A stretch of DNA of 37,843 nt from a virus. Positions 1 through 37,843 of this stretch are shown piece after piece. The stretch covers positions 1 through 37,843 of IMG/VR virus record IMGVR_UViG_3300025646_000133. One strand, given 5' to 3'. Positions within the stretch are counted from its first letter, which is position 1. Every line of letters starts with the position of its first letter. The notes under the pieces are model-generated. The model searched no databases. It saw only the letters and a list, made by a program, of their open reading frames with translations, and had not been told where the DNA came from. The position numbers and the translations under genes are program-made.

Positions 1-672
1 ATCTTTTACATATACTTTTTGTCCTAGTTTTTTTGCTTCGTTTTTAACGTGAGATATAAATTCTTTCATCGCAGCAACTTTTAACTCCTCAGGACTTGAA
101 GCACCTTCATCTTGATTAAATGAAACGGGATAGAATTTTAATAGATCCATATATTCACGGATCATGTCTTGTTTCCCTTTTTTTTCATCACCCACGAAGT
201 CACGGAATTTTTTAAGATTCTTAATTAATAGATCTTTATTCAAACCCATATGATCAGATACTATCATATTATAAACCGCCTCTTTTATTGTATTTGGATT
301 GTGACCCCTTGCAGTGATTATCGAAAAAATTGAACCGTTGTTTACGGCTTCTACAAAATCCGCCCAAGCAGGACCGGGTTTCGCTTTCATTGAATCAATC
401 AAAAATTGTTTGTCACCTTTCGTTGTAAAGTTTCTGAATGGGTCTGATGCATAACCTTCTATCTGTTTACCTTGGTACTCAAAAGGTTCCTTTCCTATTT
501 GAGTTCTGTATTCAGCAAAATCTTCAGTTGACATCCCAACCTCATCACCATCTTTGGATTGAACTATAATTTTAGTTGGCATATACATAAGGTTGTCATC
601 CCAATCAAAAGCGTAGTATTTGAGAGTAGGTACTCCCAAATCATCAAATCCTTCTTTTATTGTTTTATTCAT
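1..672 (-). CDS. HAD-superfamily phosphatase-like protein, C-terminus cut by window edge
   Basis: An open frame runs from ATG at 672 down to base 1 with no stop, so at least 224 residues are present and the C-terminus is missing. Residues 22-28 (FDWDDNL) fit HAD motif I, with D23 as nucleophile and D25 as acid/base. Residues 117-125 (SIITARGHN) fit motif II, with T120. The family removes phosphate from nucleotides, sugars or nucleic-acid ends; the substrate here cannot be read from sequence. An insert between motifs I and II (about 90 residues) fits a large cap. The gene lies 48 nt downstream of the tail sheath gene on the same strand, beyond a strong hairpin, and has no promoter-like heptamer of its own. 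It may be cotranscribed at reduced level. Phage deoxyribonucleotidase or polynucleotide phosphatase are alternatives. Family assignment is fairly sure, the specific function is not. Confidence 0.7.
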   Translation of the reverse strand, partial: MNKTIKEGFDDLGVPTLKYYAFDWDDNLMYMPTKIIVQSKDGDEVGMSTEDFAEYRTQIGKEPFEYQGKQIEGYASDPFRNFTTKGDKQFLIDSMKAKPGPAWADFVEAVNNGSIFSIITARGHNPNTIKEAVYNMIVSDHMGLNKDLLIKNLKKFRDFVGDEKKGKQDMIREYMDLLKFYPVSFNQDEGASSPEELKVAAMKEFISHVKNEAKKLGQKVYVKD

Positions 673-690
673 AAATTATTTAAAGGCTAA

Positions 691-719
691 GGTGGGGATT
701 TCTCCCCACCATTTTTTTT
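691..719. terminator. Perfect 8-bp hairpin with T/A tract after sheath gene
   Basis: GGTGGGGA (691-698) pairs perfectly with TCCCCACC (703-710) around a 4-nt loop, and bases 712-719 are all T on the + strand. Read on the - strand, the direction of the sheath gene, the hairpin follows the stop codon by about 10 nt, has a GAAA tetraloop and is preceded by the A tract; only a weak T-rich stretch follows it. It could terminate transcripts from either side, or act as a 3' stabilising hairpin on sheath mRNA. Confidence 0.65.
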
Positions 720-720
720 A

Positions 721-3700
721 TTAGATATTCTCAAACGAAGCACCAGTTGGGGTGATCAAGAATTCGATATCGATGAATTCAAGAGCCTTTGTTGGTTTCA
801 AGTAAATCTTACCTGTCATCGTATTTCTATCCAAGTCAGCAGGATCATTAGAAACTGTTACTCTAAAGTCGTAAAGACCACGGTCTCTTCTGATTGCGTC
901 TAAGATAGGGTTGACTGAGTCAAGGAAGTCTTGTCTAACTTTAGCGTCATTTTGTTCAAACAATAATCTTACCGCTACAGCCGATATCAACTTACGTGCT
1001 TGTAGTAACAATCTTCTTACGTTGATTCTGTTGAGAGCAGTGTCTGCGATCTGAAGAGTCTTGTTACCCCAAATAACTGTACCTACGTCAGAGAAAGTAG
1101 CAATCGGATTGATACGACCTTGATAAAGAGTGTCTCTTTGGTCTTGAGTTAGCTTGATACGTGCCTTGATAGCATTTACCAAACCTCTTGTGTAACCCGC
1201 CGTAGCGAACCAAGGGAAAGAAATGTTATCTGTAAGAGCCAAGTTTCTACATACTTCATTTGTTGGTGGAATGTAGATCTGAGTGTTATTTACAGTATCA
1301 CGAGTCAAAATCCAAGGATAGTAAGTCGCTGTGTAGTTTGAGTCAATACCCGTATTGTTCAAGTTATCTACAGCCTCAGTAGGAGGAACGATATTATCCG
1401 TATTTGTTGGAAGAAGTAAGTTACAATCAGGAGTAGTCACGATGTATAGTGAGTCAGCTCTTTGGTAAGTTACCATATCAATAGCCTGTTCTACCAAGTT
1501 CGAGTTGTTGATATAATCAATACCTGGTGTTGCAAACACGTTGATGTTTACCGCTTCAGGATTATTGAATGTAGAGATACCCAACAAGTAAGCGTAATAG
1601 TCAGATGTAGAGAATTCCGCAAATCCGTCTTGTGCGATCAATTTGAATGCTCCCCATCCATCTGCAAGTGGGTAACGTGTTGACTGACAAGCGCCTCTCT
1701 GCCACAAAGAACCACCAATTTGGTATCTGTCGTCATTAGTTCTATATTCACGGTAGATATCCCAACCATCAAAACCTCCTTGAAGAAGGAACGCAAACTT
1801 ACGAGACTGAATAGTGTAGTAAGGGTTTGCAGGATCTTGTGGGTCAGATTGGAATGAAGTATCACCACAATCAAACGCCGGTGTACCCGCAGTAGGACCT
1901 GCAGTGATTGTTACAACGGTTGCTCCCGAATCCATGTGGAAACCCTTAGTGACGTAATTCCAAGGTAATGCATCAACATTACAAAGATTACTTGGAGCTT
2001 GTTTTCCTTTGTATTGGAAAAAGTCTGGATCGTAACCAATAGAAGAAGAAATTCCTAAGAACGTACGTCTTATGTTATCACCAGGTGACAAAATTTGGTT
2101 AGGTCCATAAGGAATGTTGAAAGGTGGATTACCAATAACTTCCCCAGGGTAGTTGTATGCTGTTTTGTAGACTGGATATGGAGGTTGTGCTGATGCGTAA
2201 GAACGAATAACATAACCTTCGAATCCAGCCGGAACTGACGTAGGATCAACCTTATCATTCAATTCCAACATAATGTATTTTGAAAGAAGTGCGTACTCAC
2301 CATCCGCAGTACCGATTTTTACACCGACATAACTGTTACTTGACGGATCCATAGTACATTGTGTGAATTTTTCCAAATAAACAGGATTAGAGTCAGTGTC
2401 ATAGAAACTTCTGACACCCACGTCAAACGAAGAATTATTGAACGAAATGTTTTCGATGCTAATTTTGATTTGTGCATTTGCACCATTACCATCAGCAATT
2501 GATATAATTCTAAACAACCTATCAACAGAAGTACCATTTAATTCTGATACTACCCATGGAGACTCAGCATCTTGGTATTTTTCGACGTAGTTAGCAATTG
2601 TTGCCGTGTTAGGACTATATCTTAATCCAGGAAGTGCTAAAGGAGCACATTGTAATCCACGAATAAATCCTTGGTTGTAACCGTAATTCAACATATTTTG
2701 GAATTGTTCTTCAATAAACAATGGAACCTCATTTCTTGGTTTTCCGAAATTAGTTGTTCCAAATACTTTGGTAATGTAGTTTGCATCACCAGAATTCATA
2801 GAAGTTGCAAATGAGAAATCCGTACCGTCCGCAGTCACACCCGATAAATTGAATGTTGCGTAAGGATTGAAAGTAATGCCGGAATATATACCCGAACAAT
2901 CAATGATAACATCAGTAGTACCAGTCACAGTATAAGACGGACCATGTTGTCCTGTTGCATACAAAGATATACCACGAGATCTCCATGTTGCAACAACTAA
3001 GTCACCCCATCCATCATATGCGGTACCTACGTAATTGAATACTGAACCTGATACGGTACCTGAGAAACATCCCGAAGGACCAAATGGAACTAAAGTATCA
3101 ACAAGAGAAACGAATGAATAACCGGAATAACCAGTACCACCTGTCAAATCAAAGTTTGAGTAATACCAAGAGTCGTTATTTGGAGACGTATAGTCCGCCG
3201 TAGATTCTGACAAACCAGAAACGCCAAAAACGTTAGTCGACGCAGTATAAGTTGGTGAAAGAGCATTGTATGTAGCGTCGGAAATAGTTCCGAAGTAAGC
3301 AGCTGATGTACCCGAAGATGAAGGAAGATCTAGAATCCCTTGTAGGAAGTCAGACAAATCATCTTCGATTGTACTTTCACCCCCATTCAACATTGGATAG
3401 GGACTGTTTAGGTTTGTTAAAATTTGAGGTGCAAAAGCTCCATCAGTTGTAAAGGTGACTGCTGTACCACCGCTACATCCTGTAAATCCAATACTGAAAG
3501 GAGTCTCTATACCATTCAGAGCTACTGTTGATGGGTCTACGTTAGCTACTGTCAACAAAGACCAAGAAGGACCAGCATCATATCCAGAAAGACCAAGTAC
3601 ACGAGTTACAAATAATTGGTTAGACTGTTGTAGGTAGGACTTAGCGATATATGCTAACTCATATTTAGGAATTTGTGTGTTTTCAAATTTTTCGGGAAGA

Positions 3701-3885
3701 GTTCCACCGAAAAATGCTTCGAACTCACTGTAATTTGTTATAAAGATAGGCTCGAACGCGGGACCGATTTGTGTTTCACCAACCAGACCCAAAGTTGTTA
3801 CACCTACGCTTTGTGCCACAAAACTCAAATCTCTTTCAGAAGTGTATACTCCAGGAGATACGAAAATTTTATTTGATACTGCCAT
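721..3885 (-). CDS. 18: Contractile tail sheath protein (gp18-like), oversized
   Basis: This 1054-residue protein forms the contractile outer tube of the tail. The N-terminus (VSPGVYTSERDLSF, about residues 9-22) and the following GLVGETQIGPAFEP segment are typical sheath sequence. The C-terminal 250 residues contain the conserved sheath core: a segment on arginine-rich helices (NRINVRRLLLQARKLI), then a strand-rich end near GKIYLKPTKALEFIDIEFLI that makes contacts with neighbouring subunits. T4 gp18 is about 660 residues; the excess lies between about residues 100 and 520, a Gly/Ser/Thr-rich beta-like insertion likely exposed on the tail surface. The ATG at 3885 is preceded by ACAAA with no Shine-Dalgarno, and a TATTTAT element lies 42 nt upstream. 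It is transcribed alone or with the HAD gene. Confidence 0.95.
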   Translation of the reverse strand: MAVSNKIFVSPGVYTSERDLSFVAQSVGVTTLGLVGETQIGPAFEPIFITNYSEFEAFFGGTLPEKFENTQIPKYELAYIAKSYLQQSNQLFVTRVLGLSGYDAGPSWSLLTVANVDPSTVALNGIETPFSIGFTGCSGGTAVTFTTDGAFAPQILTNLNSPYPMLNGGESTIEDDLSDFLQGILDLPSSSGTSAAYFGTISDATYNALSPTYTASTNVFGVSGLSESTADYTSPNNDSWYYSNFDLTGGTGYSGYSFVSLVDTLVPFGPSGCFSGTVSGSVFNYVGTAYDGWGDLVVATWRSRGISLYATGQHGPSYTVTGTTDVIIDCSGIYSGITFNPYATFNLSGVTADGTDFSFATSMNSGDANYITKVFGTTNFGKPRNEVPLFIEEQFQNMLNYGYNQGFIRGLQCAPLALPGLRYSPNTATIANYVEKYQDAESPWVVSELNGTSVDRLFRIISIADGNGANAQIKISIENISFNNSSFDVGVRSFYDTDSNPVYLEKFTQCTMDPSSNSYVGVKIGTADGEYALLSKYIMLELNDKVDPTSVPAGFEGYVIRSYASAQPPYPVYKTAYNYPGEVIGNPPFNIPYGPNQILSPGDNIRRTFLGISSSIGYDPDFFQYKGKQAPSNLCNVDALPWNYVTKGFHMDSGATVVTITAGPTAGTPAFDCGDTSFQSDPQDPANPYYTIQSRKFAFLLQGGFDGWDIYREYRTNDDRYQIGGSLWQRGACQSTRYPLADGWGAFKLIAQDGFAEFSTSDYYAYLLGISTFNNPEAVNINVFATPGIDYINNSNLVEQAIDMVTYQRADSLYIVTTPDCNLLLPTNTDNIVPPTEAVDNLNNTGIDSNYTATYYPWILTRDTVNNTQIYIPPTNEVCRNLALTDNISFPWFATAGYTRGLVNAIKARIKLTQDQRDTLYQGRINPIATFSDVGTVIWGNKTLQIADTALNRINVRRLLLQARKLISAVAVRLLFEQNDAKVRQDFLDSVNPILDAIRRDRGLYDFRVTVSNDPADLDRNTMTGKIYLKPTKALEFIDIEFLITPTGASFENI

Positions 3886-3920
3886 TTTGTTTTAGGTTCA
3901 ATAAATTTTATTTTTATTAC

Positions 3921-3927
3921 ATAAATA
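3921..3927 (-). promoter_or_regulatory. TATTTAT element before sheath gene
   Basis: TATTTAT on the - strand, starting 42 nt before the sheath ATG. One of ten such heptamers placed in gene orientation ahead of transcription units here; proposed phage late promoter core. Confidence 0.5.
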
Positions 3928-3963
3928 TTCTGAAAAAAGACAAAAACTTTACTTATAGTTTTC

Positions 3964-3970
3964 TATTTAT
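3964..3970 (+). promoter_or_regulatory. TATTTAT element before RHH-like gene
   Basis: CTATTTATAAAA on the + strand, 43 nt before the ATG at 4007. It ends only 3 nt before an upstream in-frame ATG at 3974, which would then lie at or before the transcription start; this favours 4007 as the true start. Confidence 0.5.
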
Positions 3971-4006
3971 AAAATGGGCGGTTTTAATTCTGCCTTTTTT
4001 CTCCCT

Positions 4007-4165
4007 ATGAAAAAAGAAATAAAGAATTTGAAGATCTCACAGGAAACACATAATGTTTTAAAAACTTATTGTGATAAGAATGGACTTAAAATGTATAAGT
4101 TTCTCGAGAATCTAATTTTGGAAAAGTGTCAAGAAAAAAAAGACATTTACGGAGAGTCATACTAA
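4007..4165 (+). CDS. Small ribbon-helix-helix-like protein
   Basis: A 52-residue protein begins KKEIKNLKISQETHNVLKTY and continues to a KFLENLILEKC helix. A short strand, a helix, a Gly turn and a second helix is the layout of ribbon-helix-helix DNA-binding proteins, which act as dimers. The role is unknown; local transcription control is an inference. An in-frame ATG at 3974 would add 11 residues, but it abuts the TATTTAT element and those residues do not look like part of the fold, so 4007 is preferred. The gene is isolated on the + strand between the sheath and gp15-like genes. It converges on the gp15-like gene, overlapping it by 9 nt, with a shared hairpin at the junction. No cysteine pair or zinc motif is present. 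Confidence 0.65.
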   Translation: MKKEIKNLKISQETHNVLKTYCDKNGLKMYKFLENLILEKCQEKKDIYGESY

Positions 4166-4180
4166 CTTGACTCCGTAAAT
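4133..4180 (-). terminator. Hairpin terminator shared by convergent genes
   Basis: ATTTACGGAG (4145-4154) pairs perfectly with CTCCGTAAAT (4171-4180). On the - strand the hairpin is followed by a T-rich run (complement of the A run at 4134-4141), the form of an intrinsic terminator for the gp14/gp15-like operon. The loop holds both stop codons, at 4157-4159 (-) and 4163-4165 (+). It may also slow + strand transcription. Confidence 0.65.
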
Positions 4181-5200
4181 AATTTTGCTTGATTGTGTAA
4201 CATCGGTGGGAACTATATCTATCCTTAGAATTTCGTTTGTGTTTACTTGAATGAGAGGAACATCGGACCCATAGAAGTCATCATTAATATAGACATCCCA
4301 ACTTGATACGTTTTCAGTTTCATCAATTGTGAAATCACCCGTATAATCAGCAACAATAGATTTTGTCAGTGTACCCGTTGGGTATATCATGGAAGTCTCA
4401 AATGAATCGGGGTTTTCGGGAAATGATTTCTTTTTACCCCCTCTTTTATTTTGAACTAATTCATAAGAATTAAAAACCCTTGAAACTGCGGGAGCAACTT
4501 CAAACTCCTCTTCGTCCAATAAAAAGGCTAACATGGTAAATTCGTAGTTTTGAATATAAAATCTACGTCTTCCAATATCTACCACTGACTCATCTGCAAT
4601 GCTGTTCATTATAATTGGAATATAATGACCATTTATTTTTCTATAGGCTTGTCGTGAGGCGAAAGTTTGAATTACATTTTTATTGAATTCATTTAACTCC
4701 CTCATTCTATTACTCAGAATCTTTACGTTATAAGTAATATCCACTGGAACAGGTTGAGGGATTTTGTAAATATCCATCCCTTTTACATTTCCGTTCCATG
4801 AAGGAACTGCGGCATAAAAATATTCTTTTCTATTTGGGATGTTGTAAATAATTGCTGGATTACTACCATATTTTACGTCAGGATTTCTGACGGTTGTAAT
4901 AAATGGTAATTCGGGGTTTCCATTAATATCATTGAAGTCCCAAGTCTGAGTAAATTGCGACCAGTTCTGAGTTGTGATAATAATGTCTACGGGAGGTATA
5001 GTTTTACCCTCAACAATCGTTTGAAGTTCTTCTTTCACAAAATCTAAAAACCCCCTATCTAAATCGGCATGTAAAAGTGACTTAGGTAGATAAGTTCCAT
5101 CTTCTTTAATGTATTCGAGCAATTGTTCTCTTCTCTGATAAAGAATCTTTTCAGGTGTGAGATTAATGTTTGGTATAATTTGTTTTTTAGGTAAAGCCAT
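4157..5200 (-). CDS. 15: Tail sheath stabilizer / tail terminator, gp15-like
   Basis: A 347-residue protein. Its central part resembles the core of T4 gp15, which caps the tail tube and joins tail to neck. The residues VDITYNVKILSNRMRELNEF (about 154-173) match the strand-helix where gp15 reads as a motion-compensating tail completion fold. The segment from HYIPIIMNSIADESVVDIG to RRRFYIQNYEFTMLAFLL corresponds to the gp15 stretch with paired Arg before a beta strand. It is longer than T4 gp15 (about 270), with an N-terminal helical region and a C-terminal extension carrying a KRGGKKK patch. Its ATG overlaps the stop of the gp14-like gene (TAATG), so the two are translationally coupled. That pairing supports the neck/tail-completion role. 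The match was made by eye. Confidence 0.65.
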   Translation of the reverse strand: MALPKKQIIPNINLTPEKILYQRREQLLEYIKEDGTYLPKSLLHADLDRGFLDFVKEELQTIVEGKTIPPVDIIITTQNWSQFTQTWDFNDINGNPELPFITTVRNPDVKYGSNPAIIYNIPNRKEYFYAAVPSWNGNVKGMDIYKIPQPVPVDITYNVKILSNRMRELNEFNKNVIQTFASRQAYRKINGHYIPIIMNSIADESVVDIGRRRFYIQNYEFTMLAFLLDEEEFEVAPAVSRVFNSYELVQNKRGGKKKSFPENPDSFETSMIYPTGTLTKSIVADYTGDFTIDETENVSSWDVYINDDFYGSDVPLIQVNTNEILRIDIVPTDVTQSSKIIYGVKLV

Positions 5201-5715
5201 TACAATCCTCTAAATTCATTTTCACTAACAGGAGTTGCTGTGTATGAGAAATAAAATTTCTTATAACCACCGTAAGTGTGTCTGTTATCCCAGTTGGGAG
5301 ATCCCGCATCAATAATAGAATAGTATCTAACTTGATCTTCAGTTATCCAATAACCAATGTAATCACCAAGTTCAATATCAACTTTCAATTCTTCAAGTTC
5401 TTGTTGGTATACATGGAAGTTAAGAACACCAGGTTCGTTCTGAACGATTTTAGAATTACCCAAAAATTGTTCTGTTGCACCATCAATTTTAACGTAGGCA
5501 TTTATTGACACAGGTGCCAAGAATTGAATACCATCTTTTACCACTTCACCGTATACGTCATCGTTTACGGTTTTTGTTCTGTCAACTTTATACAAAACTA
5601 TTTGGAAATTCATATCACCATCGAGCCATTCACGACCCATGGAAATATCTAAACCAAAGTCTTCACTACCGAAAAACTTACCCAATCTTGTAATAGGAAC
5701 TTGTCTCTGTGCCAT
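5200..5715 (-). CDS. Neck / head-completion protein, probably gp14-like
   Basis: 171 residues from ATG at 5715 (MAQRQVPITRLGKFFGSEDF). An in-frame ATG at 5736 exists, but the intervening codons contain the TATTTAT element, so 5715 is the better start. The protein is beta-rich with an acidic segment (DDVYGEVVKDG) and a region reading VDIELGDYIGYWITEDQVRY, which resembles the T4 gp14 segment where a loaded or acidic turn leads into a beta strand contacting gp13 and gp15. It is shorter than T4 gp14 (256). It is the first gene of a two-gene operon with the gp15-like protein, matching the T4 order 14-15. The assignment rests more on context than on motif. Confidence 0.5.
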   Translation of the reverse strand: MAQRQVPITRLGKFFGSEDFGLDISMGREWLDGDMNFQIVLYKVDRTKTVNDDVYGEVVKDGIQFLAPVSINAYVKIDGATEQFLGNSKIVQNEPGVLNFHVYQQELEELKVDIELGDYIGYWITEDQVRYYSIIDAGSPNWDNRHTYGGYKKFYFSYTATPVSENEFRGL

Positions 5716-5723
5716 CTTACTTG

Positions 5724-5730
5724 ATAAATA
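5724..5730 (-). promoter_or_regulatory. TATTTAT element before gp14-like gene
   Basis: ATATTTATC on the - strand, 15 nt (start to start) before ATG 5715. It sits inside the longer reading frame that begins at 5736, which argues against that start. Confidence 0.5.
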
Positions 5731-5757
5731 TAACATAAATCATTATCTTTAAGGGTA

Positions 5758-7524
5758 TTGGAAGAACAAACTAACATATCAGCCGTTGGTGTTTTGGAAC
5801 GTAAGGCTTTGGAACTGTTGGAAAACTATGAAGGTGCCAACAATTATATCTTGCGCTTAAAAACCAAAATGTTGGATAATCCCAAGTTCTATCCAACTCG
5901 AGCTCAGTCTGAATACATCATCAATTTTCATTCAAGGGTACCAAAGGTAGCCAAGAAATGGGTAGATTTGGATCCGTACTTTGCACAAAAAATTGCGGAT
6001 GATAAATTGTTCACCACAGTACCCCAACAAATTTATATTGAAAAACTTCTTGTTGAGAAGGATACCTCCTACCATATTTGGGGGAAATTCTTTGAAAAAG
6101 ATTTTGTCTACGATCTTTGGATACCGAAAGTTGCTCTTATCAGAGACAACACGGTAAAGAATGTGGAGATTGATTATTCGAAATATTCGCATCGTCCACC
6201 ACTCGAACACCAAAAAGAAGCCATCCAAAAATTATGTGAGAACAAAAAGATGATATTGGCTGATGATATGGGTTTGGGTAAAACCACATCAACGATTATT
6301 GCCGCCTTGGAGACGGGGGCCAAGAAAATAATGATTATCTGTCCGGCATCTCTGAAGATCAACTGGCAGAGAGAAATCGAAAACTACACCGACCGCCCTA
6401 CATCAATTATTGAAGGAAAAAAATGGGAGGATGCCGATTTTATTATCATAAATTATGATATCATAAAAAACTTCCACGATGAAAAAAATAAAAAAGAGTC
6501 AATTATTCTTAATTCTAAGTTTGATTTGGTTGTTATCGACGAGGCCCATTACATACAAAATAAGCAAGCCCAAAGAACAAAACTAATAAACGACTTTGCC
6601 CTGAAGGTCGAACGACTGTGGCTTCTAACCGGTACCCCCATCACAAGTCGTCCTATCAACTATTATAACCTTCTCAATCTCATTGACTCACCTGTTGCGG
6701 TGAATTGGATGGCATATGTAAAAAGATACTGTAATGGATTTCAATTCCGAGCGGGTAAAAGAAAAGTGTGGAACGTCAGTGGTGCATCCAACTTAGAGGA
6801 ACTCCGAGACCGTACCAAACCACAAGTACTTCGTCGCCTGAAGGAAAACGTACTTGACCTACCCGATAAAATCATCACACCAGTATACCTAAGACTTCGT
6901 TCTAAGCAATATGAGGAACTTATGGGGGACTATTACGATTGGTACGATAAAAGTGGTGAGGCGGACTCCCTGACACTTCAGTTTACCAAATTGACTCAGG
7001 TTCGTCAGTGTATCGCCCAAGAAAAAGTATCCTCAACAATTGAACTCTGTGAGAACATTATCGAACAAGATAAGAAAGTCATTGTCTTTACAAACTTCAC
7101 CAAAACTCTTGAAATGATTTTAGAACATTTCGGGAAAAAGGCGGTAAGACTTGATGGTTCTATGAACCAAAGGGAACGTCAAGAATCGGTAGATAAATTT
7201 CAAAACGATGATTCTGTAAAAGTATTTGTTGGTAACATCAAAGCCGCAGGTACTGGTATCACTCTTACATCAGGTGAGGCTGTCGTTATGAATGATTTAT
7301 CGTTCCTCCCATCCGATCACTCACAAGCCGAAGACCGTGCATATAGATACGGACAAAAAAATAATGTACTGGTTTATTACCCCATTTTCGACAACACTAT
7401 TGAAGGAATTATTTACGATATTTTAGGTAAGAAAAAGGATATTTTCGAAACCGTGATGGGAGATAAGGAATCAACAGGTGACTATGTAGAAGAAATTCTA
7501 AAGTCAATCAACAGTAGAAGATAA
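5758..7524 (+). CDS. SNF2-family DNA helicase/translocase
   Basis: 588 residues with a full SF2/SNF2 motor. The Q-like motif is PLEHQKEAIQKL. Walker A is DDMGLGKTT with K175. Walker B is DEAH at 261-264. Motif III is LTGTP at about 290-294, motif IV VIVFTNFTKTLEMI, motif V GTGITLTSG. Motif VI is QAEDRAYRYGQ from residue 523, with the Arg fingers of SNF2 proteins. The DEGH/DEAH order and spacing resemble SMARCAL1-type annealing helicases. It probably remodels forks or recombination intermediates, the niche held by UvsW in T4. The first in-frame ATG lies at residue 33, so a TTG at 5758 is proposed; it has AAGGG 4-8 nt upstream, one of few Shine-Dalgarno-like sequences here. It is divergent from the gp14-like gene and has no exact TATTTAT on its strand, so its expression class may differ. 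Confidence 0.88.
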   Translation: MEEQTNISAVGVLERKALELLENYEGANNYILRLKTKMLDNPKFYPTRAQSEYIINFHSRVPKVAKKWVDLDPYFAQKIADDKLFTTVPQQIYIEKLLVEKDTSYHIWGKFFEKDFVYDLWIPKVALIRDNTVKNVEIDYSKYSHRPPLEHQKEAIQKLCENKKMILADDMGLGKTTSTIIAALETGAKKIMIICPASLKINWQREIENYTDRPTSIIEGKKWEDADFIIINYDIIKNFHDEKNKKESIILNSKFDLVVIDEAHYIQNKQAQRTKLINDFALKVERLWLLTGTPITSRPINYYNLLNLIDSPVAVNWMAYVKRYCNGFQFRAGKRKVWNVSGASNLEELRDRTKPQVLRRLKENVLDLPDKIITPVYLRLRSKQYEELMGDYYDWYDKSGEADSLTLQFTKLTQVRQCIAQEKVSSTIELCENIIEQDKKVIVFTNFTKTLEMILEHFGKKAVRLDGSMNQRERQESVDKFQNDDSVKVFVGNIKAAGTGITLTSGEAVVMNDLSFLPSDHSQAEDRAYRYGQKNNVLVYYPIFDNTIEGIIYDILGKKKDIFETVMGDKESTGDYVEEILKSINSRR

Positions 7525-7535
7525 TAAGTTGGGGG

Positions 7536-7542
7536 TATTTAT
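7536..7542 (+). promoter_or_regulatory. TATTTAT element before SOD-fusion gene
   Basis: GGTATTTATATTC on the + strand, 33 nt before the ATG at 7569, in the 44-nt gap after the helicase gene. Confidence 0.5.
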
Positions 7543-7568
7543 ATTCAATAAACTATAGTACCCGAAAT

Positions 7569-9086
7569 ATGAAAAATATCAAAAACAAAATTCAAGTACT
7601 CGAAGAACGTATCCGTCAGAACGAACAACAACTTCACGAAGCCAAGAAAATCAGAGCCGAGAAATTACCTTACGGATATTCAGCCTTACGTCAGTTCATT
7701 GACCCCGAGACAATGAACATCCACTATAACAAACACTATAAAGGTTATGTCACCAAACTAAACGATGCGTTAGATGGAAAGAATTATGGTGACTTGTCAT
7801 TAGAGGAAATCATAAAAACAATCGAAAGATTTTCTAAAACCATTCGTGATAACGCCGGTGGAGCTTACAACCACGCAATCTTTTGGAAAATGTTATCCCC
7901 CACCGAGATGGAACCTAAAGGGGAAATCCTAAAAAAAATCAACTCGAATTTCGGATCTCTAACTAATTTCAAAAAGAAATTTGATGAATACGCAAAAAAA
8001 AGATTCGGTTCAGGATGGGTATGGTTGGTCCTAACAAAAAGGGGAACCCTCAAAATTATGACAACCGCAAATCAGGACAATCCTTTGATGAACGTTATAA
8101 AACAAGGGGGACATCCTTTACTCGGATTGGATTTGTGGGAACACGCATACTATCTAAAATATCGTAACAAAAGAGATGAATACATCAGAAACTTTTGGAA
8201 GGTAGTAAATTGGGAATTTGTTGAAGAAGAACTAAAACGACTCACTAACAAAAATCTTCAGGAAAGTATTTCTACAAAAAAAATACTAAAGGAACAATCT
8301 CAAATGAACTCATGTTCAGACCAAGAAAGAACAAGAATTAGAACAATGTTCAATAACAATCCTGATGTCTTGGAAATGTATAAGACCAGTATTATGGCTT
8401 TTTTGGAGGATGTTTTCAAAGATAAGCATTATGCAAGAAATGAATATGGTCCAAACACCGCAAGTGGAGTTTATGATTTAGAAAAACCAGGTCGTTCGAT
8501 AATAAATTATTTGAATACAAATTACAGTGCTTTCTGTCCACTACTTCGTGACTTAAATTTGGTCTTGAGCAGAGCAAACATGGATCCTATCAACTTTCAA
8601 GGTAAGACTAAAGAAGAACAGGTAAATGAAATGGCTCGTATGTTGGGATTTATAAACCAACTTAAGTTTAGAATTTTTGACCCTAATTCAAAGACGTTTC
8701 AGACTTTATTTAGAGTTTTAAGTCAAACATCAGGAAAAGGAAATAAAACCGAGGATGTTGTAGAGAAGAAATTCAAAGAAAAATTCGGGGCAGAAAACAT
8801 ACAAAGGATTGGAGAACTTGGTAGTAAAGAAGACATGATGGGTGTTGATATCAAGGTAATGATCGATGGAAAATTACACACAGCACAAGTAAAACCGTTC
8901 GATTCAATTAATAAAGAAGATGATTTAGTAAGAATCGGTGGTAGTGCAAACGTAAAGAAGTACAACACAGATTGGATGGTTTTTGTACGTAGAGGTAAAG
9001 ATATTGTTGTATTCGATAATACAAACTCCGAAATAAAAGACGGGTCATATTATTTTCCTGAAAATTCATTATTGTACCAATTCTAA
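7569..9086 (+). CDS. Mn-type superoxide dismutase fused to a putative PD-(D/E)XK (Mrr-like) nuclease domain
   Basis: 505 residues. Residues 1-30 are a charged helix. Residues 33-225 are a complete Fe/Mn superoxide dismutase, beginning LPYGYSALRQFIDPETM. All four metal ligands are present: H52, H102, D188 and H192 (LDLWEHAYYLKY). The active-site gateway H56/Y60 is kept, as are FGSGWVWLV and TANQDNPLM; Q169 in the latter position marks the Mn or cambialistic type. Residues about 245-505 are not SOD. They are helical to about 400, then an alpha/beta part has E416, D427 (GVDIKV) and Q440-V-K442, the D...QxK spacing of Mrr-type restriction-endonuclease folds. SOD converts superoxide to peroxide and oxygen; nuclease activity is inferred only. 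A SOD with such an extension is very unusual. It lies between a helicase and a neck gene, with its own TATTTAT element. Confidence 0.88.
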   Translation: MKNIKNKIQVLEERIRQNEQQLHEAKKIRAEKLPYGYSALRQFIDPETMNIHYNKHYKGYVTKLNDALDGKNYGDLSLEEIIKTIERFSKTIRDNAGGAYNHAIFWKMLSPTEMEPKGEILKKINSNFGSLTNFKKKFDEYAKKRFGSGWVWLVLTKRGTLKIMTTANQDNPLMNVIKQGGHPLLGLDLWEHAYYLKYRNKRDEYIRNFWKVVNWEFVEEELKRLTNKNLQESISTKKILKEQSQMNSCSDQERTRIRTMFNNNPDVLEMYKTSIMAFLEDVFKDKHYARNEYGPNTASGVYDLEKPGRSIINYLNTNYSAFCPLLRDLNLVLSRANMDPINFQGKTKEEQVNEMARMLGFINQLKFRIFDPNSKTFQTLFRVLSQTSGKGNKTEDVVEKKFKEKFGAENIQRIGELGSKEDMMGVDIKVMIDGKLHTAQVKPFDSINKEDDLVRIGGSANVKKYNTDWMVFVRRGKDIVVFDNTNSEIKDGSYYFPENSLLYQF

Positions 9087-9094
9087 TTATTGGA

Positions 9095-9101
9095 TATTTA
9101 T
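9095..9101 (+). promoter_or_regulatory. TATTTAT element before gp13-like gene
   Basis: GATATTTATATAG on the + strand, 23 nt before the ATG at 9118, in the 31-nt gap after the SOD-fusion gene. Confidence 0.5.
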
Positions 9102-9117
9102 ATAGAAAAACATTAGG

Positions 9118-10236
9118 ATGGCTGTAATTCCAGAACCAGAAAGAACCAAACTATATAACCGTATTCTCAATTTATTAGGGGCGCCACTCCGTGCTGTAGA
9201 ATTGGAGTATGAAATGATGGACTCACTATTGGAGTTAGCCGTCGGGGATTACGCTCAATATGTTCAAGATTGGTTGATCGAATCTCAATGGACTTCACTA
9301 TATGGATTGAATTTAGAGACTGAATCTTTGGCAAACGCTTTAATCAGAAGGTCATTAGATTGGGAAACTCAATATACTTACGCATATTCCAAAATTGCTG
9401 GATTACAAAATGCGGGTCCATATGTCCTAAAAAGAGATTATTTCGATCTTGTTCCAAACCAACAAATTTACGAAATACCCGCATGTAGAGAAATCAACCA
9501 ATTACTTTGGTATTCACCAAGTGAAATGAACAATATGTTGTTCGATCCTTGGTCATTCGGATCATTTGGTGGAGGTGGTGGATTAGGTGGTCCAGGTGGA
9601 TTTGCCCAAGCTGGTTTGGGTGGAGGAGGATACTTCTTCTTTTCATCTTATGATGTTATGTCTCGATTACAAGATATAAATGTAAAAAGAAGACTTATTC
9701 AGCCTGATTTACAATATCAAGTAACAGCCCTTCCCGATGGAAAGAAAGCGGTTTGGTTATTCAACACACCAGGGGGTAAATTTGACTTCGGTGATAATGA
9801 ATTAAGTAGAGGTAAAGTATGGTATTGGTACTATGAGGTATGTGGTGATGAAAGGGACCTTTGTTTGAAAGACAATCCTGACATTGTAAAATTACCATCT
9901 GACATTCCACTTGATGAAATTATGTGGATAGATCTTAACGAGCCATCAAAAGTTTGGGTCAGAAGATGGTTTACAGCCTACTGTAAAGAGACCTTAGCCC
10001 GAGTTCGTGGAAAATTCAGTGGAAATTTGAAAACACCTGACAGTGAAGTTACGATGGATTACCAATCCTTACAAACAGAAGCTAAAGATGAAAAAGTTAC
10101 ACTTCTAACTGAATTACAACAGAGACTAGAAAGATTACGTCCTGAAAACCAAATGAAAAAAGAGGCTGAAATTGCAACTAACTTAAATACTCAGTTGAAA
10201 TTTAGGCCGATGACTATTCCAATAACTGTTGTATAA
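9118..10236 (+). CDS. 13: Neck protein, gp13-like
   Basis: 372 residues. The N-terminus (TKLYNRILNLLGAPLRAVEL, residues 10-29) followed by a helix with DYAQYVQDWL is the typical opening of T4 gp13-type neck proteins, which dock on the portal and bind gp14. The C-terminal third supports this: DEIMWIDLNEPSKVWVRRWF leads into KETLARVRGKFSG and a TLLTELQQRLERLRPE helix, the same order as in gp13. A glycine-rich loop (about 148-171, GGGGGLGGPGG) interrupts the middle and is absent from T4; it may be a flexible surface insertion. The gene is on the + strand, away from the 14/15-like pair, so the T4 order is split here. Its stop overlaps the next gene's ATG (TAATG). Confidence 0.75.
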   Translation: MAVIPEPERTKLYNRILNLLGAPLRAVELEYEMMDSLLELAVGDYAQYVQDWLIESQWTSLYGLNLETESLANALIRRSLDWETQYTYAYSKIAGLQNAGPYVLKRDYFDLVPNQQIYEIPACREINQLLWYSPSEMNNMLFDPWSFGSFGGGGGLGGPGGFAQAGLGGGGYFFFSSYDVMSRLQDINVKRRLIQPDLQYQVTALPDGKKAVWLFNTPGGKFDFGDNELSRGKVWYWYYEVCGDERDLCLKDNPDIVKLPSDIPLDEIMWIDLNEPSKVWVRRWFTAYCKETLARVRGKFSGNLKTPDSEVTMDYQSLQTEAKDEKVTLLTELQQRLERLRPENQMKKEAEIATNLNTQLKFRPMTIPITVV

Positions 10237-10571
10237 TGTCTATTATCAGAACTATCCCAGTAGAAAAAATAATCAACGGAAACAAAGTCCGTACGTCTGA
10301 GTCTGCAATTATTTCAGAACGTAAGTATGTGACCAACGGAGAATATGCATTAGTTATCCGTGGTGTTGATTTGTGTGAAATTCAACTAAACTCAAAAACA
10401 ACTGATAAAGTCAAAATCAAGGCAATGACAAATGTCTTGATCAAACCAGATACCGGAAGGATCGATGAAGAGTGGGATGAAATCAGTTTAGAAAAAGGTG
10501 CATGTATCGAACTAGTCAATATCAATAAGGGTTGGTACATCCTTTCCTCTGATGGTTTGAAAATTTGGTAA
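10236..10571 (+). CDS. Unknown small beta-rich protein
   Basis: 111 residues, not recognised. The composition suggests an all-beta fold: alternating hydrophobic strands such as YALVIRGVDLCEIQLNSK and a C-terminal GWYILSSDGLKIW. There is no signal peptide or membrane segment. It is translationally coupled to the gp13-like gene through TAATG, so a virion role next to the neck is possible. Its last 20 codons lie antisense to the end of the DNA polymerase gene (10512-10571). If both are real, the two transcripts share 60 nt of complementary coding sequence, and no terminator separates them. Confidence 0.6.
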   Translation: MSIIRTIPVEKIINGNKVRTSESAIISERKYVTNGEYALVIRGVDLCEIQLNSKTTDKVKIKAMTNVLIKPDTGRIDEEWDEISLEKGACIELVNINKGWYILSSDGLKIW

Positions 10572-13355
10572 TTCAACAACTTCATTTTCCCACCCATTTT
10601 CAGCAATATCATACATGTAGGTTGGATTCAACCCTCTTCTTGACCAATAATTTAATTCCTGATCTGAGATTGTAAGTACATCCTGAAGATCATCTTGGTC
10701 ACCATCTGACAATGGATGTCCATTCAACAATTCACATTGTTTTGTAGTGAAAATACCTCGTTTTTCAGGATCATCAACAAGTAAATTTTGTCTTACCTCA
10801 TCTTGAAACACAACCATCAAAGGTTCAATTCTTTTATTAAATGTTGACACAGCTCTTGCAACATTATAATCACCAGTCATTTCGGGATTTCTTTCAAGTT
10901 CTTCTTGATTTAGTAAATAACAATTCAACTGAATTCTTGATTCGGTATCTAACAATAAGTCACCCGTTTTCTTAAAATGTCTTTCTCGTTGTAAATCACT
11001 GTATTTTTTTGCGGGTACCTTCTGAACATCACCATGTGAGGCTCTTTCACCATTATTAACATACATAATAATGTCCCCCAAGTTTACAGCAAGGTTGTGT
11101 TGGATTGCTAACTCCATATGTGCTTGTCGTGACATTAGAGAACCCGCCTTTGTTTTTTGGGTACACCTAAACTTATATTCTTCTAAACTTTGTTTTACTT
11201 TAGCCTTTTGAGCGATCTTAATTAAAGGTATTTGTTGATCATAAATCCTTTCCAAGTATTCATAGTAATATTCTACAAATTCTTTTCCTTGACCCTTTAG
11301 GAGCATCTTGATTCCCTTATCTAAGAAATCCTCAATATATCCTGGTAATTTTTTTGATTTGATTGTGTTACCAACAAGTTTTACTTTTCCACTGTCAGTC
11401 ATCAAAGCGTAATTTTTTCGAGCCAAGTTGATACATGATGGCCAAACACCATCATTATCCAAAGCCATCTCCCCTCGCATGAATATGTCATTATATTCAG
11501 CAATGTCGGCGGCGGCACCTGTATATTCTTTACCCTCCTTAACTTTCCAATTTAACCCACGACCGATGTACTTACGAGTTTCAACATCAGCTGGTGCTGA
11601 GAAGTTTACACCGTCAGTATCCATTACTAACGCTTCATAACCTCTGTTCATGAAAAATGAAATCATCTGTCGTAGATACTGACGACCTGTACAGGTGATT
11701 TGTTCACCCATATACATATCACCCCAATGATAGACTTGAGGTGCTGAAAGAGCACCGAACATCGAGTTGATAAAAATCTTGATAGGTAATTGTTTTCTAT
11801 CGTAAGATTTAGACTTTTTGGGGTCAGATTCAGAATATTCTTCGGCCAATTGTTTGTATGAAATACGTGAATCTCGGAAATACTTTAACAATCCTTTCAT
11901 GGCACCAGTAACATCACAAGTAGGAAAAACATCATGGACAAGTTGAATAGATGGGTACAGTGAAGAGAAGTCCAACTTCAATACATTTGTGGAATACCCG
12001 ACTTTAATCAAACGAGAAAGTCCACCCACAAAATCTGTTTTAGTCTCCTTAGCTGGAATTGCCAAATTATATTTATAAGACCAAGCCAACATAATCATCT
12101 TCCACAAAGTTGCGGTACCCATCGTACTTACTCGTTCGTAAGTTGTGGGAACTAACGAAGCCAAAAGAAACGAACCTTGGTTAAACTCGTCGTCTACCTT
12201 AAGTGTTTCAACCAAGTCATCGTCAAGATACATCTCAACAATCTTATCACCTGTAACTCGTTCATATACATCAGGAAAACGTTTATCCAAGTCTTTAAAT
12301 TTAGGATCATCCGCTCGTTTATATTTTCCATTTGTTGTGTTCAACCAATATTCTTCCTTTTTAGAATACATAGAACCAATTTCTGTGTGATCAATGTAGA
12401 TACGATTGGCATCTTCGATTTCAAGATATTGTGTAATATATTTCAATCCCGCACTCTTGATACTAGAATTTATAGCTTGAGCTCTTCGTACAGAATGAAG
12501 AATATCAATCACGTTGTAACCCCAAATAGAAACCTGTGGATAACGCTCAACTTCGTTGGCGAGCTTCAACATTTGTTCTTTTTGAGTAATAGTTCTTTGT
12601 GGGTTAAGTGACTTACATATCTTTTTTACATCCAATCCAAGTGCTTTACATCTTTCAAAAATCCAGAACCAGTCAAAGTTGAATGAGTTATAACCACCAA
12701 TAATGGAAGGCTTTAGATGATCAATGGTGTCAAAAAATTTGATGAGTCCAACTCGTTCCTTCTCCTCTGTATCACACTCAATTACTTCATGGAACCCAGT
12801 GTTAGTTTTCATACCGATCATGAATATACGACCATCCTTAGGTTCAAGAGAGGTGGTTTCCAAGTCAAATACAAATCGTGTTATATCGTTGTATTCTTCA
12901 TATCCTTTGAATAATCGTTTCTCCTTTTGAATTAGATATTGCTCAACAGGGGGTAACATCAAAAACAGTTCTCTTACATTCTCAGCCCATGGGTCAATTC
13001 CACCCTCACGAAAAAATTGAGTCAAAGCTCTGTAACCAGCCAAACATTTTACAAGGTATGTCAAACCCCTTTCTAATCTTTCGTTATTGTGAGTCTCGAG
13101 TTTTTCAATAACAATTTTGTATTTTGACATTGCGGCTTTTTGTTCTGCCTTAGATCCTCTATAAAAATTTAGACCCCTTAGATCACCGACCCAAGCAAAT
13201 GGAACAAAATGGTCTTTATTGATCGATTTCCCCTTTCCAGGTATTTCTTTGATTTTGTATATAGAATCAGTGATGTAATCGAATTCTATCGACACAATAA
13301 ATTCTTCAGGGTCATTACCCTCCAAAAATGATTTGATTTCTTCAGTAGATATCAT
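10512..13355 (-). CDS. 43: Family B DNA polymerase (gp43-like), replicative
   Basis: 947 residues with 3'-5' proofreading and polymerase domains. Exo I is FDLETTSLE (D164, E166). Exo II is GYNSFNFDW (N223, D228). Exo III is YNVIDIL (Y280, D284). Polymerase motif A is LDFSSLYPS (D462). Motif B is KQLPIKIFINSMFGA (K521, N530, G534). Motif C is MDTDGVNF (D579, D581), with Gly where T4 has Ser. Length is close to T4 gp43 (898) and other T4-like enzymes. The ATG lies 77 nt below a TATTTAT element, giving the longest leader here, with a hairpin inside it. In T4, gp43 represses its own translation through a leader hairpin. The last 20 codons overlap the convergent + gene, and the final residues (about 920-947) look like a non-conserved tail. 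Confidence 0.95.
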   Translation of the reverse strand: MISTEEIKSFLEGNDPEEFIVSIEFDYITDSIYKIKEIPGKGKSINKDHFVPFAWVGDLRGLNFYRGSKAEQKAAMSKYKIVIEKLETHNNERLERGLTYLVKCLAGYRALTQFFREGGIDPWAENVRELFLMLPPVEQYLIQKEKRLFKGYEEYNDITRFVFDLETTSLEPKDGRIFMIGMKTNTGFHEVIECDTEEKERVGLIKFFDTIDHLKPSIIGGYNSFNFDWFWIFERCKALGLDVKKICKSLNPQRTITQKEQMLKLANEVERYPQVSIWGYNVIDILHSVRRAQAINSSIKSAGLKYITQYLEIEDANRIYIDHTEIGSMYSKKEEYWLNTTNGKYKRADDPKFKDLDKRFPDVYERVTGDKIVEMYLDDDLVETLKVDDEFNQGSFLLASLVPTTYERVSTMGTATLWKMIMLAWSYKYNLAIPAKETKTDFVGGLSRLIKVGYSTNVLKLDFSSLYPSIQLVHDVFPTCDVTGAMKGLLKYFRDSRISYKQLAEEYSESDPKKSKSYDRKQLPIKIFINSMFGALSAPQVYHWGDMYMGEQITCTGRQYLRQMISFFMNRGYEALVMDTDGVNFSAPADVETRKYIGRGLNWKVKEGKEYTGAAADIAEYNDIFMRGEMALDNDGVWPSCINLARKNYALMTDSGKVKLVGNTIKSKKLPGYIEDFLDKGIKMLLKGQGKEFVEYYYEYLERIYDQQIPLIKIAQKAKVKQSLEEYKFRCTQKTKAGSLMSRQAHMELAIQHNLAVNLGDIIMYVNNGERASHGDVQKVPAKKYSDLQRERHFKKTGDLLLDTESRIQLNCYLLNQEELERNPEMTGDYNVARAVSTFNKRIEPLMVVFQDEVRQNLLVDDPEKRGIFTTKQCELLNGHPLSDGDQDDLQDVLTISDQELNYWSRRGLNPTYMYDIAENGWENEVVELPNFQTIRGKDVPTLIDID

Positions 13356-13389
13356 TTGACGTATTTTTTACCCGAGTGACACATTCTCT

Positions 13390-13404
13390 TCCACACAATG
13401 TGGA
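13390..13404 (-). promoter_or_regulatory. Hairpin in DNA polymerase leader, possible translational operator
   Basis: TCCACA (13390-13395) pairs perfectly with TGTGGA (13399-13404) around a 3-nt loop. It lies about 35 nt before the polymerase ATG, within the 70-nt leader from the TATTTAT element. T4 gp43 is known to bind a hairpin in its own leader; a similar role here is inferred from position only. Confidence 0.3.
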
Positions 13405-13425
13405 GTTTGTCTTTCCCATTCACCG

Positions 13426-13432
13426 ATAAATA
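13426..13432 (-). promoter_or_regulatory. TATTTAT element before DNA polymerase gene
   Basis: GTATATTTATCGG on the - strand, 77 nt before the polymerase ATG at 13355, in a 98-nt intergenic gap. Confidence 0.45.
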
Positions 13433-13453
13433 TACGATCAAGATGTTAGTCCG

Positions 13454-13855
13454 TCAACAACAGGGACTATCTGAAATAAAACTATCTTGGATATTGATAT
13501 AAAGTTCATCACGTAATGGAACAATCAAATCTCCTTGAGGTCCACCTAATAACGCTTGATTATATTTGATCAAAAACTGACCAACATATCTACCAACAGT
13601 ATTAGTATCTCTTTTGGTAAAACGATAGTAAACATAATATTCAGGGGTGGCATTCACATCCAAACCAATCAGTTCTACGATATATGCTGGTTTTGAAACA
13701 ATTTTTGGAATACCTGTAGCCTCATTTATCATTGTGAATGAAATTGTTGCGTCCTGCAAAGATTCCATAAATGACAAATACTCACTTCTACCGTCTTGCA
13801 CCACTTGCATTTTCAGTAAAGGTAAAGTCGCATTCTTTTTTATGAAAAAATCCAT
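13454..13855 (-). CDS. Small possible baseplate/fibre protein
   Basis: 133 residues, not firmly recognised. The order FFIKKNATLPLLKMQVV, then DATISFTMINEATGIPKIV, then long strands (AYIVELIGLDV, EYYVYYRFTKRD) recalls the N-terminal beta-sandwich of BppU-type baseplate upper proteins, in which a described term is followed by an added material-state strand. It ends in SDSPCC, a di-cysteine terminus. It has its own TATTTAT element 22 nt above ATG 13855. A weak 6-bp inverted repeat (13447-13452 with 13464-13469) spans its stop codon. It lies between the polymerase and the glycosylation operon. The structural role is an inference from fold-like patterns. Confidence 0.5.
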   Translation of the reverse strand: MDFFIKKNATLPLLKMQVVQDGRSEYLSFMESLQDATISFTMINEATGIPKIVSKPAYIVELIGLDVNATPEYYVYYRFTKRDTNTVGRYVGQFLIKYNQALLGGPQGDLIVPLRDELYINIQDSFISDSPCC

Positions 13856-13870
13856 AGATAGTATTTTACA

Positions 13871-13877
13871 ATAAATA
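13871..13877 (-). promoter_or_regulatory. TATTTAT element before small baseplate-like gene
   Basis: GGTATTTATTG on the - strand, 22 nt before the ATG at 13855, in the 26-nt gap after the glycosylation operon. Confidence 0.5.
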
Positions 13878-13881
13878 CCAC

Positions 13882-15552
13882 TTAGGATTCTTTTCTCAGA
13901 TTACCATCGTAAAATTCGAATCTATCGTGTTCTGTAGGTGTCATCAATAACATACCCGGATGTAAATTACCCGCAACAGTTTCTTGGTACATGTAACTCA
14001 TCCAAGTTTGTTCGTATGGGTGTGCCCACTTTTCGGTTAAGAACATTTTCTTATTTCCTTCTTTTGTGACAACTTGTGGCCAATTACAGTAATAAATCTC
14101 CCCATTGATAAATGATACCCCCTTATAAGTTCTAATGTGTTTGAATTGAGTCCTCGGGGCATTAGGATCCTGTCCGTGGACAGGTAATTGACTTTTTTCA
14201 GGCCATCTAGATTCACGATAATGTTGAGGTACATTATACCAAGACCACTGAGTCCCATTATCACCAAAAAATTCAGAATAATTCAATTTTAGAAAATCAA
14301 AATTATTATTTTTTGTAATTTCCATAGAAATCCTATAAAGACCTTTCACATATCGGTTGAATCCATTTCTACATACCGTTCCTTCATTCGGGTAAAAGAA
14401 CATATCGTCTTCAAAAAACCAATAGAAGTCAAAATTATGTTCATCAGCATGTTCGGCAATCCATTGTCTTCCACCACAAATCCCTAAATTATCTTTCTTA
14501 ATATGTTCGAATCCAAATTCATTACATATTTCTTGATATCTTTCTGTTGTTGTAAGATCTGAAGAATTATCTAACAAAAATTTCCTTGGTTTATCAATAA
14601 AGTCTTTATCATATTTTATCATCGAAGTTATAAGAGTCTCAAATTGTTTGGGACTATTGAATGTTATGACATACAATGCGGTATTATCAATTTCTAAATT
14701 TTCATTTCTTGGTTGGATTGGTTCTTTAGATTTTTTTTCTAAGGTATCATTTTTTAAATCTTCAAAAAACTTACCCATTAATCCGTTATTTTCGATTTCA
14801 AAATAATTTACCAAATCGGGGTGTTTATAACAAAGAATTGTAAATAACGATTCTTCAGTACCCATAAGTCCTGAATTCAACGTATTACTCATCAAATTAT
14901 AATACAAACCATTCAAATCGGCAACACTTTCTTTTGGTCCTCCGAAAAAGCCACCTCTTGCAACCATATCAACTTTACTACCAGCTAATTGATTGATTTT
15001 TTGAAAATTAAAACCATGGATTTCCGTATTGGCTTCGTATGGAAAACAAACAAAAGAAAATTTATCAAAATATTTTGGTAATTTATCTTGTACTTTGTCA
15101 TGAGTGAAGTAACCAGGATGAACGGTATTACTTAGTCCAGCATCAATCCAAAATAAATAATCAGAATCAAATTGGTCCATAATTTTTGCATCATGTAACA
15201 AAAACATTTTTGACATAACTAATGGATTATACATCTCCAAACGTGCCTGTGTGGATTCTGATAACCATCCTGATTGAGCTAACCAATCTGGATTGGTTCT
15301 GATGTTTTGAATTTGATTATAAAATTCTGACTTAAACCAATTTTGATCTCTAACAATAAACTGAGTATTATCATCCCTCCGACGTTGTCTAACAAAATCT
15401 CCCAATTCTTGTTCACCAAAAATTATCAAGTTCACGTCCACTTCTAGAAGTTGTTCAAACTTTTGCAAATAATGGTCAAATGATCTAGACCATCCTTCCC
15501 CTAAGGTATCGCGTTTTATATTCCAAAGACCTGTAACAAAAGTAACTTTCAT
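13882..15552 (-). CDS. Two-domain glycosyltransferase: YibB/HtrL-like N-domain, GT-A C-domain
   Basis: 556 residues. Residues 1-265 resemble the HtrL/YibB family (glycosyltransferase-like proteins of LPS loci): VTFVTGLWNIKRDTLGEGW, MYNPLVMSKMFLLHDA and DYLFWIDAGLSNTVHPG, with the D137 region in the place of the metal-binding acidic site. A charged linker (about 266-290) leads to a GT-A domain. In that, ALYVITFNSPKQFETLI opens the Rossmann-like core, DNLGICGGRQWI is the nucleotide-facing turn, and WFFEDDMFF (E381-D382-D383) is the metal and sugar-nucleotide motif. It probably transfers two different sugars. It is the last gene of the six-gene - strand operon, 1 nt from the methyltransferase gene. 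Donor and acceptor are unknown. Confidence 0.8.
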   Translation of the reverse strand: MKVTFVTGLWNIKRDTLGEGWSRSFDHYLQKFEQLLEVDVNLIIFGEQELGDFVRQRRRDDNTQFIVRDQNWFKSEFYNQIQNIRTNPDWLAQSGWLSESTQARLEMYNPLVMSKMFLLHDAKIMDQFDSDYLFWIDAGLSNTVHPGYFTHDKVQDKLPKYFDKFSFVCFPYEANTEIHGFNFQKINQLAGSKVDMVARGGFFGGPKESVADLNGLYYNLMSNTLNSGLMGTEESLFTILCYKHPDLVNYFEIENNGLMGKFFEDLKNDTLEKKSKEPIQPRNENLEIDNTALYVITFNSPKQFETLITSMIKYDKDFIDKPRKFLLDNSSDLTTTERYQEICNEFGFEHIKKDNLGICGGRQWIAEHADEHNFDFYWFFEDDMFFYPNEGTVCRNGFNRYVKGLYRISMEITKNNNFDFLKLNYSEFFGDNGTQWSWYNVPQHYRESRWPEKSQLPVHGQDPNAPRTQFKHIRTYKGVSFINGEIYYCNWPQVVTKEGNKKMFLTEKWAHPYEQTWMSYMYQETVAGNLHPGMLLMTPTEHDRFEFYDGNLRKES

Positions 15553-15553
15553 C

Positions 15554-16162
15554 TTATTTCATTTTTTTTCTACATGCCCAAACGACATTTTTGAATGTTT
15601 CATGAAGATAACCTTCCAAATTATTTAATTGACAGGGACCTTCGATATCACTATCTTGAATTTCTAACCAACTCCAAATTGTATCATGGACGAATTCTCT
15701 GAAATAAGTTTCATTTGGGGAATAATCGTGTGCCATAATCACATCACCTACTTTTAATAAGTTAGATAAAATTCTAAACTCATTTTTCTTACTTCCTCCA
15801 TCACACAAAACTAAAGTAGTACCCTCGGAAGTTATAAAATCAATAATTTCTTGACCATTTTCCAAATCAGAATATTGGTGGTTGAATACGTTTTCAACTT
15901 TAATTTCGATGTTTGCACCATCATTTACGTGGTGTCTAAGATATTGTGGTTCATATACATCGTAGGTAACTAAACGTGTATCTGATAGACCAACTCTATC
16001 CAAAATATCTCTAATCATCAGAGTAAGTCCTCCTGATGATGTTCCAATCTCCAACACTTTCGTTGGTTTTAGATCAATCAAAAGCTCTTCAAAAGCCTTT
16101 TCTACATTGGGGTGTTGCATGATAGTTAACCCCTTATAAACAAAATGTCCCGAAACACTCAT
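15554..16162 (-). CDS. CmcI/cephalosporin hydroxylase-like SAM methyltransferase
   Basis: 202 residues. VLEIGTSSGGLTLMI (residues 37-51) is the glycine-rich SAM-binding motif I. VTYDVYEPQ follows as the acidic strand 2. VLCDGGSKKNEF (118-129) and GDVIMAHDYSP (139-149) match the CmcI / rhamnosyl O-methyltransferase pattern, where the Asp and His-Asp bind a metal. Members O-methylate sugars or hydroxylate antibiotics. Among glycosyltransferase genes, methylation of a transferred sugar is the likely job, perhaps as a chain cap. It is tightly packed (1 nt gaps) with its neighbours. Class I methyltransferase identity is sure; the substrate is inferred. Confidence 0.8.
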   Translation of the reverse strand: MSVSGHFVYKGLTIMQHPNVEKAFEELLIDLKPTKVLEIGTSSGGLTLMIRDILDRVGLSDTRLVTYDVYEPQYLRHHVNDGANIEIKVENVFNHQYSDLENGQEIIDFITSEGTTLVLCDGGSKKNEFRILSNLLKVGDVIMAHDYSPNETYFREFVHDTIWSWLEIQDSDIEGPCQLNNLEGYLHETFKNVVWACRKKMK

Positions 16163-16163
16163 A

Positions 16164-16895
16164 TTAAATTTTTCTTATTAGGTTTAGTGAAAAACTTGAA
16201 TTATCATGTATCAAGTAAGGTTGAGTTCCAAACTTTGTGGTGATAACACCGTTTTCAAATTTATAGTAAGTTTCATCCAACTCGGCGGTTGAAAAAAAGT
16301 ATTCCGAGTTCAGATCCTTACTGAGGTTATTTTCTTTCAAATTATAATATTGCCATACTCCTTGATCGTCCCAAAAATCTATGTTTGAATTCAAACAAAT
16401 CAATTCAAGTTCTTTAAGTATTTGATAAAATCGGTTTGTATTTGATATAACAGCCCCTGAATTCACATAAAAGAATTCTTTTTGTGGTAGTTTGGTTTCA
16501 AACCAATTGGATACTGAGTCAAGATAAGGCCAACAATTTTTTTCGGTTGATATTACTATTTTCTTCCCACTTTGATGAAAATTATCAAATAATTCTTTAC
16601 TACTTCTTGCAAACTTAGTGTCAGAATAATCAATATGTAATAAGTTGTCGTATTTCCCTAAAATTTTATCCTCGATGAATTTTCTCAATCTAAAAATTTT
16701 ACCAAAGACTAGATCTTTTCTTTTACTAACACCGACATCAGTAATATTTGAGAAATCAAATGGATTGAAATCGTTACTAAAATTCAAATAAAAATCTTCA
16801 TCATCGATATCATAAGCAAAACGTGATTTACATTCACTCTTTGATGGCTCCTGACATCCAAGACAGTAGTATGTAGAAATTATTGCGTTTTTCAT
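16164..16895 (-). CDS. Glycosyltransferase, lysyl-hydroxylase (PLOD)-type GT domain
   Basis: 243 residues. Key elements are KYDNLLHIDYSDTKFA (about 82-97), where D90 and D93 sit like the metal-binding DxxD of collagen galactosyl/glucosyltransferases; KIVISTEKNCWPY; FYVNSGAVISN; and DDQGVWQYY, with a late PYLIHDNS histidine. This order matches the GT domain of multifunctional lysyl hydroxylases and mimivirus L230, which glycosylate hydroxylysine on collagen. The acceptor here need not be collagen. The start overlaps the end of the paralogous upstream gene by 4 nt (ATGA). Family identity was made by motif order, not alignment. Confidence 0.65.
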   Translation of the reverse strand: MKNAIISTYYCLGCQEPSKSECKSRFAYDIDDEDFYLNFSNDFNPFDFSNITDVGVSKRKDLVFGKIFRLRKFIEDKILGKYDNLLHIDYSDTKFARSSKELFDNFHQSGKKIVISTEKNCWPYLDSVSNWFETKLPQKEFFYVNSGAVISNTNRFYQILKELELICLNSNIDFWDDQGVWQYYNLKENNLSKDLNSEYFFSTAELDETYYKFENGVITTKFGTQPYLIHDNSSFSLNLIRKI

Positions 16896-17629
16896 ATTAA
16901 GTTATACCTTTCAATTATTCTTGGACTTCCATAATTCCAACCATTATCATGAATAAAAAATGGAAATGAATTTGTGGGAATGTATTGTACTTTTCCATCA
17001 TTGATTTTATACCACTCCGCACTTGTCAAATAAGTACTTACAAATATATTACGACTAGTATCCAAAGTAATTTTTGGAAAAAATTCATTTATATAATAAT
17101 AGATGAATACACCTTGATCTCCACCAAATGTTTTATATTCAATTGGAAAAACGTGTTCAATAACAGATTCCAAAAAATCTGAATACAAATTTTTCTCACT
17201 CATCTGAAGCCCTGCATTCAAGAAATTAGATTTATCTAAGTTTTCTTGAGGGTATGTGTTTATGGGTTTCCAACTTGAAATATCATTAGGGTATTGATGT
17301 CTTTCGGCTGAGAAAATAATCCCACCTGTATACTCAATATCATTTATGTTTCCAACGCAAACTACATCAGTCGTGTCAGAGAAAATAAATACATCATCAT
17401 CAATAGACTTTAGTCGGTCAGATAACAAAAAAATTCTATATAATAAAAATTCATATTGATACCCAAACTTGGAATGAAACTCTTTTTCTAATTCCTCGTA
17501 ATTTGTTCGATTGTAATGAATATTGATAAAATCTTTCTCATTATTGTGTTTAATAAAACTTCTATAGAGGATTGTTTCTTCTATATGAGATTCATTCCCG
17601 TATGACCAAGTGACACTTATTAGTTTCAT
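16892..17629 (-). CDS. Glycosyltransferase, PLOD-type GT domain, paralogue of its neighbour
   Basis: 245 residues with the same layout as the next gene downstream: LISVTWSYGNESHIEETILY, KSIDDDVFIFSDTTDVVCVG (D-rich metal site, DTTD), GGIIFSAERHQYPN, FLNAGLQMSE, FGGDQGVFIYYYI and FPFFIHDNGWNYG. The DTTD, NAGLQ, GGDQ and HDNG steps match the ordered motifs of lysyl-hydroxylase GT domains more closely than those of the neighbour do. The pair probably arose by tandem duplication and may add successive sugars. It is 3 nt from the GT25 gene upstream. Confidence 0.7.
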   Translation of the reverse strand: MKLISVTWSYGNESHIEETILYRSFIKHNNEKDFINIHYNRTNYEELEKEFHSKFGYQYEFLLYRIFLLSDRLKSIDDDVFIFSDTTDVVCVGNINDIEYTGGIIFSAERHQYPNDISSWKPINTYPQENLDKSNFLNAGLQMSEKNLYSDFLESVIEHVFPIEYKTFGGDQGVFIYYYINEFFPKITLDTSRNIFVSTYLTSAEWYKINDGKVQYIPTNSFPFFIHDNGWNYGSPRIIERYNLI

Positions 17630-17632
17630 ATA

Positions 17633-18343
17633 TTACCACTTAGGAAATGATCTGATTATATATTCTTCCCAATGAGTTTCATAATGCCATAAATTACTAT
17701 ATGAAGAATATTGTGTTGTTAGTGATTTTTCATAACAAAGAGCGGTGAAATGTCTTTCTAAGACATCCAAAGGTTGATCCAAATTATAAAAATTCACACT
17801 GCTTGGGTTGGAAACCACATTGTATCCATAAACGCTCAGAGTTAACAATTCATCAATCGGAACGTTATTGTGATTATCATGTGGATATATTGGATATTTT
17901 TCCAAAATGTGCTTTGCAAAATCTTTTTTTATTAGATAAGATTGAGCATGAGAAACCGAAGATACTTCGTAACAATTATTTTCTCTTAATAATGGTGTCC
18001 TTCTGTTTCTACAACCTAACCAAAACAAATCCCATTCAGTTTTGTTTATATTATCAAAAATCTCGTTTGACTCCTCTATTAAAAAATCCAAAAACAAACA
18101 ATCATCTTCCAAAACTAACAAAGTTTCATGGTCGGAATCTACCAATCTTTGTAATAAGTCAAAATGACTTCTTTTACAATTTGTAGGCCCGGAATCTGTG
18201 CTTTTGTTCGCTGATACCCTTTCCACACCTTCTATCTTGAATTTAGAAAGTTGTGATTCTAATTTTTCACGTCTATCCGTTCTTTCATCTAAATTGATGA
18301 AATAACCAATGTCGGCAATTTTTTTACCATCAAACGTGACCAT
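17633..18343 (-). CDS. GT25-family glycosyltransferase
   Basis: 236 residues. IGYFINLDERTDRREKLESQ (residues 12-31) is the hallmark opening of GT25 LPS and collagen beta-galactosyltransferases. VERVSANKS and CKRSHFDLLQRL (56-67) follow, then LLVLEDDCLF with E79-D80-D81 as metal site. ASHAQSYLIKKDFAKHIL and PIDELLTLSVYG correspond to the later acceptor-side motifs. The catalytic set looks intact. It lies 2 nt after the GT60 gene, second in the six-gene operon. GT25 enzymes commonly use UDP-galactose, though this cannot be told from sequence here. Confidence 0.85.
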   Translation of the reverse strand: MVTFDGKKIADIGYFINLDERTDRREKLESQLSKFKIEGVERVSANKSTDSGPTNCKRSHFDLLQRLVDSDHETLLVLEDDCLFLDFLIEESNEIFDNINKTEWDLFWLGCRNRRTPLLRENNCYEVSSVSHAQSYLIKKDFAKHILEKYPIYPHDNHNNVPIDELLTLSVYGYNVVSNPSSVNFYNLDQPLDVLERHFTALCYEKSLTTQYSSYSNLWHYETHWEEYIIRSFPKW

Positions 18344-18345
18344 TA

Positions 18346-19593
18346 TTATAAATTACCTGTAATTCTCTCACACCATCCCTTAGATGTTGAGAATGGCCAA
18401 ACAACCCAATATGCTGGTTTGCTTTCCGTTTGGAATTCTCTCCACACTTTTCCGTAACCATCAGGGTCATTCATAATACGTTGAATTTCATTAATATCGG
18501 CATCTTTTCTGAAGAGAGTCTCATCATTTGCCCCGTGGAAAGCCACAACCCAAAATTCATAGTCTTTTTCTGGTACCGAAGAATAATTTATGTCAATGCA
18601 ATGTTTGAAAACAGATGCAAAGTTTTTCTTCCACTCATCTTCTGTCTCATAATTGTAGGGGTTCGGTGGATAATTTTTATCTAAGGTGTATTGTTGTACC
18701 GCTCTTTTTTCAAACAATAACCCAGCATACTTTTCATAGTCTCTTAGACTTCTTTCAGGTCCGAAACCAAATAATGCATCGTGACCTTCTTGTTCAAGAC
18801 CATCCATTCCAAATAATTTTCTATTGAGTAGGTGGGACTTATTGTTTCTATCAACCCATTTCTTATCATCATCCCATTGTTTGGTTCTACCTTTTCTTGT
18901 ATATTCGTGCCAAATGAGGACTTTGTGTGGGTGGAACAAGTCGTATCCCCATGTGTATGCTCGTGCGGAGATAGAAATTTCTTCCCCATGGAAGTAATAT
19001 TCAGGATTGTGTTGTACCTCACGTGAGAATTGACCCAAAGTAAAAGCATAGTGAGCCGAATAAAATCTTGCCGGTACAGGTTGTTTCATATCTCTCCAAC
19101 CAGGAATTGTCTCAGGTAGGAAAAATACCGCACCCTCAGGAATAAATCTGTCGAAAACCATTCTCCAAGGTTCTTGAACTCTTCCTTGTGGATCGTTATC
19201 AGGATCAAATGATGAAACATAACCAGTCAAAAGTGGTTTTTTGTGACCTTTTTTCTGAAGTTGTTTGACCATCTTAATCATCTCGTCATCCCAATTAGGT
19301 GCAAATCTCATATGAGAATCAATTTGAAGGGTATATTCTTCATCTTGATACAATTGTTGGACTAAATTCCTTGCCCAACATACACCCTCAGCTTCTTCGT
19401 GAGGAATATTTAAAATTCTGAAACGACTATCGTTTTCAAATTCTGACAAATCATCAAATTTATCGTCTGGATGAAATTGTCGTGCAACACCAATTCTAAG
19501 ATTTTTTGGTCTTTTGGCGTTTTCTAACATGTTTTTGATTGTAGGGATTAGCTGTGGGTCCCTATAAGAAGCGATTTGAACAAAAATTTTCAT
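18346..19593 (-). CDS. GT60-like polypeptide N-acetylglucosaminyltransferase
   Basis: 415 residues. It opens FVQIASYRDPQLIPTIKNML (4-23), then RPKNLRIGVARQF, GVCWARNLVQQLY and YTLQIDSHMRFAPNWD with the DSH site at 92-94. PARFYSAHYAFTLG and YYFHGEEISISARAYTWGYD follow. These are the conserved blocks of the GlcNAc family (Dictyostelium Skp1 GlcNAc-transferase type), which attaches GlcNAc to hydroxyl groups of proteins. The C-terminal 90 residues are a separate beta-rich domain (EFWVVAFHGAN). It is the first gene of the operon and sits directly downstream of the Thr/Pro-rich fibre genes, making those linkers attractive acceptors. A TAnnTTTG-like box lies upstream in place of a TATTTAT element. 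Confidence 0.85.
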   Translation of the reverse strand: MKIFVQIASYRDPQLIPTIKNMLENAKRPKNLRIGVARQFHPDDKFDDLSEFENDSRFRILNIPHEEAEGVCWARNLVQQLYQDEEYTLQIDSHMRFAPNWDDEMIKMVKQLQKKGHKKPLLTGYVSSFDPDNDPQGRVQEPWRMVFDRFIPEGAVFFLPETIPGWRDMKQPVPARFYSAHYAFTLGQFSREVQHNPEYYFHGEEISISARAYTWGYDLFHPHKVLIWHEYTRKGRTKQWDDDKKWVDRNNKSHLLNRKLFGMDGLEQEGHDALFGFGPERSLRDYEKYAGLLFEKRAVQQYTLDKNYPPNPYNYETEDEWKKNFASVFKHCIDINYSSVPEKDYEFWVVAFHGANDETLFRKDADINEIQRIMNDPDGYGKVWREFQTESKPAYWVVWPFSTSKGWCERITGNL

Positions 19594-19605
19594 GAAGTTT
19601 TTTTA

Positions 19606-19613
19606 CAAACCTA
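19606..19613 (-). promoter_or_regulatory. TAnnTTTG-like box before GT60 gene
   Basis: TAGGTTTG on the - strand, 20 nt (start to start) before ATG 19593. It fits the -7 element TAnnTTTG described for Bacteroidota housekeeping promoters; no clear TTG at -33 was found. Chance is possible in AT-rich sequence. Confidence 0.25.
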
Positions 19614-19643
19614 CACAAAAACAAGAAAAATTAAACAGAATGA

Positions 19644-20243
19644 TTAAATTAAATTCCTGTAAGTTCTCTGTATAAAATAAATTACGTCAAAAATTAATAC
19701 GTCAGCACCTGTGCAAGTTATAGTCCATTGATTTCCATTAGTAACAAAATCTTCATCACCATAAAAATGAAAACTAAGGTAAAAATTTTGTGGTGTATCA
19801 TTACCTTTTGCGAACAAGAAAGTATTTGAAACTCTATCATATGGTGTGGGTCCTATACCCGAAAGTGAAATATCAAAATGTGCTTGTGAAACGTTACTAC
19901 TTTGAGCTTTGAAAACTACAACCATACTGTATACATCACCAACGTTTTGCATTTGTATTTTTTGTGTCGTAGGGTCGTAGAACGCTTTTGTAGAATTCAT
20001 AAAAGTTTCGATAGTAGTTGCACCATTGTTCGGTAAGACTATTGAGGCAGTATCGGCGGTAACTGTAAGGGGAGATCCTGAAGTATATTGCCCATCATCA
20101 TATCTTGCCCATCCACCACCAAAATTAATATTCATATCACTAAACGTTGTATGATATGTCACACCCGAAGCCTGAACTGGTATAAGGGTATCCCCTGAGA
20201 AAGTTGATATAAGTGGTAATTGACCTATGGTTTTAGTTGCCAT
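19644..20243 (-). CDS. Fibre/whisker-type structural protein
   Basis: 199 residues. The N-terminus (ATKTIGQLPLISTFSGDTL, then IPVQASGVTYHT) is a common opening of phage fibre and whisker proteins, an assembly helix-turn that binds the tail. A Gly-rich turn (NFGGGWARYDDGQ) leads into a beta-sandwich with many Thr, Ser and aromatic residues to the end (FDVIYFIQRTYRNLI). There is no Thr/Pro linker. The receptor or partner is unknown. It has its own TATTTAT element and follows the 795-residue fibre gene by 27 nt. The virion role is likely, the precise part uncertain. Confidence 0.6.
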   Translation of the reverse strand: MATKTIGQLPLISTFSGDTLIPVQASGVTYHTTFSDMNINFGGGWARYDDGQYTSGSPLTVTADTASIVLPNNGATTIETFMNSTKAFYDPTTQKIQMQNVGDVYSMVVVFKAQSSNVSQAHFDISLSGIGPTPYDRVSNTFLFAKGNDTPQNFYLSFHFYGDEDFVTNGNQWTITCTGADVLIFDVIYFIQRTYRNLI

Positions 20244-20256
20244 GAATTTTTATTTT

Positions 20257-20263
20257 ATAAATA
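20257..20263 (-). promoter_or_regulatory. TATTTAT element before whisker-type gene
   Basis: CTATTTATAAAAT on the - strand, 20 nt before the ATG at 20243, in the 27-nt gap after the mucin-like fibre gene. Confidence 0.5.
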
Positions 20264-20270
20264 GTTTATT

Positions 20271-22658
20271 TTATAATAAGGGTATTGCCCATTTGTTGGA
20301 TAGATATGATTCAATCGCATTGAGTTCAGAACTCGAGAGTGCTCGGCTATAAACCAAAACATCAAACAAAAATCCATTGTAAAAGAATTGAGTGGATCCT
20401 GCAGTTGCCGATGTATACGAAACTCCCAAAAATAAATAAGTCAAATTAATCGCGGTTGTAGTTCCTACATTGGTGATGTAATTTAAAGTCTGTCCTGACC
20501 CATCGATTCTAAATTGTAATTTATCCTGATTAGAAACCCCAGTACCGCTAAATACATAACTCAAAATATGTGGATTTGTGTCAACAACACCACCAGTTGC
20601 AAAACCACCACCAACAGCAACATTATAGGTAGAACCACTTTGTCTTATATAGGAAGCATTCAAACCCGTATTTCCGTCAATACCACCCTGAATGTACTGA
20701 CTTGTTGCAGAACTATTCAATGATTTGGCAACCAATATGATTGTTTGTCCTGATTTAGATTGTAAATCAGTCAATGGATTGACACTAAGTCCGTCGGTAG
20801 TTCCATTGAAGTACGTACCTCCCAATCCATTTTGAACATTTGACCACCATTCAGGAGATGGTGTTGCACCACCACCTATGGGGTTTGCATTATGTGCTGA
20901 AGATGACGAATCCACCCATTGAGTAAATGTATCACCACTGTTGGCAGTTGGGATATAAAACGTAGGAAGATCTCCTTGGAAATATATTTCAAGTGTTGGG
21001 TCAACAGGGACAATTGCGTTGGTTGATGATGGTGTAATCGTCGGTGTAACCGTAGGGGTTCGTGTTGGAGTTTCTGATGTTGTTGGTGTAGGTGTGATAC
21101 ATAAATTATCAACAACAATCAAATCACCATTGTCATCAACTATGAAATTACCCAAATCGTCAACCAAATAAACAAAACAATCGATAGTTGGTGTTATAGA
21201 TGGTGTTGGTGTATTTGTGGGTGTTTCACTAATAGTTGGCGTAGGAGTTAGGGTTGGCGTTTCACTAATAGTTGGCGTAGGAGTTAGGGTTGGCGTTTCA
21301 CTAATAGTTGGTGTAGGAGTTTGTGTAGGTGTTTCACTAATAGTTGGTGTTGGGGTCTGAGTCGAAGTTTCAGTAATTGTTGGTGTAGGAGTTAAAGTTG
21401 GCGTTTCAGATGGGGTTTGTGTTACCGTTTCTGTAGGCGTTACAGTCGGAGTCAATGTTGACGTTGGAGTTGGAGTTTCTGTCAAAGTTGAAGTTGGGGT
21501 AAGCGTAGGTGTTTCAGAAATTGTAGGTGTAGGAGTCTGAGTTGGCGTCTCAGAAATTGTAGGCGTAGGTGTCTGAGTTGGAGTTTCAGAAATTGTTGGT
21601 GTAGGAGTCTGAGTTGGAGTTTCAGAAATTGTTGGCGTAGGAGTAGGAGTATCACTTTGAGTAGGAGTTTGTGTCGGATCACTAGTAGGTGTTATAGTTG
21701 GTGTGGGAGTTTGTGACTCTGTAATAGTTGGAGTTAGTGTCGATGTTGGTGTTTGGGTAGGAGTTTCAGAAATAGTTGGGGTAGGTGTTTGCGTAGGAGT
21801 TTCAGAAATAGTTGGGGTAAGACTTGATGTTGGTGTCACCGATAATGTAGGTGTAGGAGTCTGTGTTGGTGTTTCAGACATGGTTATACTAGGAGTGACA
21901 GTAGGCGTCAACGTAGAAGTTGGAGTAACCGAAGGTGTTAGACTTTCAGTTATTGTTGGGGTTGGTGTTAGAGTAGGAGTCTGAGTTGGAGTCTGAGTTT
22001 GACTTTCAGTAATTGTCGGTGTTACTGTAGGAGTATTTGTAGGTGTCTGTGTTGGTGTCTCAGTAATAGTTGGAGTTGGAGTTGGGGTTGCTGATGCAAA
22101 AATTGGTGTCGCATCCAACACAAATCCTGATGGATTTACATCAAAAAATTCAAATTCCGTATTTCTTACAACATTATCAAAACTTTTTCCACTTAAAACT
22201 ACCTGTGTGGTACCACTTGTAGACCCTGACAAAAATTCATAATTGGTAACAATGTATTCCGTAATGTTTGGCTCAAATGATAATTTTTGAACTAACCCAA
22301 ATGAAACATCACCTGAAAATACTTTCTCCAAACTAGCAACATAATCTATGACAACCGAACCTGGGTTGATGTATGAATACACAACACCGTTATCAGGTGA
22401 TGGTGATGGCGTCATTGTCGGTGTTGGAGTTGGTGTGGGTGATGGGTTAGGTTGTCCGATTACAACTAAACACGTTTCACTGGTTGATGAAAAATAAATG
22501 AAATACAATCCTTGTACAACACCATCTTCAGGTGAATATACAAATGGTAGTGTTTGAAAACCTAAATCGATGACTTGATCTGAAAAATTTTTAAATAAAA
22601 CTTTACCAGTTTGTCCGTTGAAATTATCACTACTTATTAGAACCCCTAACTGACTCAT
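20271..22658 (-). CDS. Mucin-like fibre protein with LamG-type C-terminal domain
   Basis: 795 residues. Residues 1-70 form a beta-rich anchor, with a short Pro/Thr linker at 71-88 and a beta domain at 90-190. Residues 191 to about 490 are an almost pure Thr/Pro/Ser tract built from 12-residue units such as ISETPTQTPTPT. A 28-residue insert bounded by two Cys (DCFVYLVDDLGNFIVDDNGD...) holds a doubled DD(L/N)G(N/D) step. A second Thr/Pro tract leads to a jelly-roll domain from about 550, with FNGTTDGLSVNPLTDLQS, FFYNGFLFDVLVYSRALSS and SELNAIESYLSNKWAIPLL, the LamG/concanavalin-like end. That domain probably binds a sugar or host receptor. The linker resembles secreted mucin stalks and could be O-glycosylated. 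It is preceded by 1 nt by the protease-fibre gene. Confidence 0.85.
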   Translation of the reverse strand: MSQLGVLISSDNFNGQTGKVLFKNFSDQVIDLGFQTLPFVYSPEDGVVQGLYFIYFSSTSETCLVVIGQPNPSPTPTPTPTMTPSPSPDNGVVYSYINPGSVVIDYVASLEKVFSGDVSFGLVQKLSFEPNITEYIVTNYEFLSGSTSGTTQVVLSGKSFDNVVRNTEFEFFDVNPSGFVLDATPIFASATPTPTPTITETPTQTPTNTPTVTPTITESQTQTPTQTPTLTPTPTITESLTPSVTPTSTLTPTVTPSITMSETPTQTPTPTLSVTPTSSLTPTISETPTQTPTPTISETPTQTPTSTLTPTITESQTPTPTITPTSDPTQTPTQSDTPTPTPTISETPTQTPTPTISETPTQTPTPTISETPTQTPTPTISETPTLTPTSTLTETPTPTSTLTPTVTPTETVTQTPSETPTLTPTPTITETSTQTPTPTISETPTQTPTPTISETPTLTPTPTISETPTLTPTPTISETPTNTPTPSITPTIDCFVYLVDDLGNFIVDDNGDLIVVDNLCITPTPTTSETPTRTPTVTPTITPSSTNAIVPVDPTLEIYFQGDLPTFYIPTANSGDTFTQWVDSSSSAHNANPIGGGATPSPEWWSNVQNGLGGTYFNGTTDGLSVNPLTDLQSKSGQTIILVAKSLNSSATSQYIQGGIDGNTGLNASYIRQSGSTYNVAVGGGFATGGVVDTNPHILSYVFSGTGVSNQDKLQFRIDGSGQTLNYITNVGTTTAINLTYLFLGVSYTSATAGSTQFFYNGFLFDVLVYSRALSSSELNAIESYLSNKWAIPLL
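21187..22088 (-). repeat. 36-bp minisatellite encoding Thr/Pro linker
   Basis: The linker of the 795-residue fibre is made of tandem 36-bp units (12 codons). Two successive units, 21223-21258 and 21259-21294, are identical; two more (21295-21330, 21331-21366) differ at a few sites. A second block starts at 21511 with four near-identical 36-bp units. The + strand is almost free of C. Such arrays can gain or lose units by slippage without shifting the frame. Confidence 0.9.
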
Positions 22659-22659
22659 A

Positions 22660-24954
22660 CTATAAAATACTATTGAATTGTACGTTGATCACATCGTTAT
22701 TATTTCTTGCAAAATCAAATGTTTGTGTGACGTTGGAACCCGACGGGTTAGGACCGCTAGTGACCGTACCAATCGGGAAACCATTTTTTGTTATTGTGAT
22801 TTGGGTTCTGTATCCAGTAACTCCTGGAATACCACTAGGGACAAAGGCGGTAACCTCTATTGCACCCCTCGTACAGTTATCTGCAATACCCAAACTACCC
22901 CCAACAGTGACTGAAGTATTTCCGGTTGCTTTAGTAGCACTTCCCTGTGGACTGTACAACTGTGTACCATTCCAGTATCCAATAGTTGCAGTCCCTTTTG
23001 AATATGAATTGGCATTAGGAGTATCTAAAACATTTGCAGTAATGGATGTTCCAGATACACCTAAACAACACTCACACTCAGGAAATAAATAACCAGTAAA
23101 TGGTGTAATACTCAAAGCACATACCGTGAACGCATAAAATGCCGGATAACTAACCACATCAACAGTCCCGTCACAATTAACAATTGTGTAAGTTTCAGGT
23201 GACATTGAATACTGATGATATGTAGAACAACACGGTGGTGTTGATGACGGTGTTGGTGTATTTGTTGGCGTCTGTGTTGGAGTAAAATCGGGTGTTGTAC
23301 TCGGAGTTGGTGTCGGAGTCAAAGTCGATGACGGAGTTTGAGTAACAGTTGGTGTAGGTGTGGGTGTTGATGTTATAGGTATGATACAATCACAATCACC
23401 TTGACTAATAATTTGAACATCACAACTCAACGATGATGGAATGATGGTTATAGTATTTGGTCTTGCGCATATTGTGGTTAGGGAATTTGGCGCAAATTGT
23501 TGAGTTTGTAGATTATCGGCACAATCAATGTAGGACAATGTGACACCACTACATTCATAATAACTTACATCTATAACAAAACTACGACAACAATCTTCAG
23601 GAATTCCCGAAGGACTTGGTGTTAGAGTATTTGTGGGTGTTGGGGTTGGAGAAACCCCAGGCTCGGAACTTGGTGCTGGTGTATTTGTAATTGTAGGTGT
23701 TGGTGTAGGTGTAGAACTCACGGTAGGACAATCTACCAATCCTGCCTGCCAATACGTATTACCACCTATAGTAATGGTATTTTGATTACTTCGTCCAACG
23801 ACCAAGTGTATTTGTGTATTTCCGGTATCTGACCAGCAGGCTGTTTGTCCAGTATATGGTGAAACATTCAGAGCCGAAACAATAGCATCGATTGGTATGT
23901 AATACCCATAGTACATACTTCCCGCAAAGGCTTGTCCCACAATTTTTCTATTACCCGAAAACTCGGCAGCCACCGCAGACCCCGAATCACCTCCATATAT
24001 GGGGTATTGACAAATGGTATTTGTTGGTGTTGTAGAAGCCGAGGCCACAAATTCAGTTACCCCATGAAAGTAAACCAGTTTACCAACACCTTGATTATTA
24101 TACCAACCAACAGGTATTACAGCATTCTTCAATGAAGGGATTAATTTCATGTCACCCTCCCCTTTTGCGCCGGTGGACCTACCTGATGAATATAGGTAGT
24201 TTTGAAAAGGTGTGATACTATTCAATTCGGAAATTGTCGCAAAGTCCATAGGACCTGTCCAACCAGTCATTCCAAATTGTTTATATGAAACAGTGTTCGA
24301 AACATCAGATTCATTCAAAGTGAAAATGGCGGTGTCCACATAGTTTGGTGAACTCTCTCTCAGAGGTAAATATTTTTTTACAATTCCCACCGCATTTGTT
24401 GCTCCTACAAGTTGGGCATTTTCCCCTGGTTGGATAACCAAATCATTAACAACATTTGTGATTGGATTTGGCAATGTTCTATCACTATCAATGAAGGGAT
24501 CGTCAATGATTACGTGAGCGTTAGTTACAGCACAAACTGAGTTTGTTTCATTATCAATTGCAACAAAACCCAAAGTGCCAACCGAGTTGAACATACTTGT
24601 TACGTTTGTAGTTGACACTCCACCTTGGATTGGCCTAATCAAACCTCTGTTACCAGGAGGTGTTGTAATCCAATCGTAAAACTGTGGTGGGCATACTTGA
24701 AATAAGTTAGGTATTTCAAACTCAATAACATCCGTTATGAATTTATGGCCGTCTCTTTCGATTTCTTTTGGAATAATATCTTCAGGTGCTAATTCTTGTA
24801 TTGGTTTTTTCTCTAAAACACCAAAGACCAAACCCAACTCATCGGTGTAAACCCCGTTTGTCTTTTTTGCACCATAACCAACCATTACAACATTGTCAGA
24901 TGTTGACTCATGAAGTTCAGCGGTGATCTTATTCAGTAATGCACTTTCTAACAT
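22660..24954 (-). CDS. Fibre protein with trypsin-like serine protease domain and Cys-rich modules
   Basis: 764 residues. After an N-terminal alpha/beta region (1-100), residues about 105-365 form a chymotrypsin-fold protease: CAVTNAHVII (H147), SPNYVDTAIF (D207) and YPIYGGDSGSAVAA (S324) supply a complete catalytic triad and the oxyanion-hole glycine. Two Thr/Pro linkers follow. Each leads into a Cys-rich module of about 60 residues that starts with CC and carries a later DC or NCDG, a (T/V)CA and a terminal C-E/D-C. The C-terminal 120 residues are a beta sandwich (TNTSVTVGGSLGIADNC region). It may cleave host surface protein, or process phage fibres. It overlaps the 1134-residue gene by 7 nt, with a heptamer inside that gene's end. 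Confidence 0.85.
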   Translation of the reverse strand: MLESALLNKITAELHESTSDNVVMVGYGAKKTNGVYTDELGLVFGVLEKKPIQELAPEDIIPKEIERDGHKFITDVIEFEIPNLFQVCPPQFYDWITTPPGNRGLIRPIQGGVSTTNVTSMFNSVGTLGFVAIDNETNSVCAVTNAHVIIDDPFIDSDRTLPNPITNVVNDLVIQPGENAQLVGATNAVGIVKKYLPLRESSPNYVDTAIFTLNESDVSNTVSYKQFGMTGWTGPMDFATISELNSITPFQNYLYSSGRSTGAKGEGDMKLIPSLKNAVIPVGWYNNQGVGKLVYFHGVTEFVASASTTPTNTICQYPIYGGDSGSAVAAEFSGNRKIVGQAFAGSMYYGYYIPIDAIVSALNVSPYTGQTACWSDTGNTQIHLVVGRSNQNTITIGGNTYWQAGLVDCPTVSSTPTPTPTITNTPAPSSEPGVSPTPTPTNTLTPSPSGIPEDCCRSFVIDVSYYECSGVTLSYIDCADNLQTQQFAPNSLTTICARPNTITIIPSSLSCDVQIISQGDCDCIIPITSTPTPTPTVTQTPSSTLTPTPTPSTTPDFTPTQTPTNTPTPSSTPPCCSTYHQYSMSPETYTIVNCDGTVDVVSYPAFYAFTVCALSITPFTGYLFPECECCLGVSGTSITANVLDTPNANSYSKGTATIGYWNGTQLYSPQGSATKATGNTSVTVGGSLGIADNCTRGAIEVTAFVPSGIPGVTGYRTQITITKNGFPIGTVTSGPNPSGSNVTQTFDFARNNNDVINVQFNSIL
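23231..23380 (-). repeat. Thr/Pro linker between Cys-rich modules
   Basis: About 50 codons of Thr, Pro and Ser (units such as TPTPTPTVTQTPSSTLTPTP) between the two Cys-rich modules of the protease fibre. A similar linker of about 45 codons at 23590-23725 joins the protease to the first module. Confidence 0.8.
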
Positions 24955-27900
24955 GGTAAGTTTGGTATAAACATAAATATGGATTCAGGACATTCTCCTG
25001 GACTTGGAGTTATTGTTGGCGTGACAGATGGTGTCGGACTTGCAAATGGAGTTAGAGTGACAGTTGGTGTAGGTGTTGGTGTTGGAGTTATAAACTGCTG
25101 TTCACAAACAACATAAATTGCGTCCAAGAAATTCCCACCATCCTGACCTGATGTTGCAGAAAACACTAAATTGTAATTTACCTCTGTAGCAGTAAAATTA
25201 ATAGCATTTTGAGTCCAAACAGACGTACTTCCCGTATATTCATTGGGGAAGAATACCAAACCACTAGTGTCACCACTCAAAGCGACTTTTAAAGTATTAA
25301 GGTATCCTATTCTACCTCTGTGTGCAAATTGAATTTGATAATCTGTACCAATTGATGCTGTAAATGATTGGTATAATGATTGCGGAGCAGATGATTGAGC
25401 ATTAATTTCTGCAAAATGTGTTCCTTCATAGGCTGGTACACCTTGATAACCTGACGCCCATACCTCTATAATACCTGAACTGTGCGTGGTATCCCAACCA
25501 GGAATACAATCTTCAGGATAGAAGTTATATGTCGTGGATGCAGTACAGTTGGTACCATCTACAGTAGCGGCCCCCGTACCAGTAGGTGAACCCGTACATT
25601 CTGTTGGACACGGACCTAAGTCTGACATAAAGATATCAAATGAAGAGTTAACCAATCTATTACACGGCGGAATTGTGGGTGTAAGAGTCGGAGTAGGTGT
25701 CGGACTTGCAAATGGAGTTAGAGTAACACTCGGAGTTGGTGTAGGTGGTGGTGTTGTACACGGTACTGGATATGTTATGTTTCTAACCCAATCACATTTA
25801 CACCCTGGAGTGGGTGGGGTTATTACCCAAGAGGCAAAATTTGAATCAGGATACAAACCTTGGTAATTCAAAGTAGCACAAACCGTGTTGTCAAAGAAAT
25901 CTTCCGTAACCCATTGTGTTCCATCATAGAAGATTTTAAAAACATTACCACAAATCTTATCAGTATAAACATAATAAGGTCGGGAATTTATAGATCCACT
26001 TGGAGGAATAATCTCAGCAGGTGTCTCAAAAACTTGTGTATAGAGACATAGACCCGGAAATGGAGTTTCTGACGGTGTAACTGTTTGAGTTGGTGTCGGC
26101 GTTTGAGTCGGATTTGTTGTTGGAGTTACACTCGGAGTTGGAGGTAAAGTATCCTGAGGGGTTTGTGTCGGAGTGGGAGTGGGTGTATTACTAACTTCCA
26201 CAAAATTCCAATCCAAATCACAATTATCGATTATACTACAATTCAAACAATATGGATTCAACAAATCATACTGATCATACAAAAGTCTGGCATTGTGTTG
26301 AATTTCAGGAACCGATAATGGTTTGGCATACATGTGGAATGTTGAAATGGCACCATCGAAAGTTCCGGCAAAATATTTTTCCAATAAAATATTAGTTGTC
26401 AACCCACTAAGAGTGGTTCCACTAAGAATATTATCAGGAAACAATTCAGGATCCTGAATGTATTCACCACAGAAAGTCTGTGGCATGGCTGAGAAAACCA
26501 AGTTTTCATGAAGACCTTGCGTTCCCCCTCCCCAAGATATGTTGAAGGGTACTCCCACTTGAGTTTCTTTATGTCCATAAAGTCCTCTCGGAATTATCTC
26601 CTCGAAATCGTCAAAGGTCTCAAAGTGACGACCATTCACGTAAAGTTTTAATTTACCACGACGATAAAACTCCTCAAGTAACCAATCATAATTCAATTCC
26701 ACAAGTTCTTCTTGTACAGGATTCACTTGGTTATGAGTAATCGGTGGTTGAATAAGTGAAACAGAATTATTTGCCGTAGATGCGGTGTAAACTAAGTTTG
26801 ATATCACACCAAGACCACCTCTATAATATAAATCACAGAAGTCCATCCAGGTGTACCTCTCAAATACCGCATCTACCAATACCCAGTGTTCTTGAGTCAG
26901 ATACTCTGTACCCAAACAATCATCGTATATACCACGTGTCGAACAGTAGTTGTTTATAGAATACCCTGTTTGACTTTCAAACCCTATGGTCTCACAAGCA
27001 CCTGTTGTCACACAATCTCCCGTGAAAGTGAGAGTTCTGACACAGATTTTAGGATTGGCTGGATCACCACTGAATCTTATGGCGAATGCGTTTGACATTG
27101 AGTCGAATAAGGGATCGTGTTCGGGTTTTGGAGTTGGTGGAGGTGGAACACAACAACTACAATATGTAACACTGTGTCCACTTGTATATCCTGTTTCAGG
27201 GTATACTTTTACACAATATGATTCGGCGTATTCCAAGTAATTTGGTTTGTCTACCCTCCAATATGGGAAGTCACCTTTACCCACATTTTTGGTTGACACA
27301 AACTTCATTTGTCCACCAACTGGGTCATAACTTTCTACAACACCCTCGATGTATTCTAAAACATCATGATAAATTACAACTTCATCACCAGCTTGCCACA
27401 ACAACTTGGGTTCAACGGTGATCGTGCCACCTGACACGTTAATATCCAAATGAGTGTAAGAAGTCGTTGTGTACCCTGAATTTAATATTTCACACATACA
27501 TGAACTCAGTCCTGTAAGTGGTGTTGTAACTCTTTCATAATTTGGATCACCTGAGTTTTTACCATCAGCGGCGTGCCAAAATTTGTTTTCAGCACGAGTA
27601 CCCATGTAAAAGAAAATACCTGAATTATCAGGATAATAGTCGTTCAGGGTAGTCTGTCCTGGTTGTGGATTGTATATATTACCAAGTCTCGGTTTTAGGG
27701 TCATTTCAACAGTCCATCCTTTGGGATATCTTGTTGGTAATATTTCATAATCGTAACCAAATAATTTGTAAAACCCTTGATAGAAACCTCCGTATAACTC
27801 ATGATACTTTCCAATTTGTGCAGAATCATATGATACTATGTTATATAAAGTACCGGCGGTAACACCCGAAAATCTGTGATTTGGATTCCATGTGTGTCCG

Positions 27901-28352
27901 GTTACTTGGAACATTTTGAATCTGCGGTCGTATTTGTATCTATCGAATTTCTGAGAGTCGGGTAATAATCCCATGGTATATTCTATACTCTGACCACTCA
28001 TACAATCAACCAATCCATTATCAGTACCTGTCAATCCAATGTCACATATTGTACGAGAAGAAAAACAATCCAATAAAGGATCGTGTGGATTGAAATAATT
28101 TTCAGAAATTAATACATTTTGGTAATCGTAATCTTGATAATTTAGTTCAAATCCTTGATTGGAACCTGAAAAATTAAGGTCAATTTTGATTGGCATAACA
28201 TCCCCATCAAACTCCCCGATTAAATTAGGTGAGAATACAACTTCTTCGTTGTATTGTCTCTCATCTGACGCTAAACTAAGGTCCGATACTTCTTGTACTG
28301 GTTTTAAAAACCATTTATTATAGACGTATTGATTGATGTTCTGATAAGCCAT
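24948..28352 (-). CDS. Giant modular fibre protein with LamG-like and DUF642-like domains
   Basis: 1134 residues, the first and largest gene of the fibre operon. The N-terminal 700 residues are beta-rich with a LamG-like fold towards residue 690: KLYVNGRHFETFDDFEEI, then FDGAISTFHMYAKPLSVPEI and QHNARLLYDQYDLLNPYC. Three Thr/Pro linkers follow, separated by a Cys-containing module (PGLCLYTQVFETPAEIIP ... CKCDW). From about residue 900 comes NSSFDIFMSDLGP, then CIPGWDTTHSSGIIEVWASG, YEGTHFAEINAQ and GGNFLDAIYVVCE, the order of DUF642-type sugar-binding sandwiches. The protein ends IFMFIPNLPC. It probably forms the base of the fibre system. A TATTTAT element ends 5 nt before the ATG. The protease-fibre gene overlaps it by 7 nt. 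Confidence 0.8.
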   Translation of the reverse strand: MAYQNINQYVYNKWFLKPVQEVSDLSLASDERQYNEEVVFSPNLIGEFDGDVMPIKIDLNFSGSNQGFELNYQDYDYQNVLISENYFNPHDPLLDCFSSRTICDIGLTGTDNGLVDCMSGQSIEYTMGLLPDSQKFDRYKYDRRFKMFQVTGHTWNPNHRFSGVTAGTLYNIVSYDSAQIGKYHELYGGFYQGFYKLFGYDYEILPTRYPKGWTVEMTLKPRLGNIYNPQPGQTTLNDYYPDNSGIFFYMGTRAENKFWHAADGKNSGDPNYERVTTPLTGLSSCMCEILNSGYTTTSYTHLDINVSGGTITVEPKLLWQAGDEVVIYHDVLEYIEGVVESYDPVGGQMKFVSTKNVGKGDFPYWRVDKPNYLEYAESYCVKVYPETGYTSGHSVTYCSCCVPPPPTPKPEHDPLFDSMSNAFAIRFSGDPANPKICVRTLTFTGDCVTTGACETIGFESQTGYSINNYCSTRGIYDDCLGTEYLTQEHWVLVDAVFERYTWMDFCDLYYRGGLGVISNLVYTASTANNSVSLIQPPITHNQVNPVQEELVELNYDWLLEEFYRRGKLKLYVNGRHFETFDDFEEIIPRGLYGHKETQVGVPFNISWGGGTQGLHENLVFSAMPQTFCGEYIQDPELFPDNILSGTTLSGLTTNILLEKYFAGTFDGAISTFHMYAKPLSVPEIQHNARLLYDQYDLLNPYCLNCSIIDNCDLDWNFVEVSNTPTPTPTQTPQDTLPPTPSVTPTTNPTQTPTPTQTVTPSETPFPGLCLYTQVFETPAEIIPPSGSINSRPYYVYTDKICGNVFKIFYDGTQWVTEDFFDNTVCATLNYQGLYPDSNFASWVITPPTPGCKCDWVRNITYPVPCTTPPPTPTPSVTLTPFASPTPTPTLTPTIPPCNRLVNSSFDIFMSDLGPCPTECTGSPTGTGAATVDGTNCTASTTYNFYPEDCIPGWDTTHSSGIIEVWASGYQGVPAYEGTHFAEINAQSSAPQSLYQSFTASIGTDYQIQFAHRGRIGYLNTLKVALSGDTSGLVFFPNEYTGSTSVWTQNAINFTATEVNYNLVFSATSGQDGGNFLDAIYVVCEQQFITPTPTPTPTVTLTPFASPTPSVTPTITPSPGECPESIFMFIPNLPC
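24973..24979 (-). promoter_or_regulatory. TATTTAT element inside 3' end of giant fibre gene
   Basis: CATATTTATG on the - strand, 25 nt before the protease-fibre ATG at 24954, within the last codons of the upstream gene. It may be an internal promoter for the rest of the operon, or chance. Confidence 0.3.
25031..25058 (-). repeat. 28-bp direct repeat, copy 1
   Basis: Identical to 25697-25724. Both encode a LTPFASPTP-type linker unit in the giant fibre, one on each side of the DUF642-like domain. They mark a segment of about 670 bp that may have been duplicated, or could be lost, as a unit. Confidence 0.8.
25697..25724 (-). repeat. 28-bp direct repeat, copy 2
   Basis: Second copy of the repeat at 25031-25058; together they flank the DUF642-like C-terminal domain of the giant fibre. 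Confidence 0.8.
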
Positions 28353-28357
28353 ATGTG

Positions 28358-28364
28358 ATAAATA
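28358..28364 (-). promoter_or_regulatory. TATTTAT element before giant fibre gene
   Basis: AGTATTTATCAC on the - strand, 12 nt (start to start) before the ATG at 28352. Used as a -10 box it would give a leaderless or near-leaderless mRNA. It is divergent from the + strand element at 28377. Confidence 0.5.
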
Positions 28365-28376
28365 CTTTTACTGAGG

Positions 28377-28383
28377 TATTTAT
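28377..28383 (+). promoter_or_regulatory. TATTTAT element before small-gene operon
   Basis: GGTATTTATAAG on the + strand, 16 nt before the ATG at 28393. Only 12 nt separate it from the opposed element at 28358-28364, a compact divergent pair. Confidence 0.5.
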
Positions 28384-28392
28384 AAGTAAAAA

Positions 28393-29205
28393 ATGTTTAT
28401 GATAACTTACGGTCGAGAATATTTTTCAAATAATTTATACTTTTACCTTAAAAATAAGGGTGAAAACATTGATGTTTATTATTCTGTAAATGATACAATC
28501 AATGAAGCCAGATTGATGGATGAAATCATTACTCTCCCTCATAATAGAGAAAAATCATTATTTAAACTTATGGAAAAAGTTATGAAAACTAAAAAGAAGT
28601 TTAGTAAAGATGACTTGAAAAAATTAATTTCAAAATTAGGAAAAGAAGAGAAAAAAGAAGAAATAGACGAGTTAATAGATTTTGACGGTTCTATGTTAAG
28701 CTCTAAAATTCCAATTCACGATCCCAAATTATCGCCTACTAAAACTATGGATCAAACTGTTTTCGCGGCAAGACAAACCAACGATCCTGTTATGAGAGGT
28801 TATAGAGTTTACTATGGTGAAAGTGTTGTCAGAGAAGAAGACCTTACTGGAGCTTTTGGTTATGATGTTGTTTCAGGTGATACCTACGAAGAATGTGTTG
28901 ATAAAATGACACAAATGGAAGTTGAGAATCCTGAGGAAAGATGTCAAGCGTTCGGTAAATCACCAAAATTAGATGAAAAAGGACAAGAAAGATTGACTGA
29001 AAAAGAAATCAAAGAAATCCAAAGACAAAAAATGATAGGAATGTTAGAGGATTTGTTAGTAAAAAAATCATCTGATGATGGAATTAAATCTAAGGACTCA
29101 AAAGCATCTAAAGTTTTATTAAAAAATATTAAATCTATAAAAAGTATGGCAGATAAAGAGGGATTGTCTGTATCAGAACTTATCAAACTATTGAGGGATG
29201 AATAA
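28393..29205 (+). CDS. Unknown highly charged protein, possible morphogenesis factor
   Basis: 270 residues, not recognised. The N-terminus (TYGREYFSNNLYFYLKNKG) is a strand-helix segment. Residues about 55-95 are a Lys/Glu-rich coiled-coil-like helix (SKDDLKKLISKLGKEEKKEE). A middle part has DGSMLSSKIPIHDPKLSPT and a beta segment DPVMRGYRVYYGESVVRE, and the end is again Lys/Glu-rich helix. Charged helical proteins of this kind are common among prohead core and scaffold proteins of T4-like phages; this is suggestive only. ATG 28393 or 28399 (third codon) may be the start, both very near the promoter-like element. First gene of a five-gene + operon, overlapping the next by 8 nt. Confidence 0.6.
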   Translation: MFMITYGREYFSNNLYFYLKNKGENIDVYYSVNDTINEARLMDEIITLPHNREKSLFKLMEKVMKTKKKFSKDDLKKLISKLGKEEKKEEIDELIDFDGSMLSSKIPIHDPKLSPTKTMDQTVFAARQTNDPVMRGYRVYYGESVVREEDLTGAFGYDVVSGDTYEECVDKMTQMEVENPEERCQAFGKSPKLDEKGQERLTEKEIKEIQRQKMIGMLEDLLVKKSSDDGIKSKDSKASKVLLKNIKSIKSMADKEGLSVSELIKLLRDE

Positions 29206-29665
29206 AGACTTATATGATAAGAGATGGGATTTCCCACAAGATATGCGTAACCACATGAAAGTATGTTTTCATAAGGTAAAAAATGCGGATGCAAATATAG
29301 AAGGATTTAATAGAAATTTACGTTTACAGAAAACTCAGAGTTTAAGTTATCCTGAGCTCAAAAGAATAAAAAACTTTTTTGATAGTTTCCAAGGACCACA
29401 AACCGACGCACCATTTATACTGAATGGTGAAAATAAAATGAAAAATTTTGTTGATTCAATCCTATCGGGGGCGAGACAATCTTTGAATGGTTCTGAAAAA
29501 ATAAAAAGAGACACCGCGATGGTTACAAATGACTTAGGTGTTGATAGCCCAAATCAAAATTTAAACATATCAAAATTTGATTCGAAAAAAAACTCTTTGG
29601 AAAAACATGGCCTACAAGTCACTGAAAGTCTTGAGAGAATAAACCAATTAATTAGAAAAATGTAA
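29198..29665 (+). CDS. Unknown helical protein
   Basis: 155 residues, not recognised. It has a basic, mostly helical N-terminal half (LYDKRWDFPQDMRNHMKVCF, LSYPELKRIKNFFDSFQG), a Ser/Asn-rich middle, and a C-terminal amphipathic helix (ESLERINQLIRKM). There is no membrane segment, metal motif or catalytic pattern. The ATG overlaps the end of the upstream gene by 8 nt and the next gene begins 1 nt after its stop, so it is part of the same operon. A virion or assembly role is plausible by company. Confidence 0.6.
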   Translation: MNKDLYDKRWDFPQDMRNHMKVCFHKVKNADANIEGFNRNLRLQKTQSLSYPELKRIKNFFDSFQGPQTDAPFILNGENKMKNFVDSILSGARQSLNGSEKIKRDTAMVTNDLGVDSPNQNLNISKFDSKKNSLEKHGLQVTESLERINQLIRKM

Positions 29666-29666
29666 C

Positions 29667-29957
29667 ATGGAACAATTACCTTTGGATTTTTCACAACCAA
29701 AAAACAAATTGACAGAAATTGCAGAATTTGAGAGAAAAAAGAATCTCGTAAAAAATGACTACACTCAACAGGGTCAACAATATTCATCAACAAATCCTGA
29801 TGCGATTGGAGACGGTGATGAAATTGGACGTGGCACAGGGAGTTTCTTGGACGTATATAATGTTGCTGCCGGAACGTCCGTAGATGTTTTTGAAAGAAAA
29901 ATGAACATCAAATTCAACGCATATCAACCTAATAAACCCTATACAGTAGGAGAATAA
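29667..29957 (+). CDS. Unknown 96-residue protein
   Basis: 96 residues, not recognised. An N-terminal helix (IAEFERKKNLVKNDY) is followed by an acidic turn (DAIGDGDEIGRGTGS) and a beta-like end with VAAGTSVDVFERKMNIKFN. The gene is tightly packed: 1 nt after the previous stop and 1 nt before the next ATG. The Gly/Asp-rich loop and lack of charged repeats set it apart from its neighbours. Function unknown. Confidence 0.55.
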   Translation: MEQLPLDFSQPKNKLTEIAEFERKKNLVKNDYTQQGQQYSSTNPDAIGDGDEIGRGTGSFLDVYNVAAGTSVDVFERKMNIKFNAYQPNKPYTVGE

Positions 29958-29958
29958 C

Positions 29959-30363
29959 ATGAAACTTCTCAAGGCTCTGACACATCTAATTACCGAAGCC
30001 GCGTCTATAGATGATATAAGACGTGCTATCGATCAAAAACAAGTGTGCTCAATTTATTATGATGGTGATGAACCAGGTGGTAAGGGTCTTAGAGAAATTG
30101 AACCAGTTGCTCTTGGTAGGTCAAAAAAGGGTAACTTAATTTTTAGAGCGTGGGATCAGGCAGGAGCGTCCCATACAGCGTACCTCAACGACCCACACAG
30201 CCCCAAACCAGGGTGGAGATTATTTCGTGTGGATAGGACAAGTATGTTCAAACCATTACGAAAGAACTTTACTAAAGCTCGACCTGGTTATAACTTTGAT
30301 GGTGATAAAGATATGACAAGCATAATTACTATCGCTAAATTTGATACAAGAGAAACAGTATAA
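29959..30363 (+). CDS. WYL-domain-like protein
   Basis: 134 residues. DIRRAIDQKQVCSIYYDGDE (residues 19-38), REIEPVALGRSKKGNLIFRAW (45-65) and PGWRLFRVDRTSMFKPLRK (84-102) reproduce the order of a WYL domain: the helix before strand 1, the IxPxxL step, and the R-F-R-x-D-R end. The core Trp-Tyr-Leu is replaced by LIFRA, so ligand use may differ. WYL domains usually bind nucleic acid or nucleotides and control transcription or defence systems. No HTH is attached here. It lies among small genes of likely virion role, and its stop overlaps the next ATG (TAATG). Confidence 0.7.
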   Translation: MKLLKALTHLITEAASIDDIRRAIDQKQVCSIYYDGDEPGGKGLREIEPVALGRSKKGNLIFRAWDQAGASHTAYLNDPHSPKPGWRLFRVDRTSMFKPLRKNFTKARPGYNFDGDKDMTSIITIAKFDTRETV

Positions 30364-30938
30364 TGAATCCTGAATTATTACAAAAATTAGTCGTTGCAAA
30401 AAAAATAATGGATAAACAACAGTCTATTCAGAGAGGTTCTGTTGCAAATATCAATAATCCGGTATTAGAATCTTACGAACCTGTAAACGCAACCTATAAC
30501 ATACCCCAAGAATTTTTGGGTGAAGCCCCACAACCCAAGCCAATTCCAAAAAGTCAAAACACCAAAGACAGAATCTTAAGTTCAAAATTACCGGACGAAA
30601 TCAAAAAATTGATGATCGAACATCCGATTGAACAACCAAAAACTATGGGTACCGAGACAGTTTTGAGTGACGAATTAGTTGAAGCCGCATCCAGATTGAT
30701 GCATACAGACGCCTCAGGAAAAGTCAAAAAACAAATGGTATCTCAAAGAGAAATCATTTCTGAAACCACGGTTGAGGATTCTAATTTGAAAAATATGTTA
30801 CGTGAAGTAATCAAAGAAGTTTTATCTGAGCAAGGTATAATTACTGAATCCAGTCAAAAGACTAAAGAACAAATTACTTTTAGAGTAGGACAACATGTCT
30901 TTGAGGGTGTAATAACCAAAATCAAGAAAGTTAAGTAA
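30363..30938 (+). CDS. Unknown structural-type protein with conserved C-terminal segment
   Basis: 191 residues, not recognised. A helix (LLQKLVVAKKIMDKQQSIQR) is followed by a Pro-rich middle (GEAPQPKPIPKSQ), a linker with a Met/His-containing helix (ELVEAASRLMHTDASGKVKK), a hydrophobic/charged helix (LKNMLREVIKEVLSEQG) and a C-terminal beta hairpin (ITFRVGQHVFEGVITKIKKV). The last segment looks like a folded tail that docks on a partner. Last gene of the five-gene operon; a 51-nt gap with a weak AT hairpin follows. A virion or scaffold role is a guess from layout. Confidence 0.55.
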   Translation: MNPELLQKLVVAKKIMDKQQSIQRGSVANINNPVLESYEPVNATYNIPQEFLGEAPQPKPIPKSQNTKDRILSSKLPDEIKKLMIEHPIEQPKTMGTETVLSDELVEAASRLMHTDASGKVKKQMVSQREIISETTVEDSNLKNMLREVIKEVLSEQGIITESSQKTKEQITFRVGQHVFEGVITKIKKVK

Positions 30939-30957
30939 TTCCTTTTTTTTACTAATT

Positions 30958-30982
30958 CTTTTTCCTATATTTTAAGAAAAAG
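30958..30982 (+). other. Weak AT-rich inverted repeat in operon gap
   Basis: CTTTTTC (30958-30964) can pair with GAAAAAG (30976-30982). Just before the GT-B gene ATG at 30990 stands TATTTTTAT (30983-30991), two T longer than the usual heptamer. The gap separates the small-gene operon from the glycosylation operon; it may be a degenerate promoter or terminator. Confidence 0.25.
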
Positions 30983-30989
30983 TATTTTT

Positions 30990-32201
30990 ATGTCCAAAAT
31001 CAAATTATTGGTAATTCCTTCAGATAAAACAGGAGTTGGTAAATTCAGATCGTTAGATCCTCACATTTTTCTACAGAACATGTATCCCGAAGATTTTCAT
31101 ATTGACATCTTATATGATGTTGATATGAATGATGATGCCTTTTGGAAAAATTACCAAATTGTTCATTTCCACAGAACCATCGGACCTAATTATGATTTGA
31201 TGGAATCATTCTTAGCCAAGTTGAAGTCCTTTGGTATTGTAACAATTATGGATTTGGATGATTATTGGATGCCAGGGAAGGAACACCCTATCCATGACTT
31301 GATTATTGCAAATAAGTTACACGAAAAAATCCCACGTAACTTAAAGAATGTTCAACATGTAATTACAACTACGACTGTGTTTGCAAATGAGATAAAAAAA
31401 TACAATAAAAATGTTGTTATATTTCCGAACGCCATCAATCCAGATGAACCTCAATTTAAGGAACCAACAATCAAATCTGATAAACTTAGATTTGGTTGGT
31501 TAGGAGGATCATCTCACCTTCATGACTTAATGATTTTGGATGGATTGTTCACCAAAATGAATCCATTAAAAGATAAAACACAATTCTTTTTATGTGGATT
31601 CGACATACGAGGTACGGTTACCGAAATCAACCAAGTCACAGGTCAACAAAAACAAAGACCAATTCAACCCAAAGAGACTGTATGGTATAAATATGAAGAA
31701 ATCTTCACTAACAAACAATCTCTTATTTCTCCTGAGTACAAAGACTTTCTTATGAACTTTAAGGAAGAAGATGATAGCTCATTCTCTGATGAATTCTATA
31801 GAAGAGTGTGGACACGACCAATCCAAAATTATGCAAAGAATTATGCGAAATTTGATGTGTCTATGGCTCCTTTAAAGAATCATATATTCAATAGAGTAAA
31901 GTCACAACTTAAAGTTATTGAGGCTGGTTTCTATAAAAAAGCACTTATCGCATCGGATTTAGGTCCTTATACTATTGACCTAAAACATTCATTACAAAAT
32001 GGTAATTTTGTGGATGGGAATGCCCTATTGGTTAAAGAGGGACGTAACCATTCTGATTGGTTTAAATACGTAAAAAAATTGATAGATAACCCTTCATTTG
32101 CTGAAGATTTGGGTGAAAGATTATATGAAACAGTTTCTCCAGTATATGACATCAAAATTGTGACAAAAGCAAGAGCAGAATATTATAAATCTTTAGTATA
32201 A
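30990..32201 (+). CDS. GT-B-fold glycosyltransferase
   Basis: 403 residues. The first half has KIKLLVIPSDKTGVGKFRSL, WKNYQIVHFHRTIG and TIMDLDDYWMPGKEHP, the N-terminal Rossmann fold of GT4-like enzymes, with FPNAINPDEPQF bridging the two domains. The second half starts LRFGWLGGSSHLHDLMI, the glycine-rich donor-binding entry, and later has KVIEAGFYKKALIASDLGPY, which corresponds to the conserved E-x7-E region of GT4 (a sugar-nucleotide contact). A loop of about 60 residues near 225-285 is atypical. It is the first gene of the second glycosylation operon and is followed after 1 nt by the exonuclease gene. Confidence 0.85.
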   Translation: MSKIKLLVIPSDKTGVGKFRSLDPHIFLQNMYPEDFHIDILYDVDMNDDAFWKNYQIVHFHRTIGPNYDLMESFLAKLKSFGIVTIMDLDDYWMPGKEHPIHDLIIANKLHEKIPRNLKNVQHVITTTTVFANEIKKYNKNVVIFPNAINPDEPQFKEPTIKSDKLRFGWLGGSSHLHDLMILDGLFTKMNPLKDKTQFFLCGFDIRGTVTEINQVTGQQKQRPIQPKETVWYKYEEIFTNKQSLISPEYKDFLMNFKEEDDSSFSDEFYRRVWTRPIQNYAKNYAKFDVSMAPLKNHIFNRVKSQLKVIEAGFYKKALIASDLGPYTIDLKHSLQNGNFVDGNALLVKEGRNHSDWFKYVKKLIDNPSFAEDLGERLYETVSPVYDIKIVTKARAEYYKSLV

Positions 32202-32202
32202 A

Positions 32203-32904
32203 ATGATACAACCACAACTTACCAAAATTTTATTTTTCGATTTAGAAACTATCGGTATTACAAAAGATTTCGATGAACTTTCTAAAAAACATCCAGAATT
32301 GAAAAAACAATTTTTAAATTATTTTGATTGGTTTATAAAAAGATTCCCTGAAGATAAGGATCTTAATCCTTCACAAATTTTTGTAAATCGTGCTGCTCTT
32401 GTACCTGAATTCTCAAGAATTGTTTGTGCAAGTTTTGCATTCGTAACTTCAGATGGAAAAATTCATAAACAAACTTTTGCCGATAAAGACGAAAAAAAAC
32501 TATTACGTGACATAAATGATTTGATGAATAAAGTTTTCAAGTTGGACTTTTGGTTATGTGGTCATAATATCAAAATGTTTGATATTCCAATGTTACTAAA
32601 ACGAATGGTAATTCACGGTATCAAGCCATCACCATTACTACCTAATTATGACACAAAACCTTGGGAGATTAAAGCGGTTGATACCTTAGACATTTGGAGA
32701 ATGGGTAACAATTTTGGTCTAGCATCCTTGGAATTAATGTGTGCAGCTTTGGGAATCCCATCACCTAAAGAAGGTGAAGTGACTGGTAATAGAGTTCATG
32801 AAGCTTATTATGATTACAATCAATTAGATTTAATTGTGGAATATTGTGAAAGAGACGTGCTCGTATTAATTGATGTCATAAAAAAATTCAAAGAATTACA
32901 ATAA
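32203..32904 (+). CDS. DEDD-family 3'-5' exonuclease (PolB exo-like)
   Basis: 233 residues. ILFFDLETIG gives motif I (D13, E15). WLCGHNIKMFDIPMLLKR gives motif II (N122, D127). EYCERDVLVLIDVI gives motif III (Y214, D218). The four acidic residues and the Tyr are the two-metal site of DnaQ/DEDDy exonucleases. The spacing and AVDTLDIWRMGNNFGLASLE resemble predicted 3'-5' exonucleases related to PolB proofreading domains. It probably trims DNA or RNA ends. It is a second exonuclease besides the one inside the polymerase. It overlaps the dUTPase start by 1 nt (TAATG). Confidence 0.85.
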   Translation: MIQPQLTKILFFDLETIGITKDFDELSKKHPELKKQFLNYFDWFIKRFPEDKDLNPSQIFVNRAALVPEFSRIVCASFAFVTSDGKIHKQTFADKDEKKLLRDINDLMNKVFKLDFWLCGHNIKMFDIPMLLKRMVIHGIKPSPLLPNYDTKPWEIKAVDTLDIWRMGNNFGLASLELMCAALGIPSPKEGEVTGNRVHEAYYDYNQLDLIVEYCERDVLVLIDVIKKFKELQ

Positions 32905-33488
32905 TGTCAACAAATGAAGAATTGGCTAAAGAGTTAGAAAAACTCATGCACGAATTAGGTGATGATCTTTTGGATGAGGTGTTCGAGATAGAACTTGATG
33001 GACTTCCTATTAAGGAACTTGACGAGGCTATCATGTCTGGCGACCACCAAATTCCTTTACGATATGAAAAAATATCAGAAGACGCTATTGATCCCGTTTA
33101 TAACTATTCATCAGATTCTGGATTTGATCTTCATTCAACTCAAGATTTGAAAATAAGTGGATTTGGAAGATTCTTGGTTCCAACTGGAATTAAGTTGGAT
33201 ATTCCCGAAGGATATGAAATCCAAATAAGGAGTAAAAGTGGGTTAGCAATGAATCACGGTTTGATGGTATTAAATAGTCCTGGAACTGTCGATCAAGGTT
33301 ATGATGGTGAAATCAAAGTAATTGTTTTTAATACAAATCCTTCAACAATCGAAATCAAAACAGGTCAAAAGATTGCACAAGCAGTATTATGTCCGGTTGT
33401 CTGTGGTAAGTGGGTAAATCTAATTTCAGTAGAAGAAATAAATGAAAAAGAACGTGGAGAAAATGGATTTGGGTCTACAGGAATCTAA
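32904..33488 (+). CDS. dut: dUTPase (dUTP diphosphatase)
   Basis: 194 residues. All five trimeric dUTPase motifs are present: I SDSGFDL (71-76), II RSKSGLA (109-115), III GTVDQGYDGEI (127-137), IV GQKIAQAVL (154-162) and V RGENGFGSTG (184-193). It hydrolyses dUTP to dUMP, keeping uracil out of phage DNA and supplying dTMP synthesis. An acidic N-terminal extension of about 48 residues (EELAKELEKLMHELGDDLLD) is unusual for the family and may contact a partner. The HAD gene starts 47 nt before its stop, within motif V. Confidence 0.95.
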   Translation: MSTNEELAKELEKLMHELGDDLLDEVFEIELDGLPIKELDEAIMSGDHQIPLRYEKISEDAIDPVYNYSSDSGFDLHSTQDLKISGFGRFLVPTGIKLDIPEGYEIQIRSKSGLAMNHGLMVLNSPGTVDQGYDGEIKVIVFNTNPSTIEIKTGQKIAQAVLCPVVCGKWVNLISVEEINEKERGENGFGSTGI

Positions 33489-33882
33489 TACTAATGGGAA
33501 TGCTGTAAGTCCCGTCTTACCTGATGGTAAAAAAAACTATCTTATTGATATTGATGGTACTATAACTGAGGATGTACCAAATGAAGAACCGTGGAGAATG
33601 GAAACTTGTCTACCCTATTCGGGTTCGGTTGATACCATAAATGACTGGTATACTGAGGGTCATATAATTACATTTTTTACTTCAAGAACTGAAGATCATC
33701 GTAAGGTTACTGAAGAATGGTTACAAAAACATGGATACTTTTATCATAACTTACTAATGAATAAACCTCGTGGTGGAAACTATCATTGGATAGATAATCA
33801 CATTGTAAGAGCTACTCGATATGAAGGTAAATGGACTAAAATGACCATACAAAAACATAATATAGAAATATTTGAAAAATGA
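33442..33882 (+). CDS. HAD-superfamily phosphatase
   Basis: 146 residues. NYLIDIDGTIT (D36, D38) is HAD motif I and HIITFFTSRTEDHR (T80 or S81) is motif II. The C-terminal MNKPRGGNYHWIDNH segment supplies Lys and paired polar/acidic residues in place of motifs III and IV. There is no cap, so it is a small C0-type member acting on a macromolecule or a nucleotide. The reading frame opens at 33442 inside the dUTPase gene; no ATG follows motif I's upstream Pro/Asn linker, so it starts at 33442 or 33463. The overlap with dUTPase (up to 47 nt) suggests coupled translation. It overlaps the next gene by 4 nt. Confidence 0.7.
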   Translation: MKKNVEKMDLGLQESNTNGNAVSPVLPDGKKNYLIDIDGTITEDVPNEEPWRMETCLPYSGSVDTINDWYTEGHIITFFTSRTEDHRKVTEEWLQKHGYFYHNLLMNKPRGGNYHWIDNHIVRATRYEGKWTKMTIQKHNIEIFEK

Positions 33883-35297
33883 TTACTATAGGATTTTCAA
33901 CGAGACAGGACAACCCATCATATATAAGTTACATACAAAAAACTTGTATGTATAAAGAAGTACAAGTAATACAAAAAATCAACAATGGGGAAAAATCATT
34001 ATCTCAAGTATACAATGAAATAATAAATGAATCCAATCATGATATTGTAGTTCTTTTACACGATGACCTGGAATTTGACACAAAGAATTGGGGAGATAAA
34101 CTTTTGAAAACATTTGATAAAAATCCTGATTTTTCAATATTCGGATTGGCAGGTAGTAAGTTTTTGAGTCAAACCTCTACTTGGTGGGATGTACGTGCAA
34201 CTATGTACGGTATTGTCAACCATAAACACGAGGGGAAAAAATGGACTAGCACTTATTCACCAGATAATGGACAAAAAGCAGAAGAGGTTGCCCTTGTTGA
34301 TGGTTTGTTTATTGCATTTGACAAAACAAAAATCAAACACAATTTTGACGAAACAATCGATGGATTTCATTTTTATGATTTAGGATTTTGTATTCCAAAC
34401 TTTTTGGATGGTGTCAAAATCGGTGTGACAAATATGGTAAGGGTAACTCACCTTTCTATAGGACAAACGAATGAACAATGGGAAATTAATAGACAAAAAT
34501 TTGCTTATAAATATCAATCAAAATTACCAATCAATATTCTCCCACAGGATCAAAATGAAACATTTATTTTCTGTCACGATCAAAAATTAATTTTAGAGTT
34601 CGAGGAAACTAAGAAATTTCACAGTTTATACAACTACACTTATGTTTTTTTAGGCGCTAAATCCGTCGATGAAATTTCTCACTTAAATAATCTGATTGTT
34701 GCTAGAGATTTGGAACACAATTTGGAACAATATCCCTTATTCACATCTTTTACGGGTTGGTATGCCCTATGGAAAAATGGTTTGATCAAAACCAAATATG
34801 TAAACATGTTCGAATATGATGTACTTTTGGATCCCTACATTGATCAACAACACGCCCAATTCTATGAACAAAATATTGAGATGATTGGATACGTAGCATT
34901 TCCAATCAACCATTTTCAATTTATCGCCAACAAAAATTGGGTTGAGTATATTTTACCAGCAATTAAAGAGGTCTACAATCATGACTTACCACAATATTTT
35001 GCTAGATTAGTTCAAAAAAACCCACAATCAATTTGGTCATCAACGTCTAATACAACGTTTCGGTCTGATATTTTTGATGAATATATGAAATGGTTTGAAC
35101 CATTAATTCCTTATCTGAAAGATACAAAAACCTGTGGTCATGCTCATGAGAGGTCAATTACTTTTTTTGCTCACATGAGAAAGAAAAAACAACTTATTAC
35201 ACAAGGATTACTTAAACACCTTCAGTTGGATTCTCATAAAACCCAAGGACATGCTGTAAACATGGACGATTCTTTGAGGACGTTAATGGCAAAGTAA
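33879..35297 (+). CDS. Two-domain glycosyltransferase: GT2-like plus DUF4422-like
   Basis: 472 residues. Residues 1-230 are a GT-A domain: IGFSTRQDNPSYISYIQ, SLSQVYNEIIN, then IVVLLHDDLEF with H61-D62-D63 as metal motif, and VALVDGLFIAFDK as the acceptor side. From about 245, FTSFTGWYALWKNGLIKTKY and VNMFEYDVLLDPYI, with a late GHAHERSITFF, resemble the DUF4422 glycosyltransferase pattern, where the host-like E-R near the end is conserved. It may make two linkages. It overlaps the HAD gene by 4 nt and the next gene starts 1 nt after its stop. Confidence 0.75.
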   Translation: MITIGFSTRQDNPSYISYIQKTCMYKEVQVIQKINNGEKSLSQVYNEIINESNHDIVVLLHDDLEFDTKNWGDKLLKTFDKNPDFSIFGLAGSKFLSQTSTWWDVRATMYGIVNHKHEGKKWTSTYSPDNGQKAEEVALVDGLFIAFDKTKIKHNFDETIDGFHFYDLGFCIPNFLDGVKIGVTNMVRVTHLSIGQTNEQWEINRQKFAYKYQSKLPINILPQDQNETFIFCHDQKLILEFEETKKFHSLYNYTYVFLGAKSVDEISHLNNLIVARDLEHNLEQYPLFTSFTGWYALWKNGLIKTKYVNMFEYDVLLDPYIDQQHAQFYEQNIEMIGYVAFPINHFQFIANKNWVEYILPAIKEVYNHDLPQYFARLVQKNPQSIWSSTSNTTFRSDIFDEYMKWFEPLIPYLKDTKTCGHAHERSITFFAHMRKKKQLITQGLLKHLQLDSHKTQGHAVNMDDSLRTLMAK

Positions 35298-35298
35298 A

Positions 35299-35955
35299 AT
35301 GAAATACGTTAGTTATAGTTTGTGGGGAACTAACGAATTGTACACTAAAGGTGCGATTGTAAATTCAGTTCAGATAAAAGAATTATATCCTGAATGGCAA
35401 GGAATTTTCTATTACGATAATTCAGTCCCCAAAGAGATCATTGATGAAATTCAGAATAATGGTTCTTTAGTTATCAATATGGATGGTGTAAAACACGGTC
35501 CATTTTGGAGATTTTTTGCGGCTGACATTGATGATTGTGAGTATGTAATTTTCAGAGATTGTGATTCAAGGTTGAGTCAACGAGAAGTAGATGCCGTAAA
35601 CGATTGGATCCTATCTAAAAAATCTCTACACGTGATGAGAGATCATCCAGCACACAGAATACCTTTCGGTAATAATTCTATTGGGATTTTAGCTGGAATG
35701 TGGGGAATAAAAGGTAATGTAATTCCGTTTACTCAACAAATTGAAAGATTCTGTAAGGATAAAGAACTCAAGTATGGTTTGGATCAAACTTTTTTAAAGA
35801 CAATCTATCAAATCTTTCAAGAGGATATGTTAGAACATGATGATTTCTTTTCAGGGAAACCATTCCCAACACCACGTACAGATTACCGTTTTGTCGGTGA
35901 ACGTATAAACCCTGACGGAACTCCAACAACAAACGATTGGATGGCATTACAATAA
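35299..35955 (+). CDS. DxD-type glycosyltransferase
   Basis: 218 residues. KYVSYSLWGTNELYTKGAIV is the first strand-helix. CEYVIFRDCDSRLS (D87-C-D89) is a classical DxD metal site. LHVMRDHPAHRIPFGNNSIGI and KYGLDQTFLKTIY follow as acceptor and late acidic motifs. The GT-A fold is clear; the sub-family is unsure (GT8-like is possible). The next gene may start inside its end at 35937, but 35967, beyond its stop, is preferred. Confidence 0.75.
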   Translation: MKYVSYSLWGTNELYTKGAIVNSVQIKELYPEWQGIFYYDNSVPKEIIDEIQNNGSLVINMDGVKHGPFWRFFAADIDDCEYVIFRDCDSRLSQREVDAVNDWILSKKSLHVMRDHPAHRIPFGNNSIGILAGMWGIKGNVIPFTQQIERFCKDKELKYGLDQTFLKTIYQIFQEDMLEHDDFFSGKPFPTPRTDYRFVGERINPDGTPTTNDWMALQ

Positions 35956-35966
35956 TACTACAAGTT

Positions 35967-36695
35967 ATGACTATAGATTACTCAATAGTTAGTACCAACG
36001 AGAACCCTACTTACAAGGATTTTTGGGAAGTTGTAAAACCAGTATGGATTCACCATGTGAAAATCAACCCGATTTTAGTAAATATCGGTGACTCCGATGA
36101 TATCATAGACCACGGAGATTATGTAATATTCAATATAAAAAAAATAGATGGTGTAGACACAGGATTTCAATCACAAATTTCAAGGTTATGGGTGACGAAA
36201 TTTTTTCAAGATAAGGTCTGTTTAACTTCAGATATTGACATGTTACCTATGAGTGAAAAATACTTCAAGGATTCAGTTCGAAACTTCAATGACGACACAT
36301 TAGTCATCTACAGTTCAGATGCGTATAATTCTGTGAAAAACAGATATCCTATGTGTTACAATACTGCAAAAGGAAAAACTTTTACTGAAGTCTTAGAATT
36401 GGACAAGTTCAAAAATTTCAAAGATTTTTGTGAAACATTACTTAATAGAAAACAAGGATGGGACACCGATGAATTATTTTTGGGTGAATCGATAAATAAA
36501 TTTCATGATCAAAGTAAAATTATAAAACTAAACCGAGGTTGGTCTTCAGGACAAGCAGATAAAAGAATTGATAGAATATCATGGAAATTTGATAAGGAAA
36601 AAATACATGAGTATATTGATTCACATCTACTTAGACCTTACAGCAGTAAGAAATCAGAAATTGATCAGTTAATTTTATTATTAACACAAAAATGA
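35967..36695 (+). CDS. DxD-type glycosyltransferase
   Basis: 242 residues from ATG 35967 (TIDYSIVSTNENPTYKDFW). An in-frame ATG at 35937 would add ten residues but lies within the previous gene. FQSQISRLWVTKFF and VCLTSDIDMLPMSE (D89-I-D91) form the donor-binding and metal site; QGWDTDELFLGE is the late acidic motif. This order (D-x-D, then D-T-D-E) fits small GT-A enzymes of capsule and LPS loci. It overlaps the exostosin-like gene by 4 nt. Confidence 0.75.
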   Translation: MTIDYSIVSTNENPTYKDFWEVVKPVWIHHVKINPILVNIGDSDDIIDHGDYVIFNIKKIDGVDTGFQSQISRLWVTKFFQDKVCLTSDIDMLPMSEKYFKDSVRNFNDDTLVIYSSDAYNSVKNRYPMCYNTAKGKTFTEVLELDKFKNFKDFCETLLNRKQGWDTDELFLGESINKFHDQSKIIKLNRGWSSGQADKRIDRISWKFDKEKIHEYIDSHLLRPYSSKKSEIDQLILLLTQK

Positions 36696-37486
36696 ATATT
36701 ATTCAAATGAATAAATTTTCGAAATTACACGATGAAAATCGTGTTATTTTTTGTAAAATTGATAATATACTACAGGATTTTATAAGAGTTTCAAACTTAC
36801 CCTACAATGTAGTTATGTTGGTGATGAATGGTGACAATCCATTTACGGATAATATTCTTAGAAACAAACCACATAATGTTAAACATATTTTTGCAACAAA
36901 TTCTACCGTATATAATGAATCTGTGACACCAATACCCATTGGGATTGAAAACTCAGTATCATGTAAAAGAGAAGGTCATGGTAGTATTATACAGGGAGTG
37001 TTCGAAAAATTACCTTTTCTAGAAAATCCCCCTGATGACACCCCCAAAAACAAGGAAGATTTTCTATACTCAAACTTCAATACACACACCAACCTAAGTT
37101 TTAGAAATCCAGTAAAACAAGTAAGTCTCGACACCCCCCACATCAATTGGGAATATGGCGTGTCCTATAATCAGTTTGTTAGTCAGATAAAAAATCATAA
37201 AGCAACATTATCTCCACGAGGAAATGGTATAGAATGTATTAGAACCTATGAGGTTTTGTACTTGAATGAAATACCAGTATGTATTGGTGACAGGGGTGAG
37301 TACAATGCGATTATTGAGGGGATTTATAAATTTCTACCAATTGTCTTTATTGATAATTTGGATTACCTTAGGGATATCAAATATATTGATTCTGAGATAA
37401 AAAAAGTTCAAAATAACAGTAGGGAACTTTTGGACTTTGAATATTGGGAAAATAGAATAATTGAAACGGTAAAAAAAGTTTTATGA
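36692..37486 (+). CDS. Exostosin-like glycosyltransferase (GT47-type)
   Basis: 264 residues. ATLSPRGNGIECIRTYEVLY followed by LNEIPVCIGDRGEYNAI and IYKFLPIVFIDNLDYL is the ordered C-terminal half of exostosin-like proteins: the Ser-Pro-Arg-Gly-Asn donor turn, the Arg-x-x-Glu step and a late Pro-(I/V)-V-F-I-D strand. The N-terminal half (PYNVVMLVMNGDN, VTPIPIGIENS) is typical of this group too. It probably adds a sugar in a chain; the sugar is unknown. Start by ATGA overlap with the previous gene, and the next gene starts within its stop. Confidence 0.8.
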   Translation: MNIIQMNKFSKLHDENRVIFCKIDNILQDFIRVSNLPYNVVMLVMNGDNPFTDNILRNKPHNVKHIFATNSTVYNESVTPIPIGIENSVSCKREGHGSIIQGVFEKLPFLENPPDDTPKNKEDFLYSNFNTHTNLSFRNPVKQVSLDTPHINWEYGVSYNQFVSQIKNHKATLSPRGNGIECIRTYEVLYLNEIPVCIGDRGEYNAIIEGIYKFLPIVFIDNLDYLRDIKYIDSEIKKVQNNSRELLDFEYWENRIIETVKKVL

Positions 37487-37843
37487 GTATGAGTCAAATA
37501 GCTGTTTGGGGTATAGATTATCTACCAAAAATTCTTGTTGATATAGTTGGAGAAAAAGGTCTCAAAATTGACTCGGTGGAATCTGAGGAAACAGTAAAAA
37601 ATCATGATGTAATATTCTTTTTTCAAGAATCAAATTTAACCACCGAGGGTTTGTTTGATACAACCAAACTCTATGAGATGGTTGAGATGTGGGGGTATTG
37701 TTTCGAAAACGGTATTCCAGTTGAGAATAAAACTTTTATTCTTTGTTGTGATTTGAATCCAGGTGATACCAAAAAAATTCATGAGATCCTAAATCCAATG
37801 AATATAAATGTGTGTTACTTACCGATTCACAATACAAACTTAA
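37483..37843 (+). CDS. UDP-glucose/GDP-mannose dehydrogenase-like protein, C-terminus cut by window edge
   Basis: The reading frame opens at 37483 (ATGA overlap) and runs to the window end, 120 residues without a stop. IAVWGIDYLPKILVDIVGE stands where such dehydrogenases have a GxGYVG nucleotide-binding loop, and KNHDVIFFFQESN, TKLYEMVEM, KTFILCCDLNPGDTKKIHEI and MNINVCYLPIHN follow in the family order (acidic-strand, STVPPGT-like, PE-F-like). The key glycines are missing and a segment of about 60 residues is shorter than usual, so NAD binding may be altered or lost. It would supply uronic acid for the operon if active. Confidence 0.5.
   Translation, partial: MSMSQIAVWGIDYLPKILVDIVGEKGLKIDSVESEETVKNHDVIFFFQESNLTTEGLFDTTKLYEMVEMWGYCFENGIPVENKTFILCCDLNPGDTKKIHEILNPMNINVCYLPIHNTNL

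Follow-up and report, generated by a model that had tools for sequence, protein, structure and literature searches.

A gene that joins a superoxide dismutase (SOD) to a domain expected to act on DNA raises the question of where, and in what form, such a protein works in the life of a phage. The gene studied here lies in a 37,843-nt stretch of viral DNA (the window; positions 1 to 37,843 of IMG/VR record IMGVR_UViG_3300025646_000133), a fragment that also encodes a tail sheath and a DNA polymerase of family B.

The SOD-nuclease gene and its domains

ORF 7569-9086 is a genuine SOD-nuclease fusion gene, with the following main parts:

7569..9086, + strand: the whole ORF, a SOD-nuclease polyprotein (ATG start, 505 aa)
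7650..8234, + strand: Mn-type superoxide dismutase domain, residues 28-222 (Pfam, conservation)
8313..8732, + strand: helical half of the C-terminal domain, residues 249-388 (AlphaFold2; fold barely probed)
8733..9083, + strand: PD-(D/E)XK nuclease-fold domain, residues ~389-505 (E395, D427, Q440, K442)

At least 80 homologous loci were kept in a scan of viral contigs, with identities of 52-100%, and both domains were spanned in all of them, two (L011 and L035) ending prematurely at a contig edge. Conservation was assessed in two alignments: set A, in which at least 81 homologous ORFs, including that of the window, were reduced to 50 distinct sequences, and the wider set B of 49 rows (46 with SOD and 3 without), sharing less than about 93% similarity and at least 480 aa long. 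The initial annotation had proposed a SOD half and a non-SOD C-terminal half in one ORF, and this was borne out across these loci and the 50 distinct sequences; its assignment of the C-terminal 260 residues as non-SOD was sound in kind, but the boundary was refined, with non-SOD sequence beginning at about residue 223 and the nuclease fold occupying only residues ~389-505. A chance in-frame fusion, an assembly artefact or a decayed gene could be suspected from one locus of a later scan (L107:4213-5777), where SOD and nuclease lie in two different reading frames of one contig, the result of a frameshift or a sequencing error. This explanation is practically negligible, and already refuted, because the fusion is conserved in so many loci and at such a range of identities. 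The 505-aa product gave no match in a PHROGs profile search at E up to 0.1, and no Pfam family was over cut-off C-terminal of residue 220. In cellular genomes, 74 stretches matched by two peptide patterns yielded no relatives of the C-terminal domain by tblastn, and the domain looks phage-restricted at the sensitivity of that search.

The SOD half was matched over cut-off by the Pfam families Sod_Fe_N (residues 31-110, 3e-21, 75.9 bits) and Sod_Fe_C (residues 116-220, 2e-41, 140.4 bits). The metal ligands H52, H102, D188 and H192 (three His and one Asp) and the outer-sphere Q169, all named in the initial annotation, are present and were invariant in 50/50 distinct homologues, the window included. 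Q169 lies within NQDNP and is accompanied by a GG pair; both are features of Mn-type SODs. The active-site residues thus support an intact Mn-type SOD, with predicted dismutase activity.

An AlphaFold2 model of the C-terminal domain, made with 49 aligned sequences (pLDDT 93.6, pTM 0.85), consists of a helical half and a PD-(D/E)XK restriction-endonuclease-like fold. E395 and D422 were invariant in 50/50 sequences of set A and 49/49 of set B, while D427, Q440 and K442 were invariant in the 49 of 50 set-A rows that reach them and in 49/49 of set B; the predicted fold and the conservation of D427/Q440/K442, on which the first reading had staked its nuclease domain, were thus both found. The order E...D...(E/Q)xK, here E395...D427...Q440xK442, is the active-site pattern of the PD-(D/E)XK superfamily. 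When the model was compared with the PDB, Foldseek ranked the homing endonuclease I-Ssp6803I first (E 0.011) and Hjc resolvases next. VIA-align gave Z 9.2 against Hjc 2wcw_D (rmsd 3.3, 103 residues) and Z 8.2 against I-Ssp6803I (103 residues), values that are middling by themselves, as models without a clear relative commonly reach Z 7-8, and the structural matches span only residues ~140-257 of the domain model. Judged by title, 18 of the best 20 VIA-align rows were DNA nucleases (Hjc, NhoI, Eco15I, I-Ssp6803I, HhaI, SPARDA), and the other 2 were tRNA-splicing endonucleases. Because the best rows agree and the invariant E...D...QxK residues follow the superfamily order, assignment of the domain to the PD-(D/E)XK superfamily is well supported, with nuclease activity as a prediction.

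The more specific proposal of an Mrr-like nuclease survived only as to the restriction-endonuclease fold and its conserved D/Q/K. Membership of the Mrr family was rejected: there was no Mrr profile match in Pfam at E up to 0.1, and the nearest folds were instead Hjc resolvases and I-Ssp6803I. The PD-(D/E)XK fold is common to these enzymes and the phage domain, but the latter has an extra helical half, is fused to SOD, and has no detected sequence similarity to them; a PDB sequence search with the domain profile returned only two chance matches (E 0.13 and 0.19). The T4 head-completion nuclease gp4, a head protein with a restriction-endonuclease fold (PMC7824862), was also considered as an identity for the domain.

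Among BFVD structures, the best match to the C-terminal domain was A0A6J5L953, a 501-aa protein of an uncultured Caudovirales phage named "superoxide dismutase" (TM 0.93, 37% identity), and the next was A0A8D9CCA0, a phage protein of 1113 aa. The earlier statement that no SOD with this partner had been described holds for the papers listed, as the titles and abstract openings of these open-licence PMC articles disclosed neither a phage SOD-nuclease fusion nor a SOD in a phage head, but UniProt A0A6J5L953 is apparently the same fusion, present as a database entry alone.

Putative protease sites around the SOD

The segments on either side of the SOD domain contain motifs that resemble processing sites:

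7569..7640, + strand: N-terminal leader, residues 1-24, capsid-targeting-like and mostly variable (alignment, low pLDDT)
7632..7640, + strand: putative site L22-H23-E24 / A25, just ahead of the SOD start (E24 conservation)
8235..8312, + strand: linker, residues 223-248, with two putative sites (conservation, pLDDT, entropy)
8256..8264, + strand: putative site L230-Q231-E232 / S233 (conservation)
8286..8294, + strand: putative site L240-K241-E242 / Q243 (conservation)

Three [L/I/V/M]-x-E motifs, LHE24, LQE232 and LKE242, bracket the SOD within a variable leader and linker. Each of the glutamates was present in 50/50 sequences, always with L, I or V two residues earlier except for one M at 240 (residue 22 was L/I/V in 50/50), and S233 was likewise invariant in 50/50. 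Column entropies across the 46 SOD-bearing rows were 0.3, 0.0 and 0.15 bits for E24, E232 and E242, against medians of 1.84 in the leader and 1.87 in the linker. E232 and E242 are the linker columns of lowest entropy; in the leader (residues 1-27), conservation is higher still at I8 and K26 than at E24, which therefore does not stand alone. The full-length model has only two runs with pLDDT below 50, residues 18-25 and 228-232, and two of the three motifs fall in or adjoin them.

The pooled searches gave 114 distinct SOD ORFs (the L202 query alone gave 78 loci); these sequences are related and [LIV]xE is a weak motif, so that the following counts are not independent events. In 110 of the 114, [ILVM]xE was found ahead of the SOD in a 10-aa window ending 3 aa before xLPY, compared with a background of 17.5% for 10-aa windows of the same ORFs, and the remaining four (L157, L158, L160 and L161) have I-x-E slightly further upstream of xLPY. 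A tandem [ILVM]xE pair within 36 aa after the SOD was present in 95 of the 104 ORFs that extend more than 100 aa past it (background, 6.4% of windows elsewhere); the other nine retain at least one motif by eye, and the second linker site is lost in L151 and L272. The residue after the pre-SOD motif is often the Met that opens a canonical SOD, as in ...LLITE/MKKIGIEKLPY (Met in 79/110). Internal translation initiation at this position is impossible in the window, which has Ala25 there.

In T4, the prohead protease cleaves after Glu at P1 with L or I two residues earlier; Alt, for example, is cut at ITE-6 and LTE-619, and giant-phage relatives cut at S/A/G-X-E (PMC5694885). T4 core proteins shed short N-terminal peptides and the capsid protein gp23 sheds 65 residues, and a capsid-targeting sequence of about 10 aa directs foreign proteins into the T4 core (PMC9958956). 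The [L/I/V/M]-x-E motifs of the polyprotein match the sites of the T4 prohead protease, gp21, and would presumably be cut by an enzyme of that type. An N-terminal leader ending in [L/I]-x-E, a mark of T4-type capsid-targeted gp21 substrates, was found as LHE24, with [L/I/V]-x-E24 in 50/50.

Genomic setting and exchangeable partners

The gene was initially placed between a SNF2 helicase and a neck gene, as is seen in the window:

5758..7524, + strand: SNF2/UvsW-type helicase, upstream neighbour (profile match, synteny)
9118..10236, + strand: head-tail adaptor (neck) protein, PHROG 211, downstream neighbour (profile match, synteny)

Synteny extends this placement to the homologues. Where the contig leaves room, the helicase lies upstream on the same strand at 208/208 loci and the neck gene lies downstream at 209/209; these counts take in the SOD-less L137, L138 and L140, and certain contigs contribute more than one locus. 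The gene lies by the helicase and neck genes, outside the gp20-gp23 cluster. Of the other window genes, that for the tail sheath protein (721-3885, - strand) encodes an unusually long product of 1054 aa, in which the main sheath profile matches only residues 766-1052 and leaves the large stretch before 766 unmatched.

The two neighbours suggest different sites of action. The helicase gene, the Hjc Holliday junction resolvases among the nearest folds, and the stand-alone SOD of Vibrio phage 2.275.O, which adjoins a topoisomerase gene, would all suit an uncut bifunctional enzyme in the cytoplasm during infection, a resolvase-like or repair-like nuclease whose fused SOD lowers local oxidative damage. 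It is an unlikely reading, opposed by the invariant [LIVM]xE motifs in low-confidence linkers, by the SOD start Met that often follows directly after the motif, and by the persistence of SOD while its partners are swapped or absent. The adjoining neck gene, together with forms of SOD without a partner at the same locus (9/114 distinct ORFs), would fit a virion protein, whole or cut, that is structural or passive cargo (e.g. neck-proximal or portal-proximal) and in which SOD only protects stored virions. That role is rather improbable, as it would leave the invariant active-site residues of both enzymes needless.

The partners of the SOD are varied. Among the 114 SOD ORFs, 92 carry a nuclease of the window type, four another nuclease type (one of these twice), four a 343-aa tail, three a 150-aa domain and one a 405-aa partner, while nine have no C-terminal partner and the split L107 completes the set. 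In 14/114 the chain has an additional N-terminal domain that contains an HExxH motif; in L240, L275, L209, L232, L237, L239 and others it is about 130 aa long (HEW[VIT]H), lies ahead of the SOD and resembles a metallopeptidase, and no Pfam match over cut-off was obtained for any of those scanned. The 343-aa partner, seen in L240:3566-5662, L275:3611-5689, L251 and L252, has a D...SCK pattern and may be a further nuclease family. In L202:2297-4915, which turned up in a search with a nuclease paralogue from the 322-kb relative G001, the chain reads leader, SOD, nuclease, LTESTRKNRLLLE/G and a second nuclease, with an LxE cassette before each nuclease. The C-terminal partner of L232:2641-6558 recurs as five stand-alone neighbours of 148-149 aa that flank the fusion and have N-terminal leaders of their own, four beginning MxIII[ST]ESQYK and one MKIIITENQYK.

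The nuclease also occurs apart from SOD. The G001 paralogue (L087:105-1061) matches the C-domain profile with E 4e-10, carries the leader MKITISEGQYKILSE, and is situated in the head cluster, flanked by gp21 and by the gene preceding gp23, which was termed scaffold-like by position only, PHROGs giving no match. SOD-less L138 retains a leader and an ILSE/S site, while L137 and L140 are without leader and read P-[TS]-E rather than LxE. In a C-domain tree built by a quick method, L137/L140 and L138 fall among the SOD-bearing rows, only a hint that SOD was lost in them; outgroup rows are on very long branches and the placement of LR756501 is unreliable. The stand-alone C-domain gene of LR756501, used as a query, found no viral relatives.

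Related contigs were searched for the protease and capsid protein that such processing would involve. The gp21 family (PF03420) was over cut-off in 10/29 related contig records of unstated completeness (3/9 and 7/20); neither the window record nor two long contigs near-identical to it (G013 and G014, 64 and 62 kb) yielded a match, nor did the related records G002, G022 and G023 (200, 215 and 224 kb). The capsid protein gp23 (PF07068) was found in 5/8 related records and not in the other 3/8, and in 5/5 cases it reads ...ENQAS[HF]LINE/A at residue ~60, resembling the cut that removes 65 residues from T4 gp23 (PMC9958956). Among named isolates, the capsid proteins closest to these come from Microcystis phage Mel-JY01, Flavobacterium phage immuto and Rhodothermus phage RM378 (36-41%); that of immuto (40.8% identity) reads IVSE/A, and the immuto protease has LLTE/S near its start.

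Leaders of this kind recur in G001, where [ILV][STN]E...[ILVMF]xE occurs within the first 40 residues of 29/304 products of at least 80 aa, a pattern written after the matches had been seen, compared with 8.1 +/- 2.2 for internal windows (at most 16 in 500 draws) and 5.3 +/- 2.2 for shuffled N-termini (at most 14 in 500). A tighter LTESDL-like word lies within the first 20 residues in 13 products and deeper in the chain in 1. The linker of the polyprotein, e.g. KLTESTKMKQILSEG in L071, resembles these N-terminal leaders (MKKIKLTESELTNIVKRVLEEQ). A 23-aa consensus leader, a very short query, found no match in the phage collection. In the window itself, a 134-aa protein (29959-30363, + strand) starts MKLLKALTHLITE/AAS, a short leader like T4 capsid-targeting sequences, and may likewise be packaged by this phage.

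The conserved glutamates might instead be structural, as helix caps or inter-domain contacts, with the fusion merely a favoured domain pair. The evidence for the sites is drawn from sequence, and I8 and K26 are likewise kept in the leader; on the other side, the motif is seen again where other domains are joined (L202) and as an N-terminal leader elsewhere in a related phage, by the post hoc G001 count given above. Such a purely structural role is very improbable.

A head-packaged polyprotein as the proposed explanation

The best explanation, considered fairly probable, is a modular head-packaged polyprotein that would be cleaved by a gp21-type protease and deliver SOD and nuclease with the phage DNA, a proposal that draws on invariant active-site residues, the predicted fold, the conserved cut-like motifs, gp21 and a capsid cleavage motif of T4 type in related contigs, and partners exchanged at one locus. 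A virion or ejection role is favoured over a free cytoplasmic bifunctional enzyme because the linkers resemble protease sites and the architecture is modular, with exchangeable parts. Counting against it are the records in which gp21 or gp23 was not found, the weakness of [LIV]xE as a motif, the equal conservation of I8 and K26, the P-[TS]-E of leaderless L137 and L140, the second linker site lost from L151 and L272, the leaderless SOD of Vibrio phage 2.275.O, and the position of the gene outside the gp20-gp23 cluster. The phage would be a large T4-like virus in which the short N-terminal leader sends the polyprotein into the prohead core, where a gp21-type prohead protease would cut after LHE24 and in the linker, at LQE232 and/or LKE242. 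Expected from this cleavage are a leader peptide, an Mn-SOD that is active and begins like a canonical SOD, and a PD-(D/E)XK nuclease as a separate protein. Packaging and cutting, taken together, are held with moderate confidence. SOD and nuclease would then remain in the head alongside the DNA and be carried into the cell at infection, as are T4 Alt and the internal proteins; injection and the catalytic activities of both enzymes are parts of the proposal. In the least certain step, SOD would most likely remove superoxide around the incoming (or packaged) genome and the nuclease would cut host or competing DNA, functions that the present evidence suggests weakly. Modification could shield the phage's own DNA. 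Several predicted glycosyltransferases are encoded in the window (13882-19593, - strand, and 30990-32201, + strand), one of them with weak similarity to profiles of TET-associated and HMC glucosyltransferases, which hints at DNA or surface glycosylation and makes them candidate agents of such protection.

A wider reading, given slightly less than even probability, is that the portable LTES...LxE leader/linker cassette is a general head-cargo system of these T4-like phages, cut by the prohead protease. The cassette would act as a leader at the N-terminus of many small proteins and would also separate domains in frame, allowing several enzymes per chain, with Mn-SOD a standing passenger beside exchangeable DNA-attacking or other effectors, disarming an oxidative response or protecting the ejecting genome.

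The nearest known counterparts are T4 Alt and the internal proteins IPI-III, which likewise have a leader ending in I/L-x-E and an enzyme cargo (PMC9958956, PMC5694885); T4-type gp21 and gp23 are present in related contigs, and the SOD is bracketed by cut-like sites much as Alt is cut at both ends (PMC5694885). They differ from the protein described here in that its cargo is SOD and nuclease, its cut-like sites lie between two enzymes, and its packaging is presumed. The polyvalent proteins of phages and plasmids combine several unrelated activities in one chain, undergo shuffling and are predicted to be ejected, and some have metallopeptidase domains (Iyer et al. 2017, PMC5512222). Disparate predicted activities, combined and shuffled in one chain, were found in the architectures above as well, but unlike the polyvalent proteins described there these include SOD, and processing by a gp21-type protease in trans is proposed for them; "superoxide" and "dismutase" have no occurrences in the main text of PMC5512222.

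Virus-encoded SODs are known elsewhere. Chlorovirus PBCV-1 packages a SOD in its virion, but that enzyme is of the Cu/Zn type and belongs to a eukaryotic virus, and the available text of PMC7019647 mentions no nuclease fusion. The jumbo phages PA5oct and Vibrio 2.275.O encode Fe/Mn SOD homologues that are stand-alone, 26-30% identical and without a nuclease partner, and a SOD is found among metabolic genes in the freshwater contig MW462191. The PA5oct homologue (EST35_0261, L292:1510-2058; 182 aa, annotated hypothetical) starts MNDSIKKYISIAE/AASSVKKIPIPYS, an IAE/A leader, while the SOD of 2.275.O has no leader of the IAE/A type at its N-terminus. The record of this PA5oct homologue carries a note of ESI-MS/MS, as do 19/53 features of the neighbouring 50-kb stretch, including all 11 termed structural protein. 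Since DNA ligase, MazG, FtsH and ClpP are noted too, and the notes may include non-virion proteins, this is supportive of a virion SOD rather than proof of it.

Capsid-targeted gp21 substrates and polyvalent ejected proteins (PMC5512222) are known kinds. What appears new is SOD as the constant member of such a chain, joined through cut-like cassettes to nuclease partners that can be exchanged, for which no precedent appeared among the papers listed. If the proposal is true, a redox enzyme joins the ejected arsenal of phages, and superoxide would be a hazard at or before genome entry. The leader/linker cassette would then allow ready recognition of ejected effectors in uncultured large phages, and would represent a natural cleavable tag for the delivery of several enzymes. 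The reason for SOD genes in large phages would likewise become a directly testable question.
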